DNA from: Halorubrum cibi
GTDB lineage: Archaea; Halobacteriota; Halobacteria; Halobacteriales; Haloferacaceae
Assembly: GCF_900182635.1 (NCBI RefSeq)
Contig: NZ_FXTD01000011.1
Coordinates: 62,001 to 126,000 of the forward strand
Direction: 5' to 3'
Length of the DNA stretch: 64,000 nucleotides
Shown piece by piece: positions 1-64,000 of this stretch. Position 1 is the first letter of the stretch. Every line of letters starts with the position of its first letter. Below the pieces are notes generated by a model, which made no database searches, was not told the DNA's origin, and worked only from the letters and a program-made list of their open reading frames with translations. The position numbers and the translations under genes were made by a program.

Positions 1-471
1 GGTCCCGCCGTCGTGGGCGTGGCCGTGTCCGCCCGCTCCGTCGAGGGCCTCCAGTCCGTCCGCGCCGAACTCGTCGACGGGAGTCACGCTGTAGTCGACG
101 GTGAGAGTGTCCTTCGTGGCGCGGACCTTCCCGACGAACGTGGAGATGTCGGCGAGGCTCCCCTCGAGGACGAAGAGTTCCATACAGTATCGGGAGCCGA
201 CGTGGTTGTGGAAGTTGGAGGCGACGAGCCCCTCGTGTTCGTGTCGGAGCCGCATCATCCGCTCCTCGACGCTCGTCGTCTCGTAGTCGAAGAGCACCGT
301 CACGACCGCCATCAGCCGGCGGTCCTCCAGCCGGTTGTCCTCGAACTCGCCGAGGAGGTTTCGGGAGGCCTCCCGTATCACCTCGCTTCGGCCGGTGTAG
401 CCGTGTTCGTCGGCGAACTCGTCGATCCGGTTGAGCAACTCCTCGGGCATCGACACGCTGACGACGGTCAT
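1..471 (-). CDS. nikR: NikR nickel-responsive repressor (C-terminus cut by window edge)
   Basis: This is a nickel-dependent DNA-binding repressor of the ribbon-helix-helix family, expected to control nickel uptake genes. Residues 1-45 form the RHH domain. The ligand-binding domain carries the nickel ligands in register with E. coli NikR plus one residue: H77, H88, H90 (motif [10 protein letters not shown]) and C96. The tail before the window edge is rich in Gly and His ([10 protein letters not shown]) and may add metal binding. The reading frame stays open to base 1, so the true C-terminus lies outside. It lies 27 nt downstream of the PadR-like gene on the same strand. The assignment rests on motif match; the target genes are not visible here. 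Confidence 0.9.
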
Positions 472-498
472 ATGTAATAATTCACTCCCCGAATGTTG

Positions 499-882
499 TT
501 AACCTTTGAGGTCGGCGTCGTCGCTGCCGGCGTCATCAGGGAGGTGATCGTCAGGGCGGTCGGCGTCGGATCGGTCTGCGTCGGGACAGTCGAGGCGGAC
601 AGTCCCTGCCTCGACGCGCTCGGAGAGCCACTCGTAGTGGTCGAGGAGGGCGGCCTCGCCGGCGTCGGTGAGCGTGTAGACGTCTCCGAGCCCCTCGGCG
701 CGGCGGGCGAGGTAGCCGGCCTCGACCATCGCGGTGAGAGTCGCGTAGAAGCTCTGCGGATCGAGCCGCTCGTCGTAGTGGGTCTCGAGCCGGCTCTTGA
801 GCGACTGCGCCCGCAGCTCGCCGGCCTCGTAGATCAGCGCACAGCAGTCGCGCCGCCGCCCGCTGTGGAACCACTTCGTCAT
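499..882 (-). CDS. PadR-like winged-helix transcriptional regulator
   Basis: The 127-residue protein begins at the ATG reading MTKWFHSG. A winged-helix core (about residues 10-90) includes a recognition region near SFYATLTAMVEAG and a wing near GDVYTLTDAGEAALLDHYEW, which fits PadR/phenolic-acid-type regulators. The C-terminal 30 residues are a disordered Asp-rich tail typical of haloarchaea. An upstream in-frame start exists but would add Arg-rich sequence with no family resemblance, so the shorter start was chosen. It lies directly upstream of nikR on the same strand and could be cotranscribed. The ligand and targets are unknown. Confidence 0.7.
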   Translation of the reverse strand: MTKWFHSGRRRDCCALIYEAGELRAQSLKSRLETHYDERLDPQSFYATLTAMVEAGYLARRAEGLGDVYTLTDAGEAALLDHYEWLSERVEAGTVRLDCPDADRSDADRPDDHLPDDAGSDDADLKG

Positions 883-1081
883 ACCCCGCGTTCCGGTCGC
901 GGCCTCACGACGGTTTCGGTCGAGGGGCGTGAACCGGGGGGACGCGATCGGGTCCTCGCGGAAGTCACGGGCACGGTTCCCGCACCGCACCTCACGCCTC
1001 CCCAGCCTCGCCGCGCGACTCGCGGCTCCGCCGCTCGCTTCGCGCGCGCCACCGCGACGGAGGGTCGCTCGGGCGTCCCTC

Positions 1082-1732
1082 TCAGGTCGCCTCGAGCAGT
1101 TCGTCGAAGGCCTCCACGCGGCGGTCGCCGAGGACGCACCGCCCCCGGTCGGCGTGGCCGACGCGCTCGACGTGGACCGCGTCGAGCCCGGCGTTCCAGG
1201 CCGCGCCCACGTCGCTCTCGCCGTCGCCGGCGTAGTACCCCCGGTCGCGGGCGTCGACGCCCATCGCGTCCATCGCGACCTCCAAGGGATCCGGATCGGG
1301 CTTCCAGCCGGTCTCGTCGGTACAACAGACGACCGCGTCGAACCGGGAGTCCAGATCGAGCCGGTCGAGGACGGGCTCGGCGAGGAACCGCTGGCAGTGC
1401 GTGACGAGTCCGACGGGGCGGTTCGCGGCGTCGAGCCGGTCGAGCAGCCGGGCCGCGTCGTCGTGGAGGTACGTCGCCTCCGCGCGGGCGATCGGGTCCT
1501 CCACGTCGTGAAAGGCCGGCCAGAACCGGTCGGGGTCGACGCCCATCCCGCGGAGGGTCCCGGCGCGCGACCCGCCGAGCCCGTGCCAGAGGACGTACGC
1601 CTCGCGGTCGGAGAATCGCCGGCCGAGGCGGTCGCCGACGCGGTCGAACACCCCGCGGGTGTACGCCCACTCGGCGTCGACGAGCGTCCCGTCGAGGTCG
1701 AACAGGTGGAAGTCGTACTCGGCGAGGACCAT
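1082..1732 (-). CDS. HAD-superfamily hydrolase, phosphoglycolate phosphatase-like
   Basis: This is a 216-residue phosphatase of the haloacid dehalogenase superfamily. Motif I is FDLDGTLVD, with nucleophile D12 and acid/base D14. Motif II is near GLVTHCQ, motif III is the Lys in TGWKPDPDP, and motif IV is GDGESDVGAAWNAG. The cap domain (about residues 17-80) resembles phosphoglycolate phosphatases. It is probably soluble and monocistronic. The substrate cannot be told from sequence; the Gph/PGPase group is only the closest type. Confidence 0.8.
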   Translation of the reverse strand: MVLAEYDFHLFDLDGTLVDAEWAYTRGVFDRVGDRLGRRFSDREAYVLWHGLGGSRAGTLRGMGVDPDRFWPAFHDVEDPIARAEATYLHDDAARLLDRLDAANRPVGLVTHCQRFLAEPVLDRLDLDSRFDAVVCCTDETGWKPDPDPLEVAMDAMGVDARDRGYYAGDGESDVGAAWNAGLDAVHVERVGHADRGRCVLGDRRVEAFDELLEAT

Positions 1733-1791
1733 GGGGGCGTCCGTAGGCGCCGACCCGATAAGTGCGTTGTGGCGACGCCGCCGAGCGAGCG

Positions 1792-2109
1792 TCAGTCGCC
1801 GACGAGCGGGAGCGGGATCTCGAGTGCGACGGCGAGCGTGACGACGGCCAGCGCGAGCAGGGCGACCGCGACGGGGATCATGACCAGCGACCCGTCGATC
1901 GCGCCGATCGCCGCGATCACGCCGAACCAGAGCAGCGCGACGGCGAGCGCGAGCGACACGATCGTCCAGAACACGTTCATCAGCGCGTCCTCGACCGCCT
2001 TTCGGACGATCCAGTAGCGTGTCGACGCGTCACCGGCCGGCGCGTCTCCGGCGTCGTCGTCGGACGGCCGATCGCGGGTCTCGGCCGCGTCGTCGGATGG
2101 AGGGCTCAC
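1792..2109 (-). CDS. Small two-helix membrane protein, haloarchaeal
   Basis: The reading frame gives 105 residues from a GTG start (VSPPSDD). An acidic cytoplasmic N-terminus of about 45 residues precedes two hydrophobic helices (about 48-70 and 74-98), ending EIPLPLVGD. The GTG at 2109 was chosen because a TATA-like element lies about 26 nt upstream, which suits a leaderless message; a second GTG at 2121 is possible. No enzymatic motif is present. The function is not recognised. Confidence 0.6.
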   Translation of the reverse strand: MSPPSDDAAETRDRPSDDDAGDAPAGDASTRYWIVRKAVEDALMNVFWTIVSLALAVALLWFGVIAAIGAIDGSLVMIPVAVALLALAVVTLAVALEIPLPLVGD

Positions 2110-2130
2110 GGCCGGAATCACGGGTCGGCC

Positions 2131-2139
2131 CGATATATA
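2131..2139 (-). promoter_or_regulatory. TATA-like box for the two-helix membrane protein gene
   Basis: The AT-only stretch atatatat stands out in very GC-rich surroundings. It is centred about 26 nt before the GTG at 2109, the spacing expected for an archaeal TATA box with a leaderless transcript. Confidence 0.5.
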
Positions 2140-2212
2140 TCGTGACGGTCGTAGCGGTCGTGACGGCCGTGGCGGACGTAGCGGTCGCGACGGCCGCGGA
2201 GTCGCCGCGGCA

Positions 2213-2578
2213 TCAGTCCCGAACGTGGATCGACGACCCGAGGTACTTGTGGAGGACCTCGTCGACCGACTCCGCGTTGAACCGGGAGCGGTCCGCGTCG
2301 ATCGCGGCCTCGAGCGCGTCGAGGTACGCGCGGTCCGTCCGGAGTTCGCGGAACGCGACGCGCTCCACCTCGACTCCCAGCCGCTCGCCGAGGAACCGGC
2401 GGACCGACGGCTCGTCGCCGACCTCGCCGCGCCAGAGCCGGTCGCGGAACAACAGCCACCCCTCCTCGCCCGGCTCGACCGCGGGGACCTCCACCGTCGT
2501 CTCGAAGCGATCCGGGTCGGCGCGCGCTCCCTCGGGATCGATCCGAAACGTGACGCGAAAGACGTAGGCGGCGTCCAT
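2213..2578 (-). CDS. LWR-salt family protein
   Basis: The 121-residue protein matches the haloarchaeal LWR-salt family: it begins as a beta-rich module (YVFRVTFRIDPEGA), has the family tripeptide in FRDRLWRGEVGD (about residues 44-55), and ends with a helical C-terminal half (ESVDEVLHKYLGSSIHVRD). The family is usually 110-130 residues and is found next to the cis-prenyltransferase gene in haloarchaea, as here, where uppS is divergent. It is predicted cytoplasmic. No biochemical role is known for the family as far as I know. Confidence 0.8.
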   Translation of the reverse strand: MDAAYVFRVTFRIDPEGARADPDRFETTVEVPAVEPGEEGWLLFRDRLWRGEVGDEPSVRRFLGERLGVEVERVAFRELRTDRAYLDALEAAIDADRSRFNAESVDEVLHKYLGSSIHVRD

Positions 2579-2720
2579 ACCGGGCCTCGTCGACGGGTCG
2601 ACGAATAACGCTTTCGCGGGTCGAGCCGAATTCGGGTCGACGGACGTCCGTCCGATTCACGATCCGTGTCATCGAGGAACAACGACAAGCTACATACGAC
2701 CCCGCGGCGTTGTCCCGGTC

Positions 2721-3674
2721 ATGCTGAATCGGCTCCGCTCGGCCGTCGAACGCGCGTACCTGCGGCACCTCCGCCGGCGGGTCGAGACGGTCCCGACCCA
2801 CGTCGCCGTCATTCAAGACGGAAACCGTCGATACGCCCGCGAGCGCGGCGACGACGCCCCGGACGGCCACCGCGCCGGCGCGGACACGACCGAGCGCGTC
2901 CTCGACTGGTGTGCGGATCTGGGCGTCTCGGAGCTGACGCTGTACGCCTTCTCGACGGAGAACTTCGAGCGACCCGACGAGGAGCTCGAGCCGCTCTTCG
3001 ACCTCCTCGAGGCCAAGCTGTTGGAGTTCGCGGACGCCGACCGCGTCCACGACCAGGGGGTTCAGGTCCGCGCCATCGGCGACGTCGATCGGCTCCCGCT
3101 GCGGGTGCGCGAGGCGGTCGACTACGCCGAGGAGCGCACCGCCGACAACGACCGCTTCACGCTCAACGTCGCGCTCGCGTACGGCGGGCGCACCGAGCTG
3201 CTCGACGCGGCTCGCGGCGTCGCCCGCGAGGTCGCGGAGGGCGGTCTCGACCCCGCGGACGTGGACGTCGAGACGGTCGAGCGCCGGCTCTACGACCGCC
3301 CGATCCGCGACGTCGACCTCATCGTTCGGACCGGCGGCGACGAGCGCACCTCGAACTTCCTGCCGTGGCACGCCAACGGCAACGAGGCGGCGGTCTACTT
3401 CTGTACGCCCTACTGGCCCGAATTCTCCGAGGTGGACTTCATGCGCGCCATCCGGACGTACCAGGCTCGAGAGGAGTCCTGGCAGCGTGCTCGTGCGGAA
3501 CGCGCCGCGGCCCTCGTCCGCGCGGTCGCCGAGGTCGAACTGACGGAGGCGCGGCGAGTGGCGGGCCGGCTCCGCGGGCGGCTGCCGCGGAGCGAACACG
3601 ACGTCGTCACCGAGGAGCTTCCGGACGGTGAGGCCGTACGGGAGGCCGACGCCGAGTCGGAGCCGGCCGGCTAA
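2721..3674 (+). CDS. uppS: Polyprenyl diphosphate synthase, cis-type (UppS family)
   Basis: This is a cis-prenyltransferase that condenses isopentenyl diphosphate units to build a polyprenyl chain, most likely the dolichol-type carrier for N-glycosylation. Conserved motifs include VIQDGNRRYA (catalytic Asp33), DGHRAGA, LTLYAFSTENF with following Arg, and the C-terminal RTGGDERTSNFLPW and CTPYWPEF. The core ends near residue 255. A charged tail of about 60 residues follows, longer than in bacterial enzymes (about 250 residues). The ATG is preceded by an AT-rich stretch (acaagctacatacg) at the expected promoter distance. It is divergent from the LWR-salt gene. Confidence 0.93.
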   Translation: MLNRLRSAVERAYLRHLRRRVETVPTHVAVIQDGNRRYARERGDDAPDGHRAGADTTERVLDWCADLGVSELTLYAFSTENFERPDEELEPLFDLLEAKLLEFADADRVHDQGVQVRAIGDVDRLPLRVREAVDYAEERTADNDRFTLNVALAYGGRTELLDAARGVAREVAEGGLDPADVDVETVERRLYDRPIRDVDLIVRTGGDERTSNFLPWHANGNEAAVYFCTPYWPEFSEVDFMRAIRTYQAREESWQRARAERAAALVRAVAEVELTEARRVAGRLRGRLPRSEHDVVTEELPDGEAVREADAESEPAG

Positions 3675-3690
3675 GTCGATCGGAGGCCGG

Positions 3691-4149
3691 CTACGCCGGG
3701 TTCTTTCGCGTGAGATCGCTGCCGCAGATCGGACAGCGCTCGCGGTTCTCCTCGAAGGTCCGGCTACAGCCGACACACTGGAACCGCCACTCGCGCTCCT
3801 CCGTGATCCCGTCGCGGGCGATGGGCTCGACCCCCAAGTCGAGCCGCTCGGCGACGTTCTGCATCGCGTAGTCGTCGGTGACGAGGGTGGCGTCGAGCTC
3901 GAGAGCCGTCGCGATCAGTCGAACGTCGGTCTCGGACAGTTCCGCGGCGTCGCCGGAGCCGCGGGCCGCGCGTTGAACGTTCGTCACCGCCTCCGGGGCC
4001 GGCACGTGGATCGTCATCCCCGAGCCCTCCATCGCGTCGAACCGGAGCGCGGTCTCTCCGTTGAGTTCGTCGTGGACCTCCGGAACGGAGACCACGGGGT
4101 CGTCGGTGGTGTACTCGTGAATGAACGCGGACGTGTCGAGAACTCTCAT
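3691..4149 (-). CDS. NOB1-like PIN-domain endonuclease with zinc ribbon
   Basis: The 152-residue protein combines an N-terminal PIN nuclease domain with a C-terminal zinc ribbon. PIN acidic residues are visible at D5 (MRVLDTSAF) and in the SETDVRLIATAL and VTDDYAM motifs. The ribbon is a CxxC pair (FQCVGC) followed by CPIC. This layout is that of archaeal Nob1, which cleaves the 3' end of pre-16S rRNA during small-subunit maturation. Its ATG overlaps the stop of the PRC-barrel gene (ATGA), so the two are probably translationally coupled. The start was chosen on that overlap. Confidence 0.88.
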   Translation of the reverse strand: MRVLDTSAFIHEYTTDDPVVSVPEVHDELNGETALRFDAMEGSGMTIHVPAPEAVTNVQRAARGSGDAAELSETDVRLIATALELDATLVTDDYAMQNVAERLDLGVEPIARDGITEEREWRFQCVGCSRTFEENRERCPICGSDLTRKNPA

Positions 4150-4394
4150 CAGCGGCCGACGACGATGTAGTCTTTCACCGCCTGGACGTTCGCGACCGGC
4201 ACCCGGAGCCGTCCCGTCTCGTCGACGTCGAACGCCACGCGCTCGGGGCTGAGCTGTTCGTGCGGGCTCACGAGCAGGTGGTGGAGCTGCCCCGATTTCA
4301 GGTCCATCGTGATGTTGTACAGATCGCCGAGTTCGGTCCCGTCCGAGCCCATCACCGCCTTCCCCGACAGGTTCTCCGCCAAGATGTTCGCCAT
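4149..4394 (-). CDS. PRC-barrel domain protein
   Basis: The 81-residue protein is a single PRC-barrel domain (small beta-barrel), with the typical opening AENLSGKAVMGSDGTELGDLYN and later DYIVVGR. Archaeal stand-alone PRC-barrel proteins are widespread, and members next to Nob1 suggest a link to RNA or ribosome maturation; recent archaeal work ties some PRC-barrel proteins to cell division, so its role is open. The start was chosen because a TATA-like tttaata lies about 26 nt upstream. Its stop codon overlaps the Nob1-like ATG. Confidence 0.85.
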   Translation of the reverse strand: MANILAENLSGKAVMGSDGTELGDLYNITMDLKSGQLHHLLVSPHEQLSPERVAFDVDETGRLRVPVANVQAVKDYIVVGR

Positions 4395-4416
4395 GTGGGC
4401 ACACTTCCGGTCGACG

Positions 4417-4423
4417 GTATTAA
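4417..4423 (-). promoter_or_regulatory. TATA-like box for the PRC-barrel/Nob1-like operon
   Basis: The element reads tttaata on the minus strand and is centred 26 nt upstream of the PRC-barrel ATG, in an otherwise GC-rich intergenic region shared with the divergent infB gene. Confidence 0.5.
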
Positions 4424-4573
4424 ACGCCACGGGCCGTCGGACGGACGGCCGACGGATCCCGCCGCCGACGTCTCCGGGGCGGATCCCGCGGCCGCCGTCG
4501 CGGGCGCGTCCTGAAACACTTAACTGACGGCCGAGCCGAACGGGACACAACCACCTTCTGGGGGGCGATTCTC

Positions 4574-6367
4574 ATGACTGACGACACACACACGGACACC
4601 CTTCGGACGCCGATCGTCGCCGTGCTCGGCCACGTCGACCACGGGAAGACGAGCCTCCTCGATACGATCCGCGGCTCCGCGGTGAGCGAGGGCGAGGCCG
4701 GCGCGATCACCCAGCACATCGGCGCGACCGACATCCCGCTCTCGACGATCTCGACGATGGCGGGCGAGCTCGTGAACCCCGACGACTTCGATCTGCCCGG
4801 ACTGCTCTTCATCGACACGCCGGGTCACCACTCCTTCTCGACGCTTCGCGCCCGCGGGGGCGCGCTCGCAGACATCGCGGTGCTCGTCGTCGACGTCAAC
4901 GACGGGTTCCAACCGCAGACCGAGGAGGCGATAGACATCCTCCGGCGCACGGGCACCCCGTTCGTCGTCGCCGCCAACAAGGTGGACACGACGCCCGGGT
5001 GGAACCCGCAGGAGGGCGAGCCGATCCAGCGGAGCCTCGAGGCCCAATCCGAGCGCGCGGAGTCGATGCTCAACGAGAAGCTCTATGAGATCATCGGCCA
5101 GCTGTCGGACGCCGGCTTCTCGGCGGACCTCTACTGGCGGGTCCAGGACTTCCAGAAGAACATCGGGGTCGTCCCCGTCTCCGCGCTCACCGCCGAGGGA
5201 ATCCCCGACCTGCTCGCGGTGCTGATGGGCCTCTCCCAGCGGTTCATGAGAGAGGAGATGGCCATCGACGTGTTCGGACCGGGCGAGGGAACGGTCCTCG
5301 AGGTCAAAGACGAACGGGGGTTCGGGGCGACGATCGACACCGTGGTGTACGACGGCGTGGTGAGAAACGGCGACACGATCGTCGTCGGCGGCCAGGCGGA
5401 CCCGATCGTCACCGAGGTGCGCGCGCTCCTCCAGCCGCGCCCGCTCGAGGAGATCCGCACCGAGAAGAAGTTCGAGAAGGTCGCGGAGGTCGGCGCGGCC
5501 GCCGGAGTGAAGATCGCCGCGCCCGACCTCGACGACGCGATGGCGGGCGCGCCGGTCAGAGTCGTCCGCGACCACCCGGTCGAGGAGATGATCGAGGACG
5601 TGAAAGCCGAGCTCGCGGAGATAGAGGTCGACACCGCCGAGGACGGCGTCGTGATCAAGGCGGACACGCTCGGCTCGCTCGAGGCCATGGCGAACGCGCT
5701 CCGGGAGGCGGAGGTGCCGATCCTGCGCGCCGAGGTCGGCGACATCGCCCCCCGCGACATCGCCGTGGCGGAGACGGCCAACCAGGACGAGCACAAGGCG
5801 ATACTCGGGTTCAACGTCGACCTCCTCGCGAACGCCGAGCGGGAGCTCGAGAGCGCCGACGTGAAGCTGTTCACGAACGACGTGATCTACCAGCTGATCG
5901 AGGACTACGAAACGTACGTCGAGGAGCGCCAGCGCGCCCAACAGGAGACAGTCCTCGACAAGGTGGTCCGACCGTCCCGCTTCCGACTCCTCCCCGATCA
6001 CACTTTCAGACAGAACGACCCCGCGGTCGTCGGCGTCGAGGTCATCGCCGGAACGCTCCAGAACAACCGCAACGTGGGCTACTTCGAGGGCAACGAGTTC
6101 CACCGCGTCGGCGGGCTCTCGGGGATCCAGAAGCAGGGTGACGACGTCGACGAGGCCCGCGCCGGCGAGCGCGTGAGCATCGCGATCGACGGCCCCACCG
6201 TCGGCCGCGACATCGAGGAGGGCGACACCCTCTGGACGGAACTCCCCGAGAAGCACGCGAAGATCCTCGAACAGGAGCTCAAAGAGGAGATCACCGCCGA
6301 CGAGCGCGAGGCGCTCTCGGGCTACCTCGAGACCCGCCGGAAGCGCGACCCGTTCTGGGGGAAGTAA
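4574..6367 (+). CDS. infB: Translation initiation factor aIF5B (IF-2)
   Basis: This is the 597-residue archaeal IF2/eIF5B GTPase, which promotes initiator-tRNA binding and subunit joining. G1 is GHVDHGKT (residues 19-26), G3 is DTPGHHSF and G4 is NKVD, followed by domain II, the long helix-rich domain III and a second beta-barrel ([24 protein letters not shown]). The archaeal-type C-terminal helices end in [10 protein letters not shown]. Length is normal for archaea, without the bacterial N-terminal extension. A TATA-like cacttaac lies in the intergenic region before it. Confidence 0.95.
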
Positions 6368-6502
6368 CCCCGGAGTCGTCGTCGGGATCTGCTTTTCGTT
6401 CGTTCTCGTTCGAACCCTCGACGCGAGGCGCTCCGCGCACTCGGTGGCCGGCGGTGTGTTCCTGCGACCGCCGAGGGACCGTCCGCTGATCCGTCCGTGC
6501 GA

Positions 6503-7057
6503 CTACTCGCCGAGCGCGTCGGCGACGGAGACGAACGGGACGCCGGCGCGGTCGGCCGTCACCGCGTCGCTCTCGGAGTCGCCGACGAAGACGGCCCGCA
6601 CCGGTTCGACGCCGAGCGCGTCGACCGCCGCCAGCAACGACTCCGGCTCGGGCTTGTGCGTCTCGACGGTGTCGCGACCGATCACGGCGTCGACCGCTCC
6701 CTCGAGACCGTGCGCCTCGAGGGCGATCCGGCAGGCCTCCTCGCAGTTGAGCGAGCAGACCGCCGCGGGGCGGTCGTCCTCGCCGGCGGCGAGTCGCTCG
6801 CCGAGCGGCAACAGGAGCGACTCGTTCGCGCCGTCTCGCTCGTGGTCGGCGATCGTCCCGTGGACGACGTCCTCGATGTCGTAGTCAGAGGCGGCGTCGA
6901 GCAGCGACCAGAGGTCGCCCGTCGGCGGGATCAGCGCGCGCTCGGCGTACGCGGCGATCACGTCGTCGGCGGCGGCGTCCCAGTCGACCGCGAGTTCGAG
7001 GAGGGTGCCGTCGAGGTCGTACACGATCGCGTCGGCCGCGTCGAAGGCGGTGGTCAT
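6503..7057 (-). CDS. HAD-superfamily hydrolase
   Basis: The 184-residue protein has the HAD signature VYDLDGTLLE (Asp14, Asp16), a small helical cap, motif III Lys in ETHKPEPESLL and motif IV FVGDSESDAVTADRAG. It is a member of the phosphoglycolate phosphatase-like group. Its ATG overlaps the stop codon of the acyl-CoA dehydrogenase gene, so the pair is likely one operon. A link to acyl-CoA metabolism is suggested only by that coupling. Confidence 0.8.
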   Translation of the reverse strand: MTTAFDAADAIVYDLDGTLLELAVDWDAAADDVIAAYAERALIPPTGDLWSLLDAASDYDIEDVVHGTIADHERDGANESLLLPLGERLAAGEDDRPAAVCSLNCEEACRIALEAHGLEGAVDAVIGRDTVETHKPEPESLLAAVDALGVEPVRAVFVGDSESDAVTADRAGVPFVSVADALGE

Positions 7058-8214
7058 CGTGTGTCGAAGGCGCCCCGAGCGATGACTTCCTTTTGGATCT
7101 CCGTCGTCCCCTCGTAGATCTCCGTGACCTTCGCGTCGCGGTAGAACCGCTCGACGTCGTACTCACGCGTGTAGCCGTAGCCGCCGTGGATCTGGACCGC
7201 CTCGTTGGTCACCGACATCGCGGCCTCGCTCGCCCGGTACTTCGCCCGTGCCGCCGCGACGCGGGCGTCCTCGCCCGCCTCGGCCCGCCGGCACGCCTCG
7301 CGGACGAGCAGCCGCGCGGCGGCGACGTCGGTCGACATCTCCGCCACCGTGTGGCGGACGGACCCGATCTCAGAGAGCGGCTCGCCGAACCCCTCCCGCT
7401 CCTCGGCGTACGCCGTCGCCGCCTCGAGGGCAGCCCGCGCGACGCCCACGGCCTGCGCCGCGATGCCGATCCGTCCGCCGGTCAGAACTTCGAGCGCGGC
7501 CGCGAGGCCCCGCCCTTCCTCGGTCAGCCGGTTCTCGGCGGGGATCCGACAGTCGTCGAAGGCGATCGGCGTCGTGTCGGAGGCGCGCAGACCGAGCTTC
7601 TCCTCCTTCGGGCCGACCGCGACCCCCTCCGCGTCCATGGGGACGAGGAACTGCGTGATCGAGTCGGAGTCGTCGGGGTCGACCTTCGCGAAGACGACGG
7701 CGATGCCCGCGCGCGAGCCATTCGTGATCCACTGCTTCTCGCCGTTCAGGACGTACTCGTCGGTCTCCGGGTCGCACTCGGCGGTCGTCGACATCGCCGC
7801 CGGGTTCGACCCCGCGTGCGGCTCGGAGAGACAGAACGCCCCGACCGGGCGACCGTCGGCCATCTCCGGGAGCCACCGCTCTTTCTGGGCCTCCGTGGCG
7901 AACTCGGCGAGACAGGACGCGACGAGACAGTGGACGGAGAGGGCGGTCGCGACCGCGAGCGACCCGTGCGCCAGCTCCTCGTTGACGACCGCGTACGTCG
8001 TCGCGTCCGCGTCGAACCCGCCGTAGTCTTCGGGGACGGTCAGCCCCGTGAGCCCGAGTTCCGCGAGCCCGTCCCACACCTCCTCGGGGAACGTGCCCGC
8101 CGCGTCCGCCTCCCGAGCGGTCGGCCGGACCTCCTCGGCCGCGAACTTCCGGACGAGGTCGCGGACCGCCCGCTGTTCGTCGGTGAGCGCCGACCCGACC
8201 CGCGCGCCGGTCAT
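7054..8214 (-). CDS. Acyl-CoA dehydrogenase
   Basis: This 386-residue FAD enzyme oxidises an acyl-CoA to the 2,3-enoyl-CoA and passes electrons to ETF. The family order is complete: the N-terminal helical domain (LTDEQRAVRDLVRKFAAEEVRP), the FAD/substrate loop AFCLSEPHAGSNPAAM, the beta domain with NGEKQWITNG, and the C-terminal helical domain with IHGGYGYTREYDVERFYRDAK and IYEGTTEIQ near the end. The start chosen is MTGARVG; a longer start would add nine residues. It overlaps the HAD gene by 4 nt. Substrate chain length cannot be read from sequence. Confidence 0.93.
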   Translation of the reverse strand: MTGARVGSALTDEQRAVRDLVRKFAAEEVRPTAREADAAGTFPEEVWDGLAELGLTGLTVPEDYGGFDADATTYAVVNEELAHGSLAVATALSVHCLVASCLAEFATEAQKERWLPEMADGRPVGAFCLSEPHAGSNPAAMSTTAECDPETDEYVLNGEKQWITNGSRAGIAVVFAKVDPDDSDSITQFLVPMDAEGVAVGPKEEKLGLRASDTTPIAFDDCRIPAENRLTEEGRGLAAALEVLTGGRIGIAAQAVGVARAALEAATAYAEEREGFGEPLSEIGSVRHTVAEMSTDVAAARLLVREACRRAEAGEDARVAAARAKYRASEAAMSVTNEAVQIHGGYGYTREYDVERFYRDAKVTEIYEGTTEIQKEVIARGAFDTR

Positions 8215-8292
8215 GACCCGACGTTCGACCCCGCCGGGCAAAAGTGCGCGGGGCGACGGGACGTGCGCGCGGGTCGGAAACGAGCGGGTCGC

Positions 8293-9297
8293 TCACTCCC
8301 AGAGCCGGTACAGTTCGTCTCGCGGCGGCTCGCGGATCGCCTCCCTGTCGAGGAGGAGGGTACCGGCCCGCTCTCCGCCGGGTCCGGTTCCCGGCTCGCG
8401 GACCGAACCGATCTCGGCGGCGTCGATCCCGGCGCGGCCGTCCCCGGCGTCGTCGAGCGCGTCGAGCGCGTCGTCGACCCGGTGTTCGGGGACCGCCGCG
8501 AGCAACGCGCCCGAGCCGAACGCGCGGAGCGGGTCGATCCCGAGCGCGTCACAGCAGGCGCGCGTCTCCGGGCGCACCGGCACGCGGTCGCGCTCGACCT
8601 CGAGGACCGTCCCGCTCGCCGTCGCGAGCTCGACGAGCGCACCGGCGACCCCGCCCTCGGTCGGGTCGTGCGCCGCGGTCGCGAACGCCCGAACCGCGGC
8701 GGCGTCGGGGACGACGCTCACCTCCTCGAGGAATCGCGCCGCCGACTCCAGCGTCTCCGCGGGCACGCCGGCGTCCGCGCATTCCTCCCGGAAGTCGGTC
8801 GCGAGGATCGCGGTCGCCTCGATGCCCGCGCCCTTCGTTAACAGCAGCCGGTCGCCGGGCGTCGCACCCCCGGTGGGGAGGAAGCGGTCGGTCGTCCCGA
8901 GCGCCGTCATCGAGAGCAGCGGACGCTCCAGCGCCGGAACCGTCTCCGTGTGGCCGCCGACGACTGCCGCGCCGACCTCGGTCGCCGCCGCGTCCACCTG
9001 GCCCGCGATCGTCTCCAGCCGATCGGGGTCCGCGTCGGGGACGAGAACGGTGTTCGTCAGCCACCGCGGGTCCGCGCCGCTCGCGGCCACGTCGTTACAG
9101 GCGACGTGGACCGCGAGCCGCCCGACAGCGTCGGTCGCGAGCGAGAGCGGATCGGTGGCGACGACGAGCGTCCGATCGCCTAAGTCGATCGCGGCCGCGT
9201 CCTCGCCGTAGGCGGGGCCGACCGCGACCGCCGGGTCCATCGCTCCCGTGGCCGCGAGGAGGTCCTCGAGGGCGTCGGGCGGGACCTTCCCGGTCAT
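8293..9297 (-). CDS. AIR synthase family protein (HypE/ThiL-like fold)
   Basis: The 334-residue protein has the PurM/AIR-synthase fold. Its N-terminal domain contains AYGEDAAAIDLGDRTLVVATDPL and NDVAASGADPRW, and its C-terminal ATP-binding domain contains GDRLLLTKGAGIEATAILA and HDPTEGGVAGALVELA. The N-terminal GKVPP resembles HypE-like proteins, but no hydrogenase genes lie nearby, so a hydrogenase role is unlikely. Its ATG overlaps the stop of the alanyl-tRNA editing gene, so the two are coupled. The product of the reaction is unknown. Confidence 0.82.
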   Translation of the reverse strand: MTGKVPPDALEDLLAATGAMDPAVAVGPAYGEDAAAIDLGDRTLVVATDPLSLATDAVGRLAVHVACNDVAASGADPRWLTNTVLVPDADPDRLETIAGQVDAAATEVGAAVVGGHTETVPALERPLLSMTALGTTDRFLPTGGATPGDRLLLTKGAGIEATAILATDFREECADAGVPAETLESAARFLEEVSVVPDAAAVRAFATAAHDPTEGGVAGALVELATASGTVLEVERDRVPVRPETRACCDALGIDPLRAFGSGALLAAVPEHRVDDALDALDDAGDGRAGIDAAEIGSVREPGTGPGGERAGTLLLDREAIREPPRDELYRLWE

Positions 9298-10523
9298 CGA
9301 TCCCGGAGCCACGCGACGACTGCGTCCGGATCGGCGTCGAGCCCGCCGCCCTGTGCGAACGTCGGACCGCCGCCCCCGCCGCCGCCGAACTCGTCCGTGG
9401 CCGCCTCGACGACCGCCCCGGCGTCCGCGTCGACGTCGGGCCCGGCCGCGGCGACGACGAACGGTGTCTCTCCCTCCCCGACCGCCGCGAGCGCGTCGAC
9501 CGAGTCGTCCGACTCGATCAGCGCCGTCGCGGGCTCTCGGAGGTCGTTCGGGTCCGCGTCCGCGACGGTCCCGACCGCCCAGACGACCCCATCCCCGTCG
9601 ACCTCGCTCGTCGGGAACTCGGCGAGCCGGGCGCCGAGCAGGTCGGATTGCGCGTCCCGGAGCGCGGAGTCGAGCCGGTCGACCTCCCCACGGAGCCGCC
9701 GGACCTCGTCGGGGAGCTCCTCGACGTTGGTGTCGGCGGCCGTGGCCGCCTCCAGCGCGGCGGCGTGGCGGGCGGCGACGCGGTCGATGGCGGTCGGGCC
9801 GACCGCGAACTCGACGCGGGTCACGCCCTCGCCGGGGTTCGAGCGGTCGAGCGCCGCGATCTGGCCGATCTCGGCGGTGTTTTCGACGTGGGTACCCCCG
9901 CAGGCCGCCACGTCCCAGTCCTCGACGGTGACGACGCGAACCGACTCGCCGCCGCTCATCGCGCCCTCCTCGGTCTTGGTGTTGAACGCGATCCCGTCGC
10001 GGTCGCGCGCTTCGGACTCCGGGAGCACCTCCCAAGAAACGGGTCGGGAGTCCCACACCGCCCTGTTCGAGAGCCGCTCGAGCTCGACGAGGTCCTCGTC
10101 ATCGAGCGGCTCGGCGGTGGTGAGGTCGACGCGGACCTTCTCGGGAGAGATGTCGAAGCCGGCATAGCCGAGGTCCTCGCAGGTCCGGCGGGCCGCGCCG
10201 TAGAGGACGTGCGAGGCGGTGTGCGCCCGGGCGCAGTACGTCCGGAAGTCGTCGTCGATCACGCCTCGAACGGGCTCGCCGGGCTCCACGTCGCCCGCGC
10301 CCCCGGCGGTCGGGTCCTCGGCGAGGACGTGGACGACCTCGCCGTCGCGCTCGGTCACGTCGTCGACGAGGACGCCCGCGAGGGTGCCCCGATCGGCCGG
10401 CTGGCCGCCCGACTCGGCGTAGAAGTACGTCTCCTCCAGTACGACCTCGCGGCCGTCGACCCGTTCGACCGTCGACTCGAACTCGCGGACCGCCGGCTCC
10501 GCCGGCGCGCGTGATGCCGTCAT
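9294..10523 (-). CDS. Alanyl-tRNA editing protein (AlaX long form, with DHHA1 domain)
   Basis: This 409-residue protein is a free-standing editing factor that hydrolyses mischarged Ser- or Gly-tRNA(Ala). The N-terminal barrel (ETYFYAESGGQPADRG) is followed by the zinc site HTASH and the second half-site CGGTH within VAACGGTHVENTAEIG. A coiled-coil linker and a C-terminal DHHA1 domain with the Gly-rich GGGGGGGPTFAQGGG complete it, which marks the AlaX-L type. The start MTASRAP was chosen because gggtaaata sits about 25 nt upstream. Confidence 0.88.
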   Translation of the reverse strand: MTASRAPAEPAVREFESTVERVDGREVVLEETYFYAESGGQPADRGTLAGVLVDDVTERDGEVVHVLAEDPTAGGAGDVEPGEPVRGVIDDDFRTYCARAHTASHVLYGAARRTCEDLGYAGFDISPEKVRVDLTTAEPLDDEDLVELERLSNRAVWDSRPVSWEVLPESEARDRDGIAFNTKTEEGAMSGGESVRVVTVEDWDVAACGGTHVENTAEIGQIAALDRSNPGEGVTRVEFAVGPTAIDRVAARHAAALEAATAADTNVEELPDEVRRLRGEVDRLDSALRDAQSDLLGARLAEFPTSEVDGDGVVWAVGTVADADPNDLREPATALIESDDSVDALAAVGEGETPFVVAAAGPDVDADAGAVVEAATDEFGGGGGGGPTFAQGGGLDADPDAVVAWLRDR

Positions 10524-10624
10524 GGACTGGTCGTCGTCGCGGTCGGGTAAATAGGTGTCCGGTCGTCCCATCGGTCCCGCCGCTCTCGCGCGCTCTCACG
10601 GCTCACTCGTCGTTCATCCGCCGC

Positions 10625-10975
10625 TCACGACGCCGCGAGCAGCTTCAACCGGAGCTCCCGCTCGCCGATCTCGTATTTGAACGCCGGGGTACCGTCGACG
10701 AACACGTAGGGGACGCGCTCGCCGTACTCCTCGGCGAGTTCGGGGTCCGAATCGACGTCGACGAGTTCGAGGTCGACGTCGACCGCCAGATCGGCCGCGA
10801 CCCGCTCGACCGTCTCGCGGGCGACGACGCAAAGCGAGCAGTCCTCGCGGGTGTAGATCGTGACGGAGACGGAGTCCGCGTCGAACGCCGTCGAAGCGGA
10901 CCGATCCGGTTCGTCCGTGTCGCTCACGACTGCGAGGAGGGCCTCGGGGGACCAGTGCGTTTCGGTCCGTGACAC
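10625..10975 (-). CDS. Glutaredoxin-like protein (DUF836 type)
   Basis: The 116-residue protein contains one thioredoxin fold from about residue 34. The redox motif CSLC is at 46-49 (TIYTREDCSLCVVARE), and the cis-Pro region is GERVPYVFVDGTPAFKYEI. It probably reduces disulfides in the cytoplasm. The N-terminal 33 residues look disordered, and a shorter start cannot be excluded. It lies 18 nt behind the small membrane protein gene and is probably cotranscribed with it. Confidence 0.82.
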   Translation of the reverse strand: MSRTETHWSPEALLAVVSDTDEPDRSASTAFDADSVSVTIYTREDCSLCVVARETVERVAADLAVDVDLELVDVDSDPELAEEYGERVPYVFVDGTPAFKYEIGERELRLKLLAAS

Positions 10976-10993
10976 GACCCGGACCGATCCCCG

Positions 10994-11197
10994 TCACTCG
11001 CCGTCGGCGTCCACGAGGAACTCCACGTCGCCGGCGATGACCGCGCTGGCGACGACCGCGGTGCCGACGACGAGCGCGACGATCAGCGTGATCAGCGTGA
11101 CGCGTATCGGGTCCCCGCCGATCGCGACGCCGACGAACGCGCCGACTGAGCCGCCGACCCCACCCGCGAGCACCGCGAGCGTGTTGGCTTCGCCCAT
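10994..11197 (-). CDS. Small membrane protein (67 aa), haloarchaeal
   Basis: The protein is short and almost entirely hydrophobic: a Gly-rich helix (about residues 5-28) and a second helix (about 33-57), ending in an acidic tail (FLVDADGE). It is predicted to sit in the cytoplasmic membrane. A clear TATA-like cttatat is centred about 26 nt upstream of the ATG, which supports the start and the gene. No function is recognised. It leads an apparent operon with the glutaredoxin-like gene. Confidence 0.65.
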   Translation of the reverse strand: MGEANTLAVLAGGVGGSVGAFVGVAIGGDPIRVTLITLIVALVVGTAVVASAVIAGDVEFLVDADGE

Positions 11198-11218
11198 GCG
11201 GTGGGATCGGTCGATCCA

Positions 11219-11226
11219 ACATATAA
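11219..11226 (-). promoter_or_regulatory. TATA-like box for the small membrane protein/glutaredoxin operon
   Basis: The stretch acatataag (cttatatg on the coding strand) is centred about 26 nt before the ATG at 11197, as expected for a leaderless haloarchaeal transcript. Confidence 0.55.
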
Positions 11227-11311
11227 GCGTTCGCGCCGGATTCTCCCGGCTGATACTGTGAACCGATCGACACGTGGCGCGACTCGGAAGCGTCCCCGGC
11301 GATCCGGGTCG

Positions 11312-12256
11312 TCAGCGCGGATACTCTCGGCCGAGGTCGACCGGGTCGAGCCCCCCATCACCGGCGTCACTCGCGGCGTCTCCGTCCCCTCCGGGACTCA
11401 CGCTGCCGGTCCGATACCCCGCCATGTCGAGGGTGACGTACTCGAAGCCGATGTCGGTGAGGTGTTCGTGGACCGCGTCGGCAAAGGCGGGATCGAGCGC
11501 GCGCTCCAGCTCCTCGGGAGCGATCTCCACCCGTGCGAGCCCGTCGTGATCGCGCACGCGGAACCCCTCGAAGCCCCATTCGCGAAGCCGATTCTCCGCC
11601 CGCTCGACGCGCGAGAGGCGCGCCTCAGTCACCTCGAGTCCGGTCGGGATCCGCGAGGAGAGACACGCCATCGACGGCTTGTCGGCCACCGACAGGTCGT
11701 ACGCCTCGGCGATCGCGCGGACCTCCTCCTTCGTGATCCCCGCGTCGAGAAGCGGCGAGGACACGTCGAGCTCCTCGACCGCGCGCAGGCCGGGACGGTG
11801 GCCCTCGCCGGGGTCGTCGGCGTTCGTCCCGTCACAGACGGTCCCGATCCCGAGCTCGCGGGCGCGGTCGTACATCCGGCCCAGCCGCATCGTGCGGCAG
11901 TGGTAACACCGGTCGCCGTCGTTGGCGACGAAGTCGGGGTCGTCGAGCTCCGAGAAGGTCACCGTGTCGTGGCGGACCCCGATCTCCTCTGCGACCCGTT
12001 TCGCGTCGTCGAGTTCGGCGGCCGGCAGCGTCTCGCTGCGGGCGGTACACGCGACCGCGTCCTCGGCGAGCGCGTCGTGGGCGAGCGCCGCCACCACCGA
12101 GGAGTCGACGCCGCCGGAGAAGGCGACGAGGACCCCGTCGCGGGCCGCGAGCGACTCGCGAGCGGATCGTGCCTTCTCCGCCGTTTCGGGGTCGAGCCGG
12201 TCGGTTCCCGCCGCGATCGGGTCGTCGGTCCCGACCGCGGGAGCGTCCTGATCCAT
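11312..12256 (-). CDS. larE: ATP-dependent sacrificial sulfur transferase LarE
   Basis: The 314-residue PP-loop protein matches LarE, which supplies sulfur to the nickel-pincer cofactor of lactate racemase-type enzymes. The PP-loop SGGVDSS is at about 47-53, and the LarE motif CYHCR follows at 117-121. C198 in SMACLSSRIPTG corresponds to the sulfur-donating Cys of Lactobacillus LarE, so a sacrificial mechanism is plausible. The C-terminal 30 residues are an acidic, Gly-rich tail. No larA, larB or larC is in the window. The start is set at MDQDAP, with an AT-rich element about 26 nt upstream. Confidence 0.88.
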   Translation of the reverse strand: MDQDAPAVGTDDPIAAGTDRLDPETAEKARSARESLAARDGVLVAFSGGVDSSVVAALAHDALAEDAVACTARSETLPAAELDDAKRVAEEIGVRHDTVTFSELDDPDFVANDGDRCYHCRTMRLGRMYDRARELGIGTVCDGTNADDPGEGHRPGLRAVEELDVSSPLLDAGITKEEVRAIAEAYDLSVADKPSMACLSSRIPTGLEVTEARLSRVERAENRLREWGFEGFRVRDHDGLARVEIAPEELERALDPAFADAVHEHLTDIGFEYVTLDMAGYRTGSVSPGGDGDAASDAGDGGLDPVDLGREYPR

Positions 12257-12387
12257 GGCCGCGGTTCGTCGTCGTCGGGAAAAAGGGCGTCGGCGCACCG
12301 GCGCACCGATGTCGCCGTATCGTCCCACCGATGTCGCCGCATCGGTGCGTCGACGTCGGCGTGTCGGCGTCGAACGGCCCGCCGACA

Positions 12388-12405
12388 CCCGCATCCTTTT
12401 GCGGG
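12388..12405. promoter_or_regulatory. Short inverted repeat over the promoter of the MutS-family gene
   Basis: The arms cccgca and tgcggg flank tccttt, and the AT-rich centre falls about 26-30 nt before the ATG at 12427, where the TATA box should be. It could be an operator covering the promoter or a chance hairpin. Just upstream (about 12303-12347) two near-identical copies of caccgatgtcgccg occur. Confidence 0.3.
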
Positions 12406-12426
12406 TTGCCGCGATATGAGGCGTGA

Positions 12427-14469
12427 ATGGAGCTGGAGGCGATCCCTGGCGTGGGCGAGAAGACGGCGCGGGCGCTCCGCGAGCTGGAGGACCCGGCGGC
12501 GACCGTCGAGTCCGGCGACGTGGCGGCGATCGCCCGCGCGCCCGGGATGAACGAGGCGCGGGCGGCCCGCGTCGCCCGCGGCGCGATCCGCCGTCGCCAC
12601 GACGACGCGAGTCGCGTGCTGGCGACCGATCGCGCGCGGGAGGTGTACCGCGACGCGCTCGGCCTGCTGAAGGAGCGAACCGTGACCGACTACGCGGAGA
12701 AGCGGCTGGAGACCTTCTACCCGAGCGCGTCGGCGTCGCGGATCGGCGAGGCGCAGGCGTTCGCCGCGGAGGCGATCGATCGCGAGCCCGACCCGGTCGT
12801 CCTCGAGGCGCTCTCCGGCGTCGAGCCGCTCTCCGACCCGCCGACCGTCAGGGTTCGCGACCGCTGTCTGGCGACCGCCGACGCCGAGGTGTACGCCCGC
12901 GCGGAGGCCCGCGTCCCCGAACTCTCGGTCGAGACGGTGGAGGACACGCGAGACGTCGCGGAGCTCGCGCGGTCGTACGCGACCGTGATCGTCCTCGACG
13001 AGACGTTCGCCGGGATGGACGTCGAGGGCGACGTCCACGTGCGGCCGGACGCGCTCGAAACGCCCGCAGAGACCGTTCCCGAACGCCTGCTCGCGTTCTT
13101 CGCCGAGAACCGCGAGCGGCTGGAGGCGGCCGCGGCGGTTCACGAGGCGGCGGCCTCGACTACCGACACTACCAACGACCTCGACGACCCCGCCGCCGAC
13201 CTCGACGCGCTCCGGGACGCTCTCTCGCGGCTCGACGACGACGGAACGATCGTCGGCGATGCGGAGCTCGAGCGGCTGACCGCCGCCGTCGACGACCTCG
13301 ACGCGTCGGTCTCGACGGCCGAGTCCGTCGCGGACGACCACCTCCGCGAGGCGATCCGCGAGCGCGACGTCACCATCGAGGGGACGGACTTCCTCTCGCT
13401 CGTCGAGCAGGGCGCACGCGTCGATTCGCTTCTCGACCGCGAGCTCGCCGACGAGTACGACACCGCGATGGAGCGCGCCCGCGATCACCTCGTCGACGCG
13501 CTCGAGTTGGCGCCGGAGGAGGTCGACCTCGCGGAGCGCGTCTTCGACGACGATCCCTCATTTCCGGTCGAGCACGACGAATCGGCCGTCTCGCGGCTGC
13601 GGACCGAACTCGCGGCCGGCCGGGACCGGCGGGCGGCCCGGCTGAAGGCCGACCTCGCGGCGGATCTCGGCAATCTCCGCGACCCCGTCGAGGAGCTGGT
13701 GCGGGACGCCCTCGAGCTCGACGTGGAGCTCGCGATCGCCCGCTTCGCCCGCGACTTCGACTGCGTCATGCCGGAGGTCCGCGATCCGGGTGCGGTCGGT
13801 GAGGAAGGCGGTTCCGCACGCGCCACCCCCGACGGCTTCCGGCTCGAAGGCGGGCGCTCGCCGCTTCTCGACGTGGAGTTAGAGGCGGTCGATCCGGTCG
13901 ACTACGCGGTCGACGGGGTGCGGCTGCTCTCCGGCGTGAACTCCGGCGGGAAGACCTCCACGCTCGATCTGGTCGCCCTGGTGGTCGTCCTCGCGCAGAT
14001 GGGGATGCCCGTCCCGGCCGAGAGCGCCGAGATCGACCGCTTCGAGGAGGTCCACTACTACGCCAAATCGCAGGGCACCCTCGACGCGGGGGCGTTCGAG
14101 GCGACCCTGCGGGACTTCGGCGACCTCGTCGAGGGCGCGGACGGGCGGCTCGTGTTGGTCGACGAGCTGGAGTCGATCACGGAGCCGGGCGCGTCCGCGA
14201 AGATAATCGCGGGCATTCTCGAGGCGCTCGACGACCAGGAAACCACCGCCGTCTTCGTCTCGCACCTCGCCCGCGAGATCCGCGAGGCCGCCGACTACGA
14301 CGTGGCCGTCGACGGCATCGAGGCCGTCGGGCTCGTCGACGGCGAACTCCGGGTGAACCGCTCGCCGCGGGAGGGTCACCTCGCGCGGTCGACGCCGGAG
14401 CTCATCGTCGAGAAGCTGGCCGAGGACCGCGGCGGCGGGTTCTACACGGACCTACTGGAGAAGTTCTGA
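12427..14469 (+). CDS. MutS-family ATPase with N-terminal helix-hairpin-helix (MutS2/MutS5-like)
   Basis: The 680-residue protein begins with a helix-hairpin-helix DNA-binding motif (IPGVGEKTARALRELEDPAATVE). A long helical, coiled-coil clamp region (about 170-440) follows, then the MutS ATPase domain. Walker A is GVNSGGKTST (about 503-512) and Walker B is RLVLVDELES, followed by TTAVFVSHLA. It lacks the mismatch-recognition domain I of MutS1 and the C-terminal Smr nuclease of bacterial MutS2, and is the common archaeal form. A role in recombination or DNA-structure processing is more likely than classical mismatch repair. Confidence 0.85.
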   Translation: MELEAIPGVGEKTARALRELEDPAATVESGDVAAIARAPGMNEARAARVARGAIRRRHDDASRVLATDRAREVYRDALGLLKERTVTDYAEKRLETFYPSASASRIGEAQAFAAEAIDREPDPVVLEALSGVEPLSDPPTVRVRDRCLATADAEVYARAEARVPELSVETVEDTRDVAELARSYATVIVLDETFAGMDVEGDVHVRPDALETPAETVPERLLAFFAENRERLEAAAAVHEAAASTTDTTNDLDDPAADLDALRDALSRLDDDGTIVGDAELERLTAAVDDLDASVSTAESVADDHLREAIRERDVTIEGTDFLSLVEQGARVDSLLDRELADEYDTAMERARDHLVDALELAPEEVDLAERVFDDDPSFPVEHDESAVSRLRTELAAGRDRRAARLKADLAADLGNLRDPVEELVRDALELDVELAIARFARDFDCVMPEVRDPGAVGEEGGSARATPDGFRLEGGRSPLLDVELEAVDPVDYAVDGVRLLSGVNSGGKTSTLDLVALVVVLAQMGMPVPAESAEIDRFEEVHYYAKSQGTLDAGAFEATLRDFGDLVEGADGRLVLVDELESITEPGASAKIIAGILEALDDQETTAVFVSHLAREIREAADYDVAVDGIEAVGLVDGELRVNRSPREGHLARSTPELIVEKLAEDRGGGFYTDLLEKF

Positions 14470-14496
14470 GCGTGTGCGTCCGCCGGGCGACCGGAG

Positions 14497-14880
14497 TTAC
14501 TCGCCGCCCTCGAGCTCCGCGTCGACCGTGATCTCGACGTCGAGCGGCGCGGGGAGCCGCGACACCTCGACGCAGGTCCGCGCGGGGTACGGCTCGGAGA
14601 GGTACGACCGGTACGCCTCGTTCACCTCGTCGTAGTCGTCCATGTCGGTGAGGTAGACGGTGGCGCGGACGATCGCGTCCGCGTCCGTGCCGGCCGCCTC
14701 CAGGATCCGCTCGACGTTCGCGAGCGTCTGCGTCGTCTGTTCGCCGGCCGACTCCGGGGCCTCCCCGGTCTCGGGGTCGACGCCGGTCTTGCCCGAGACG
14801 TGGACGGTGCCGTCCGAGACGATGGCCTGCGAGTACGGGCCGAGCGCGTCCGGGACGTCGTCGCTGGTGATCTCCTTCAT
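14497..14880 (-). CDS. RidA family protein (reactive imine deaminase)
   Basis: The 127-residue protein has the RidA/YjgF fold, with GPYSQAIVSDGTVHVSGKTGVDPETG near the start and the Arg of PARTCVEVSRLP near the end, which in RidA binds the substrate carboxylate. It probably hydrolyses reactive enamines or imines formed from amino acids. A TATA-like gatata is centred about 26 nt upstream of the ATG. The length matches the family. It converges with the MutS-family gene and stands alone. Confidence 0.9.
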   Translation of the reverse strand: MKEITSDDVPDALGPYSQAIVSDGTVHVSGKTGVDPETGEAPESAGEQTTQTLANVERILEAAGTDADAIVRATVYLTDMDDYDEVNEAYRSYLSEPYPARTCVEVSRLPAPLDVEITVDAELEGGE

Positions 14881-14954
14881 CGTTCCGAGCGACGACCGGG
14901 CGGTATATCAAGATGCGGGTCGGCGGGGATCCCTCGCCGAACTGACCGCCCGCC

Positions 14955-17909
14955 TCAGTCGTCGTCGGCCGCCTTCGCGGGCTTCCTCCGGTCGCTTCTC
15001 GGCCCTTCGATGTCGACGGCGGGGAGGAGGTCGCGCAGGTACCGCCCGGTGTGGGAGTCGTCGTCGCGGGCGACCGCCTCGGGCGTCCCGCGCGCGACGA
15101 GTTCGCCGCCGCCCTCGCCGCCTTCGGGACCCAGGTCGATCACGCGGTCGGCGTTCTTCACGAGGTCGAGCTCGTGTTCGATGACGACGACCGTGTTGCC
15201 GGCGTCGACGAGCCGGTGGAGCACCTCGATCAGCTTCCGTTCGTCCTCCTTGTGGAGCCCGGTCGTCGGCTCGTCGAGGAGGTACAGCGTGTCGCCGGTG
15301 GCCTTCTTTCCGAGCTCCTCGGCGAGCTTGACGCGCTGCGCCTCGCCGCCCGAGAGGGTGGTCGAGGGCTGTCCGAGATCCATGTAGCCGAGCCCGACGT
15401 CCTTCAGCAGTTTCAGGCGGCGCTGGAGCCCCCCGTGGCTCTCGAAGAAGTCGTACGCCTCCGCCACGCTCATCTCGAGGACGTCGGCGATGGTCGCGCC
15501 CTTGTACGTCACCTCGAGCGTCTCGTCGTTGTAGCGCGCCCCGCCGCACTGCTCGCAGGGGACGTGGACGTCGGAGAGGAAGTTCATCTCGATCTTCACG
15601 GTGCCCTGCCCGCCGCACTCCTCACAGCGGCCGCCCTTCACGTTGAAGGAGAATCGGCCCTTCTCGTAGCCGCGGCGCTTCGCCAGCTTGGTCTCCGCGA
15701 ACAGCTCGCGGACGTGGTCGAACACGTCGGTGTACGTCGCGGGGTTCGACCGGGGCGTCCGGCCGATCGGCGACTGGTCGATGAGCCGCACCGTCTCGAT
15801 CCCCTCGATCCCCTCGATCGCGTCGTGCTCACCGGGGTCGACGCTCGTGTTGTCGTTCATCTCGCGGGCGAGCCCCTTGTAGAGGACGTCGTTGACGAGC
15901 GTCGACTTCCCGGAGCCGGAGACGCCCGTGACGGTCGTGAGCGTGCCGAGCTCGATCGGCACGTCGAGGTCCTTCAGGTTGTGCTGGCGGGCGCCGCGGA
16001 CGATCAGTTCGCCGTCCGGCTCGCGGCGCTCGTCGGGAACGGGGATAGACTCCCGGCCAGCGAGGTAGTCGGCGGTGACGGAGTCGTCGGCCGCGACGAT
16101 GTCGTCGAAGTCGCCCTGTGCGACCACCTCGCCGCCGCGCTTGCCCGGACCCGGGCCCATGTCGACGATCTCGTCGGCCCGGCGCATCGTCTCCTCGTCG
16201 TGTTCGACGACGAGCAGGGTGTTCCCCAGGTCGCGAAGCCCCTCCAGGGTGTTCAACAACCGGTCGTTGTCGCGCTGGTGGAGCCCGATGGAGGGTTCAT
16301 CGAGCACGTACAACACGCCGACGAGCCCGGAGCCGACCTGCGTCGCGAGCCGGATCCGCTGGCTCTCGCCGCCCGACAGCGTCGACGCCTCCCGGTCGAG
16401 CGTGATGTACTCCAGCCCGACCTCCTCCATGAAGCCGAGCCGGGCGCGGATCTCCTTGAGGATCTCCGTGGCGATCTTCGTGTCGCGTTCGGAGAGCTTC
16501 GCCTCCATCCCCTCGAAGTGCTCGCGTGCCTCCGCGATCGACAGCCGGTTGACCTCGGTGATCGGCGTGCCGGCGACGAGGACGTGTCGCGACTGCTCTT
16601 TCAGCCGCGTCCCCTCACACTCCGGGCAGGTCGTCACGGCCATGTACTCCTCGATGTGGTCGCGGGCCCGATCGGAGTCGGTCTCGACGTGGCGGCGCTC
16701 CAGGTTCGGGATGACGCCCTCGAAGCGCTCGGTCTTCTCTCTGGTGCCGTTCTTCGTGGTCCACTCGAAGTGAACGACGTCGTCGGTTCCGTGGAGGAAC
16801 TGCCGCCGGACCGACTCGTCCAGCTCCTCGAAGGGCGTCTCGAGGTCGACGCCGAAGTGCTCGGCGACGTTGTCGATCTGTCTGGAGTAGTACGTCCGGT
16901 TGTAGCTCCACGGCTCGAAGACGTGTTTCAGCGGCTTCGAAGGATCGACGACCACCAGATCCTCGTCGACCTCCTTCGTCGAGCCGATCCCCTCGCACTC
17001 GGGGCACGCGCCGTACGGGCTGTTGAAGGAGAACGAGCGCGTCTCGATCGCCGAGAACTGGAAGTCCGAGTTGGGGTTGCCGAGCTCCTCGGAGAACTCG
17101 ACGACGAGGCGGTCGTCGCCCTCCGCATCGGCCGCCAGCGACCCGGTCGACCGGGCGTTCGAGGCGAACGGGGTGTCCGCGGGTGGGTCGGGGACGATCA
17201 GCTTGAGCGCGCCGCCGGCCTCCTCGAGGGCGGTCTCGACCGAGTCCGTGATCCGCGAGCGGGCCTCCGGGCTCACCGTCACCCGGTCGACGATCACGTC
17301 GATCGTGTGATCGTAGTTCTGGTCGAGATCGGGGTCGTCGAGCGTCAGATCGAGCGGTTCGCCGTCGACCTCGACGCGGGCGTACCCGTCGGACACGAGG
17401 TCATCGAAGAGGTCCTCGAACGCCCCCTTCTGGTCGCGCACGATCGGCGCGGCGATCTTCGCGCGGGTCCCCTCGGGTAACTCGAGGATCTGCTTCACCA
17501 TGTCCTGGGCGGACTGTTCGCCCACCTCCTCCCCGGTGATCGGGTCGTGTTGGACGCCGATCCGGGCGTACAGAAGCCGGAGATAGTCGTGGAGTTCGGT
17601 GACGGTGCCGACCGTCGATCGCGGGTTATTGGCGGCGTTCTTCTGGTCGATGGAGATCGCGGGCGAGAGCCCCTCGACGGACTCGACCTGCGGTTTGTCC
17701 ATCTGTCCGAGGAAGTTGCGGGCGTACGCCGACAGCGACTCGATGTATCGGCGCTGGCCCTCGGCGTAGATCGTGTCGAACGCGAGCGACGACTTGCCCG
17801 ACCCCGAGAGGCCGGTGACGACCGTGAACTCCTCGCGCGGGATCCGGACGTCGAGGTCCTTGAGGTTGTGCTCCTCCGCGCCGCGGACCTCGATGTAGTC
17901 CTTGCTCAT
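14955..17909 (-). CDS. uvrA: Excinuclease ABC subunit A
   Basis: This is the damage-sensing ATPase of nucleotide excision repair. The 984-residue chain has two ABC modules. The first Walker A is [12 protein letters not shown], and the first zinc module includes CPECEGIGS with a partner CPECEGTRL. The ABC signatures are [10 protein letters not shown] and [10 protein letters not shown]. The second Walker A is [13 protein letters not shown], and the second zinc finger includes [11 protein letters not shown] and CEQCGG. Length and order are normal. Insertion-domain sequence between about residues 120 and 380 is acidic. uvrB and uvrC are not in the window. Confidence 0.96.
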
Positions 17910-17979
17910 TCTGCTCGCGTGTTGCGCCCGCGCGCGGGAATACCCGTCGGTTTCGGCGATCGGGCGGGATTCGGGGACG

Positions 17980-20208
17980 CTACCGCCCGACGATCTCCGC
18001 GGGCGGCGAGAGGTCCCGCCGGCCGCCGAGCGTGAGGAGGAAGAGCACGCCGAGCCCGACCCCGTACGCGACCATGAGCGGGATCGTCACGAGGAACATC
18101 GTGATCACGTCGGCGGGGGTGAACACCGCCGCGAACAGCATGATCCCGACGGTGACCTCCCGCCAGCGCCCGCGGAAGCCGTCGTAGGGGACGCCCGCGT
18201 TGTTCAAGAGCACCATCGCGATCGGGATGTCCGCGAGGAAGCCGATCCCGATGGTGGTGAAGATCACGAGCCACATGAAGTCGCTCACCTGGTAGGTGAT
18301 GATCATGTTCGCGTTCGCGGCGTCGGTGACGAGCCAGCCGATGATCCGCGGGGCGATGTAGGCGTAACCGAGCGCGAAGCCGCCGATCAGCCCGGAGAAG
18401 AGCGCGCCGGCCCAGAGATACACCTGCCGGATCCGCCCGGCGACGAACCCTCGGTCGCGAAGCGCCGGCCACGCGGAGTAGAGCAGGACGGGGAACACCG
18501 CTATCCCGCCGAGAAGCAGCGAGAACTTCACCATGAAGATCAGCGCCTCGACGGGGTGGAGCGTGATGATGTTGATCCCGCCGCCGACCTCCGCGGGGAC
18601 GCGCTCCTGGAGGTCGGCCCGCACCGCCGCCAGCCCCCCGAGATACAGCCAGGTGAACGCCGCGCCCATCACGCCGCCGAACACCACGAGGAGGATGAAC
18701 GACTTCGAGCGGATCGCGTCGAAGATGAACCTGAGGTCCTTGTAGTACCCCCCGATGTCGTCCTCGGCCTCGTCGTCGCCGGTGAGCTCGGAGAGGAACG
18801 TCGAGGAGGCGCGAGAGGTGCGGTCGCCGACCGACGCGGCGAGGCCGCCGCCGGAACCACCCCCGCCTACATTCCCTCCGCCCGCGTCCCCTCCACCCGC
18901 CGCGTCCTCGCTTCCGCCGTCACCGTCCCCGTCGCCGTCCGCCGCCTCGTCGAAGCGGTCGAGGATCGCCTGCGCCTTCTCGTGGTCGTCATCGTCGAGC
19001 GCCGCCTGCGCCCGCGCGAGCGACTCCTCCTCCGTCATCTCGAGGAACGGCTCCTCGGGGGCGGCGCGGATCCCCGCGGCGTCGAGCTCGTCGAGGTCGA
19101 TGGCGGCCGGATCGCCGTACTGGTACCCCGCGCTCGTGGTGTCGAGGTCGGTGTAGACCGCCCACAGCGTTGCGACGGTCACGAACACGAGCGCCCACGC
19201 CGCGGCGTACACCACGGCGGCGGTCGCCGGATCGAGGCCGAGTCCCTCCCCCGGCGTGAGGAAGCGCCAGTCGCTGTCGAGCGCACGGAGGAGCCCGTTG
19301 ACGGCGGTCCGGCCGCCGTACTCATAGAAGGCGTACACGAGGCCGCCGCCGAGGACGGCCGCGCCGCCGACGACGTTCCAGTGGTTGCGGACCGCCCCGA
19401 GCACGCGGATCCGGTCGGAGCTGCGCTTCGCGGTGACGACCAGCTTCGCGAGGTAGAGGCTGAAGCCGTACAGCGCGACGAGCGGGAACGCCCACATCAG
19501 CTGGGTGAACGGGTCCGGCGGCGAGAACACCGCGCCGAAGACGAAGATGGCGACGACCGCGTAGCGCCACTTGTCGCGGAACGTCTCGTAGGGAACGATC
19601 TCGGCGTACGAGAGCCCGGTGATGAGAAGCGGCATCTGGCCGGCGAGCCCGAAGGAGAGCGAGAGGAAGACGATGAACTCCGTCCACATCACGATGCCGT
19701 AGGTCGGCTGGATGCCGGCCTCAAGCCCGAACCCGGCCAGGAAGGAGAACATGATCGGGAAGAAGGCGTAGACGCCGTAGGCGACGCCGACGGCGAAGAG
19801 TCCGCCGCCGAGCAGCCCGATCGCCGCGAGCTTCCAGCGGGCGACCGGCGACTGCGGCCACAGCCCGCGCGCGCGGAGTTCGTCGCGGGTGAAGTAGATC
19901 AGCGCGGGAAGACAGACGATCGCGCCGACGACGAGCCCGATCTTCGCTTGAAGGAGAATGACCTCGAAGGGAGTGGTCGCGATGACGTCGGCCTCGGCGG
20001 CGACGTCGGGGGACATGTTCGCAAGCGTCATCGCGAAGAGGTAGTCCCAGACGTGTACGCGGAGCGCCCAGAACGTGCCGATGAAGCCGATCAGGAAGAC
20101 GACGAACACCTTCTGGAGGTCCTTCTGGATCGACCGAAGGAACGCCCGGGCCGACTCGCGGCCGGCCGCAAGCGACTGTTGGGTGTCCTCGTCGAGGGCA
20201 CTCGCCAT
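17980..20208 (-). CDS. tatC: Twin-arginine translocase TatCt (two fused TatC domains)
   Basis: This 742-residue protein is the haloarchaeal double TatC. A first TatC domain (about residues 20-290), two extra membrane helices, an acidic Gly-rich cytoplasmic linker (about 395-470) and a second TatC domain (about 495-725) are visible. TatC hallmarks such as FSPPDPFTQ (first copy) and FTPADVITM (second copy) mark the end of the conserved loop before TM5. It recognises twin-arginine signal peptides, the main export route in haloarchaea. The start MASALDED was chosen; a longer frame adds ten residues. tatCo is divergent. Confidence 0.92.
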   Translation of the reverse strand: MASALDEDTQQSLAAGRESARAFLRSIQKDLQKVFVVFLIGFIGTFWALRVHVWDYLFAMTLANMSPDVAAEADVIATTPFEVILLQAKIGLVVGAIVCLPALIYFTRDELRARGLWPQSPVARWKLAAIGLLGGGLFAVGVAYGVYAFFPIMFSFLAGFGLEAGIQPTYGIVMWTEFIVFLSLSFGLAGQMPLLITGLSYAEIVPYETFRDKWRYAVVAIFVFGAVFSPPDPFTQLMWAFPLVALYGFSLYLAKLVVTAKRSSDRIRVLGAVRNHWNVVGGAAVLGGGLVYAFYEYGGRTAVNGLLRALDSDWRFLTPGEGLGLDPATAAVVYAAAWALVFVTVATLWAVYTDLDTTSAGYQYGDPAAIDLDELDAAGIRAAPEEPFLEMTEEESLARAQAALDDDDHEKAQAILDRFDEAADGDGDGDGGSEDAAGGGDAGGGNVGGGGSGGGLAASVGDRTSRASSTFLSELTGDDEAEDDIGGYYKDLRFIFDAIRSKSFILLVVFGGVMGAAFTWLYLGGLAAVRADLQERVPAEVGGGINIITLHPVEALIFMVKFSLLLGGIAVFPVLLYSAWPALRDRGFVAGRIRQVYLWAGALFSGLIGGFALGYAYIAPRIIGWLVTDAANANMIITYQVSDFMWLVIFTTIGIGFLADIPIAMVLLNNAGVPYDGFRGRWREVTVGIMLFAAVFTPADVITMFLVTIPLMVAYGVGLGVLFLLTLGGRRDLSPPAEIVGR

Positions 20209-20291
20209 ACGGCGGCAGAGGACCGTCGTCGTTATCAACCTTTTCGACCGCGCCCGCGAGATCTCTCGGCGAGGGCGACGTCATCCGAAAA

Positions 20292-20299
20292 GGCCTATA
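20292..20299 (+). promoter_or_regulatory. TATA-like box for tatCo
   Basis: The element cctataat is centred about 30 nt upstream of the tatCo ATG at 20326, within the divergent tatCt-tatCo intergenic region. Confidence 0.5.
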
Positions 20300-20325
20300 A
20301 TCACCCGGTGGCGTACCTAAGGTGA

Positions 20326-21639
20326 ATGGACGACGACGACCGGTCGAGCGACGAGCCGTCGGATGCCGAAGACCCGTCGCCGTCGGTCGAATCGAGGGAA
20401 TCGACCACCTCCGAGGAAGAGGATCCCGGCTCGGGCGACGACGAGGGTCCCGGCTCGGGCAACGGCGAGGACGACGACGGTGTCGAAGACGGAGACGAGT
20501 CCGCTAGTGAAGACGACCCCGTCGAGGAGGACGAAGGCGAGGCTACCGAGGAAAACGACTCAGCGGAAGACGCAGCTGACTCCGTCAATGAAGACGGAGA
20601 CGAGTCCGCTAGCGAGGACGCCCCTGACGACGGAGGCGACTTCGAGGAGGACGAAGACGCGGACGACTCTGCCAACGACGAAGACGCGGACGACTCTGCC
20701 AACGACGAAGACGCGGACGACTCTGCCAACGACGAAGACGCGGACGACTCTGCCAACGACGAAGACGCGGACGACTCTGCCAACGACGAAGACGCGGACG
20801 ACTCTGCCAACGACGAAGACGCGGACGACTCTGCCGAGGAAGACGCCGAAGACGACCACGCCGGCGACGGCGGCACGACGGCGGCCGCCGGTGACGCCGA
20901 GGACTTGGGCGGGATACAGGGTCCCGATACCGACGAGGAGATGCCGCTCGCGGAGCACATCGAGGAGATGATGCGGCGGCTCGCGGTTGTCTTTCTCTTC
21001 GGCGGTCTCGCGACGCTCGTCGCGGTGACGGAGTCGACCGACCTCATCAACTACTTCTGGGGCTACCACATCCCCGCGCCGCTCGAGAACCGGCCGCGAC
21101 TGTACGGACCGCTCGAGCTACCGCTGACGCGGCTGAAGGTCGCCGGACTCGCGGGCGTCGTCGTGGGGCTCCCGGCGTTCGTCTACCAGACGTATCGGTT
21201 CATGAAGCCCGGCCTCTACGAGAACGAGCGGCGGTACTACCTCGCGGCGGTTCCCACGAGTTTGGTCCTCGGTGGGATCGGGATCGCGTTCGCGCACTTC
21301 CTCGTGTTGCCCGCGATCTTCTCGTATTTCACCACCTACACCTCCGACGCGGCGACCATCGCCTTCGGGCTCGCGGAGACGTTCAACCTGATCGTGATCA
21401 TGCTGGCGTTCATGGCGATCGTCTTCCAGATCCCGCTTTTCATCATGCTCGCGATCATGATGAACCTCGTCACGCGCCTGTGGCTGGAGGACAAACGCCT
21501 CATCTTCTGGGGCTCGTTCCTCGGGATCGCCTTCCTGTTCAGTCCCGACCCGACCGGGATGGCCCCGATCATCGTCACGCTCACCATGATCGCCCTCTTC
21601 GAGGGGACGCTCGCGATCCTGCGCTGGACCGGGAACTGA
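20326..21639 (+). CDS. tatC: Twin-arginine translocase TatCo with long acidic repeat N-terminus
   Basis: The 437-residue protein is the single-domain TatC. The TatC core begins at EEMPLAEHIEEMMRRL (about residue 204), the conserved cytoplasmic start of the family. Helices follow with the conserved Pro-rich loop FVYQTYRFMKPGLYENERRY and the late motif FSPDPTGMAP. The first 200 residues are almost wholly Asp, Glu, Ser, Gly and Asn and contain seven copies of DEDADDSAN. Such a long extension is unusual for TatC, which normally starts a few residues before the first helix. It is predicted cytoplasmic. Confidence 0.92.
   Translation: MDDDDRSSDEPSDAEDPSPSVESRESTTSEEEDPGSGDDEGPGSGNGEDDDGVEDGDESASEDDPVEEDEGEATEENDSAEDAADSVNEDGDESASEDAPDDGGDFEEDEDADDSANDEDADDSANDEDADDSANDEDADDSANDEDADDSANDEDADDSANDEDADDSAEEDAEDDHAGDGGTTAAAGDAEDLGGIQGPDTDEEMPLAEHIEEMMRRLAVVFLFGGLATLVAVTESTDLINYFWGYHIPAPLENRPRLYGPLELPLTRLKVAGLAGVVVGLPAFVYQTYRFMKPGLYENERRYYLAAVPTSLVLGGIGIAFAHFLVLPAIFSYFTTYTSDAATIAFGLAETFNLIVIMLAFMAIVFQIPLFIMLAIMMNLVTRLWLEDKRLIFWGSFLGIAFLFSPDPTGMAPIIVTLTMIALFEGTLAILRWTGN
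20650..20838 (+). repeat. Seven tandem 27-bp repeats inside tatCo
   Basis: The unit gacgaagacgcggacgac plus tctgccaac repeats seven times without interruption. The first six copies are identical, and the last differs only in its final codon. Each encodes DEDADDSAN. Identity at synonymous positions points to recent expansion by slippage or unequal exchange. Unit length is a multiple of three, so copy-number change keeps frame. Confidence 0.95.
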
Positions 21640-21654
21640 CCCGGTCCCGGACTC

Positions 21655-22104
21655 TCACCCTCCACTCGGTGTCGTTCGCTCGGCGTCGTACCGGCGGACG
21701 AGCTCGGCGACGAATCGGAGTTTCAGGAACATCGATGCCAACCCCGCGACCGCGGTCCGAACGGGACGCTTCCGGTACGCGGCCAGCAGCGCGTACGCGA
21801 AGACGGGGAGGTTGAGCAGGTTGAGGACGGCGGGGTACGAACGCGAGAGGACCGCCTCTCCGCGCTCGTCGATCCACCATCGCTCGGCGAGGACGACGCG
21901 AGTCATCCACGCGTCGTCGTCCGCGGGCGGCGAGAACAGAACGGGGTTCACGGCCGTGAACGCGAGCGCCAGCGCCGCGATCTTCCCGCTTCGTCGATAC
22001 ACCGCGTACAGCAGCACGGGCGTGACGAGGAGTCGGCTCCAGCCGCTCTTCGGGTTCGCGTGTCGCCTCCAGAGGACGTCCGAGATCGACTCGAGGGGAT
22101 CCAT
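21655..22104 (-). CDS. DUF6653-like membrane protein
   Basis: The 149-residue protein opens with DVLWRRHANPKSGWSRLL, a motif I associate with haloarchaeal DUF6653. It has two or three hydrophobic segments (about 24-60 and 95-115). The middle holds a charged loop, AERWWIDERGEAVLSRSYP. The start MDPLES was chosen over a longer Arg-rich frame. It converges with tatCo with a gap of 15 nt. It is probably an integral membrane protein; no function is known. Confidence 0.65.
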   Translation of the reverse strand: MDPLESISDVLWRRHANPKSGWSRLLVTPVLLYAVYRRSGKIAALALAFTAVNPVLFSPPADDDAWMTRVVLAERWWIDERGEAVLSRSYPAVLNLLNLPVFAYALLAAYRKRPVRTAVAGLASMFLKLRFVAELVRRYDAERTTPSGG

Positions 22105-22140
22105 GCGCCGTCTTCGACCGCCGAGGCGATAGCGATTTCC

Positions 22141-22208
22141 CCGGAGTCGCGTCTCGTCTCCCGTCATCGACGGCCCGGAGTCGCGTCTCGTCTCCCGTCA
22201 TCGACGGC
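22141..22208. repeat. Perfect tandem duplication of 34 bp
   Basis: A 34-bp unit beginning ccggagtcgcgtctcgtctc occurs twice back to back, and the start of a third copy (ccgga) follows. It lies in the short space between two minus-strand genes. It looks like a recent local duplication; no function is suggested. Confidence 0.9.
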
Positions 22209-22250
22209 CCGGAACCGTGCTTCACTCCCGATCGCCAGCCGCCGATCCCG

Positions 22251-22709
22251 TTACTCCCGATCGCCGACGACCCACTTGTGCGAGTAGCTTTCCCCACAGG
22301 TACAGTGCGCGTACGCGTGGATCACGTCGCCCTCGGCGTAGAGGCCGCCCACTTCGGGGTTCTCCCCCTCGGCGAACGCGAACACGAACCGGACGGCGTG
22401 GTCCTCGTCGTCGCCCTCGGCGTCGGTCTCCGCGTCGTCGCCGGCGAACGGACACTCACCGCCGTCGAGCGAGCGGTCGATCTCCCCCTCGTTGGCCATC
22501 GCCTCCTTCGCGAACTCCATCGCACCCATGCCCGTTCCGGCCTGAAACGCCGAGCGGCCGGTCTCACCGTCGAGGACGAGCCGCACCCCGTCGTCGGTCT
22601 CGGTGCCGACCTCCCGGAGCCGCGAGTCGTCGTCGAGGAACGCGTCGCTCAGGTAGAACACCACGTCGTCGAGTCGATCGCCGGCGAGGAACTCCTCGAG
22701 CTTGCCCAT
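22251..22709 (-). CDS. DUF5807-like haloarchaeal protein
   Basis: The 152-residue acidic protein starts MGKLEEFLAGDRLDDVVFYLSDAF. It has a Gly-rich central segment (GTGMGAMEFAKEAM) and a C-terminal CTCGESYSHKW. The sequence resembles haloarchaeal DUF5807, a family of unknown function of about this length. It is predicted soluble. The C-terminal CxC followed by His could bind a metal, which is an inference only. Confidence 0.6.
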   Translation of the reverse strand: MGKLEEFLAGDRLDDVVFYLSDAFLDDDSRLREVGTETDDGVRLVLDGETGRSAFQAGTGMGAMEFAKEAMANEGEIDRSLDGGECPFAGDDAETDAEGDDEDHAVRFVFAFAEGENPEVGGLYAEGDVIHAYAHCTCGESYSHKWVVGDRE

Positions 22710-22844
22710 GCCGGCCCGAGGCGCGTGAACCCTAAAAGGCGTGCGAGTCGCGACCGCGGCGCCGGAGTCGTGTCGGTCCGAGTCCGTCCCGACGAATCGG
22801 AATCGGGGTAAGTGTTAATACGAACCACGGAGATCCGTCAGCCG

Positions 22845-22949
22845 ATGAGCACGCAAACCCCGACCGGAGACCGGCTCGTCGAGTGGGCGAGGCTGGTCGA
22901 CGAGGACGTGCCGGAGGAGGTCCGAGACGACCGCCCCGGCGACCGATAA
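22845..22949 (+). CDS. 34-residue small protein upstream of hef
   Basis: A short frame, MSTQTPTGDRLVEWARLV and onward, ends DRPGDR before TAA. A TATA-like ttaata is centred about 27 nt upstream of its ATG, and the composition (amphipathic helix DRLVEWARLVDEDV, acidic) is that of a haloarchaeal protein. It precedes hef by 52 nt; hef itself has its own TATA-like cctttagg. It may be a real microprotein; no family is recognised. Confidence 0.5.
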   Translation: MSTQTPTGDRLVEWARLVDEDVPEEVRDDRPGDR

Positions 22950-23001
22950 CTTTCACCCCGGTTCGCGAAGCCTTTAGGCCGATGGCGGCGAAGCGTCGCC
23001 G

Positions 23002-25464
23002 ATGGCGACCGAGGCCACAGGGATCGACCACCCGTTGCTCGTCGACGACTTCCTCCAGTCGCGACGCTACCAGCTTCAGCTCGCTGACGCCGCGATCGAC
23101 GACCACACCCTGGTGTGTCTCCCCACCGGCCTCGGCAAGACCACGGTGAGCCTGCTCGTCACCGCGAGACGGCTCCACGAGGCGGGCGGGACGGCGCTGT
23201 TTCTGGCCCCCACCAAGCCGCTCGTCCAGCAGCACGCGGAGTTCTACCGCGAGGCCATGACGGTCCCGGACGACGAGATCGTCGTGTTCACCGGCGACGT
23301 GAAACCCGAGGACCGCGCGGCGCTGTTCGCGGACGCCCGCGTCGTGATCGCGACGCCGCAGGTGATCGAGAACGACCTCGTCGGCAACCGGGTCTCGCTT
23401 CGCGACGTCACCCACCTCACCTTCGACGAGTGTCACCGCGCGACCGGCGACTACGCGTACGTGTACATCGCCGAGCGGTACCACGCCGACGCCGCCGATC
23501 CGCTCGTGACGGGGATGTCGGCCTCGCCCGGCGGCGACATCGAGGAGATAGAGACGGTCTGTGAGAACCTCGGGCTGACGAACGTGGAGGTGATGACGGA
23601 GGAGGACGCCGACGTCGACGAGTACACCCACGACACCGACGTGCGCTGGGAGCGGATCACGCTCCCCGAGGAAGTCCTCGAGATCCGCGACGCGTTGAAC
23701 GAGGTGATCAAGGACCGCCTGGAGAAGCTGAAGTCGCTCGGCGTGACGAACAAAACGAGCCCGGACCTCTCCCAGCGAGACCTCAACGAGATGCGCGGGA
23801 AGCTGAAGCGGATGATGGACAACGACCAGTCGGACGGCTACAAAGGGATGAGCACCCACGCCGAGGTGATGAAGCTCCGCCGGGCGGTCGAGTTGGTCGA
23901 GACGCAATCGGTGGAGTCGGTCCGGCGGTACTTCGAGCGCCAGCGCGAGGCCGCCCGCTCGTCGGGCGCGTCGAAGGCGAGCCAGCGGATGGTCGCGGAC
24001 CCCAAGGTTAGAGAAGCGATGCGGAAGGCGGAGTCGTTCGACGGGCTCCACCCCAAGTTCTCGCAGGCGCGGATCCTGCTCGCGGAGACGCTGGGGATCA
24101 ACGAGGGTGAGCGCGCGATCCTCTTCACGGAGTCGAGAGACACCGCGGAGGCGCTCGTGGAGTTCCTGGAGGCGAGTTTCGACGTCCGCAAGTTCGTCGG
24201 CCAGGGCGACAAGGAGGGCTCGGACGGGATGAGCCAGAAACAACAACAGGAGACGCTCGAGGAGTTCAAGGCGGGGGAGTTCGAGGTGCTCGTCTCCACG
24301 AGCGTCGCGGAGGAGGGCCTCGACGTGCCCGAGGTCGACCTCGTCTGCTTCTACGAGCCGGTCCCCACCGCGATCCGCTCCATCCAGCGCAAGGGGCGGA
24401 CCGGGCGGCAGGCGGAGGGGAAAGTCGTCGTGTTGATGGCCGAGGACACCCGCGACGAGGCGTTCTTCTGGATCTCCAGGCGGCGGGAGAAGGAGATGGC
24501 GAGCCAGCTCGCCGACCTGAAGGCCGCCACCGACGACATCGAGGGCGCCGTCGGCGACGACGGGCAGGCCGGGCTCGACGCGTTCGCCGACAACGGCGGT
24601 GATTCCGCCGCCGGCGACGCGGAGACCACCACCGCCGTCGATACCGCTGCCACCGTTGACGCGGACGACGGAGACGACGATCCCGGCCTGACCGACTTCG
24701 CCGCGGAGGCGCGCGAAGGTGGAGACGACGAAGGCGACGAGGAGACCGCGGCCACCGGCGACGGCGACGCCGAGGACGACGAGAACGCCGTCGTCGCGAC
24801 CGCGGGCGTCGACGACGGGGTCGAGGTCGTGATCGACCAGCGGGAGCTCGACTCCTCCATCGCGAAGGACCTCTCGACGCGTGACGGACTGCTCACCCGG
24901 CTGGAGACGCTCGCCGTGGGCGATTACGTCCTCTCCGATCGGGTCGCAGTCGAGCGGAAGTCGGCGGCGGACTTCGTCGACTCCATGCTCGATTCCGACC
25001 GCTCGATGTTCGAGCAGGTCGGCGAGCTGTCGCGGGCGTACGCCAGGCCCGTACTGGTCGTCGAGGGGACGAACCTCTACGGCCAGCGCGACATCGATCC
25101 CAACGCGATCCGCGGCGCGCTCGCGTCGCTCGCGGTGGACTTCGGGATCAGCGTCCTCCGGACCGAAGGGGAGACGGACACCACGGAGCTGCTGGCGACG
25201 ATTGCCAGGCGCGAACAGGAGACCCGCGACCGCGAGGTGAGCGTCCACGGCGAGAAGACGACGAAGACCCGCGCGGAACAACAGGAGTACGTCGTCTCCG
25301 CCATCGCCGACATCGGCCCGGTCACCGCCCGCGCGCTGCTCGAGTACTTCGGCTCGGTCGAGGACGTGATGACCGCGCCGGAGGACGACTTGCTCGAGGT
25401 GGAGGGCGTCGGCCCGGTGACCGCGGAGCGGATCCGCGAGGTCGTCGGGAGCGCGTACGAGTGA
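23002..25464 (+). CDS. hef: Hef fork-structure helicase/nuclease
   Basis: This is the archaeal homologue of FANCM/XPF, acting on stalled replication forks. The N-terminal SF2 helicase (1-520) has PTGLGKTT (Walker A, about 41), FDECHRATG (DECH box, about 143-146), a helical insertion and the motif VI region IQRKGRTGR. A disordered acidic linker (about 525-610) is followed by the XPF-type nuclease with VAVERKSAADF (active-site ERKxxxD at about 651-657) and tandem HhH motifs (VTARALLEYFG, VGPVTAERI). All catalytic residues are present. Haloarchaeal Hef substitutes for the missing Hjc-like steps in fork restart. Confidence 0.95.
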   Translation: MATEATGIDHPLLVDDFLQSRRYQLQLADAAIDDHTLVCLPTGLGKTTVSLLVTARRLHEAGGTALFLAPTKPLVQQHAEFYREAMTVPDDEIVVFTGDVKPEDRAALFADARVVIATPQVIENDLVGNRVSLRDVTHLTFDECHRATGDYAYVYIAERYHADAADPLVTGMSASPGGDIEEIETVCENLGLTNVEVMTEEDADVDEYTHDTDVRWERITLPEEVLEIRDALNEVIKDRLEKLKSLGVTNKTSPDLSQRDLNEMRGKLKRMMDNDQSDGYKGMSTHAEVMKLRRAVELVETQSVESVRRYFERQREAARSSGASKASQRMVADPKVREAMRKAESFDGLHPKFSQARILLAETLGINEGERAILFTESRDTAEALVEFLEASFDVRKFVGQGDKEGSDGMSQKQQQETLEEFKAGEFEVLVSTSVAEEGLDVPEVDLVCFYEPVPTAIRSIQRKGRTGRQAEGKVVVLMAEDTRDEAFFWISRRREKEMASQLADLKAATDDIEGAVGDDGQAGLDAFADNGGDSAAGDAETTTAVDTAATVDADDGDDDPGLTDFAAEAREGGDDEGDEETAATGDGDAEDDENAVVATAGVDDGVEVVIDQRELDSSIAKDLSTRDGLLTRLETLAVGDYVLSDRVAVERKSAADFVDSMLDSDRSMFEQVGELSRAYARPVLVVEGTNLYGQRDIDPNAIRGALASLAVDFGISVLRTEGETDTTELLATIARREQETRDREVSVHGEKTTKTRAEQQEYVVSAIADIGPVTARALLEYFGSVEDVMTAPEDDLLEVEGVGPVTAERIREVVGSAYE

Positions 25465-25501
25465 GCGCGGCCGACCGCGTGTCGCGGTCGACTGCTCCCT
25501 T

Positions 25502-26329
25502 CTACAGCTCGTAGGTCTCGCCGTCGACCGCGAGCGGCTCCGCGAACGCCTCCTCCGGCGGGTAGAAGTGTGCGAGGTGAACCAGCCGCGTCCGGTCGGC
25601 GTTCAGTTCGTCGGCGAGCGCGAGCGCGCCCTCGCGAGTCATGTGCTTCGTGCCGAACGTGCGCGGGACGCCGTCGGGTCCCTCGTGTCGCCCGCCGATC
25701 GGGTGGTGTTCACACAGCGAGGCGGGGACGATGGCGTCGGCGAGGAGCAGGTCCGGGTCGGCGAGCGCCTCGCGGGAGCGTTCCGGGATATCGTAGCTCG
25801 TGTCGCCCGTGAGCGAGAGCTTCCCACCCGTCTCGGGATCCTCGACGACGACGCCGAAACACAGAAGCGGCGGGTGGTCGACGGGGACGAACCTGACCTC
25901 GAGCCCGCAGGTCTCGAACGGCTCGAACGGGTCGCGAGAGTGGACGCCGATCCGGTCCTCGAGGTAGTCGTACTTCCGGCGGACCGTCTCGGCGACGCTC
26001 TCGTCGGTCGCGGGGTCGGTCTCGCTCGGCGCGTGGACGGGAAGCCCGTCGACGAGCCGGTAGACGTTGCCGAGGCCGTCGAGGTGGTCGAAGTGGATGT
26101 GCGTCACGATCCCGGCGTCGGGCAGCCCCACGTCGTTGTCCAGGAACTGGCTCCGGAAGTCGGGGCTGAAATCGACCAGCAGCGACTCGCCGGTCCGTTC
26201 GTTTTCGACGTGGACCGAGAACCGCGAGCGCGACACCCCGCGATCGCGCGCCTCGCGACAGGTGTCACAGTCGCAGCCGACGGTGGGCGTCCCCGTCGTG
26301 TCGCCGGTTCCGAGGAGCGTGACCCGCAT
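25502..26329 (-). CDS. MBL-fold metallohydrolase (PhnP/RNase Z-like)
   Basis: The 275-residue protein has the metallo-beta-lactamase motif THIHFDHLDG (about 76-85) and later GDTSYD and LVHLAHFYPPEE as metal ligands. An N-terminal CDCDTC cluster (19-24, GCDCDTCREARD) resembles the zinc-binding loop of PhnP-type phosphodiesterases. It is thus probably a cyclic phosphodiesterase or a related hydrolase. The start MRVTLLGTGD is the usual beginning of this group. No phosphonate genes are nearby. Confidence 0.82.
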   Translation of the reverse strand: MRVTLLGTGDTTGTPTVGCDCDTCREARDRGVSRSRFSVHVENERTGESLLVDFSPDFRSQFLDNDVGLPDAGIVTHIHFDHLDGLGNVYRLVDGLPVHAPSETDPATDESVAETVRRKYDYLEDRIGVHSRDPFEPFETCGLEVRFVPVDHPPLLCFGVVVEDPETGGKLSLTGDTSYDIPERSREALADPDLLLADAIVPASLCEHHPIGGRHEGPDGVPRTFGTKHMTREGALALADELNADRTRLVHLAHFYPPEEAFAEPLAVDGETYEL

Positions 26330-26394
26330 ATCGTGATGGCCTCCTCGTCGCACGGCCTTAGCGTCCGTGATCGAAGGTCTCCTCCGCGACCCGG

Positions 26395-26402
26395 ATTTAT
26401 AA
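26395..26402 (+). promoter_or_regulatory. TATA-like box for the AstE/AspA-family gene
   Basis: The sequence atttataag is centred close to 28 nt upstream of the ATG at 26428 and is the only AT-rich stretch in the gap. Confidence 0.5.
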
Positions 26403-26427
26403 GCGATTCCGGCACCAAGCCCGGCGC

Positions 26428-27453
26428 ATGTACGACAGCCGCGAGCTCGTCCTCGCACGGCTCCCGTCCGGCGTCCCGATCCGCACGACCGTCCACGTCT
26501 ACGGCGAGGGAACCCTCGTCGACGGCGAGAAGGGTCCCGAGCTCGACGTTCCCGGCGACGGCGGCCCCGTCGTCTACGCGCAGGCGGCCCAACACGGTCG
26601 GGAGGTGAACGGCGCGGCCGTCCTCCGGCGGCTCCACGAACGGCTGACGGGTGGGAACTCCGAGAGAGGGGAAACGGAGTTCCGCGGGACCCTCGTGAGC
26701 GTCCCCGTGGCGGACCCGCTCACCTTCGATCACGTCTCGTACACGACGCCGGAGTCGCTCGACTCGATCAACGCCAACATGAACCGCTGTTGGCCCGGCG
26801 ACCCCGAGGGGACGCTCCACGAGCGCATGGCCGCGCGACTCTGGCCGTTCGCGAGCGCGGCCGACGCGGTCGTCGACCTCCACACCGGGTCGCCGAACAT
26901 GCTCACCCACACCGTCTACATGCGCGGCGACGAGGAGTGCCGGGAGCTCGCGGAGGCGTTCGGCACCGACCTCCTGTTGGCGGAGGCCGCCGGCGACGAC
27001 GCGGACACGGAGTGGGCCGAGCGGAACTTCGGCGGGAAGTTCCGTGTCGCCGCGACCCGCGAGGGGATCCCGACGATCACGCCAGAGCTCGCCCACAGCC
27101 GCGAGATCGTCGAGGGGGCGGTCGAGACCGGCGTCGACGGGATGGTCGGCGTCCTGCGAAGCGAGGGCGTGCTCGCCGGCGACCCCGCCTCGTGGGACGG
27201 GACCGTCGCTCGCAACCACCTCGGGCGGGTGACCGCGGCCGACTCCGGGCTGTTCCGGCCGGAGCCCGACCTCGCGATCGGCGACGAGGTGGCGGACGGG
27301 GAGCGGCTCGGCGAGGTGTACGACCCGTCGACCTTCGAGACGCTCCAGGTCGCCGAGGCGGACCGGGACGGGATCGTCTACTCGGTCGCCCGCGAGTCGA
27401 CCGTCACCGCGGGCGCGACGCTGGTGGGCGTCGCCGAGCGGATCGAGGAGTGA
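26428..27453 (+). CDS. Succinylglutamate desuccinylase/aspartoacylase family zinc hydrolase
   Basis: The 341-residue protein belongs to the AstE/AspA group of M14-like zinc hydrolases. The zinc motif is QAAQHGREVNGA (H and E), followed by the NANMNRCWPG segment and the third ligand in VDLHTGSPN. The C-terminal beta domain has DLAIGDEVADGERLGEVYDP. It is likely a deacylase of an N-acyl amino acid or similar amide; the exact substrate is unknown. A good TATA element, tttataag, lies about 26 nt upstream of the ATG. Confidence 0.85.
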   Translation: MYDSRELVLARLPSGVPIRTTVHVYGEGTLVDGEKGPELDVPGDGGPVVYAQAAQHGREVNGAAVLRRLHERLTGGNSERGETEFRGTLVSVPVADPLTFDHVSYTTPESLDSINANMNRCWPGDPEGTLHERMAARLWPFASAADAVVDLHTGSPNMLTHTVYMRGDEECRELAEAFGTDLLLAEAAGDDADTEWAERNFGGKFRVAATREGIPTITPELAHSREIVEGAVETGVDGMVGVLRSEGVLAGDPASWDGTVARNHLGRVTAADSGLFRPEPDLAIGDEVADGERLGEVYDPSTFETLQVAEADRDGIVYSVARESTVTAGATLVGVAERIEE

Positions 27454-27486
27454 GACGGCGAACGCGCGTGGCGGACCGCCGCCACG

Positions 27487-27990
27487 TCACCGCACCCGGA
27501 TCCGGCCGTCGGCGGCGACCGTGACGAGCAGGCGCTCGCGGACCTCTCGACCATACACTGCGTCGCCCGCGCGCTCGCCGATGGTCTTCATCAGGTCCGG
27601 CGCGGTTTGGCTCACCTTGACGCCCGCCTCGTCGCAGGCGTCGTACACCCGTTTGGGCGCGTCGTAGAGGTCGGTTCCCTCGGGGATCTCGACGCGGACC
27701 GGCGCGGAGAGCGCCTCGGCGAACGCGACCGTCTCCTTCGCGCGCTCGACGTTGTCGCGCGCGCTCGCCTCGACGCTGGAGACGTTCGCGCGGGAGGTCC
27801 CGAGCCGGTCGGCGATGTCGGACTGGCGGAGCCCCCGCTCGCGGAGCGCGAGGACCTCGGCCTGCCGCTCGGTGAGCACGCTCGCGTCGGCGTCGAAGCC
27901 GGCACGCGCTAACAGTTCGGCGGCGTCGACGTCGTTCGCGTCGTCGACGTCTCCCGCGTCGCCAGCGGACGAGGCGTCGTCTGCGACCAT
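27487..27990 (-). CDS. Tfx family DNA-binding protein
   Basis: The 167-residue protein has a LuxR/sigma-like helix-turn-helix, LTERQAEVLALRERGLRQSDIADRLGTSRANVSSVEASARDN in outline (about 39-80). This is the Tfx arrangement first described upstream of the Methanothermobacter molybdenum formylmethanofuran dehydrogenase operon. The C-terminal domain (VRVEIPEGTDLYDAPKRVYDACD) is the Tfx ligand-like region. The first 35 residues are acidic and disordered. Targets are unknown. Confidence 0.85.
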   Translation of the reverse strand: MVADDASSAGDAGDVDDANDVDAAELLARAGFDADASVLTERQAEVLALRERGLRQSDIADRLGTSRANVSSVEASARDNVERAKETVAFAEALSAPVRVEIPEGTDLYDAPKRVYDACDEAGVKVSQTAPDLMKTIGERAGDAVYGREVRERLLVTVAADGRIRVR

Positions 27991-28124
27991 GCTTCGGCCG
28001 ACGAGGCGGGCGGTGAAAAAACGGCGGTTTCGCCGGGGAACGGCGATCGATCGGATCGGAGTCGGTTCGGGACCGGATCGGCGGCGTGTGGACTGTCCGT
28101 GGGGTGACCCGGCCCCGATCCCCT

Positions 28125-28607
28125 TCAGTTGCCCCAGAAGTTCTCGCGGCTGCCGAGCCGCTCGCGGTCGGTGCGGCTCGGACGCCCCTCGCGCTCGTCG
28201 GTTTCGTCGTCCTCCTCGTCCGCTCCGTCGCGGTCGGCGTCGTCGTCCTCCTCGCCCTCCTCGTCGGGGTCGTCGGGGAGCCGCTCGACTATCTCCTGGG
28301 CGGTCGCGTGACTGGATTTCACGCGGTGGATCGACACCACGGCGCGGGCGGGCGGGAGCAGCCCGTCGACGAGCACGATGAATCCGTCGTCGGTGCGGCC
28401 GACGCCGGCCCCGCTCTCGTGGATGTCGTCGACCTCGACGACGACCTCCTCGCCGGGCTGGACCGGCTGTCGTTTGAGCTCGTAGATCGGCATGTCGTAG
28501 TGGTTACACCACTCGGCGCCTCCCTTGTTGCCGTAGTGTTGACACCCCATGCCCTGGATCCGTTCGTCGAAACTGGGGCAGTCGTCGGCGAGTGGACAGT
28601 CCGCCAT
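28125..28607 (-). CDS. TRAM-domain protein with N-terminal cysteine cluster
   Basis: The 160-residue protein has a Cys-rich start (CPLADDCPSF and MGCQHYGNKGGAEWCNHY, about residues 4-38), likely a zinc site. A TRAM nucleic-acid-binding barrel follows (PGEEVVVEVDDIHESGAGVGRTDDGFIVLV, about 50-95), then a very acidic tail. Archaeal TRAM proteins act as RNA chaperones. A TATA-like element (gtttac on the coding strand) sits about 26-30 nt upstream. Confidence 0.82.
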   Translation of the reverse strand: MADCPLADDCPSFDERIQGMGCQHYGNKGGAEWCNHYDMPIYELKRQPVQPGEEVVVEVDDIHESGAGVGRTDDGFIVLVDGLLPPARAVVSIHRVKSSHATAQEIVERLPDDPDEEGEEDDDADRDGADEEDDETDEREGRPSRTDRERLGSRENFWGN

Positions 28608-28756
28608 ACAGTAGGTCAGACCGGCGGCCGTTGTAAACGTTTTCGACTTCGCGGGTGTTAAACGGCGGAAACGACCGGCTCGTCCGGCTGAAAATCCGAA
28701 GATTCGGTTTCTCGGCGACTCGACCTCGCGGGCGAGTCCTGAGAACCAGACCAGCC

Positions 28757-29104
28757 TCAGAGGAACTCACGGACCTCGGAGTACCACATGTCGTGGTGGT
28801 CGACCGCCCCCACCGCGTCCGCGATATCGACCGCGATGGCGTGCCAACAGCGCTCCGCGGGGTCCTCAGGGTCGAGGTTGTACGTCGCGTCGGCGCAGTC
28901 GCAGCCGCCGTCCTCGACGACGTACTCGTCCTCGTGACCGACGACGACGGTGAAATCGCGGTAGCGCTTGATTCGACCCTCCCCGACCGCCTCGATCGCG
29001 CGTTTCCCGCGGTCGCCGTGGTCCTCGACGATCGCGGCGGCGATCGGACCGGAGAGTTCGCCGGCCGCCTCGATCGCCGTCCGCCAGTCGTCGACCGGCT
29101 CCAT
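28757..29104 (-). CDS. SWIM-type zinc-finger-like protein
   Basis: The 115-residue protein contains GGCDCADATYNL followed by AERCWHAIAVDI, matching the CxCx(n)CxH pattern of SWIM zinc fingers (about 68-90). A beta-rich stretch (RYRDFTVVVGHEDEYVV) precedes it, as in SWIM domains. Stand-alone SWIM proteins are common in haloarchaea, sometimes as partners of recombination factors, but no such partner is adjacent. Function is unassigned. Confidence 0.75.
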   Translation of the reverse strand: MEPVDDWRTAIEAAGELSGPIAAAIVEDHGDRGKRAIEAVGEGRIKRYRDFTVVVGHEDEYVVEDGGCDCADATYNLDPEDPAERCWHAIAVDIADAVGAVDHHDMWYSEVREFL

Positions 29105-29220
29105 GTCCGGTCCTTTTCGGGCGCCCGGTTAAATCCCCTCGGTGGCGTGTCGGAGCGCCGAATCCGCGGAGCGACCTCTCAGAGGGGTGGTTTCAAGCCC
29201 CTCGTTGACGATGACCGAAC

Positions 29221-29442
29221 ATGAGCGAGACGTGTCCGCACCTGGAGTACCGCGAGGAGGGCGACGGACGATCCTTCGAGGTCGCCCGCGCGTTCTGTAC
29301 CGTCACGGGGTCGTTCGTCCAGCCGATGCGGGCCGACGTCTGTAACGCCCGGCACGGGCTCGATCCGGAAGCCGACTGCGAGTTCTACGTCGCGCCTGAG
29401 GCGGAGGCGGGCGTGGATATCGACGAGAACGAGGAGCGATGA
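29221..29442 (+). CDS. Small cysteine-containing haloarchaeal protein
   Basis: The 73-residue protein has Cys at CPHLEY, FCTVTG, VCNARHG and DCEFYV, a spacing that could bind one zinc ion. It ends in an acidic tail. Its stop overlaps the ATG of the BKACE gene (ATGA), which indicates translational coupling. The family appears conserved in haloarchaea, but I cannot assign a role. Confidence 0.7.
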   Translation: MSETCPHLEYREEGDGRSFEVARAFCTVTGSFVQPMRADVCNARHGLDPEADCEFYVAPEAEAGVDIDENEER

Positions 29443-30281
29443 CCTACGCCGAGTACCTCGACCGGAAGCCGGTGGTTATCACCGCGGCGCTCACCGGGGG
29501 CGTCCACGGGAAGGAGGCGCATCCGGGCCTCCCGGAGACGCCCTCCGAGATCGCCGCGGCCGCGGCGGCCTGCGAGGCGGCGGGCGCGAGCGTCCTCCAC
29601 CTCCACGCGCGCCGCGAGAACGGCGAGCGCGCGTTCTCGGCCGAGCGGTTTCAGGAGGTGACCGACGCGGTCCGCGAGGCGACCGACGACGTCGTCATTC
29701 AGCACTCGACGGGCGGCACCGCCGCCCCCGACGACCTCCGTCACGAGCCGCTCCGGACCGACCCCGCCCCGGAGATGGCGTCGCTCGACATGGGCCCGCT
29801 CAACCGTTACGAGCGGCTCACCTCGGAGAACACCCGCGGGCTCGTCTCGTCGCTCCACGACGAGATGCGGGAGCGGGAGATCAAACCCGAACTGGAGGTG
29901 TTCAACGACGGCCACCTCAACGAGTCGCTCGCGATCCTCGAGGAGTTCGAGGAGCCGCCGTACCTCAACCTGCTCTTCGGCGGCGGGACCACGTCGCCGC
30001 CGCACCCGCGGAACCTCGTGAACCGGGTGGAGGCGCTGCCCGAGGGCGTCGAGTTCAACGTGATCGGGTTCGGGCCGCACCAGTTGCCGATGACGACGCA
30101 GTCGATGCTGCTCGGCGGGCACGTCCGGGTCGGGCTGGAGGACAACCGGTACTACGAGCGGGGGGAACTCGCGAGCAACGAGGACCTAGTCGCGCGGGCG
30201 GCGCGGATCGCGGAGGAGCTGGATCGCCCCGTGGCGACTCCCGAGGAGACGCGGGAGCTGCTCGGGTTGCGGGGTCGATAG
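29439..30281 (+). CDS. BKACE family enzyme (3-keto-5-aminohexanoate cleavage protein-like)
   Basis: The 280-residue TIM-barrel protein matches the beta-keto acid cleavage enzyme family, which condenses a beta-keto acid with acetyl-CoA to yield acetoacetate and a new CoA ester. Family marks are ITAALTGGVHGKEAHP, the zinc-binding HLHAR, QHSTGG, the LEVFNDGHL segment and a C-terminal GGHVRVGLEDNRYY. Length is typical. Its specific substrate is not apparent, and no lysine-fermentation genes (kamA, kdd) are nearby. Confidence 0.9.
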   Translation: MTYAEYLDRKPVVITAALTGGVHGKEAHPGLPETPSEIAAAAAACEAAGASVLHLHARRENGERAFSAERFQEVTDAVREATDDVVIQHSTGGTAAPDDLRHEPLRTDPAPEMASLDMGPLNRYERLTSENTRGLVSSLHDEMREREIKPELEVFNDGHLNESLAILEEFEEPPYLNLLFGGGTTSPPHPRNLVNRVEALPEGVEFNVIGFGPHQLPMTTQSMLLGGHVRVGLEDNRYYERGELASNEDLVARAARIAEELDRPVATPEETRELLGLRGR

Positions 30282-30405
30282 CGACTTCCCGGAAGCGGTG
30301 GCGTCGCCGGCGCTTCGGCGGAGTCATCCGCGAAGATATCGCGACAATACCCACGAACGTGCGCATAGAAAAGCATTAGAACCGGCTCGATAACCACGTA
30401 AGTGA

Positions 30406-32664
30406 ATGAGTCTGTCCGAGCCGGACCACGAGCTCGTCGCCGCGGAGCTCGGCCGGGAGCCGACGGCGGCCGAGGCCGCGCTGTTCGAGAACCTCTGGAG
30501 TGAACACTGCGCGTACCGCTCCTCGCGGCCCCTGCTGTCGGCCTTCGACAGCGAGGGCGACCAGGTCGTCGTCGGCCCCGGCGACGACGCCGCCGTGCTC
30601 GCGCTGCCGACCCCCGAGGCGGCCGACGCGCCGGCCGGAGCGCGCGATGCCGACGACTACGGCGACACCTACGTCACGTTCGGCATCGAGAGCCACAACC
30701 ACCCCTCCTACGTCGACCCGTTCGACGGCGCGGCCACCGGCGTCGGCGGCATCGTCCGCGACACGATGAGCATGGGCGCGTACCCGATCGCCCTGCTCGA
30801 CTCGCTGTACTTCGGCGACTTCGGCAGCGAGGAGTCACGGTACCTCTTCGAGGGCGTCGTCGAGGGTATCTCACACTACGGCAACTGTATCGGCGTCCCC
30901 ACGGTCGGCGGCAGCGTCGCCTTCCACGACGGCTACGAGGGCAACCCGCTCGTCAACGTCGCCTGCGTCGGCGTCACGAACGAGGACCGCCTCGTCACCG
31001 CGACCGCCGAGGAGCCCGGCAACGCCCTCGTGCTCGTCGGCAACGCGACCGGCCGCGACGGGCTGGGCGGGGCCTCCTTCGCGAGCGAGGACCTCGCCGA
31101 GGACGCCGAGACCGAGGACCGGCCCGCGGTCCAGGTCGGCGACCCCTACGCCGAAAAGCGGCTGATCGAGTGCAACGAGGCGCTCGTCGACGAGGACCTG
31201 ATCGTCGCCGCGCGCGACCTCGGCGCCGCCGGCCTCGGCGGGGCCTCCTCCGAGCTCGTCGCGAAAGGCGGGCTCGGCGCGGCGATCGACCTCGAGGCGG
31301 TCCATCAGCGCGAGCCGAACATGAACGCCCTCGAGATACTGCTCGCGGAGAGTCAAGAGCGGATGTGTTACGAGGTCGCCCCCGACGACGTCGACCGCGT
31401 TCGCGACCTCGCCGAGCGGTTCGACCTCGGCTGCTCGGTCATCGGCGAGGTGACCGAGGGGAACTACGTCTGTACGTTCGAGGGCGAGACCGTGGTCGAC
31501 GTCGACGCGGAGTTCCTCGCGGACGGCGCGCCGATGAACGACCTCCCCTCGACGGAGCCGGCCGAGCCCGACCGCGATCTCCCGGATCCCGACCTCGAGG
31601 AGGCCTTCGAGGCGGTCGTCTCGGACCCCAACGCCGCCAGCAAGCGCTGGGTGTACCGGCAGTACGACCACGAGGTCGGGACGCGGACCGCGATGAAGCC
31701 CGGCGACGACGCCGCGATCGTCGCGATGCGCGAGGCGGCCACGGGCGCGACCCCGGACGATCCGGAGCCGGTCGACGACGGGAGCGGGGACGGTCGGAAT
31801 GAGGACGATCGGCACGGGGACGCGACCGGCGTCGGGCTCGCGCTCTCCTCGGGCGCGAACCCCCGCTGGACGAGCGTCGCGCCCTACGACGGTGCGCGCG
31901 CGGTCGCACTGGAGAACGCGACGAACCTCGCGGCGAAGGGCGCGCTCCCCCTCGCCGCGGTCGACTGTCTGAACGGCGGCAACCCGGAGAAGCCGGAGGT
32001 GTACGGCGGCTTCGAGGCGATCGTCGACGGGCTCGCGGACGCGTGTGCCGCCCTCGATACCCCCGTCGTCGGCGGCAACGTCTCGCTGTACAACGACAGC
32101 GTCGAGGGGCCGATCCCGCCGACGCCGACGCTCGCGGTGCTCGGGACGCGCGCGGGCTACGACGCGCCGCCCGCCCGGCTCGACGGCGACGCCGCCGAGA
32201 ACTCCGAACTCCTCCTCGTGGGGCACGCCGGCGACGGGCTCGGCGGCTCGGCGTACCTCGCGGCGGCCGGCGGGTCGGACCGCTTTCCGGCGTTACCCGA
32301 CGACCCCGCCGCGATCGTCTCGTCGCTCGCGGCGGTCGCGCGCCACGAGGCCACCCTCGCGAGCCACGACGTCAGCGACGGCGGGCTCGCGGTCGCACTC
32401 GCGGAGCTCGTCGACGACGACGCGGGCGCGGACGTGACGCTGCCGGACCACGCGGCGGCCTTCGAGGAGACGCCCGGGCGGATCGTCGTCCAGACGACCG
32501 ACCCGGAAGCGGTCGCCGATCTGGCCGGCGACCTCCCCGTGTTCCGGCTCGGCGACGTGACGGCGGACGGGACGCTGTCGCTGTCGGTCGGCGGGGAGTC
32601 GATCGCGGTCGACGCCGACTCGATCCGCGAACTCCGCGGCGTGATTGAGCGCGAGCTCGCCTGA
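30406..32664 (+). CDS. purL: Phosphoribosylformylglycinamidine synthase subunit PurL
   Basis: This 752-residue protein is the synthetase subunit of step four in purine synthesis and works with PurS and PurQ. Typical segments are [49 protein letters not shown] and the second-half [15 protein letters not shown]. The duplicated PurM-like fold is complete. It is about 30 residues longer than many archaeal PurL, mostly from an acidic insert near residues 445-475 ([18 protein letters not shown]). purS and purQ are not in the window. Confidence 0.95.
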
Positions 32665-32787
32665 ACCGTCCGAATCGCCCGAACCGCCCGATATCCCCGG
32701 TCTCGCGTATCTCCCGCCGCTCGACGAGCCACACTCCAGTCACCGCCCTCCTCGTGTCCTCCTCACGGGCCGCCGCGAGCGACACGC

Positions 32788-32805
32788 TTTTAGGTTCTCC
32801 TAAAA
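32788..32805. promoter_or_regulatory. DtxR-like palindromic operator overlapping a promoter
   Basis: A perfect inverted repeat, ttttagg - ttct - cctaaaa, covers the promoter of the ABC ATPase gene. The half-sites match the ttagg/cctaa core of DtxR/SirR/IdeR-type iron-dependent repressors, which haloarchaea use (Idr/SirR). Its right arm doubles as a TATA-like ctaaaata. A transcript starting about 26 nt downstream would begin after the ATG at 32809. Confidence 0.55.
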
Positions 32806-32853
32806 TACATGGCCCAACGACCGGACGCCGCTTCGATCGGCGTTCGAACTCAC

Positions 32854-34095
32854 ATGGCTCACTCACAAGGGACGGACTCACGACAGGTGACGGATCGCGC
32901 GCCCGGCGCGTCGTCCGCGTCGGCGACTACCGAGGGGGCCGTCGCGGACGAGGCGGGTCCGCGTGACGACGGGTCGCAAGTGACCGACTCGGTCGAGGGC
33001 TCCTCCACCGAGGAGACCGGATCCGAGGCCGATTCCGTGTTGACGCTCTCGGACGTCTCGAAGGAGTTCGGCCCCGAGCGAGCCGTCGACGGGGTCTCAC
33101 TCGACGTCCGATCGGGCGAGCTCCTCACCTTCCTCGGCCCGTCCGGGTGCGGGAAGACCACGACGCTCCGGATGATCGCGGGGCTCGAGGAGCCGACGGA
33201 GGGGTCGATCGCGCTCGCAGGCGAGACGGTGGCCGACGCGGACGCCGGAAACGCCTTCGTCGAGCCCGAGCGTCGCGACGTGGGGATCGTCTTCCAGAAC
33301 TTCGCGCTCTTCCCGCACCTCTCCGTGCGCGAGAACATCGCGTTCGGGCTAAGCGACGCCGACGAGGCGGAGACGAGCGCCCGCGTCGACGAGCTGCTCG
33401 AACTCGTCGAGATGACCGACCACGGCGGGAAGACGCCCGACCAGCTCTCGGGCGGGCAGAAACAGCGGGTCGCGCTGGCCCGGTCGCTCGCGCCCGAGCC
33501 GGACGTGCTCCTCCTCGACGAGCCGTTCTCGAACCTCGACGTGCGCCTGCGCGTCGAGATGCGCGAGGAGGTCCGCCGCATCCTGAAGGCCGCGGGCGTC
33601 ACCGCCGTCTCCGTCACCCACGACCAGGAGGAGGCGCTCTCCATCTCCGACCGCGTCGCCGTGATGAACGACGGCTCCATCGAGCAGGTCGGTCGCCCCG
33701 AGACCGTCTTCGAGCGGCCCGAGTCGAAGTTCGTCGCCTCCTTCCTCGGGCGGGCCTCCTTCCTCGAGGGGAGCCTCCGTGAGGGGCAGGTCGAGACCGG
33801 CGTCGGCCGGTTCAACGCCGCCACGCTGGAGGGGTACGACACGACCTACGACGGCGCGCCCGTCGACGTGCTCGTCCGGCCCGACGACCTGCGGGCGACG
33901 CCCGCCGACGAGGGCGTCGCCGACGGCGTCGTCGTCTCCAGACAGTACGTCGGTCCCTCGTTCATCTACCGGGTCGAACTCGACTCCGGCGAGGCGGTCC
34001 ACTGCCTACACAACCACGTCGAGGAGTTCGAACTCGACCAGTCGGTGAGCATCGACCTCATCGCGGACCACCCGCTGGCGTGGTACCCGCGGTAG
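32854..34095 (+). CDS. ABC transporter ATP-binding protein, Fe(III)/thiamine/polyamine type (orphan)
   Basis: The ABC ATPase carries Walker A GPSGCGKTTT (about 95-104), Q-loop VFQNFALFPHLS, signature QLSGGQKQRVALARSL, Walker B VLLLDEPFSNLD and H-loop VSVTHDQEEAL. A C-terminal TOBE-like domain (GAPVDVLVRPDDL) places it with FbpC/PotA-type importers. The ATG at 32854 is preferred over 32809 because the promoter lies too close to the latter. A disordered Ser/Asp/Thr-rich N-terminus of about 65 residues precedes the domain. No permease or binding protein is adjacent, so partners must be elsewhere. The upstream DtxR-like palindrome suggests iron control. Confidence 0.87.
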   Translation: MAHSQGTDSRQVTDRAPGASSASATTEGAVADEAGPRDDGSQVTDSVEGSSTEETGSEADSVLTLSDVSKEFGPERAVDGVSLDVRSGELLTFLGPSGCGKTTTLRMIAGLEEPTEGSIALAGETVADADAGNAFVEPERRDVGIVFQNFALFPHLSVRENIAFGLSDADEAETSARVDELLELVEMTDHGGKTPDQLSGGQKQRVALARSLAPEPDVLLLDEPFSNLDVRLRVEMREEVRRILKAAGVTAVSVTHDQEEALSISDRVAVMNDGSIEQVGRPETVFERPESKFVASFLGRASFLEGSLREGQVETGVGRFNAATLEGYDTTYDGAPVDVLVRPDDLRATPADEGVADGVVVSRQYVGPSFIYRVELDSGEAVHCLHNHVEEFELDQSVSIDLIADHPLAWYPR

Positions 34096-34138
34096 GTTCG
34101 AAAAGACGTTTCTCGACCGAATCCTTGCTCGTCCGGCG

Positions 34139-34285
34139 TCAGATCAGAAGCGCCGGCAGCACGTACGCGAGGAGGAGCCCGATCAGGGTGACGGCCGCGC
34201 CGATGCCGACCTCGCGGCCCCCGAACTCCTGCATCGGGGCGGTCACGCGCTTCTCCGGGTCGGGTTCGTGGGAGTGGTCGTCCAT
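34139..34285 (-). CDS. Small single-helix membrane protein (48 aa)
   Basis: The protein has a charged, His-containing N-terminus (MDDHSHEPDPEKRV), a short MQEFGGREVGIG segment and one C-terminal helix, AAVTLIGLLLAYVLPALLI. Similar 45-60 residue proteins (possibly DUF7550) are frequent in haloarchaea. An AT-rich stretch lies about 26 nt upstream of the ATG. It converges on the ABC ATPase gene. Function is unknown. Confidence 0.6.
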   Translation of the reverse strand: MDDHSHEPDPEKRVTAPMQEFGGREVGIGAAVTLIGLLLAYVLPALLI

Positions 34286-34398
34286 GTTCCGGAGTGTGGC
34301 CGCCGGATACAAAAACGCATCTGAACGGGATCGACTTAGGAGCGTCAACGGTCTAGGGTGTCACGGAGGTTTATCGGCACTCGTCTCGACGAGCCGGT

Positions 34399-35001
34399 AT
34401 GGGTGGCGTCGAACTCACCGACCGTGGACTCGTCGTCGATCGCGATCCCAATCGTCTCGACGAGCTCGCCATCGGATTCTTTCGGGTCCTCTCACGGCTC
34501 GAGATCGACCACGTCTTCGTGGCGGGCTATGTGGCCATCCTCTCCGGACGATCACGGTCTACCGAGGACGTGGGCGTGTTCATCGAGCGATGTTCGTCGG
34601 ACCGGATCGACGACCTCGTCGCCGAACTCGAACGCGACGGATACTGGGGTCCAGCCATGCCGCTCTCGGAGACGTACGGAAACCTCGCGAGCGGAACGGA
34701 CATCTGGGTCGCGCCGGACGGCGAGATGACACCGCACTTGGAGGTGAAGTTCCCGGGCGACGAGTTCGATCATGCCTCCCTGGCGAACGCGATCGACGCA
34801 CACGTCGGCGACGAAACGATCCCGATCGGGCCGTTGGAGCTTCAGATCGCGTACAAGCTCTCGCTCGGCGGGCGGACCGATCTCGAGGACGCCGCACACC
34901 TCTACGCGGTGTTCGGAGAAACGCTTTCGAAGCCTCGTCTCGAAGAATGGGTGGAACGACTCGACGTCGAGGGCCGCTATGACCGACTCACGAACGCCTG
35001 A
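34399..35001 (+). CDS. Nucleotidyltransferase-fold protein (DUF6036/AbiEii-like), degenerate motif
   Basis: The 200-residue protein resembles minimal nucleotidyltransferases seen in toxin-antitoxin or abortive-infection pairs. It has the motif region FVAGYVAILSGRSRSTEDVGVFIE (about 40-63) and a helical C-terminal half. In active members the motif reads DxD; here the second acidic position appears as Gly (EDVGVF), so catalysis may be lost. It overlaps the next gene by 23 nt, and both probably form a unit. The likely pairing is toxin-antitoxin-like, but this is inferred. Confidence 0.65.
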   Translation: MGGVELTDRGLVVDRDPNRLDELAIGFFRVLSRLEIDHVFVAGYVAILSGRSRSTEDVGVFIERCSSDRIDDLVAELERDGYWGPAMPLSETYGNLASGTDIWVAPDGEMTPHLEVKFPGDEFDHASLANAIDAHVGDETIPIGPLELQIAYKLSLGGRTDLEDAAHLYAVFGETLSKPRLEEWVERLDVEGRYDRLTNA

Positions 35002-35245
35002 TGCCGACGACGACGGTCCCGAGCGACCGCCGCGCTACGATCAGGTGATCCGGTGGGCCGAGTACATCGAGGAACACCCGCCGGAGGTGTGGGGGCCACA
35101 GCAGAACGCGGTCGTGAACGGGCAACTCGAGAGCGCGCAGGCCGTCGACGTGAGCGCCGAGGAGAAGGTACAGATCCGGGAATTCGCGGACGAGGTGTTG
35201 CGGGCGGAACGTGATGACGACGAGGACGGTGAGAACGAGGAGTAG
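34979..35245 (+). CDS. Small acidic protein paired with the nucleotidyltransferase-like gene
   Basis: The 88-residue protein has a predicted helical core, YDQVIRWAEYIEEHPPEVWGPQQNAVVNGQLESAQ, then a second helix (EEKVQIREFADEVLRAE) and an acidic tail. It starts inside the end of the upstream gene. No known domain is recognised; its size and overlap fit the smaller partner of a two-gene module. Confidence 0.65.
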   Translation: MTDSRTPDADDDGPERPPRYDQVIRWAEYIEEHPPEVWGPQQNAVVNGQLESAQAVDVSAEEKVQIREFADEVLRAERDDDEDGENEE

Positions 35246-35255
35246 ATCGATCCGA

Positions 35256-35774
35256 TCACTCGAACGACTCCATTTTCCGGACGATCCTCGTGTACAGGTC
35301 CGGGGCGACGTACCACCCGTGCTCGATCATCGTGTCGATCGTCTCGCGTCCCCGATCGGGTGATAGCTCCCCGCATTTCACCGCCGAGAGGACCACGTAC
35401 GCGGTCCCTCGCGTCTCGACGCCCTCGACTTCCGCGGCCGACCGGCCGGCCGCCTCGTCCATCACCGCGACCGCGTCGCGCGCGTCGGCATACGCCAGCA
35501 CCGCGACGTCGGCGTCGCTCAAGCCCGAGTGCCGATCCAGTCGCGTCGCGATCGCGGAGTCGTCGAGGTCGGTCTCGACGACCTCGAGGCGTCCCCCCTC
35601 GACGGCCTGCTCGATCCGGCGCGCGTCATCGTAGCCCGCCTCGATCTCCTCGGTCACCACCTCGTCGTACACCGGCTCCGGGACGAGTCGGGGTTCCGAA
35701 AGCGTCTCGACGACCGCGAGCCGCTCCGCCTTCGCGAGGTAGATCAGCGCGGTCGCGTCGAAGACCCAATTCAC
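35256..35774 (-). CDS. PIN-domain protein (VapC-like toxin)
   Basis: The 172-residue PIN protein starts with GTG (decoded Met) in NWVFDATALIYLAKAERL, with the first acidic residue at about D6. Later acidic positions are visible in SGLSDADVAVLAYA and AVMDEAAGR. This is the family usually paired with UPF0175 antitoxins. Its start overlaps the stop of the UPF0175 gene (GTGA). A ribonuclease toxin role is inferred from the pairing and PIN fold. Confidence 0.8.
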   Translation of the reverse strand: MNWVFDATALIYLAKAERLAVVETLSEPRLVPEPVYDEVVTEEIEAGYDDARRIEQAVEGGRLEVVETDLDDSAIATRLDRHSGLSDADVAVLAYADARDAVAVMDEAAGRSAAEVEGVETRGTAYVVLSAVKCGELSPDRGRETIDTMIEHGWYVAPDLYTRIVRKMESFE

Positions 35775-36055
35775 AGGTCCTCGAGGTCGGCTTCGAGGTG
35801 ATCACCAGAGACCCACGCGGCGTCGGCCTCCTCGACGAGTCGTGCGAACTCCCAGACGGACAGGTCGGTGAGTTCGGCAGCCTTGGTGAGCGAGACCTCG
35901 CCGTCGGCGAACCGGTCGAGTGCGCGCTCCCTGCGCCACTCCTCGAGACCCTCCGAGAGGAGTTTCCTGACCGCCGTACTCCGGTCGAGGCGCTCGGACT
36001 CGAGGTAGGCCTCGAGTTCCGATTCGAGGTCCTCGGGGACGCGGGTTGAGATCGT
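35771..36055 (-). CDS. UPF0175 family antitoxin; start codon not canonical
   Basis: The reading frame encodes a typical UPF0175 protein: TISTRVPEDLESELEAYLESERLDRSTAVRKLL and then a second HTH-like half (GEVSLTKAAELTDLSVWEFARLV). These act as antitoxins for neighbouring PIN toxins. No ATG or GTG exists in frame near the conserved beginning; the nearest usable codon upstream is a TTG at 36199 that would overlap the opposite gene's region. The start given is the edge of the conserved core. The gene may use a rare start or be damaged at its 5' end. Confidence 0.65.
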   Translation of the reverse strand, partial: TISTRVPEDLESELEAYLESERLDRSTAVRKLLSEGLEEWRRERALDRFADGEVSLTKAAELTDLSVWEFARLVEEADAAWVSGDHLEADLEDL

Positions 36056-36208
36056 GCCCGTGGCGTATACTATGTGTACGATGTATTCATAGGTTTCAGG
36101 GCTCGCGTGTACGCCTGCCTGTCGGAGTACCCGATCGACCTGATACCGAGAACGGGATCGACCGTCGGCCGGGTGTGATTTATATGACCGCGAGAGCAAT
36201 ACACACGT

Positions 36209-36499
36209 ATGTCAGAAGCGGGTACGAACGACGTCGATTCCGACGACCCCGAGACCACGACGATCAACGTTCGGGTCACCGAGCGGCAGTTGGAGGAGAT
36301 CGACGCGGTCTGGAAGGAGGAAGGCTACACCTCTCGAAGCGAGTTCCTTCGCCACGCGATCCGGGACGCGACGGAGCACCCGGGTGCGTCACGCGGCATG
36401 CTGGTGAGCATCGCCGCCGAGGAGTACGCGATGCGGAAGGGGGAGCATGACTCCGTTTCCCGTGAAGACGTTCTCGAGATGATCGATGACGGCGAGTGA
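36209..36499 (+). CDS. Ribbon-helix-helix (CopG-like) antitoxin/regulator
   Basis: The 96-residue protein has an RHH motif, TTTINVRVTERQLEEIDAVWKEEGYTSRSEFLRHAIRDA in outline (about 16-54), followed by a C-terminal arm likely to bind a toxin. A TATA-like gatttatat is centred about 28 nt upstream. It overlaps the downstream RelE-like gene by 14 nt, the layout of a type II antitoxin-toxin operon. The RHH probably autoregulates the pair. Confidence 0.82.
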   Translation: MSEAGTNDVDSDDPETTTINVRVTERQLEEIDAVWKEEGYTSRSEFLRHAIRDATEHPGASRGMLVSIAAEEYAMRKGEHDSVSREDVLEMIDDGE

Positions 36500-36773
36500 C
36501 GACTGGACGTGGGAGTTCCGGCCGCCCGCCGCGCGGGCGTTCGAGAGGCTCGATCCGGCGATACAGCAGCGCATCGTCTCGAAGCTCGACGAGATCGTGA
36601 CGGACGAATGGCGGGAGCCGCCGGCGTACGTCGAACCGTTGTCCGGCGTCCCGCACGGAAAGATCCGTATCGGTGACTTCCGTTTGGGAGCTGCTGCGGA
36701 CCGCGAGAACGAGACACTACTGATCTACGACATCGAACATCGGTCGGGAGCGTATCGGCCGGGTGACGACTAA
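36486..36773 (+). CDS. RelE/ParE-family toxin
   Basis: The 95-residue protein has the RelE fold pattern: WTWEFRPPAARAFERLDPAIQQRIVSKL in outline, then VEPLSGVPHGKIRIGDFRLGAAAD and a last strand LLIYDIEHRSGAYRP. The basic residues K and R in the GKIRIGDFR strand and the late Arg fit an mRNA-interferase site. It follows its RHH antitoxin with overlap. It is probably a ribosome-dependent or free RNase. Confidence 0.82.
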   Translation: MTASDDWTWEFRPPAARAFERLDPAIQQRIVSKLDEIVTDEWREPPAYVEPLSGVPHGKIRIGDFRLGAAADRENETLLIYDIEHRSGAYRPGDD

Positions 36774-36806
36774 GCACTGATTCGAACGCGCTGAGCGACT
36801 CGCCTG

Positions 36807-37007
36807 CTACAGCGTACTCGGATCGATCCGGTTCACGACGCCGTCAAAATCGTCGTCGAAACTCAATACGGCGTCGATGTCGTGGCGGTCACACAGCCCG
36901 ACGGTCGTCGCGTCGGTGAAACTGAGTTCCTGATCGTCGTAGCGTTCGAAGACGTCGACCGAGTCGGCGAAACTCGCGTTTGACACTCGGAGCATCTCGA
37001 AAACCAT
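36807..37007 (-). pseudogene. Truncated PIN-domain (VapC-like) gene, C-terminal part only
   Basis: The 66-residue frame contains only the second half of a PIN domain: VFERYDDQELSFTDATTVGLCDRHDIDAVLSFDDDFDGV. The N-terminal strand with the first catalytic Asp is missing. The homology-like sequence continues a few codons upstream of the ATG and stops near a GC-rich hairpin at 37042-37059, which suggests a deletion or old insertion end. It is probably non-functional as a nuclease. Confidence 0.7.
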
Positions 37008-37041
37008 CGGATACGGATCGACCCCGCGGAGTCGCCGCCCG

Positions 37042-37059
37042 CCCCGCTTTGCGGCGGGG
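37042..37059. other. GC-rich hairpin beside the truncated PIN gene
   Basis: The arms ccccgc and gcgggg enclose tttgcg. Such hairpins occur at ends of IS200/IS605-type elements and as terminators. No transposase is nearby, so this is at most a remnant; it marks the break point of the truncated PIN gene. Confidence 0.35.
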
Positions 37060-37158
37060 AACGAGCACGGTTCGTTTGCGCGTCAGTGTGACGGTCTCGT
37101 CTTACACGTTGTCGGTCACGTACGCGGAATCTAATTCTCCTCCTCGTCGACTGTAACG

Positions 37159-38061
37159 CTACGGACCTTGGCCATTGTTTTCACTCTGACCTTGGCCATT
37201 GTTTTCACTCTGACCTTGGCCATTGTTTTCACTCTGACCTTGGCCATTGTTTTCACTCTGACCTTGGCCATTGTTTTCACTCTGACCTTGGCCATTGTTT
37301 TCACTCTGACCTTGGCCATTGTTTTCACTCTGACCTTGGCCATTGTTTTCACTCTGACCTTGGCCATTGTTTTCACTATCGTCGCTGCTATCTGTGATTT
37401 CCGGCCGCTCGTAGGTTATTCCACCGACTGTTACTGACTCAATCTCTTCACTTGATCGTTTGATGGTTGCTTTATCTTTTTTCGAACTAACTTCTTCCTT
37501 GTTTCCGTCGACAAGTACTTCCATGTCGTCCGATTTACCATATATGAAGACCGTACCTTCTCCGTTGAATCGGACATCGATACACGAAAATTCGAACTGC
37601 TGGGTCGTTTCGACGGCCGCTCCACCAGCTTCTCCATAGAACGAGAGCTTGACCGATCCCGTTCCAGTATCCCCACACTCGACGCTGATGAAAGCCTTCT
37701 CGCCGACACCCAGTCCCTCGTCGTCATCTTTGTTCTCGATCGCGTTGTCGATCGTGACTCCATCGACGACGCCTCCTGTCTTTACGACGTTCACGGTTAG
37801 ATCAAGCGGATCGGAGAACTGATTCTGTACCCTCACGACACCGTTCGGTCCGTAATCCTCGTCTTCGTCCGCCCGTTCGTAGTCGCCATCGGCTGGAACG
37901 ACCTCGTTCACCTGCTTCAGTCCCAGATACGCGTTCTCGTCCTCGACGACGTTCACGTCGACCCCCCGCTCGGCGTTCACGCTGCTGAACGCGCCTGAAC
38001 CAATGGTCATCGCGCCGGAGCTTGCGCCGCCGAGCAGGAGGATCAACTGTCGTCGTTTCAT
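37159..38061 (-). CDS. DUF1102-like secreted protein with C-terminal SENNGQGQ repeats
   Basis: The 300-residue protein opens with MKRRQLILLLGG and a signal-like helix ending GSGAFSSVNAERGVDVNV, then NAYLGL, the shared DUF1102 pattern also seen in the protein encoded at 39263-39820. A beta-rich domain (about 35-220), predicted exported, follows. Residues 229-300 are nine tandem copies of SENNGQGQ (the last ends P). The protein thus has a folded domain and a flexible hydrophilic tail, like a surface filament or matrix subunit. It lies on the opposite strand to most of the cluster. Codon choice here is richer in A/T than in core genes. Confidence 0.75.
   Translation of the reverse strand: MKRRQLILLLGGASSGAMTIGSGAFSSVNAERGVDVNVVEDENAYLGLKQVNEVVPADGDYERADEDEDYGPNGVVRVQNQFSDPLDLTVNVVKTGGVVDGVTIDNAIENKDDDEGLGVGEKAFISVECGDTGTGSVKLSFYGEAGGAAVETTQQFEFSCIDVRFNGEGTVFIYGKSDDMEVLVDGNKEEVSSKKDKATIKRSSEEIESVTVGGITYERPEITDSSDDSENNGQGQSENNGQGQSENNGQGQSENNGQGQSENNGQGQSENNGQGQSENNGQGQSENNGQGQSENNGQGP
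37162..37377 (-). repeat. Nine perfect 24-bp tandem repeats inside the DUF1102-like gene
   Basis: The 24-bp unit (plus-strand phase accttggccattgttttcac then tctg) repeats nine times with no internal differences apart from the terminal codon. It encodes SENNGQGQ. Perfect identity at wobble positions shows recent expansion, and the unit keeps frame, so copy number could vary between cells or strains. Confidence 0.95.
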
Positions 38062-38218
38062 TCGCTGGAGCCCCTCCGTCTTCGAGTCGAGATCGACGCT
38101 GTATTCGTATCGTTATGCGGTGCCGGAACGATGGTACGGAGCGCTTGAATTCGTTTCAGGGTTTGATTATTTCTCCGTATCTGTGGCTCTGTAGCCTGTA
38201 TTAGTCGTTCGGGTTGGA

Positions 38219-38797
38219 TCACTGGAGCTCCGGCGGCTCCTCCAGTTCTCCGACCTTCATCTCCTCGGTGTAGTACTTGTGCGTGACCGCGGAGAACATG
38301 AACGCGACAACGATCGCGAGCGTCCACGCGAGGTTCGGAAGCAGCGAAAAGGGCCACGCGCCGATCCACACCGCGGCCACGAGCGCGAGTGAAACTCCCG
38401 ACAAGCCGATGTAGTACTCGCTCCAGGGGATCTCCTTCCCCTCGACCACGTCCATGTAGAGATCGATGTTCTGGAGCGCGTCGGTGGGCTCGACGACCCC
38501 GCGGTTCTTGTTGAAGTCGACGACGCCGGCCCGGTCCATCTTCGGCAGGTGCGACTGCTGGAGCGCGGTGTACACGCGCTTGCGTTCGTTTCCCGTGATC
38601 TCTACCGTCTCGACGCCGTTCTCCCACGCCGCGATCTGCTCGGCCATCTCGCCGATCTTCATCGTCTCCTCCTCTCGTTTCAACAGATGCACCGCGAACC
38701 GCCGACGCTGGTTCGCGAGCACGTCGAACAGCTCGTCGTCGGAGATGTCGACTCCGACGTCAGAGGGTCCCCCGTCGATCTGCTGTGCCGACGCCAT
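38219..38797 (-). CDS. DUF7344-type membrane-anchored winged-helix regulator
   Basis: The 192-residue protein has an N-terminal winged-helix domain starting SDDELFDVLANQRRRFAVHLLKREEETMKIGEMAEQIAAWE in outline (about 18-58) and a helix ERKRVYTALQQSHLPKMDRAGVVDF. Two membrane helices follow at about 130-175. This is the haloarchaeal DUF7344 layout, predicted to bind DNA while tethered to the membrane. The ATG is supported by a TATA-like atttatg centred 26-30 nt upstream. Its location between two DUF1102 genes suggests it regulates this surface locus. Confidence 0.8.
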   Translation of the reverse strand: MASAQQIDGGPSDVGVDISDDELFDVLANQRRRFAVHLLKREEETMKIGEMAEQIAAWENGVETVEITGNERKRVYTALQQSHLPKMDRAGVVDFNKNRGVVEPTDALQNIDLYMDVVEGKEIPWSEYYIGLSGVSLALVAAVWIGAWPFSLLPNLAWTLAIVVAFMFSAVTHKYYTEEMKVGELEEPPELQ

Positions 38798-38823
38798 TTC
38801 TGTCTGACATATATGGTCCGACC

Positions 38824-38831
38824 AACATAAA
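38824..38831 (-). promoter_or_regulatory. TATA-like box for the DUF7344 gene
   Basis: The coding-strand sequence atttatg is centred about 30 nt upstream of the ATG at 38797 and supports that start over a longer frame that begins at 38971. Confidence 0.5.
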
Positions 38832-39060
38832 TCCTCGGATCGTGATGATTTAGTGAGGGTTCTCACGGCTCGAAACGCGCTCACGAGAGAACCCAAGTAA
38901 GCCGGAATTATCGGATACAGAGGGTTGATGAAGTCGTTATCTGATCTGATTACGAACGTCTCACGACTCACGAACGACGATTATTATATGAATAATTACG
39001 TATTAAAACACGCAGATCAGCCCTTCAGACCGATCGTGAACGGTGGGAAAGTGGTCTTCA

Positions 39061-39079
39061 GATCGGTCCTGAACCGATC
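39061..39079. promoter_or_regulatory. Perfect inverted repeat, possible operator
   Basis: Arms gatcggt and accgatc enclose cctga. It lies about 80 nt upstream of the likely TATA-like element for the DUF1102 gene at 39263 and about 250 nt upstream of the divergent DUF7344 gene, so it could serve a regulator of either. Confidence 0.35.
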
Positions 39080-39190
39080 GACCCGTCGTTCAAGCGGGGG
39101 CGGAAGGTATCCGAGCGATCTTCAGTCCAGCCCCGAACCCTTTCTGGAAATTCATAACGATATGGGATAGGCCCCATGGGTGTAGTAGAG

Positions 39191-39237
39191 CGACCCCGGG
39201 TGACGCGGGATGTCCCGCGTCGACAGCCCGCGGGTCG
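39191..39237 (+). promoter_or_regulatory. Strong 5'UTR hairpin before the DUF1102 gene
   Basis: Three collinear stems stack: cgaccc with gggtcg (outer), cggg with cccg, and gacgcggg with cccgcgtc closed by an atgt tetraloop (inner). About 18 base pairs form in total. It lies between the presumed transcript start near 39180 and the Shine-Dalgarno-like gaggt at 39250-39254. It could stabilise the message or control translation. Confidence 0.55.
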
Positions 39238-39262
39238 TGTGCGGTCAACGAGGTAACCAACT

Positions 39263-39820
39263 ATGGCAAACCGACGCAAGTTCATCGCCGGTCTGGGCGC
39301 ATTGGCTACGGGTAGTGCAGCTGCAATGGGTACGGGGGCGTTCAGCTTCATGAACGCTCAGCGTACTGTTAGTGTGAATGTTACGGGCGACTCGAGTGCG
39401 TTCCTTGGGATCGAAACTTCGCAATCAAAGTACGCAACTGAATCTGGAGGGACTGCTGAAATAACGCTTAATTCTGATAGTAATGGTAGCGGAGACGGGA
39501 TTAACGCCAATGCGGATACTCGATTTGATAACGTGCTAGTTCTCCGCAACAATGGTGATCGTGATGTTTCTGTTTCTGTCACCGATAATGATGATAATGT
39601 AGAGGATGTATTCCAGGTCTGGGTTGCCGATAGTGCGCCAACTACAGGAGCGAGTCTAACTCGTATTGATAACGGTACGACGTTTATTCTAGGAGAAGGA
39701 GAAGCGGCTCATCTTAGTGTGGGTACTTTCCTCCGGAACAATGCGGCGACCCATCTCCCTGATCAATTGACATTTTCAGTGGATAGTTCAATCCCCAACG
39801 ACGCAGTTGAACCACAGTAA
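39263..39820 (+). CDS. DUF1102-like secreted protein, AT-rich gene
   Basis: The 185-residue protein begins MANRRKFIAGLGALATG, a Tat-like NRRKFI motif and hydrophobic region, then TGAFSFMNAQRTVSVNV and SAFLGIE, as in the protein encoded at 37159-38061. The mature part is a beta-rich single domain with many Asn, Asp, Ser and Thr (NNGDRDVSVSVTDNDDN). No C-terminal anchor is visible. The start is supported by a Shine-Dalgarno-like gaggt 8 nt upstream, unusual for haloarchaea, whose messages are often leaderless. Codon third positions are strikingly A/T-rich compared with neighbours, which suggests recent transfer or special selection. Confidence 0.78.
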   Translation: MANRRKFIAGLGALATGSAAAMGTGAFSFMNAQRTVSVNVTGDSSAFLGIETSQSKYATESGGTAEITLNSDSNGSGDGINANADTRFDNVLVLRNNGDRDVSVSVTDNDDNVEDVFQVWVADSAPTTGASLTRIDNGTTFILGEGEAAHLSVGTFLRNNAATHLPDQLTFSVDSSIPNDAVEPQ

Positions 39821-40064
39821 ACTCAAGTACATCGGAGAATAGTTGTGAAAAGAAGATTTTTAAATGAATTCGCAGTTGCTACGGTTGATCACAATCGGAC
39901 CCCGTGCTGTTGGATAAGTATTATAAAAGATCACCAAAATGAATATAATGGTATTGAAACCTGATGATTTCAATTTGCGGGTCACTCACAATACAATCCG
40001 AAATAATGTAATCGGGGAATTCAGAAAATATTTGATCAAAATATATTAGATACAATAATATCCT
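39821..40064. other. AT-rich intergenic region
   Basis: This 244-bp gap has low GC compared with the rest of the window. It holds a TATA-like aatatatta (about 40038-40046) at the right distance for the next gene. Several A/T runs near 39855-39870 could end the preceding transcript. No gene was seen. Confidence 0.5.
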
Positions 40065-41660
40065 ATGGTTCCTATACGTCGCACCGCGATCCTCGCCGTC
40101 CTCCTCGTAGCCGCGGGCTCGCTCGCGTTCGCGACGGGCGCGGCGGTCCTCGACGGCGAGGCGGACACCCTCGCCGACGACCGCGTGGCGATCCAGCCCG
40201 CGGACGGCCCCAACGGGAAGTACGCCTACCTGAACGAGGACGACGAGATCACGGTCGACGTCTCGCCGACGAACCCGAACCTCTCCGCCGACTTCGAGGG
40301 TATCAACGTCGGCTCGACCGGCCGGATCGACGACGTGTTCACGATCACCTACACCGCGGACGAGACGGCGGACGTCTGGATCGAACACGCGGGCGAGAAC
40401 CTGACGTTCACCACCGACGACGGCCCGATCGAGAACGAATCGAACGGCGTCACCCTAGGGCCGGATCAGTCCGTCTCGGTCGGCCTCCGGTTCGACACGC
40501 GCGGGGCGGAGGCGGGCACGTATCTGAGCGGCGACGAGTTCGCGATCCACGCGAACGTCACGGACTCGGCGTCGGCGGAGAACGCGGCGCTCACCGCCGA
40601 GGACGGCGACGACGCCGGTCCCACGATGTTCGTCGAGAGCCCGGTGCCGTCGGCGCGCGAACTCGAGGCGAGCGACGTCGACCCCGACGACACGCTCCAG
40701 TTCGAGACGGACGGCATGTCGATCGACCGGGAAAACCTCACGCTCGACCGGATCGACCTCCACGGCGTCACGACCCGGACCGTCCGCATGAACGCCAGCG
40801 GCACCCCGGAGCCGCTGCCCGAGGCCGGCCCGCTTGAGACGCCGCAGGACCCGGTTCCGCTCGGCTACCTCGCGCTCGCGTACGACTTCGACCCCGCCGA
40901 GGTCGAGGAGATGGCGATCCGGTTCAGCATCGACCGCGAGTATTTGGGCGACACCGACCCCGAGAACGTGGTCGTCTTCCGCCGGAGCGACGACGGCGAC
41001 TGGGAGCCGCGCGAGACCGCGGTCGTCGACGAGGAGGTCGTCGAGATGCGCGGCCTCTCCGCGGACCGGGTCCACTTCGTCGCGCGCACGACGGAGTTCT
41101 CGACGTTCGCGGTCGCGACCCACACCGACCGGATCGCGGTCCGGAACGCCAGCCTCGCCGACGCGGCGCTCGAGGCCGGCGACGAGACGACCGTGACCGC
41201 GACCGTCGAGAACGGGGGCGGCGCGGCCGGCGAGCGAACCCTGGCGCTCACCGCCGACGGGGAGACGCTCGCCACCGAGACCGTGTCGCTCGCGCCGGGC
41301 GAGTCGACGACGGTCTCGTTCCCCGTCGGCTTCGAAGACGACGGCGCGTACGACCTCGCGGTCGACGGCGCCTCCGCCGGACCCCTCCTCGTGGGCGACG
41401 GGACCGACTCGAGCGACGACGGGGATCGGGCCGGTATCGGCGGCGGAGACGGGAGCGACGCGGACGGCTCGGACGCCGGACCCGGCGCGTCCGTCGACGA
41501 CTCGGCGACCACCTCGGGCGACGGTTCCGCGTCACCCGAAGCCGACGGGCCGACCGAGGAGCCGGGCGGGTTCGGACTCCCGGAACTCGCGGGCGTGACG
41601 GGAGTGCTCGCCGTGCTGCTCGGGTGGTTGGCGGTGATCCGGCGGATGCCGCACTCCTGA
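40065..41660 (+). CDS. Large secreted surface protein: DUF1102-like plus PGF-pre-PGF-like and CARDB-like domains
   Basis: The 531-residue protein has a signal helix (MVPIRRTAILAVLLVAAGSLAFATGAA) and a DUF1102-like beta domain (KYAYLNEDDEITVDVSPTNP, INVGSTGRIDDVFTITY). A region matching the PGF-pre-PGF type follows (IRFSIDREYLGDTDPENVVVFRRSDDGDWE to FSTFAVAT, about 285-350). A CARDB/adhesion-like domain (about 360-440), an acidic Gly/Ser linker and a C-terminal helix (GGFGLPELAGVTGVLAVLLGWLAVIRRMP) complete it. The end resembles a degenerate PGF-CTERM sorting signal. It is probably an anchored surface protein or filament tip. A TATA-like element 26 nt upstream supports the ATG. Confidence 0.75.
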   Translation: MVPIRRTAILAVLLVAAGSLAFATGAAVLDGEADTLADDRVAIQPADGPNGKYAYLNEDDEITVDVSPTNPNLSADFEGINVGSTGRIDDVFTITYTADETADVWIEHAGENLTFTTDDGPIENESNGVTLGPDQSVSVGLRFDTRGAEAGTYLSGDEFAIHANVTDSASAENAALTAEDGDDAGPTMFVESPVPSARELEASDVDPDDTLQFETDGMSIDRENLTLDRIDLHGVTTRTVRMNASGTPEPLPEAGPLETPQDPVPLGYLALAYDFDPAEVEEMAIRFSIDREYLGDTDPENVVVFRRSDDGDWEPRETAVVDEEVVEMRGLSADRVHFVARTTEFSTFAVATHTDRIAVRNASLADAALEAGDETTVTATVENGGGAAGERTLALTADGETLATETVSLAPGESTTVSFPVGFEDDGAYDLAVDGASAGPLLVGDGTDSSDDGDRAGIGGGDGSDADGSDAGPGASVDDSATTSGDGSASPEADGPTEEPGGFGLPELAGVTGVLAVLLGWLAVIRRMPHS

Positions 41661-41707
41661 CCGCCTCCGGCGACAGGGATTTACTCTCGGATGTCGTGGA
41701 TGTCGCC

Positions 41708-42652
41708 GTGACGGATCGGTCGATCGGTTCGGGCGCTCGCGTCGCGGATCCGCCGCTCCGTGAGGTCCTTCTCTCTCGTGCCCGACCGCCCGACCTCCTC
41801 GTCCTGTCGGCCGTCCCCGTCGTCCTCCTCGCGGCCTTCACGCTCTCGGAGGAGACTCGACGATCGCTCGCGTTCGCGTATCACGATCCGACCGTTCTCA
41901 CGGCGTTTTCCGCCCACTACGTCCACCTCGAGGCCGCACACCTCCTCTCGAACGTCGCCGCCTACGGGCTGCTCGCGGGCGTCGGCTACCTACTGGCGGT
42001 CACGAGCGGGCAGCGTCGGCTCTTCTTCACCGCGTTCGCGACGTTCTGCCTGTCCTTTCCGTTCGTGCTCTCCGCGATGAACCTCGCCGTCCCGCGGCGC
42101 GCGATCGGGTTCGGCTTCTCCGGCGTGAACATGGCCTTCGCGGGGCTCCTCCCGCTGTTGCTCGCCGCGTTCGTCCACGCGCGCCTCTCGAACGGCGAAC
42201 GCACCCCGCTCTCCGCGTCCACCCCGGTCCGACTGCTTCCGGCGACCTTCCTCGTCGTCGTCGGCTGGATCGGAGTCCTCGCGCTACCCACCGCTGCCGA
42301 TCCGACCGGGATCGTCGGCCCCGGCGTCCTCCTCGGCGGGGTGCTTCTCGGCGCGCGTGGGATCCTGTCGACCCCGCTGGAGCGCCGCCCCTCGGTTCGC
42401 GAGGGCCTGCGTCGGGTGATCGACCGACGCGGATACGGCGACCTCTTCGCCGTCGGCGCGACGCTCGCGGTCGCGTACCCGGTCGTCGGATTCCCCACCG
42501 ACCCCGGCGTCGACGGCGGCGTGATCAACCTCTACGTCCACTTTCTCGGGTTCTGCCTCGCGTTCATCGGCCCATACGTCCTGCTCGCGGGCGGCGTCTT
42601 CGACGAACGGACGGCCCGCCTCGGGGGTTCCACCGATCTCCGGCCCGATTGA
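41708..42652 (+). CDS. Rhomboid-like intramembrane serine protease
   Basis: The 314-residue polytopic protein has rhomboid features: HYVHLEAAHLLSN (H70, H73, H78, N82), GFGFSGVNMA with the catalytic-type S138 and INLYVHFLGF with H278. A Ser-His dyad is thus plausible. The GTG start (MTDRSIGSG) is placed by a TATA-like gatttact about 26 nt upstream; a longer frame exists. Rhomboids cleave within membrane helices, so a substrate could be the C-terminal anchor of the preceding surface protein. That link is inferred from adjacency. Confidence 0.75.
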   Translation: MTDRSIGSGARVADPPLREVLLSRARPPDLLVLSAVPVVLLAAFTLSEETRRSLAFAYHDPTVLTAFSAHYVHLEAAHLLSNVAAYGLLAGVGYLLAVTSGQRRLFFTAFATFCLSFPFVLSAMNLAVPRRAIGFGFSGVNMAFAGLLPLLLAAFVHARLSNGERTPLSASTPVRLLPATFLVVVGWIGVLALPTAADPTGIVGPGVLLGGVLLGARGILSTPLERRPSVREGLRRVIDRRGYGDLFAVGATLAVAYPVVGFPTDPGVDGGVINLYVHFLGFCLAFIGPYVLLAGGVFDERTARLGGSTDLRPD

Positions 42653-42721
42653 CACGATCCGCGACTTTATTACGCGCCGATGATAGCGTTCTACCGAACG
42701 CGACTGCTTCCTGATTGACAC

Positions 42722-43885
42722 ATGTCCCCTCGACGAATCCTCTCGGTCGGCGTACAGGTCGCGGCCGTCCTCGTCGTCCTCTCGCTCGTCGTCGGACAGT
42801 TCCTGGGACAGCCGATCCTCCTGAGCTTCGTCGAGACGGGGAGTATGCAGCCCACGCTCGATCCCGGCGACGGGTTCGTCGCGATCCCCGCGCCGGTCGC
42901 CGGCGGGGTCGGCGTCGGCGACGTGGTCACCTTCGAGGCCCAGGAGATCCAGGGCGGCGGCTTGACCACCCACCGCGTCGTCGACGAGACCGAACGCGGC
43001 TACATCACCCAGGGCGACAACAACCCCTTCACCGACCAGGACGGCGGGGAGCCGGTCGTCCAGGAGACGGAGATCGTCGCGAAGGCGCTCACCGTCGGCG
43101 GCAGCGTGGTGGTGATCCCCCATCTCGGGACGGTCGCCATGGCGTTCCAGTCGGGACTCGAGAGCGCTCAGACGTGGCTCGCGGTGACGTTCGGGATGCG
43201 GTCGCTCCAGGGCACTCAGGGCCTGGCGTACCTCCTCTTCGGTCTCTCAACCGTCGCGTACGCGGCCGACTGGCTGTTGACGGGACGGACCCGCGACCGG
43301 CCGGAGCGCGACCGCTCCCGCGACGACGGCACCTCGGTGACGTTCGTCCTCGTCGTGCTCGCCCTCGTGTTGATGAGCACCGCGACCGCGGCGATGCTGG
43401 TTCCCGGCGGAACCCAGGAGTACGGCGTCGTCAGCGCGGAGTTCGAGTCCGAGAACCCCACCGTGATCGAGCGGGGAACGAGCCAGGAGCTGGAGTACGT
43501 CATCCCGAACGCCGGGCTCGTCCCCGTCCGGACCTACGTCGAGCCGGCCAGTCCAGGCGTGGCGGTCGAGCCACGTCGGGTCGCGGTCGGCCCCCGCGGC
43601 GAGGAGTCGACCACGGTGACGCTCACGGCGCCCGAGGAGACGGGCTACTACCGGATGTTCGTCGTCGAGCACCGCTATCTGGCGGTGTTGCCGCCGGCGG
43701 TCATCGACGGTCTCTATCGGGTTCACCCGTGGGTCCCGCTCGTCGCGATCAACGCCCTGCTCGGCGGCGGCATCCTCCTGACCGGCCGCCTCCTGCTTCG
43801 CGGGGAGCCGGCGCGGATCCGGAGCCGCGAGTCCCGACGGAAGACCCCGCTTCACCGACGACTCCTCCGTGCGCTCTACAAGTGA
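42722..43885 (+). CDS. S26 signal peptidase, SipW/ER type, with extra membrane domain
   Basis: The 387-residue protein has an N-terminal anchor helix and the type I signal peptidase catalytic domain. Nucleophile S41 is in ETGSMQPTLDPGD; H84 in LTTHRVVDE replaces the bacterial Lys; D99 is in ITQGDNN. This Ser-His-Asp set marks the archaeal/ER/SipW class. Beyond about residue 150 it has further helices, an extracellular beta domain (YGVVSAEFESENPTVIERGTSQ) and a last helix. SipW-type enzymes are dedicated to TasA-like filament subunits, and DUF1102 genes lie just upstream. The next gene follows after 6 nt. Confidence 0.88.
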   Translation: MSPRRILSVGVQVAAVLVVLSLVVGQFLGQPILLSFVETGSMQPTLDPGDGFVAIPAPVAGGVGVGDVVTFEAQEIQGGGLTTHRVVDETERGYITQGDNNPFTDQDGGEPVVQETEIVAKALTVGGSVVVIPHLGTVAMAFQSGLESAQTWLAVTFGMRSLQGTQGLAYLLFGLSTVAYAADWLLTGRTRDRPERDRSRDDGTSVTFVLVVLALVLMSTATAAMLVPGGTQEYGVVSAEFESENPTVIERGTSQELEYVIPNAGLVPVRTYVEPASPGVAVEPRRVAVGPRGEESTTVTLTAPEETGYYRMFVVEHRYLAVLPPAVIDGLYRVHPWVPLVAINALLGGGILLTGRLLLRGEPARIRSRESRRKTPLHRRLLRALYK

Positions 43886-43891
43886 TTCCCC

Positions 43892-45319
43892 ATGAGTACA
43901 CCCCCCGATCCCGACGACGACCCGACCGCGTTCGATGACGGCGCCGCCGGTTCCGACGAGTCGCGGGTCGGTCCCGGTGGCTCCCGAACCGACCCGGACG
44001 AGACCCGGCTACGGCTCAGAGCGTTCCTCGACGCACAGTTCGCCGTTCTCCTCGCCGTCTGTCTCCTCGTCGTCGTGGCTGGCGGCGGTCTCGTCTACAC
44101 GACGCACGTCGATCCCGGCACGGAGACGCAGACGCGGACCGTCTCCGCGTGGACCGTCGAGACCGAATACGCTCACAGCGCGGAGGTGACCGAACCGAGC
44201 CCCGTGTTCTCCATCGGCGACGAACTGACGAACCGGGAGACGTACTTCGCGAGCGTCGCCCCCGAACTCGACGTCGCGGCCGAGACGAGCTACACCGCCG
44301 ACTCGGCCGAGTCCGTCGACGTGACGCTCGAGTCGGTGTTGGTCGTGCGCAACGTCGGCGGCGAGGAGAGCGGGACGGTCTACTGGGAGCAGCGCGAGCC
44401 GATCGACTCGACGACCGCGACCGACGTCGAGCCGGGTGAGACGGTCTCGGTGCCGTTCGCGCTCAACAGCACGGCGATCGACGAGCGGGTCGCGGCGATC
44501 GAGGAGGACCTCGGTGCCTCCCCCGGCGAGACGGAGACGTTCGTCCTCACCGACGTCGAGGTGGCGGGCACGCTCAACGGTGAGAACGTCACGTACACGG
44601 GGTCGAGTCGGTTCGGGATCAGCCACGAGGGGGCCACCTACACCGTCTCCGATCCGGGCGTTCAGTCCGACGGCGACGAACAGCAGGTCACCGAGACGGT
44701 CGAGCGGACCTACGGGCCGCTCCGGGGTATCGGCGGTCCGCTCACCCTGCTCGTCGGGCTTCTCGGCGTCGCCGGGCTGGGATACGCCAGATACGAAGGA
44801 CTCCTCGGCGTCGACGAGGCGGAGCGGGAGTACCTCTCGTTCCGCGACGACCGCGCGGAGTTCGACGAGTGGATCACTCGGTTCCGGCTTCCGCCGGCGG
44901 CACACGACCGCCCGGAGGCGCACGCCGACGGCCTCCGCGACCTGGTCGATTTCGCCATCGACAACGACACCGGCGTCGTCGAGGACCCGAACACGGGGGC
45001 GTTCCACGCCGTCTCCGGCGAGTTCGTCTACACGTACCGTCCGCCGCCCGCGCCCGCGTTCGGCGGCGTCGACGACCCGCTCGGTGCGGACGCGCGCGCC
45101 TCCGACGGGAGCGAATACGGGGACGGAGATAACGGGTCCGGAGATCGCGAGAACGGGTCCGGAGATCGCGAGAACGGGTCCGGAGATCGCGAGGACGGGT
45201 CCGGAGACCCCGAAGACGGGTCCGACGACGCGGGGTTGTTCACGAGTTCACTGTTCGGCGACGGTTCGGACGCGACGGACGGTTCCGAAGTCGACGTCGC
45301 CCCGGACGACGAGGAGTGA
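43892..45319 (+). CDS. DUF5305 membrane protein
   Basis: The 475-residue protein has a disordered N-terminus, a first helix (about 51-70: FAVLLAVCLLVVVAGGGLVYTTHVDPG), a long extracellular beta-rich domain (about 75-275), a second helix (GGPLTLLVGLLGVAGLGYAR) and a cytoplasmic part with a conserved FVYTY segment. This is the DUF5305 layout. It is commonly next to S26 signal peptidases in archaea. The C-terminus holds Gly-Asp-Arg-Glu-Asn repeats. It starts 6 nt after the signal peptidase, so they form an operon. It may be an assembly or anchoring partner. Confidence 0.85.
   Translation: MSTPPDPDDDPTAFDDGAAGSDESRVGPGGSRTDPDETRLRLRAFLDAQFAVLLAVCLLVVVAGGGLVYTTHVDPGTETQTRTVSAWTVETEYAHSAEVTEPSPVFSIGDELTNRETYFASVAPELDVAAETSYTADSAESVDVTLESVLVVRNVGGEESGTVYWEQREPIDSTTATDVEPGETVSVPFALNSTAIDERVAAIEEDLGASPGETETFVLTDVEVAGTLNGENVTYTGSSRFGISHEGATYTVSDPGVQSDGDEQQVTETVERTYGPLRGIGGPLTLLVGLLGVAGLGYARYEGLLGVDEAEREYLSFRDDRAEFDEWITRFRLPPAAHDRPEAHADGLRDLVDFAIDNDTGVVEDPNTGAFHAVSGEFVYTYRPPPAPAFGGVDDPLGADARASDGSEYGDGDNGSGDRENGSGDRENGSGDREDGSGDPEDGSDDAGLFTSSLFGDGSDATDGSEVDVAPDDEE
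45125..45223 (+). repeat. Imperfect 21-bp tandem repeats in the DUF5305 gene
   Basis: Four 21-bp units of the form ggagatcgcgagaacgggtcc and a partial leading unit encode the heptads GDRENGS, GDREDGS and GDPEDGS. The first two full units are identical and the later two have drifted. They encode a hydrophilic tail. Confidence 0.85.
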
Positions 45320-45347
45320 TCGGGGCCCGACGCGTCGGCGAGACGGA

Positions 45348-45542
45348 TCAGATCGTCGGCTCGTAGCCGGCCTCCTCGATCGCCGCCGCGAGGGCGTCGT
45401 CGTCGGCGTCGCCCTCGACGCTCGCGGTTCCCGCCTCGTGATCGGCCGAGGCCGATTCCACGCCGGGGACGTCGACGAGCGCGTCGACGACGTTGTCCTC
45501 ACACCCGCCACACGCCATCCCGCGTATCTCGATCGTTCGCAT
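45348..45542 (-). CDS. Heavy-metal-associated domain protein (CopZ-like copper chaperone)
   Basis: The 64-residue protein is a single HMA domain. The metal site is GMACGGCEDNV (Cys at about 11 and 14), and the ferredoxin-like fold continues with VPGVESASADHEAGTASVEGDADDDAL. It likely carries Cu(I) to a P-type ATPase not present in the window. The divergent Lrp/TRASH regulator supports a copper role. Confidence 0.87.
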   Translation of the reverse strand: MRTIEIRGMACGGCEDNVVDALVDVPGVESASADHEAGTASVEGDADDDALAAAIEEAGYEPTI

Positions 45543-45641
45543 GGTCCGCCCTTCGTCCCCCACCGATAACTCGCTTTCCCTCGACGGGACTCCGCGGACG
45601 CCCGTCACGACGCTTTTGTCCGCCGGGGCGGAACGGGACCC

Positions 45642-46232
45642 ATGCGCACGCTCGACGAGACGGATCGAGAGATCCTCCGGTTGCTGTTGGCGGACGCTCG
45701 ACGACCCTACAGCGACATCGCCGACCGGGTGGACCTCTCCGCGCCGGCGGTCTCGGACCGGATCGACCGGCTCCGCGAGACCGGCGTGATCGAGGGGTTC
45801 ACTCTGCGGATCGACGCGGACGAACTCTCCGAGGGATTGGCGACGCTCGTGACCCTTGAAGTCCCTCCCGCGGAGGCCCCGAACGTCTACGAGTCGGTCG
45901 CGGGACGAGACCGGGTCGAACACGCCGTTTTGACCGCCGACGGCGACGTGGTCGCGCTCGTTCGAACCGCCAACGGCGACGTCCGCGGGTTCGTCGATCG
46001 AGTGGTGGGGTTGGATCGGGTCTCGGGCCTCTCTGTTCGGGTCGTCGACCGTCACGAGTGGTCGCCGGGGCTCGGCGACGCCGACCTCGCCGTCGACTGC
46101 GTGGAATGTGACAACACCGTCACCGCCGAGGGCGAGTCCGCCCGGATCGACGGGACGCTGTATCACTTCTGTTGTGGCTCCTGTCGGCGGAACTTCGAGG
46201 AGCGCTACGAGCGGCTGGAGGAGGGCGCGTGA
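45642..46232 (+). CDS. Lrp/AsnC-type regulator with C-terminal TRASH metal domain
   Basis: The 196-residue protein has an AsnC HTH (LDETDREILRLLLADARRPYSDIADRVDLSAPAVSDRIDRL in outline, 4-45) and a partial RAM-like sensor region. A C-terminal TRASH domain follows with CVECDNTV and YHFCCGSCRRNF, expected to bind copper or another soft metal. This architecture occurs in haloarchaeal copper-responsive regulators. It is divergent from the HMA chaperone, with about 100 bp shared between them. A TATA-like cttttgt lies about 26 nt upstream of the ATG. Confidence 0.88.
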   Translation: MRTLDETDREILRLLLADARRPYSDIADRVDLSAPAVSDRIDRLRETGVIEGFTLRIDADELSEGLATLVTLEVPPAEAPNVYESVAGRDRVEHAVLTADGDVVALVRTANGDVRGFVDRVVGLDRVSGLSVRVVDRHEWSPGLGDADLAVDCVECDNTVTAEGESARIDGTLYHFCCGSCRRNFEERYERLEEGA

Positions 46233-46280
46233 GCCCGGGAAAGTAACCTACTTGAGTCCGGCCCGGTTACGTCCGGTCGC

Positions 46281-46353
46281 AGTCCCGTGGTGTAGTGGCC
46301 AATCATAATGGCCTTTGGAGCCATTGACGGCGGTTCGAATCCGCCCGGGACTA
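46281..46353 (+). tRNA. tRNA-Gln (anticodon TTG)
   Basis: A complete cloverleaf is visible. The acceptor stem agtcccg pairs with cgggact, with discriminator A. The anticodon stem atggc pairs with gccat around ctttgga, which gives anticodon TTG (Gln). The T arm is ggcgg-ttcgaat-ccgcc. The D arm has the weak pairing seen in haloarchaeal tRNA-Gln. No intron is present and CCA is not encoded. Confidence 0.95.
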
Positions 46354-46432
46354 TTCTTCGAACGAAGGTGACTCAACCGGCACCGCTGAGCGTGCTTTGC
46401 GTCGAAAACGCGTCCGGTCGTGGTTTCCGTCT

Positions 46433-47494
46433 CTATACCAGCCGCTCGGCGATGCGGGCCGCGCCCTCCGCGGCGGCGGTCGCGGGGTCGTCGGGAGCGA
46501 CGACCTCGACGTCGCGGTCGAGCTCGGCCGAGAGCCGCTTCTCGAACTCCTCGACTAACCCGGGGATACACGCCATCCCGCCGGTGACGGCGATCGGGCG
46601 GCCCAACGCGAGCTGGTAGGGCTTCATGTGGTCGTTCGCGAGCTCGGGGAGGAACTCGTTGGCGACGACGTCGACCGCGTCGTCGACGTAGCGGTCGACG
46701 GGGTCGCGGACGCCGCGGTCGACGGTGAACTCGTGGCTGCCGCCGCCGGGCTGTTGGACCACGTCGGTGAACGGCTCGAAGTCGTACACGTCGGCGTGCT
46801 CTTCCTTGTACTCGCGGGCGGTGGTCCGGTCGATGTGGACCCGGCCCTGGCTCTCCTCCTCGACGGCGGCGACGATCCAGCGGTCGACCTCGTTGCCCGT
46901 GACCGAGCCGGTCGAGAACGGCGAGAGCTGCTCGCCGCGGCGGTACGCACAGGCCTCGAGGGTCGTCGAGCCCATGTTGACCGAGACGAACACCTCGTCG
47001 ATCGCGTCGAGCCCGTCGCCGTAGGCGGGGATCGCCCCGCACAGCGACTCGGGGAAGCTCCGGACCGCCGCCTCGCCGACGCTCGATCCCTCGATGACGG
47101 CCTCGAGGTTCTCGACGCCCGCCTCGTTGTCGATGGTCGGCACCGCGTAGACGACCGCGCTGTCCGCGGGGACGTCGTGGGCGTCCACGACCGCCTCGAA
47201 GAACGCCTCGGCGTCGGCGACGCCGTCGTCGTTCTCGGGGAGTCCCGACCGGAGCATGAAGCGCACCGAGTCGGGGTACTCCACCGCGGCGTCGTGGCCG
47301 TACAGCGCCTTCTCTTCGCCCGTGATGGCGTCCTCGTAGGTCGCCAGACAGGTGAGCGTCGAGTGTCGCTCGCGCTCGCCGCGCTCGTCGGGGAGGTCGA
47401 GCACCGTCCGGGTGCTGCCGAGTTTCACCCCGACCGGGGTCGGGGCGTCCTGCTCGTCGAAGTCCGTCGTGTCCGTGGAGTCTGCGTCGCTCAT
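46433..47494 (-). CDS. Actin/Hsp70-fold protein, salactin-like
   Basis: The 353-residue protein shows the actin-fold layout: phosphate-1 loop GVKLGSTRTVLDL (about 22-34), a connecting segment VVYAVPTIDNEAG, phosphate-2 loop VFVSVNMGSTTLEACAY and adenosine loop IAVTGGMACIPGL near the C-terminus. Both phosphate loops lack the usual Asp (DxG), as if the nucleotide site has diverged. It resembles haloarchaeal actin homologues such as salactin, which forms dynamic polar filaments in Halobacterium. Its ATG overlaps the stop of the FlaD/E-domain gene, which makes an operon. Confidence 0.75.
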   Translation of the reverse strand: MSDADSTDTTDFDEQDAPTPVGVKLGSTRTVLDLPDERGERERHSTLTCLATYEDAITGEEKALYGHDAAVEYPDSVRFMLRSGLPENDDGVADAEAFFEAVVDAHDVPADSAVVYAVPTIDNEAGVENLEAVIEGSSVGEAAVRSFPESLCGAIPAYGDGLDAIDEVFVSVNMGSTTLEACAYRRGEQLSPFSTGSVTGNEVDRWIVAAVEEESQGRVHIDRTTAREYKEEHADVYDFEPFTDVVQQPGGGSHEFTVDRGVRDPVDRYVDDAVDVVANEFLPELANDHMKPYQLALGRPIAVTGGMACIPGLVEEFEKRLSAELDRDVEVVAPDDPATAAAEGAARIAERLV

Positions 47495-47967
47495 TGTTCA
47501 CTCGCACACGAGACGATCCGGACGACAGAGACGAGGCTGATCCGATGGTCGGCGGGGGAGAAGGGCCGGTCGCGTCGGGGCGCGTCGAAGCCGGCGAGCC
47601 GGCGTTCCAACGCGTCCGCGACCGCCGAGGCGATCCACCCGAGTTCGGCGTAGTACGACAGCGCGTCGCGGCTCCGCAGGTGACCGCCGACGTCGACGAG
47701 GTAGCCGAGCCAGTCGGCGATCTCCCGCTCCGCTTCAGGCACGCTCGGAACGGATCGCAGGTAGGGGCGCTCCCCGTCGGCGACCCGCCGCAGTCCGCGT
47801 TGCCGCTGGAGGACCTCCCGGAACGCGGCCGAGCGAGCCGCCTGCTCGGCCCGGTTCCGGTTCGGTCGACGAAGCGGCCGCTCCCGAGGCGCTTCGTCGG
47901 CACCCGCCCGCGTTCCCGCGAGCCAGCGCAGTTCCCGCACGTCGTATCTCCGTGGGTTCAGGCTCAT
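47491..47967 (-). CDS. FlaD/FlaE-domain protein (archaellum-motor type domain)
   Basis: The 158-residue protein has a basic, disordered N-terminus (about 1-75) and a C-terminal module DWLGYLVDVGGHLRSRDALSYYAELGWIASAVADALERRLAGF in outline (about 85-128). This matches the FlaD/E fold of archaellum accessory proteins, whose mark is the ALxYYxELGWI pattern. No other archaellum gene is near. It overlaps the salactin-like gene by 4 nt, so the two are coupled. It could link the actin-like filament to the polar archaellum or chemosensory machinery. Confidence 0.8.
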   Translation of the reverse strand: MSLNPRRYDVRELRWLAGTRAGADEAPRERPLRRPNRNRAEQAARSAAFREVLQRQRGLRRVADGERPYLRSVPSVPEAEREIADWLGYLVDVGGHLRSRDALSYYAELGWIASAVADALERRLAGFDAPRRDRPFSPADHRISLVSVVRIVSCASEQ

Positions 47968-48051
47968 TGTCCGTCCGTCGTTCGCGTCCGTACCCGAACG
48001 GTTCCCGTCAACGTATATGAGCGTTCGTGCGCAGTTATCGGAGTTGAGAAA

Positions 48052-48585
48052 CTACTCCGCGGTCGCCCACGGCAGCGGCTCCGTACACCAGTGGCAGAAG
48101 TCGAGTTCGGCGTCGGTCTCGCGTCCGCAGTGGGGACACTCGACGGCAGTCGGCTCGGGATCGGTCTCGTCTCCGGTCGGTTCGGCGACGGTCCCGGCGG
48201 CGGCGTCGTCTCCGAGGGCGACGTTCCCGCCGCCGTCCTCGCTCTCCTCGGCCGCGTGCCGCCGGATCGCCGCCGCAGCCGCGGCGGTCCGATCGGTCTC
48301 CGCGGCCTCCGAGCGCGCGACGAGGAACGCGTCCACCGCCGAGAGGCCGACCAGGACCGAGACCGGCAGGGCGACGCTCGCCGGCACCGCGGCCGCGACG
48401 TCCGCGAGCGACCCGCTCGGATCGATCGGTCCCACCTCGGAGAGGCTGTACAGCGCGAGCGCCCCGCCGAGGATCGTCACGTGCCACACGATCGCTCGAC
48501 CGAACCGCCCCAGAAACGCGTGTCCCAGGCCGGGGACGAACGTCGCCAGGAGGGCGGCGACCGGTCCGCGGAGACGGCGTCGCAT
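48052..48585 (-). CDS. Membrane protein with C-terminal zinc ribbon
   Basis: The 177-residue protein has two or three N-terminal helices (LLATFVPGLGHAFLGRFGRAIVW, then ALALYSL and VALPVSVLVGLSAV), a charged linker and a C-terminal zinc ribbon (CPHCGRETDAELDFCHWC). The N-terminal GLGHAFLGR resembles the TM2-like or DUF-type membrane proteins common in archaea. Zinc-ribbon membrane proteins of this type are numerous in haloarchaea (DUF7575 group); the function is unknown. Confidence 0.72.
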   Translation of the reverse strand: MRRRLRGPVAALLATFVPGLGHAFLGRFGRAIVWHVTILGGALALYSLSEVGPIDPSGSLADVAAAVPASVALPVSVLVGLSAVDAFLVARSEAAETDRTAAAAAAIRRHAAEESEDGGGNVALGDDAAAGTVAEPTGDETDPEPTAVECPHCGRETDAELDFCHWCTEPLPWATAE

Positions 48586-48679
48586 GCCGATCGCTTCTCG
48601 CGGCCGCTACTTACCCGCTGTGGTGTCGGACCGCCACGGATAACAACGGTTAATCGGGCGCTTCGCGTGCGAGGATCAC

Positions 48680-49642
48680 ATGAACGGGAAGCGGGCGACC
48701 GCGTTCGTCCCCGGCCACGTCACCGCCTTCTTCAGCGCACACCCGGCCGAGGACCCGGCCGCCGCGGGCTCGCGCGGTGCCGGACTCACCCTCTCCGACG
48801 GGGTCGACGTGACGGTCGAACCGACCGACGATATCGGGGCGTTCGCCGCCGGCGGCGCGTCCGCCACCGACGCGTCCGCCGCCGGCGACGGCCCGGCCGC
48901 GGTCGGCGACGACGCGATCGCACCGATCACGCTCGACGGCGAACCGGCCTCGATCGGCGCGGTCGCGGACGTGCTCGCCGCGCTCGACGTTCGGGCGCGG
49001 GTCGAACTCGAGACGGACCTCCCGATCGGGGCGGGATTCGGCGTCTCGGGGGCGGCGGCGCTGGGGACCGCCTTCGCCGCCAACGCCGTCGCGGATCGAG
49101 GTCGCTCCGAGAACGATCTCGTCCGTATCGCCCACGCGGCCGAGGTCGAACGCGGAACCGGGCTCGGCGACGTGGTCGCGCAGGCCCGAGGCGGGATCCC
49201 GATCCGACTGGAACCGGGCGCGCCGGGTCACGGGGAGCTCGACGGGGTCCCCGCGCACGCCCGCGTCGAGTACGTCACCTTCGGCGAGCTGTCGACCGAG
49301 GAGGTGCTCGCCGGCGACACCGACGCGCTCACTGAAGCCGGCGAGCGGGCGCTCTCGCGACTCCGAGCGGACCCGCGGCTTCCCACCCTGATGGACGCCT
49401 CACGCGAGTTCGCGGAGCGGGCGGACCTCCTCGTCCCCGAGGTCGCCGAGGCGATCGAGGCGGCGGACCGTGCCGGCGACGCGGAGGGCGGCGACGCCGA
49501 GCGCGAGGGCGGCTCCGCGGCGATGGCGATGCTCGGCCGCACCGTCTTCGCGCTCGGAACCGGCCTCTCCGACGCCGGCTACGACCCCGCGGTCTGTCAC
49601 ACCCACCCCGCGGGCGCGCGGCTGGTGGACGGGGAGCGCTGA
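48680..49642 (+). CDS. Pantoate kinase (GHMP family)
   Basis: The 320-residue protein is an archaeal pantoate kinase, which phosphorylates pantoate for coenzyme A synthesis. It starts ATAFVPGHVTAFFSAHP, as usual for PoK. The GHMP ATP motif is LPIGAGFGVSGAAALGTA (about 114-131). It has an acidic, Ala/Asp-rich insert at about 52-80. The C-terminal part is VCHTHPAGARLVDGE. The phosphopantothenate synthetase gene is not adjacent. A TATA-like ttaatc is about 28 nt upstream. Confidence 0.87.
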   Translation: MNGKRATAFVPGHVTAFFSAHPAEDPAAAGSRGAGLTLSDGVDVTVEPTDDIGAFAAGGASATDASAAGDGPAAVGDDAIAPITLDGEPASIGAVADVLAALDVRARVELETDLPIGAGFGVSGAAALGTAFAANAVADRGRSENDLVRIAHAAEVERGTGLGDVVAQARGGIPIRLEPGAPGHGELDGVPAHARVEYVTFGELSTEEVLAGDTDALTEAGERALSRLRADPRLPTLMDASREFAERADLLVPEVAEAIEAADRAGDAEGGDAEREGGSAAMAMLGRTVFALGTGLSDAGYDPAVCHTHPAGARLVDGER

Positions 49643-49668
49643 CCGTCGGGACCGACCCGCTCCGCCGG

Positions 49669-51306
49669 TCAGTCCGTCCGGGCGGTCGCCGGACGCCGCG
49701 CGTCGAGGTGGTCGCGGGCCGCCTCGGCTATCACCTCGCCGGGGCCGCGGACGCAGTCGCGGCGCAGGTCCGGGTAGCGGCCCTCGACGAGTCCCTCGAC
49801 GATCTCCTCGGCCTCGAGCGCGCGCTCGATCGGCTCGCCACGGAGCGCCTCCGAGACCATGCTCGCGACCGCGGTGCTCACGGCACAGCTCTCGCTCTCG
49901 AAGCCGATGTCCGCGACGGTCCCGTCGTCGTCGATCTCGACGAAGAACTCGCCGTCGTCGCCACAGGAGGTCTCGGCCGAGTGCTTCGTGAACGTCGGGT
50001 CGGCGATCGCGCCCGCGTTCCGCGGCGCGTGGTAGTGGTCCGCGAAGCGGTCGTGAAAGCGGTCCGACGCGACGAGGTCGTCGCGGCGCTCCCGGGCGTT
50101 CTCCAGCGCGTCGATCAGGGCGTCGACCTCGCGCTCCGTGTTGTAGACGTAAAACGAGGCCCGAACGGAGCCAGGGACGTCGAGGCGGTCGTGGAGCGGC
50201 TGCGTACAGTGGTCGCCGGCGCGGACGGCGATCCCGCGGTCGTTCAACACGGAGGAGAGGTCGTGGCCGTGAACGCCGTCGACGTTGAAGGCGACGAGCC
50301 CGGAACGCTCCTCGCCGCGCGGGACGCCGTAGACCGCCACGTCGTCACGTTCCTTCAGCCGCCGCATCGCGTACTGGGCGAGGTCGTTCTCGTGGGCGGC
50401 GACGGTCTCCATCCCGATGTCGTCGAGGTAGTCGGCGGCGGCCGCGAGCGCGATCCCCTCGGCTATCGGGGGCGTCCCGGCCTCGAACTTCCAAGGCGGT
50501 CGGTTCCACGTCGATCCCTCGAAGGTGACGTGGCGGATCATCTCGCCGCCGTAGAGGAACGGCTCCATCTCCTCGAGGAGGTGCCGCTTCCCGTAGAGCA
50601 CGCCGATCCCGGTCGGCCCGGCCATCTTGTGGCCCGAGAAGCCGAGGAAGTCGGCATCGAGCGCCTCCACGTCGACCGGGCGGTTCGGCACCGACTGCGC
50701 CCCGTCGACGAAGACGAGCGCGCCGTGATCGTGTGCGAGGTCGGCGAGTTCGGCGACAGGGTTCAGCGTACCGAGGACGTTCGAGACGTGCGCCACCGAC
50801 AGCATACGAGTGTCGTCGTCGATCAACTCGGCGGCGTGCTCCATGTCGAGGTGGCCCTCCTCGTCGACGCGGACGTACCGGATCTCCGCGCCGGTTCGGC
50901 GGGCGACCTGCTGCCAGGTGACGAGCGAGGCGTGGTGTTCCATCTCGGTGACGACCACGTTGTCTCCGGGTTCGAACTCCTCCATGCCGAAGCCGTAGGC
51001 CACGAGGTTCACCGCTTCCGTGGCGTTCTTGGTGAACACGATCTCCTCGAGCCCGCCGCTCGCGCCGACGAACTCGGCGATCCGCTCGTGTGCCTCCTCG
51101 TAGGCGACCGACGCCTCGTGGCTCAGCCCGTGTATCCCGCGGTGGACGTTGGCGTTGTACTCCTCGTAGTACTCGCGGAACACGTCGTACACCTGGGTCG
51201 GCGTCTGCGTCGTCGCGGCGTTGTCGAGGTAGACGAGCGGCTCGTCGTCGATCTCCCGGTCCAGTATCGGGAAGTCGTCTCGGATGCGTGCGGGGTCGGA
51301 TGCCAT
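49669..51306 (-). CDS. Cysteine desulfurase SufS fused to a SufU/IscU-like scaffold
   Basis: Residues 1-410 form a complete group II cysteine desulfurase: YLDNAATTQTP, TEMEHHASLVTWQQ, the PLP Lys in GFSGHKMAGPTG, and the active-site Cys in AGDHCTQPLHDRL. A helical linker leads into a SufU/NifU-N domain (about 418-530) with DHYHAPRNAG and three conserved Cys in ETSCGDD, ESESCAVSTAVASM and RRDCVRG. In most genomes these are separate proteins; here a single frame joins sulfur donor and acceptor, probably allowing direct sulfur transfer. A TATA-like cttattgt lies about 26 nt upstream of the ATG. Confidence 0.9.
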   Translation of the reverse strand: MASDPARIRDDFPILDREIDDEPLVYLDNAATTQTPTQVYDVFREYYEEYNANVHRGIHGLSHEASVAYEEAHERIAEFVGASGGLEEIVFTKNATEAVNLVAYGFGMEEFEPGDNVVVTEMEHHASLVTWQQVARRTGAEIRYVRVDEEGHLDMEHAAELIDDDTRMLSVAHVSNVLGTLNPVAELADLAHDHGALVFVDGAQSVPNRPVDVEALDADFLGFSGHKMAGPTGIGVLYGKRHLLEEMEPFLYGGEMIRHVTFEGSTWNRPPWKFEAGTPPIAEGIALAAAADYLDDIGMETVAAHENDLAQYAMRRLKERDDVAVYGVPRGEERSGLVAFNVDGVHGHDLSSVLNDRGIAVRAGDHCTQPLHDRLDVPGSVRASFYVYNTEREVDALIDALENARERRDDLVASDRFHDRFADHYHAPRNAGAIADPTFTKHSAETSCGDDGEFFVEIDDDGTVADIGFESESCAVSTAVASMVSEALRGEPIERALEAEEIVEGLVEGRYPDLRRDCVRGPGEVIAEAARDHLDARRPATARTD

Positions 51307-51367
51307 ACCGACAACAGATACCTGTCGTACAATAAGTTTCGGGGAGCGAGGGGGTGGCTGCCGTCGG

Positions 51368-52423
51368 TTACCGATCGGGAGTTACGCCGTGTCCCGGGCC
51401 GTCGATGTCGTGTATCGGACCCTCATCGCTATCGACGACGTCCTCCGCCAACAGTCGATTTCCGTCGAGATCGACGTACGAGAACGCTCCCAGTCCGGCA
51501 ACGACGTGGGCGCTGGTGTGGATGCCGATCGAACTCTCCAACATACAGCCGACCATCAGATCGAGGTCCGCACCGTTCGCGATGGCGGCGATCTCCGCGA
51601 CTGCGAGCGGGCCGGACTTCCCTAGCTTGACGTTGATGATGTCTGCTGCCTCCTCCCGGACGACTCGGACCGCGTCCTGGGGTGTAAAGACGGTTTCATC
51701 GGCTGCGATGGGGACGTCGATGCGACGACGTGCGTCCGCGAGGCCCGCGAAGTCGCTTGCCGGAACCGGCTGTTCGATCAGCTCGAGGTGTATCCCACAT
51801 TGAATGACGCGATCCGCGAACAGTGCCGTTTCCTTTGGACTCCACCCCTGGTTGGCGTCGACCTTCAGCGCGGCGTCCGGCGCGGCCTCCCGTATCGCAG
51901 TCACTCGGTCGATGTCCGCGTCGAGATCGGTTCCCGTCTTGATCTTCAGGTGTTCGTATCCCTGATCGACTGCCTCCTTGGCTCGTCTCTTGGCGGCCGC
52001 CGGCTCGACGATGGGGATCGTCATGTCCGTCTCGACGGGAGAGGGCGTGCCGCCGAACAACTCCGAGAGCGCGATATCCCGCTCACGGCAGAATGCGTCG
52101 AGAATGGCCGTTTCGACCGCGAACGTCGCCGAAACGGCTCCGGGAAACGTGTTCCGCAGATCCGTCACGACGCTTCGGTACTCGCCGACGGGACGATCCT
52201 CGACGACGTCCGCAGCGGCACGTGCCGTTGCGACCGCCGCCTCGCGCGTCTCGCCGGTCACCGGTGGAAGTGGAGAACCCTCTCCGTACCCCCTCACCCC
52301 TTCTTCGGTCTCGACCGTGACGAGCACGTTCGAGGCCTCGTGTTGAATGCCGAGCGAGATCTCGAACGGCTCGGAGAGGGGGAGATCGAGCGGTTCCACG
52401 GCGAGGTCGACGATTCTACTCAC
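51368..52423 (-). CDS. Dipeptide epimerase-like enolase-superfamily enzyme (DgcA-like)
   Basis: The 351-residue enzyme belongs to the muconate lactonizing subgroup. Catalytic Lys pair is KIKTG (K160, K162); metal ligands are D189 (VDANQGW), E217 (IEQPV) and D242 (ADETV); the opposite base is in NVKLGKSG (K266/K269). A DLD motif (D318, D320) matches the DxD of L-Ala-D/L-Glu epimerases that binds the substrate amino group. In the D-Glu pathway, DgcA of this family racemises N-acetyl-D-glutamate. It overlaps the DgcN-like gene by 4 nt. Confidence 0.9.
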   Translation of the reverse strand: MSRIVDLAVEPLDLPLSEPFEISLGIQHEASNVLVTVETEEGVRGYGEGSPLPPVTGETREAAVATARAAADVVEDRPVGEYRSVVTDLRNTFPGAVSATFAVETAILDAFCRERDIALSELFGGTPSPVETDMTIPIVEPAAAKRRAKEAVDQGYEHLKIKTGTDLDADIDRVTAIREAAPDAALKVDANQGWSPKETALFADRVIQCGIHLELIEQPVPASDFAGLADARRRIDVPIAADETVFTPQDAVRVVREEAADIINVKLGKSGPLAVAEIAAIANGADLDLMVGCMLESSIGIHTSAHVVAGLGAFSYVDLDGNRLLAEDVVDSDEGPIHDIDGPGHGVTPDR

Positions 52424-53502
52424 GCCCCACCTCCCGTCGTTCCGGTCGAAGCCTCCGGTTCCAGGGCGTCCCGAACCGCGCCGAGGAGCTCCTTCGCACC
52501 GCCCTCGTCGTAGACGTTCGCGACCGGGTACTCGTGACGGTCGCGCTCCGTTTCGGGATCCCCCCAGGTCGAGACTCCGGCGATGGTGGCGTCAGAGAGA
52601 GTTTCGACGAGGTCTGCCTCTTTCTCGACTCCATCGATTCGAAACCGATCGAAGTGTGTCCGTCGGATTCGATCTGGGTCGTCGGCGAGGACGACCGCGT
52701 CAGGCCACGCTCCGTGTAGGACCCCGAGCGTGACGCTGGAGTACGCACGATGGGTGAGCGACGCTTGGCCCTCGACGAAGACGAGGTCGTGCTCCGCTCC
52801 CACCGACTTCACCATGTCCTCGACGACGCCGCCCGTGAAGTCGGCAGGGACGCGGTCGACCACGACCCCTTCGTGTGCGCCGACCATGATGCCGGTCTGT
52901 CCGGTGGCGACCCAGCCGGCGTCGAGGCCCGCTTCGCTGGCCGCCTGATAGAGTTCGAACGTCGTCGTGCGCTTGCCGACCGCACAGTCGGTTCCGAGCG
53001 TGAGAACCACGTCGGCATCGATGTCGTCGACCGATCCGTCCCCGACGCGGAGTGTATCCTCTCCAGGGGGTTTCCGTACGTCGAGGATGCGGGCGTCGTG
53101 CTCGTCGGCCAGCCTCGACCAGTATTCGTCGTCACCGAGGAAATAGTGGAGTCCGCTCACGACGTCACAGCCGGCACGAAGGGCGTCTTCGATGTCTCCG
53201 ACCCACGCGTCCGGGAGTTGTCCACCCGCCGGCGCGACGCCGATGGCGAGTGCTTCGGCTTCCGGAGCTATGTCGAGAGCGTCCTCCACACATTCCACGA
53301 TCGGGACGTCGGGTGCGTCGCGTTTCTCGAGGACTTCGGCCGGGGTCTGCCCCGCAGTCCCCGAATCGACTACCGCACGGACGTCGAACACCTCGCTGTG
53401 TGTGACGATCCCGTTTGCCGTCTTGCCGCCTTTGCTCCCGAACTCCCCCTCCGCGAGTACGATGGTGGGAACCGGGATGTCGAACGTGTCTCGAAGATTC
53501 AT
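52420..53502 (-). CDS. DUF1611 protein, DgcN-like D-amino acid N-acetyltransferase
   Basis: The 360-residue protein has a DUF1611 N-terminal domain (TIVLAEGEFGSKGGKTANGIV, then VDSGTAGQ) and a P-loop domain, GTDCAVGKRTT (170-180), followed by GWVATGQTGIMVG and FVEGQASLTHRAY. Bacterial DgcN of this family N-acetylates D-glutamate and works with DgcA; the same pair is adjacent here. The start MNLRDTF was chosen; an extra 31 codons upstream have no family resemblance. Its stop overlaps the epimerase start. Substrate identity is inferred from bacterial work and context. Confidence 0.8.
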   Translation of the reverse strand: MNLRDTFDIPVPTIVLAEGEFGSKGGKTANGIVTHSEVFDVRAVVDSGTAGQTPAEVLEKRDAPDVPIVECVEDALDIAPEAEALAIGVAPAGGQLPDAWVGDIEDALRAGCDVVSGLHYFLGDDEYWSRLADEHDARILDVRKPPGEDTLRVGDGSVDDIDADVVLTLGTDCAVGKRTTTFELYQAASEAGLDAGWVATGQTGIMVGAHEGVVVDRVPADFTGGVVEDMVKSVGAEHDLVFVEGQASLTHRAYSSVTLGVLHGAWPDAVVLADDPDRIRRTHFDRFRIDGVEKEADLVETLSDATIAGVSTWGDPETERDRHEYPVANVYDEGGAKELLGAVRDALEPEASTGTTGGGA

Positions 53503-53591
53503 CGGATACGGGATCGTTCTCCCGTTCAAGCAAAACCCTACAACCTTCCATGATGGGTCCTCGATGGCCCTGGGTTCAGGTCGGGTGGGGT

Positions 53592-54728
53592 TCAATCGGT
53601 CCGGTACCGTTCGACCGCCGAATCATCCAACGTCACTCCGAGGCCCGGATCGCTCGGGACCGTGAAGCGGCCTCCCGAGGCGTCCCACGCAGCCGGATTC
53701 TCGATGAGCGTCGACGCCGCGTGGACGTTCAGGGCACCGGATGGATAGGGGATCGCCGGCGACGACGCTGCGAAATGGGCGTTGGCGGCCATCCCGACCC
53801 CGAGTTCGAGCATCGTTCCCATGAAACAGGGGAGTCCATACGCGCTCGCGACCGTCGCGACGTCGTGCGCACGCGAGAGCCCGCCGGTTTTCGCGAGCTT
53901 GATGTTGACGATGTCACAGGCATCCCTTCCCGCGAGATCGGCCACGTCCGACGGGGAAAAACAAGCCTCGTCGGCCAATACCGGCACCCCCGTCGACTCC
54001 CGTACCCGCCGGAGCCCTGCGACGTCGTCGTAGGGTACCGGCTGTTCGATCAGGACGAGCCCGCCGGCAGCCTCGTCGAGGATGGGGACGCGACGCACCG
54101 CCTCCGCAGCCGACCACCCCTGGTTGGCGTCGACGCGGATCCCCGCGTCGGGCACCGCGTCGGCGATCGCCGCGATCGCCTTCCGTTCGGCCTCGAAGTC
54201 CCGTCCCCCAACCTTCACCTTGAACGCCGTGAACCCCTCCTCGCGCCCCTCGACCGCGAGCTTGCGGACCTCCTCCGGCGGACGGATGCCGATGGAGTAG
54301 TGGAGAGGGATCGTGGGATCGTCGTCGGGTGCGCCGCCGAGCAGATCGTACACCGGGAGGTCGCGTAGCTTCCCTAACGCGTCGTACAGCGCGATGTCAA
54401 CGCCGCTGATCGGGAACGGCTCTCCTGAGAGCGTCCGTTCCGCCCGATCGACAAGCCGCGGGATGCGGTGGAGCGGCTCCCCCTCGAGAAGCGGCGCGAG
54501 ACGGTCTTCGATCAAGTCCACGACCGCGCGCTGTGTCAGTCCGTGTGGCCACGTCGATAGCGGCGCGACCTCACCGACACCTGTGACGCCGGCGTCGATC
54601 TCGACACGGACGAGGACGTGATCGTACGAATCCTGCCCGCCGGTCGCGACAGAGAGGCTCGTCTCGTAGGAAGTCTCCACCGGCACCGACACCGGGATCG
54701 TCTCGACGGCAGTGATCGTGGCACTCAT
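53592..54728 (-). CDS. Second enolase-superfamily epimerase/racemase (MR/MLE type)
   Basis: The 378-residue enzyme has catalytic Lys in FKVKVGG (about 165-170), metal ligands in VDANQGW, LIEQPV and LADEACF, and Lys in NIKLAKTGG. The C-terminal end (SGALNVHAASTLIENP) lacks the DxD of dipeptide epimerases, so its substrate differs; N-acylamino acid racemase, hydroxyproline-betaine epimerase or a dehydratase are alternatives. Its ATG overlaps the stop of the deacylase gene, so it shares that operon. A gap of 89 nt separates it from the DgcN-like gene. Confidence 0.88.
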   Translation of the reverse strand: MSATITAVETIPVSVPVETSYETSLSVATGGQDSYDHVLVRVEIDAGVTGVGEVAPLSTWPHGLTQRAVVDLIEDRLAPLLEGEPLHRIPRLVDRAERTLSGEPFPISGVDIALYDALGKLRDLPVYDLLGGAPDDDPTIPLHYSIGIRPPEEVRKLAVEGREEGFTAFKVKVGGRDFEAERKAIAAIADAVPDAGIRVDANQGWSAAEAVRRVPILDEAAGGLVLIEQPVPYDDVAGLRRVRESTGVPVLADEACFSPSDVADLAGRDACDIVNIKLAKTGGLSRAHDVATVASAYGLPCFMGTMLELGVGMAANAHFAASSPAIPYPSGALNVHAASTLIENPAAWDASGGRFTVPSDPGLGVTLDDSAVERYRTD

Positions 54729-56320
54729 GCGCCGATCACGTCTCCGGGCCGCGCGCCGGTGTGGTCGCCGTCGCGGACGACGAACTCCCCGTTGACGAGG
54801 ACGTGTTCCACGCCGGCGGGGTACGCGGCGGGATCGAGGAAGTCCCCGGTCTGCTCGACGGTCTCGGGGTCGAACACCGTCAGGTCGGCGCGGGCGTCCC
54901 GCTTCACCACGCCGCGGTCGTCGAGCCCCAGCCGCGAGGCGGGCATGCCCGTCATCTTGTGGACGGCGCGCTCGAGCGGGATCACTCCCTCCTCACGGAC
55001 GTAGTGGCCGAGCACGCGGGGGAACGTCCCGTAGTTGCGCGGGTGTGGGACGCCCTCCCCGAGTGGGCCAGACTGGCAGAGCGAGGAGCCGTCGCTACCG
55101 ACCATGGTGAGATCGTGGCGCATCACCGTTCGGATGTCGGTCTCGTCCATGCCGAAGTTGACGTGCATGGTCCGGTTCCTGTCCTCGAGGACGACGTCGA
55201 GGAGGATCTCGGCGGGTTGGCGTTCCTCGCCGTCCTGGGATGCGAGTTCGGCGATCGTCTTCCCCTCACACGTCTTCAGGTCGGGGTTCTGGACCCCCGT
55301 TACGAGGATACCGTCCCAGTCACTCGTGCGGTCGGCCTTCAGGTCGTCACGGATCCGGGCTCGGGTCTCGGGGTCACGAAGCCGCTCAAGGAGCGCGTCG
55401 TCACCCCCGTCGTGGGCCCAGTTGGGGAGGAGCGCCCCGAGGCTCGTCGAGGACGCGACGTACGGGTACTGGTCACACTGGACGTCGATCCCCTCCCGCT
55501 GGCGAACGAGCTCCATCCGGCGGAGGGTGGCCCTGACCTTGCCCCAGTTGTCGGGTCCGATGGCCTTGTGGTGGGACACCTGTACCGGGACCTCCGCCCG
55601 GCGGCCGATCTCGATCGTCTCCTCGACGCTCTCGATGAGGTCGTCGCTCTCGGAGCGCATGTGGGTGGCGTAGAAGCCCCCGTGGTTTGCCGCGACCTCG
55701 GCGAGTTCGACGACCTCGTCGACGTCCGCGTAACATCCAGGCGGGTAGAAGAGGCCGGTGGAGAGTCCGACCGCGCCGTCCGCCATCGCCTCGGCGACGA
55801 GGTCGCACATCTCGTCGAGCTCGTCGGGCGAGGGGGCGCGGTCCTCGTGGCCGACGACGGCCGCGCGGACGTTCCCGTGGCCGACGAGCGACCCGACGTT
55901 GAGCGAGAGCCCGTCCGCCGCGAGGTACTCGAGGTAGTCGGCCATCGAGTCCCACTCGCCGGGGTCGACGGCGTCCCCGAGTCCGTTGCTCTCGAACCAG
56001 TCGTCGACGGAGCGGGCGGCCGCCCCGTATCTCGGGGCTGCGCTCGTCCCGCAGTTCCCGACGATCTCGAGCGTCACGCCCTGTCGGACTTTGCTGTGGG
56101 CGTCACGGTTCGCCGGGAGCGTGAAGTCGGAGTGGGTGTGGACGTCGATGAATCCAGGCGCAACGACGTCGCCGTCGAGGTCCACCTCGGTGTCCCCTTC
56201 ACCCTCGACCGTCCCGACCGCGGTGATTCGACCGTCGGCGACGGCAACGTCCCCGCGGTACCACGGCGAGCCGGTCCCGTCCACGATCCGCCCGTTTCGA
56301 AACACATATTCATAGCTCAT
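54725..56320 (-). CDS. N-acyl-D-amino-acid deacylase family amidohydrolase
   Basis: The 531-residue protein is a D-aminoacylase-type amidohydrolase. It begins YVFRNGRIVDGTGSPWYRGDVAV and has the metal motif DVHTHSDFTL, EIVGNCG with a potential metal-bridging Cys, GLSTGLFYPPG, VSHHKAIG, and SDGSSLCQSG with a late Asp. The enzyme family releases a D-amino acid from its N-acyl form. It is first in the operon with the two epimerases and the DgcN-like gene, which fits deacylation of N-acyl-D-amino acids. The start MSYEYVF is the usual one for this family. Confidence 0.9.
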   Translation of the reverse strand: MSYEYVFRNGRIVDGTGSPWYRGDVAVADGRITAVGTVEGEGDTEVDLDGDVVAPGFIDVHTHSDFTLPANRDAHSKVRQGVTLEIVGNCGTSAAPRYGAAARSVDDWFESNGLGDAVDPGEWDSMADYLEYLAADGLSLNVGSLVGHGNVRAAVVGHEDRAPSPDELDEMCDLVAEAMADGAVGLSTGLFYPPGCYADVDEVVELAEVAANHGGFYATHMRSESDDLIESVEETIEIGRRAEVPVQVSHHKAIGPDNWGKVRATLRRMELVRQREGIDVQCDQYPYVASSTSLGALLPNWAHDGGDDALLERLRDPETRARIRDDLKADRTSDWDGILVTGVQNPDLKTCEGKTIAELASQDGEERQPAEILLDVVLEDRNRTMHVNFGMDETDIRTVMRHDLTMVGSDGSSLCQSGPLGEGVPHPRNYGTFPRVLGHYVREEGVIPLERAVHKMTGMPASRLGLDDRGVVKRDARADLTVFDPETVEQTGDFLDPAAYPAGVEHVLVNGEFVVRDGDHTGARPGDVIGA

Positions 56321-56460
56321 CAGGTGAACTCTCGGGGACCGATGGGTAAAGTGTGCCACCGTCCAAGTACGGGTACGGACGCTCCGAAACCGGCGAGTTC
56401 GAGCCGAGACGGATCCCCGGCAATTCGTGCTGCGGGGTCGGGGGGGTAGATCGAATTCCT

Positions 56461-56733
56461 CTACGAGAGCAGTCCGACGTACGTCGCGACGATCGAGTAG
56501 AGGAGCGTGACGACGAGGAACGCCGTCTCGTTGACGTCGAGCGTGAAGTACACGAGGGCAAATACGGGATACGGAGCGACCAGAAGGAACGTCTCGAGCA
56601 CGTACCACTGCTGTGGCGTGACGTCGAGGTGGTTCCGGATCCGGTCACGGGGAAGGGGATCACGCAACTCGGTTGGAGGCTTGATATCCTCGGATTCGGA
56701 CGCATCCCCGTCTCCGGGATCGCTCCGAGTCAC
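56461..56733 (-). CDS. Small two-helix membrane protein
   Basis: The 90-residue protein (GTG start) has a charged N-terminus, then NHLDVTPQQWYVLETFLLVAPYPVFALVYF and a second helix, FLVVTLLYSIVATYVGLLS. It is likely an integral membrane protein. It sits upstream of the D-aminoacylase on the same strand, but the spacing (about 140 nt) leaves cotranscription unclear. No family is recognised. Confidence 0.55.
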   Translation of the reverse strand: MTRSDPGDGDASESEDIKPPTELRDPLPRDRIRNHLDVTPQQWYVLETFLLVAPYPVFALVYFTLDVNETAFLVVTLLYSIVATYVGLLS

Positions 56734-57006
56734 GTTCCACCCTCGTCGTCGCTTCTGGAGGAAACGCCGGAACGGACGCCGCCCGGTTCGACGGCCCGTT
56801 GACGGGTCCTGAGACCTCTTGTGGGAGAAAACTCCCGATCGATCGTGATCTCGGCGGACCGGTTCGAATCCGTCGTCGACCGCGGCAAGACGCCACTACG
56901 TGGGTTCGTGACACGGAAGCTCATGGTCCGAGATGTCGGGTTGAGACGGGTAAACTCTTCGCACGAAAGCGTACATTGAAAGGCGTACATCAATAGCGAT
57001 GGGCGT

Positions 57007-57507
57007 ATGGGACTACGGGACATACTCGACGCTGCCAAAACGGTCGGGGATCGCGACGAGGTCCGTCAGTCGACGTTCCGCGAGGAGTTCGAGGCGTACG
57101 AGGCCGGCGAGACGGAGTCGTTTCCTCGAACACGGGAGGCCATCGCCGACGAACGCGCGGCGCTCGAGGAACTGGCCGAGGAACTCGACGCCGAGGAGGG
57201 GAACATCGATCAGCTGATCGAACGAACCGAGTTCTTCACCGTGGATCAGGCGGTCCGCCACCGGGAGCAGACGATCAAAAAGCTGGAAGCACACAACGAA
57301 CACCTCCGAGAATTCTACGACACGATGACCACCGCGCTCGATAGGATCGAGACGAACCTCTCGGAACTGGAGTCGAGTGATCCGGGATCGATCGAACAGG
57401 ACCCACAGCCACCGTTTAAGCGTGCTCGCAACGCCTTGGACGACCACAACGAGGCGGTCGAGGACCTGAGTACCAATCTCACTATCCTGAACGCGTATCT
57501 CCCGTAA
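57007..57507 (+). CDS. Acidic coiled-coil protein, haloarchaeal
   Basis: The 166-residue protein is almost fully helical: an N-terminal DEVRQSTFREEFEAYEAGETESF region and coiled-coil segments (about 45-115 and 135-160). No known domain is seen. It has no membrane segment and is predicted soluble. Flanking intergenic spaces contain promoter-like A/T patches. It separates the D-amino-acid operon from the ABC transporter and may be unrelated to either. Confidence 0.6.
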   Translation: MGLRDILDAAKTVGDRDEVRQSTFREEFEAYEAGETESFPRTREAIADERAALEELAEELDAEEGNIDQLIERTEFFTVDQAVRHREQTIKKLEAHNEHLREFYDTMTTALDRIETNLSELESSDPGSIEQDPQPPFKRARNALDDHNEAVEDLSTNLTILNAYLP

Positions 57508-57680
57508 GTGACCCAACCGTCGAGTTGTAAAAAGAACTCTCACGAGCGATCCGAGCCGGATGTGCTAGGACTATTTTTGTACGCTCGTAGGGTGATGTGT
57601 TCGAAAAACTCGGAATCGACTCGGCACCCTCCATAGTTTGGTGGTGACTATAACCCCGGAAGTTAGCATTGAGCTTGTGT

Positions 57681-59435
57681 ATGACTACCAACCGACGTAG
57701 TTTCATGCGGAAGATGGGTGCCGCCGGGGCGGCCATCGGTAGTGTGACCATCGCTGGGTGTTCAGGAGAGCAAACCACCACGACCGACGGAGGCGGCGGA
57801 TCGGGTGGCGGTGACGGATCCGATGCCCGGGTGGTGGAGGAGGACCTCCCCGAGGAGCGGATGATGGACGACGTGATCCACCTGGCGTACACCGAACAGT
57901 ACAATCCCGGGCGCTACCAGGCGAACCGGCTCGTCGACCAACGTCTCACCGACGAGATGGGGATCCCGACGGTGACGGATCCGGTGGAGGCGACCGTGGT
58001 CAGCTCCCGCGAGCAGGCGGGCGAGTACGACATGGTCACCTACCGGTGGACCGCGAACAACGGCGAGCCGGACAGCATCATCGTCACGCGGTTCGCGTCG
58101 GACGGGTCCGAGAACTGGACGGGGTTCTCCAGCGAGGAGTACGACGAGATCGCCTACGAGCAGCGACAGGAGACGGACCGGGAGGCCAGACAGGAACTCG
58201 TTCGCCAGGCACAGGACATCATCGGCGAGCAGCGTCCCGAGAACCAGTTCCTGTTCAACGAGTACTACTACGCGTTCCGAAGCGACCGGTTCGAGGAGGA
58301 CTCGGTCGTCGTGACGGACACGGGGCTGCGCAACATCTGGAACTACACCCAGATCGAGCCAAAAAACGAGGAGGGGAACACCATCGTCACCAACAACTGG
58401 GACCCCTCCGACCAGCTCAACCCCCTCAACGCCAACGCCATCGGTCCGAGTCGGAACTGGGTTCCCACGCGGTTCATGCACGACATGCTCATCCGGACGG
58501 GGCCGGAGCTCGAGGCCCAGCCGTGGGCGGCGACGGAGTGGGAGTGGGAGGACGACACCACGGTCACCTTCCAGCTCCGGGAGGGGATGACGTTCCACGA
58601 CGGGGAGCCGGTCACCGCCAGCGACGTCGTCTGGACCTACCAGATGATGTTGGATAAGGAGCCGCCGGCGTACCTCAACAACGTCGTTCAGGTCGTCGAC
58701 AGCGTCGAGCAGGACGGCGACTACACGGTGACGTTCACCCTCGAGGAGCCGTACGTTCCGTTCATCAAGACCACCGCGGGGATCGTCCCGATCCTCCCCG
58801 AACACTACTGGACACAGCTGATGGAGGAGACGGGAACCACGGAACAGCCCTGGCGGATCTCGATCACCGACGACAGACCCGTCGTCGGCTCCGGACCGTT
58901 CCAGTGGGGAACGTGGGACCAGGGGTCGCGGTTCGAGATGCCGTCGTTCGACGACCACTTCATGGCGCCGAACATCGACATGCGGGTCCAGCGGCCGCTG
59001 TCGACCACCGACGCCGAGTACGAGGCGTTGCTCAACGGCGACTACGACCTGCTCGACTTCTGGTTCGGCGACACCGAACAGCTCGCGGGGGCCGTTGAGG
59101 AGAACGACTTCCTGAGCTCCGTCGAGACGCTCGGAACCGGGCGACAGTCGGCGTGGGTCAACTGCCAGCGCCCACCGTTCGACCACGTACCGATGCGCCA
59201 GGCGTTCAACGCGGTGGTCAACGACTCACAGCAGACCATCATCAACGAGGCGTTCGACGGCTTCGGACAGGAGGCACACACGTTCATCAACCCCTCGCTG
59301 TCGTTCTGGCACAACGAGGACACGACGTTCTTCGACGGCGGGATCGAGGGAGCGACGACGATCCTCGCGGACGCCGGTTACGTGTGGGACAGTGACGGGA
59401 ACATCCACTACCCGGAAGGAATGACCGGGAAGTGA
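57681..59435 (+). CDS. Dipeptide/oligopeptide-binding Tat lipoprotein with circularly permuted SBP_bac_5 fold
   Basis: The 584-residue protein starts MTTNRRSFMRKMGAAG, a Tat motif, and ends its signal with the lipobox TIAGC, so it is an anchored lipoprotein. The order of its domain is changed. Residues of about 65-230 (IHLAYTEQYN, GIPTVTDP, GEYDMVTYRW, EYDEIAYEQRQETDREARQEL, QDIIGEQRPENQFLFN) are what normally closes an SBP_bac_5. Then come the usual opening parts (NNWDPSDQLNPLNA, FQLREGMTFHDGEPVTASDVVWTYQ), GSGPFQWGTWD, RQAFNAVVND, and the end ILADAGYVWDSDGN, which normally lies mid-chain. It heads a five-gene dipeptide ABC operon. The start MTTNRR is preferred. Confidence 0.9.
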   Translation: MTTNRRSFMRKMGAAGAAIGSVTIAGCSGEQTTTTDGGGGSGGGDGSDARVVEEDLPEERMMDDVIHLAYTEQYNPGRYQANRLVDQRLTDEMGIPTVTDPVEATVVSSREQAGEYDMVTYRWTANNGEPDSIIVTRFASDGSENWTGFSSEEYDEIAYEQRQETDREARQELVRQAQDIIGEQRPENQFLFNEYYYAFRSDRFEEDSVVVTDTGLRNIWNYTQIEPKNEEGNTIVTNNWDPSDQLNPLNANAIGPSRNWVPTRFMHDMLIRTGPELEAQPWAATEWEWEDDTTVTFQLREGMTFHDGEPVTASDVVWTYQMMLDKEPPAYLNNVVQVVDSVEQDGDYTVTFTLEEPYVPFIKTTAGIVPILPEHYWTQLMEETGTTEQPWRISITDDRPVVGSGPFQWGTWDQGSRFEMPSFDDHFMAPNIDMRVQRPLSTTDAEYEALLNGDYDLLDFWFGDTEQLAGAVEENDFLSSVETLGTGRQSAWVNCQRPPFDHVPMRQAFNAVVNDSQQTIINEAFDGFGQEAHTFINPSLSFWHNEDTTFFDGGIEGATTILADAGYVWDSDGNIHYPEGMTGK

Positions 59436-59489
59436 CGTCGTCGATCCGACGACGACCATCAGATCCGCTATTAATCCTCCCCATTACAC

Positions 59490-60473
59490 ATGGTTAACAA
59501 ACGATACATCGCTCGACGGCTCGCGTTGATGGTGCTCTCGATCTTCGTCGTCATCACGATCCTGTTTTTCCTCTTCAGGCAGGTTCCTGGCGGTCCGATG
59601 TCGGCGTTCACGAACCCCCGGATGAGCCAGGCGGCACGACAGGCCATCATCGAACAGTACGGGTTGAACGATCCCCTCTGGCGGCAGTACCTTCGGTACA
59701 TGGTGAACGTGGTCCAGCTCGACTTCGGCCAGTCGTTCTACTACGGAAGCTCGGTGTCGTCGCTCATCTTCGACCGATTCGTGAACACGATGAGCCTGAT
59801 GCTGACGGCGTTCGTCATCTCGTACACCGTCGGCACGTATCTCGGCGCACAGCTCGGATGGCTCCGGGGCACGACGAAGGAACGTGCCGGGATGGTGGTC
59901 GTGCTGTTCGTCCGCTCGATGCCGGTATTCTGGACAGGGATGGTCGTTCTCTACGTGTTCTCGTTCCAGCTGGGTCTCTTCCCGATCGGTGGGATGCGGG
60001 GCACGGGCGCGAGTTACACCACGATGGCGGAGAAGTTCCTCAGCACGGACTTCCTGTATCACGTGGCATTGCCGGTGTTCACGCTGTGTACGTACTACAC
60101 GGGACTGCCGCTGTTGTTGATGCGGAACAACCTCCTAGAGGTCCTCTCCGAGAGTTATATCGACACGGCGCGTGCCAAGGGACTCACCAGTCGACGGGTC
60201 CTGTTCGTCCACGCGGCACGCAACGCCATCCTTCCGGTGGTGACGGCGTTCGCGATCGCGATCGGCTTCGCGGTGGGCGGGCAGGTGTTGATCGAGACCG
60301 TCTACTCGTGGCCCGGACTGGGTCGCGAGATGGTTCAGGCGTCGCTTCGAAGTGATTACCCCGTCGCACAGGCCGCGTTCGCTCTGCTGTCGGTGATCGT
60401 CATCACGATGAACTTCGTCGCGGACATCGCGTATACGTACCTCGATCCGCGGGTCAGTCTGGGTGAAAGCTAA
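59490..60473 (+). CDS. dppB: Dipeptide ABC transporter permease (DppB/OppB type)
   Basis: The 327-residue membrane protein has six helices with an N-terminal RYIARRLALMVLSIFVVITILFFLF segment, the DppB marker GLNDPLWRQYLRYM, and the EAA loop (ESYIDTARAKGLTSRRVLFVHAARNAI). It forms half of the channel for peptides delivered by the preceding lipoprotein. The next permease begins 2 nt after its stop. Confidence 0.93.
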   Translation: MVNKRYIARRLALMVLSIFVVITILFFLFRQVPGGPMSAFTNPRMSQAARQAIIEQYGLNDPLWRQYLRYMVNVVQLDFGQSFYYGSSVSSLIFDRFVNTMSLMLTAFVISYTVGTYLGAQLGWLRGTTKERAGMVVVLFVRSMPVFWTGMVVLYVFSFQLGLFPIGGMRGTGASYTTMAEKFLSTDFLYHVALPVFTLCTYYTGLPLLLMRNNLLEVLSESYIDTARAKGLTSRRVLFVHAARNAILPVVTAFAIAIGFAVGGQVLIETVYSWPGLGREMVQASLRSDYPVAQAAFALLSVIVITMNFVADIAYTYLDPRVSLGES

Positions 60474-60474
60474 C

Positions 60475-61422
60475 ATGAGCGAAGAAACGGATACGGGCGG
60501 AAGGGCCGTGGTCGACTCGACGAGAACCAAGCAGGGATGGCGTCGGTTCCTCCAGAACCTCAAGCGATCGAGCCGTGAACAAGCGCAGCTGTTCGTTCAA
60601 TCCCGAATGGCGGTGGCGGGACTCCTGATCATCCTCTTCTATCTCGTGCTCGCGGTGATCTCGCCGTACATCATCCCGTATGGTCCGTACGAGCGGATAT
60701 ACATGCTCGACGGCTCATGGGCATCGCTCCAACCGCCGTCGCTCGCACATCCGCTCGGAACGACGGACTCGGGATACGACGTACTCTCACAGTTGCTTTT
60801 GGGATCGCGTATCGCGATGTTCGTCGGCATATTGGGTGCGTTCATGGTGGCCGTGATCGGGACGACCGTCGGCATCGTTGCCGGCTACTACGGCGGCTGG
60901 ATCGACGAGGTCGTGATGCGGCTCGTGGACATTCTCTACGGGCTTCCGTTCATTCCATTCGTCATCGTGCTGGCGACGGTGTTCGGCGCGAGCGTCTGGA
61001 ACATCATCTTCGGCGTCGCCCTGTTGTACTGGCTCTCGACCGCCCGGGTGATCCGGTCGGAGGTGTTGACCGTCCGGGAGCGTCCGTATGTCGAGGCAGC
61101 TGAGGCCGCTGGTGCCTCAGACTTCCGCATCATGACGGTCCACATCCTTCCGAACGTTATCCCGCTGTCGGCGCTGTACGCCGCCATCGCGGTGGGGTAC
61201 TCCATCGTCGCGCAGGCGAGCGTGGCGTTCCTCGGGTTCGGCGACCCGTCCGTCCCCTCGTGGGGCGTGATGCTCCAACGGGCGTTCGTGACCCAATCGT
61301 TCGGGCAGGCCTGGTGGTGGACGATCCCACCGGGGCTCTCGATCACGCTAGTCGTGATGGGCGCGTACCTCGTCGGTCGCGGATACGAAGAAGTCGTCAA
61401 CCCGCAGCTACAGGAAAAATAA
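60475..61422 (+). CDS. dppC: Dipeptide ABC transporter permease (DppC/OppC type)
   Basis: The 315-residue protein has an N-terminal amphipathic region, a first helix (MAVAGLLIILFYLVLAVISPYI), the DppC motif HPLGTTDSGYDVLSQLLLGSRI, and EAA loop RPYVEAAEAAGASDFRIMTVHILPNV. The start MSEETDT is chosen over a GTG 12 nt earlier. It is the second channel subunit. The following ATPase gene starts right after its stop. Confidence 0.93.
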   Translation: MSEETDTGGRAVVDSTRTKQGWRRFLQNLKRSSREQAQLFVQSRMAVAGLLIILFYLVLAVISPYIIPYGPYERIYMLDGSWASLQPPSLAHPLGTTDSGYDVLSQLLLGSRIAMFVGILGAFMVAVIGTTVGIVAGYYGGWIDEVVMRLVDILYGLPFIPFVIVLATVFGASVWNIIFGVALLYWLSTARVIRSEVLTVRERPYVEAAEAAGASDFRIMTVHILPNVIPLSALYAAIAVGYSIVAQASVAFLGFGDPSVPSWGVMLQRAFVTQSFGQAWWWTIPPGLSITLVVMGAYLVGRGYEEVVNPQLQEK

Positions 61423-61423
61423 G

Positions 61424-62509
61424 ATGAAACAAGCAACAGCAACCTTCGACTTCGACGACGACGCACCGTTACTGGCCGTCGAGGACGCCGTCGTGACCTA
61501 CTCGACGAGCGGCGGCGACCTCACCGCAGTCGACGAGATCAGCTTCTCGGTCGACGAGAACGAGATCTTCGGTCTGGTCGGGGAATCCGGCTGTGGAAAG
61601 AGTACGGTCGCACAGGCGATACTGAGCCTGCTTCCGAGCAACGGCCGCGTTTCCTCCGGCTCCATTCGATTCCGCGGGGTCGAATTGACTGAACTGTCGA
61701 AACGCGAACTCGATTCGCTCCGCTGGGAGCATTTCTCGCTCATCAGTCAGGGCGCGATGAACGCGCTCAATCCGGTTCACCGGATATCCAACCAGATCGT
61801 CGAAGCGATCCAGGCCCATCGGGATGTCTCCACCGACGAGGCGCGCGAGCGAGTGGCGGAGTTGTTCGAGGTGGTGGGGCTCGATCCGGATCGCATGGAT
61901 GACTACCCACACCAGTTCTCCGGCGGGATGAAACAGCGGGCGTACATCGCGATGTCGCTGGCGCTTGATCCTGACCTCATTATCGCCGACGAGCCGACCA
62001 CGGCGCTCGACGTCATCGTTCAAGACCAGATCCTCAAGCGGTTAAAAGAACTGCGCGACGACCTCGGAATCTCCGTCATCATCATTTCCCACGACATCAG
62101 CGTCATTGCGGAGACCTGTAATCGTCTCGGCGTGATGTATTCGGGGAAGCTAATGGAGTACGGCAACCTCAAGGAGATCTTTGACAATCCGTACAACCCG
62201 TATACACTGGGATTACAGAACGCCTTCCCCACGCTTCGCGGCGACCAGTCGGATCTCATCAGCATCCCGGGAAGCCCGCCGGACATCGCAGACCTGCCCG
62301 ACGGCTGTCGGTTCATGGATCGGTGCCCCTTCGCCACCAGCGAGTGCGGGACCGATCACCCGCCACTGGAGACGGTCGGCGAGGACCACGCGTCGGCGTG
62401 TTACCATCACGACTCGATCGAACGGATGCGCGAGGAGTCGAAGGACCGGGAGACGTGGAGCCGGACGGGAACCGACGCCGCCACCTCCGGAGGTGTCGGC
62501 GATGACTGA
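61424..62509 (+). CDS. dppD: Dipeptide ABC transporter ATP-binding protein (DppD type)
   Basis: The 361-residue ATPase has Walker A GESGCGKSTVAQ (about 53-64), signature FSGGMKQRAYIAM, Walker B LIIADEPTTALD and H-loop IIISHD. A C-terminal oligopeptide/dipeptide extension has Cys residues (GCRFMDRCPFATSECG and a late SACYHH) that bind an iron-sulfur cluster in DppD homologues. It ends inside the start of the next gene. Confidence 0.94.
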   Translation: MKQATATFDFDDDAPLLAVEDAVVTYSTSGGDLTAVDEISFSVDENEIFGLVGESGCGKSTVAQAILSLLPSNGRVSSGSIRFRGVELTELSKRELDSLRWEHFSLISQGAMNALNPVHRISNQIVEAIQAHRDVSTDEARERVAELFEVVGLDPDRMDDYPHQFSGGMKQRAYIAMSLALDPDLIIADEPTTALDVIVQDQILKRLKELRDDLGISVIIISHDISVIAETCNRLGVMYSGKLMEYGNLKEIFDNPYNPYTLGLQNAFPTLRGDQSDLISIPGSPPDIADLPDGCRFMDRCPFATSECGTDHPPLETVGEDHASACYHHDSIERMREESKDRETWSRTGTDAATSGGVGDD

Positions 62510-63677
62510 GGAGTCGTCCACCGCCGACGGTGACGACCCCGAGTACATCATGGAGTGTGAGGGGTTGAAGAAGTACTTCAATACCGAACAGGGACTCCTG
62601 GGCGGGCTGTTCGGCGGACAGGAACAGGTCCGCGCAGTCGACGGGATCGATCTCCGGATCGAGAAGGGAGAGATCGTCGGCCTCGCGGGCGAATCGGGCT
62701 GTGGAAAGACGACGGCCGGCAAGACGCTCATCCGTCTGCTCGACTCGACGGCGGGAACCATCCGGTTCCGCGGCCGTGACGTGACTGACATCACTGGATC
62801 GGAACTTCAGCAGTTCCGTCGGGACGTCCAGATCATCTTCCAGGACCCCTTCGAGAGCCTGAACCCGCGGATGACGGTGTACGACGCGGTGGTCGAACCG
62901 CTGAAGATCCACGGGATCGGCGACGGGGAGGAGCGGTACGAACGGGTCGTCCAGGCGCTCGAGCGGGCGGAGCTCACGCCGCCGGAGACGTGGTTCGAGA
63001 GCTATCCACATCAGCTCTCCGGCGGCGAGCGCCAACGGGTCGCTATCGCTCGCGCGCTCGTGCTCGAACCCGACTTCCTGCTGGCCGACGAGCCGGTGTC
63101 GATGCTGGACGTCTCGATCCGTGCCGGCGTCCTCGGCCTGCTCCAGCGGCTGAACGAGGAGCTCGACCTGACGATCCTCTTCATCAGCCACGACCTCTCG
63201 TTGCTCCGACAGGTGTGTGACCGGATCGGGATCATGTACCTGGGACGGATCATCGAATCCGGAGAGACGGAGCGGATAATCAGTAACCCGGTTCATCCCT
63301 ACGCCAAGGCGTTGATCGGGGCCGCTCCCGAACCCGATCCGTTCCGGGAACGCGAGCACGTCGAGATCCGAGGGTCGATCCCCGATCCGATCGACCTGCC
63401 GAGCGGTTGTCGGTTCAAGGGTCGATGTCCGGAGCGGGAGGCGATCTGTGACCACGTGGACCCCGGCCTCCGACCGATCGAGGTCGAGGGCGAACCCGGC
63501 TCGAAGCGCGAGGTCGCCTGTCACGCCTACTACGAGGACGACGACGCCACGGCCTATGAGTCGGAACTCCGATCGATGGACTCGGTTCCGGATGACGTGA
63601 AAGAGGAGCCGCACCGAGCGGTCCCTCTCGAGGAAACGCAGGACTCCGATCCCGAATCGGACGTCACGGCTTACTGA
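62502..63677 (+). CDS. dppF: Dipeptide ABC transporter ATP-binding protein (DppF type)
   Basis: The 391-residue ATPase has Walker A GESGCGKTTAGKTL, Q-loop IIFQDPFESLNPRM, signature LSGGERQRVAIARAL, Walker B LLADEPVSMLD and H-loop LFISHDLSLL. A C-terminal Cys-containing tail has GCRFKGRCPEREAICDH and VACHAYY, as in DppF. It overlaps the dppD stop by 8 nt. It completes a full dipeptide importer, with no sign of a sixth component. Confidence 0.94.
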   Translation: MTEESSTADGDDPEYIMECEGLKKYFNTEQGLLGGLFGGQEQVRAVDGIDLRIEKGEIVGLAGESGCGKTTAGKTLIRLLDSTAGTIRFRGRDVTDITGSELQQFRRDVQIIFQDPFESLNPRMTVYDAVVEPLKIHGIGDGEERYERVVQALERAELTPPETWFESYPHQLSGGERQRVAIARALVLEPDFLLADEPVSMLDVSIRAGVLGLLQRLNEELDLTILFISHDLSLLRQVCDRIGIMYLGRIIESGETERIISNPVHPYAKALIGAAPEPDPFREREHVEIRGSIPDPIDLPSGCRFKGRCPEREAICDHVDPGLRPIEVEGEPGSKREVACHAYYEDDDATAYESELRSMDSVPDDVKEEPHRAVPLEETQDSDPESDVTAY

Positions 63678-63781
63678 GGTGAGTCGATCCGGGACCACCC
63701 CACGGGGCGGTCCTCCTTTGACCGGCGATCCGCCCGAATCGTCACCATCGGATCGTCGGACGTGGTTACCGGCGGGTCACT

Positions 63782-64000
63782 TCATTCCCAGTCGGGATAG
63801 GACCCGTCGTCCATCTCGTCGAGCGGGAACTGTGGCCGGCGGATCCGGTCGAATTCGTACTTCCGCGGGTCCATCGGGACCTGTCCGATGCTGTTGATCG
63901 GGATGACCTCGCTCGACATCGGCTCGTAATCCGCCCGGAAGTGGTTGGTGCTCTTGACGGTCAACACGTCGAGCCGCTCGGGCTGGATCCCCACATGTCG
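63782..64000 (-). CDS. M81 family metallopeptidase (MlrC-like), C-terminal end only
   Basis: The frame is open from the window edge to its stop at 63782 and shows the C-terminus of an M81 metallopeptidase. The marks are VLTVKSTNHFRADYEPMSSEVIPI, PMDPRKYEF and RRPQFPLDEM. MlrC degrades linearised microcystin, and homologues in archaea are often near ABC peptide transporters. The catalytic domain lies outside the window. It converges with the dpp operon. Confidence 0.82.
   Translation of the reverse strand, partial: RHVGIQPERLDVLTVKSTNHFRADYEPMSSEVIPINSIGQVPMDPRKYEFDRIRRPQFPLDEMDDGSYPDWE

Follow-up and report, generated by a model that had tools for sequence, protein, structure and literature searches.

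A putative, divergent Tat-fimbria-type locus in the haloarchaeon Halorubrum cibi

We found a cluster of seven genes in Halorubrum cibi that, judged from sequence comparisons and structure models, represents a tafi-type (Tat-fimbria) assembly locus for a donor-strand surface filament with a probability that we put at nearly nine in ten. The cluster lies in a 64,000-nucleotide stretch of genomic DNA, referred to here as the window, for which a sequence-only reading had proposed a dedicated filament secretion and assembly cluster with a SipW-type peptidase; fold matches of the pilin and conserved co-localisation of the genes support this proposal. The assignment would give functional labels to uncharacterised families, namely DUF1102, DUF5305, DUF7344, a long S26 peptidase and a rhomboid, and would tie these families to donor-strand fibres common to archaea and bacteria. 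The block that they form is widespread, with roughly three quarters of the haloarchaeal genomes sampled containing it, and direct predictions for its processing and control follow.

Gene content and conservation of the locus

All seven open reading frames proposed for the cluster, including those of DUF5305 and DUF7344, are present between positions 37159 and 45319 (Table 1), and their Pfam labels were confirmed. Two genes, one for a TafC-like protein that carries ENNGQGQS repeats and one for a DUF7344 protein, are oriented leftward, and five are oriented rightward in the order pilin, DUF1102-CARDB protein, rhomboid, S26 peptidase and DUF5305, so that the rhomboid gene sits directly 5' and the DUF5305 gene directly 3' of the S26 gene. 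The latter shares 94% identity with its counterpart in Halorubrum rubrum and 91% with that of Halobellus captivus. A tRNA was the sole match of an Rfam search.

Table 1. Features of the cluster, in window positions.
Feature	Position	Strand	Evidence
TafC-like secreted subunit	37159..38061	-	NCBIfam TafC 6.5e-6, TafE 2.4e-9; profile matches
24-bp tandem repeat, 8.9 perfect copies	37164..37377		Tandem Repeats Finder
21-bp promoter/operator-like motif 5' of TafC-like gene, TTCCGGCACCGCATAACGATA	38108..38128	-	0 mismatches to TTCYGGNNNNKCATAACGATA
DUF7344 protein, candidate regulator	38219..38797	-	PF24035
21-bp motif 5' of pilin gene, TTCTGGAAATTCATAACGATA	39142..39162	+	0 mismatches to TTCYGGNNNNKCATAACGATA
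Conserved structured leader of pilin gene	39165..39262	+	85% mean column identity, 18 sequences
TafE/TafA-like pilin	39263..39820	+	TafE 2.4e-21; profile to PDB 9P0A
TafF-like membrane-anchored protein	40065..41660	+	DUF1102 1.2e-7, CARDB 7e-9; canonical TafF profile match
Rhomboid-type intramembrane protease, rhombosortase-like	41624..42652	+	HxxxN, GxSG, distal His; TIGR03902
S26B (Sec11/SipW-type) signal peptidase with C-terminal extension	42722..43885	+	TIGR02228
DUF5305 membrane protein	43892..45319	+	PF17231 1.1e-53

The same gene order recurs in 20 selected regions as well as in 80 named loci, with a secreted protein and DUF7344 encoded leftward and one or more pilins, a TafF-like protein, in some cases a rhomboid, the S26 peptidase and DUF5305 encoded rightward. 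Among the 79 S26 loci with enough flanking sequence, which were picked by S26 similarity and hence lean to close relatives, genes within 7.5 kb of S26 included those for pilin/DUF1102 proteins in 74, DUF7344 in 72 (divergent and upstream of S26 in 68), DUF5305 in 70 (immediately 3' of S26 in 53), TafF/CARDB-type proteins in 57 and rhomboids in 37. Co-localisation of DUF1102, S26, DUF5305 and rhomboid genes, which had been noted for this one stretch of DNA, is conserved far above chance in these loci. Of 141 haloarchaeal genomes, 107 contained both the TafE family and the long S26 peptidase and 30 neither of the two, while S26 alone was present in three and TafE alone in one (Fisher p=4e-26, kinship not being corrected for); presence and absence each span many genera.

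A second cluster of the same genome (C2:208-213 kb, L006) comprises TafC-like, DUF7344, two pilin-like and TafF-like genes, and its neighbourhood is devoid of S26, rhomboid and DUF5305 genes. Because one long S26 and one DUF5305 gene were found in the genome in total, it is likely that the second cluster shares the enzymes of the window cluster in trans.

Secreted subunits and their processing enzymes

The pilin matches the NCBIfam models TafE (76 bits, cut-off 155) and TafA (2.3e-10; 41 bits, cut-off 190) as well as Pfam DUF1102 (1.3e-5); a clear TafA orthologue was not found in the window cluster. Its Tat signal is RRKFIAGLG, with R4 and R5 present in all of 65 pilins, and cleavage is predicted between GTGA and FSF, ahead of the N-terminal strand RTVSVNV. 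The post-signal pattern noticed earlier is real, as G23, G25, A26, F27, A32, R34, D43 and A46 each show full invariance or a conservation of at least 90% across the 65 sequences. A profile of these 65 pilins matches PDB 9P0A at E=4.1e-35, and a reverse search with a 9P0A fragment recovers the pilin of the window (5e-17). AlphaFold2 models the pilin as an all-beta protein (pLDDT 76), and the best matches of this model among solved folds are FimA, 7UEG and 7PNB, with 9P0A in twelfth place. TM-scores of these matches are low (0.34-0.39) and weak by themselves; such modest values are expected where the donor strand is swapped, and we therefore place weight on the sequence match to 9P0A. Of the two structures proposed earlier for comparison, TasA and AbpA, AbpA (7UEG) was matched, and TasA is missing from the 50 best fold matches of the model.

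The TafC-like protein combines an RR (Tat-type) signal, a cleavage site between GSGA and FSS and a pilin-like head with C-terminal ENNGQGQS repeats, which are coded by the 24-bp tandem repeat. It reaches 26 bits with the NCBIfam TafC model (cut-off 410) and 96.8% (E=2.5e-10) in a profile comparison with canonical TafC. The repeat array takes the place of the LamG-type lectin domain of canonical TafC, a domain that suggests a tip adhesin role for the latter. The TafF-like protein consists of a DUF1102-like head, a CARDB domain and a C-terminal tail of EEPGGFG, a transmembrane segment and RR; it did not match the NCBIfam TafF model, and a profile comparison with canonical TafF gave 99.4% (E=1.4e-21). 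With its C-terminal membrane anchor, this protein may form the base of the fibre. Of the three secreted proteins, the pilin and the TafF-like protein fall under the DUF1102 label; the TafC-like protein did not match Pfam DUF1102, and is related to the pilin by hhalign (99.5%, E=2.8e-22 against the pilin family profile).

The CARDB domain, the high divergence of the subunit genes and the missed NCBIfam cut-offs would also suit cell-surface or soluble Tat-exported beta-sandwich proteins for binding or adhesion, which employ fimbrial-type export and processing genes and are not fibre subunits. We consider this quite unlikely in view of the dedicated peptidase and its near-perfect co-occurrence with TafE, the profile match to the solved pilus subunit 9P0A, and the position of the genome's only long S26 gene next to the window subunit genes.

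This S26 enzyme scores above the cut-off of TIGR02228, the model for archaeal signal peptidase I (54.3 bits against 51.85), and also matches the SipW model (1.4e-6; 28 bits, under the cut-off of 190) and SEC11A (1.9e-5). S41, H84 and D99, previously named as its catalytic residues, are invariant together with D105 in 21 homologues of 37-95% identity.

In the rhomboid, the HxxxN motif, the GxSG serine and the distal histidine are invariant in eight homologues; the latter two are the S138 and H278 of the earlier numbering, or S161 and H301 when counted from codon 41639. The rhombosortase model TIGR03902 detects each of the eight at E<0.1 (best 2.3e-5), though below its cut-off, two of the eight match the Pfam rhomboid model, and the window rhomboid, at 16.7 bits, misses the rhombosortase cut-off of 84 bits. 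The gene 5' of the rhomboid gene encodes a tail of E[PL]xG[FI], a hydrophobic stretch and RR. This tail, defined after inspection, is present in 35 of the 40 TafF/CARDB-type proteins that have a rhomboid nearby versus 3 of 19 without one, in a set of species that are not independent. C-terminal processing of the TafF-like protein by the rhomboid is a lead that emerges from this association. A strict pairing of rhomboid and tail is weakened by canonical TafF proteins that stand beside a rhomboid and are devoid of the tail, and by rhomboids that occur elsewhere or alone. The GlyGly-CTERM model did not match the window tail and was passed by one of ten related tails. The PGF-CTERM model TIGR04126 gave no match at E<=1 with the whole TafF-like protein and none with the isolated tail, and we rejected the idea of a PGF-CTERM archaeosortase substrate, to which the models lend no support.

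The AlphaFold2 model of DUF5305 (pLDDT 84, core >90) shows a beta-sandwich ectodomain between two membrane helices and a cytoplasmic tail or domain. Its fold matches, to the TMEM106B luminal domain and Af_0446, are weak and hint at a resemblance to LEA/WHy-like and other beta-sandwich proteins, and not to a pilin; the idea of a TasA- or TapA-like subunit finds no support in this LEA/WHy-like sandwich. Going by gene position, we would guess at a role for DUF5305 in assembly or anchoring. The DUF7344 protein matches PF24035 at 3.7e-30 to 6e-30 and carries membrane helices at its C terminus, and a role as a regulator is plausible. Its reading frame extends to 38971, and homologues indicate 38797 as the likely start.

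Subunit variation, control region and proposed mechanism

Subunits and machinery vary to very different degrees. Identity to Halorubrum-type relatives amounts to 78-95% for S26 and 72-91% for DUF7344, versus 28-48% for the pilin and 33-47% for the TafC-like protein, and even the closest relative (L076) shares 95% of S26, 83% of the TafF-like protein and 81% of the rhomboid, but 43% of the pilin. The subunit genes have a GC content of 0.49-0.52, the machinery genes one of about 0.70. The break in GC content (0.49 against 0.70) and the divergent pilins beside a conserved S26 could also mark a former tafi locus, which kept its machinery, had its subunits swapped by recombination and today produces another kind of appendage or a degenerate one. 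We regard this as marginally less probable still than a set of non-fibre proteins, given that the locus has an intact Tat signal and processing motif as well as an intact leader and promoter motif, as expected of a working, diversifying locus. For such a working tafi-type locus, hypervariable pilins alongside constant machinery would point to selective pressure on the surface of the fibre, exerted for instance by viruses or by partner recognition.

The 3.18-Mb genome contains exactly two copies of the 21-bp motif TTCYGGNNNNKCATAACGATA, one 5' of the TafC-like gene and one 5' of the pilin gene, and all other sites differ from it by at least three mismatches. The motif was derived from these two genes, and the evidence lies in its absence elsewhere in the genome: its restriction to both upstream regions argues for co-regulation of the TafC-like and pilin genes, possibly via DUF7344. 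The approximately 135 nt 5' of the pilin start are 85% conserved (mean column identity of 18 sequences), and the putative leader is predicted to fold into a long hairpin around ACGCGGGATGTCCCGCGT, with compensatory changes in two pairs and a fold z-score of -2.77; no Rfam match was obtained for positions 39165-39262. A like leader also precedes a pilin at an unlinked locus (L206) in genome G006.

The pilin-type subunits have RR signals and a common motif of [TS]GA followed by [FA], and we propose that they are exported in folded form by Tat. The S26 enzyme would then cut after GTGA and free an N-terminal strand, FSFMNAQRTVSVNV in the product of the gene at 39263, which would complete the beta-sandwich of the next subunit by donor-strand complementation, such that the fibre grows at or from the membrane. 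The TafC-like protein could serve as tip or adhesin and the TafF-like protein as base or terminator, the rhomboid may trim or release the C-terminal anchor of the latter, DUF5305 may act in assembly or anchoring, and DUF7344 could control both subunit genes through their common 21-bp motif. For rhomboid, DUF5305 and DUF7344, these roles are assigned through guilt by association. A more elaborate model, which we put forward tentatively and consider rather doubtful as a whole, joins these elements into a fimbria with two proteolytic sorting steps: the SipW-type peptidase would free the N-terminal donor strand, and the rhombosortase-like rhomboid would cut the TafF-like protein in its C-terminal E[PL]xG[FI]-TM-RR tail and thereby release or fix the fibre base. 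In this model, the pilin gene would be a rapidly diversifying cassette that follows an unchanging promoter and a structured leader, and the second, peptidase-less cluster would use the same enzymes in trans.

Relation to known systems

Tafi fimbriae are reportedly present in Haloarcula hispanica. The sequence-only reading had thought that the gene combination might be undescribed as a unit, which does not hold: tafi is a known cluster type, as is apparent from the fimbrial families TafA, TafC, TafE and TafF of NCBIfam release 20 (NF052520-NF052523) and from the title of PDB 9P0A, 'Natrinema sp. J7-2 Tafi pilus', released in July 2025, and the window holds a divergent tafi-type locus, whose rhomboid/DUF5305 version falls below the cut-offs. 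Every Taf score in the window lies under the NCBIfam equivalog cut-off, and the window proteins form a divergent subfamily and are not orthologues of the named taf genes. Canonical taf clusters of related genomes (L078, L091) contain TafA, TafC, TafE and TafF with a long S26 and DUF7344. As the window cluster has an orthologue in three genomes of the same genus (G006, G013, G107) that hold a canonical taf cluster as well, it represents a distinct paralogous lineage.

Like the window pilin, the Tafi pilus of Natrinema sp. J7-2 has a Tat signal, a GTGAFSS motif and a beta-rich pilin, and in both systems TafC-, TafE- and TafF-like genes are clustered with S26 and DUF7344. Unlike canonical Tafi, the window has a rhomboid just before and DUF5305 just after S26, repeats in its TafC-like protein in place of LamG, and a TafF-like protein with CARDB and a GG-type tail. 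AbpA (7UEG) and the Sulfolobus threads (7PNB), both fold matches of the pilin model, are likewise donor-strand fibres with processing of the signal peptidase I type (for the threads, a prediction in PMC9715654), but they share 13-15% identity with the window pilin, and the literature found reports neither a Tat signal nor an S26/DUF5305/rhomboid/DUF7344 cluster for them. Bacterial rhombosortase/GlyGly-CTERM systems resemble the window in that a rhomboid-family protease is encoded next to a protein that combines a G-rich motif, a membrane helix and an Arg-rich end; in the window, however, the models are not passed, the tail carries the motif E[PL]xG[FI] and the pairing is not strict. The tapA-sipW-tasA operon of Bacillus subtilis also unites fibre subunits and a dedicated S26 peptidase, yet it contains no rhomboid, DUF5305 or DUF7344, and the window S26 does not pass the SipW model (28 of 190 bits). 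TasA and TapA are cleaved by SipW, and TasA fibres, by an N-terminal donor strand (PMC9674648) as proposed here for the window, and archaeal threads both assemble by donor-strand complementation (PMC9674648, PMC9715654). AbpA is related to TasA according to the literature, and the link of our locus to TasA runs via AbpA and this common mechanism. What is new is the rhomboid/DUF5305 variant of the tafi-type locus, the pattern of its variation and its control region.

Subunit genes and pilin leader

Within window positions 36000-39820, the GC content drops from about 0.70 to 0.49-0.52 across the two fibre subunit genes (TafC-like and pilin), with a value of 0.63 in the DUF7344 gene that lies between them. 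The structured leader of the pilin gene is strongly conserved across Halorubrum and Halobellus. In one relative, the leader also lies 5' of a pilin gene whose locus (L206) is not linked to the cluster, a possible sign of pilin cassette exchange.

Features in and around the tafi-type clusters
Feature	Position	Remark
PIN/DUF3368 protein and adjoining small ORF	window 35256-36199	
ParE-like protein and preceding small ORF	window 36209-36773	PF05016 4e-4, slightly under cut-off
Structured pilin leader	window 39140-39262	counterpart L206:1491-1627
21-bp tandem repeat	window 45131-45224	4.5 copies, in DUF5305 gene
Second tafi-type cluster	L006:7916-13110 = G000:C2:208-213 kb	same genome as window cluster

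Flanking genes and DUF5305 tail

Two small toxin-antitoxin-type gene pairs, with the ParE-like and the PIN/DUF3368 protein, lie immediately next to the window cluster. In the DUF5305 protein, the 21-bp tandem repeat encodes a Ser/Gly/Asp/Glu-rich repeat located within the C-terminal tail.

Related loci

The second cluster shares the divergent gene layout of the window cluster, its TafF-like protein ends in the tail TEPAAFDPADFAG...RR, and no S26, rhomboid or DUF5305 gene adjoins it. At three loci (L186, L187 and L188), a rhomboid of the window subfamily adjoins DUF7344 proteins, distant from pilin genes. The gene directly before the L188 rhomboid encodes a CARDB-family protein ending in EQSGFDLS-TM-RRR (TM, membrane helix), and the two constitute a rhomboid/tail pair beyond the pilin cluster. 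The pilin repertoire itself is enlarged at L093, where several DUF1102/TafE-like genes stand in a row, flanked by two DUF7344 genes and accompanied by an S26 peptidase.
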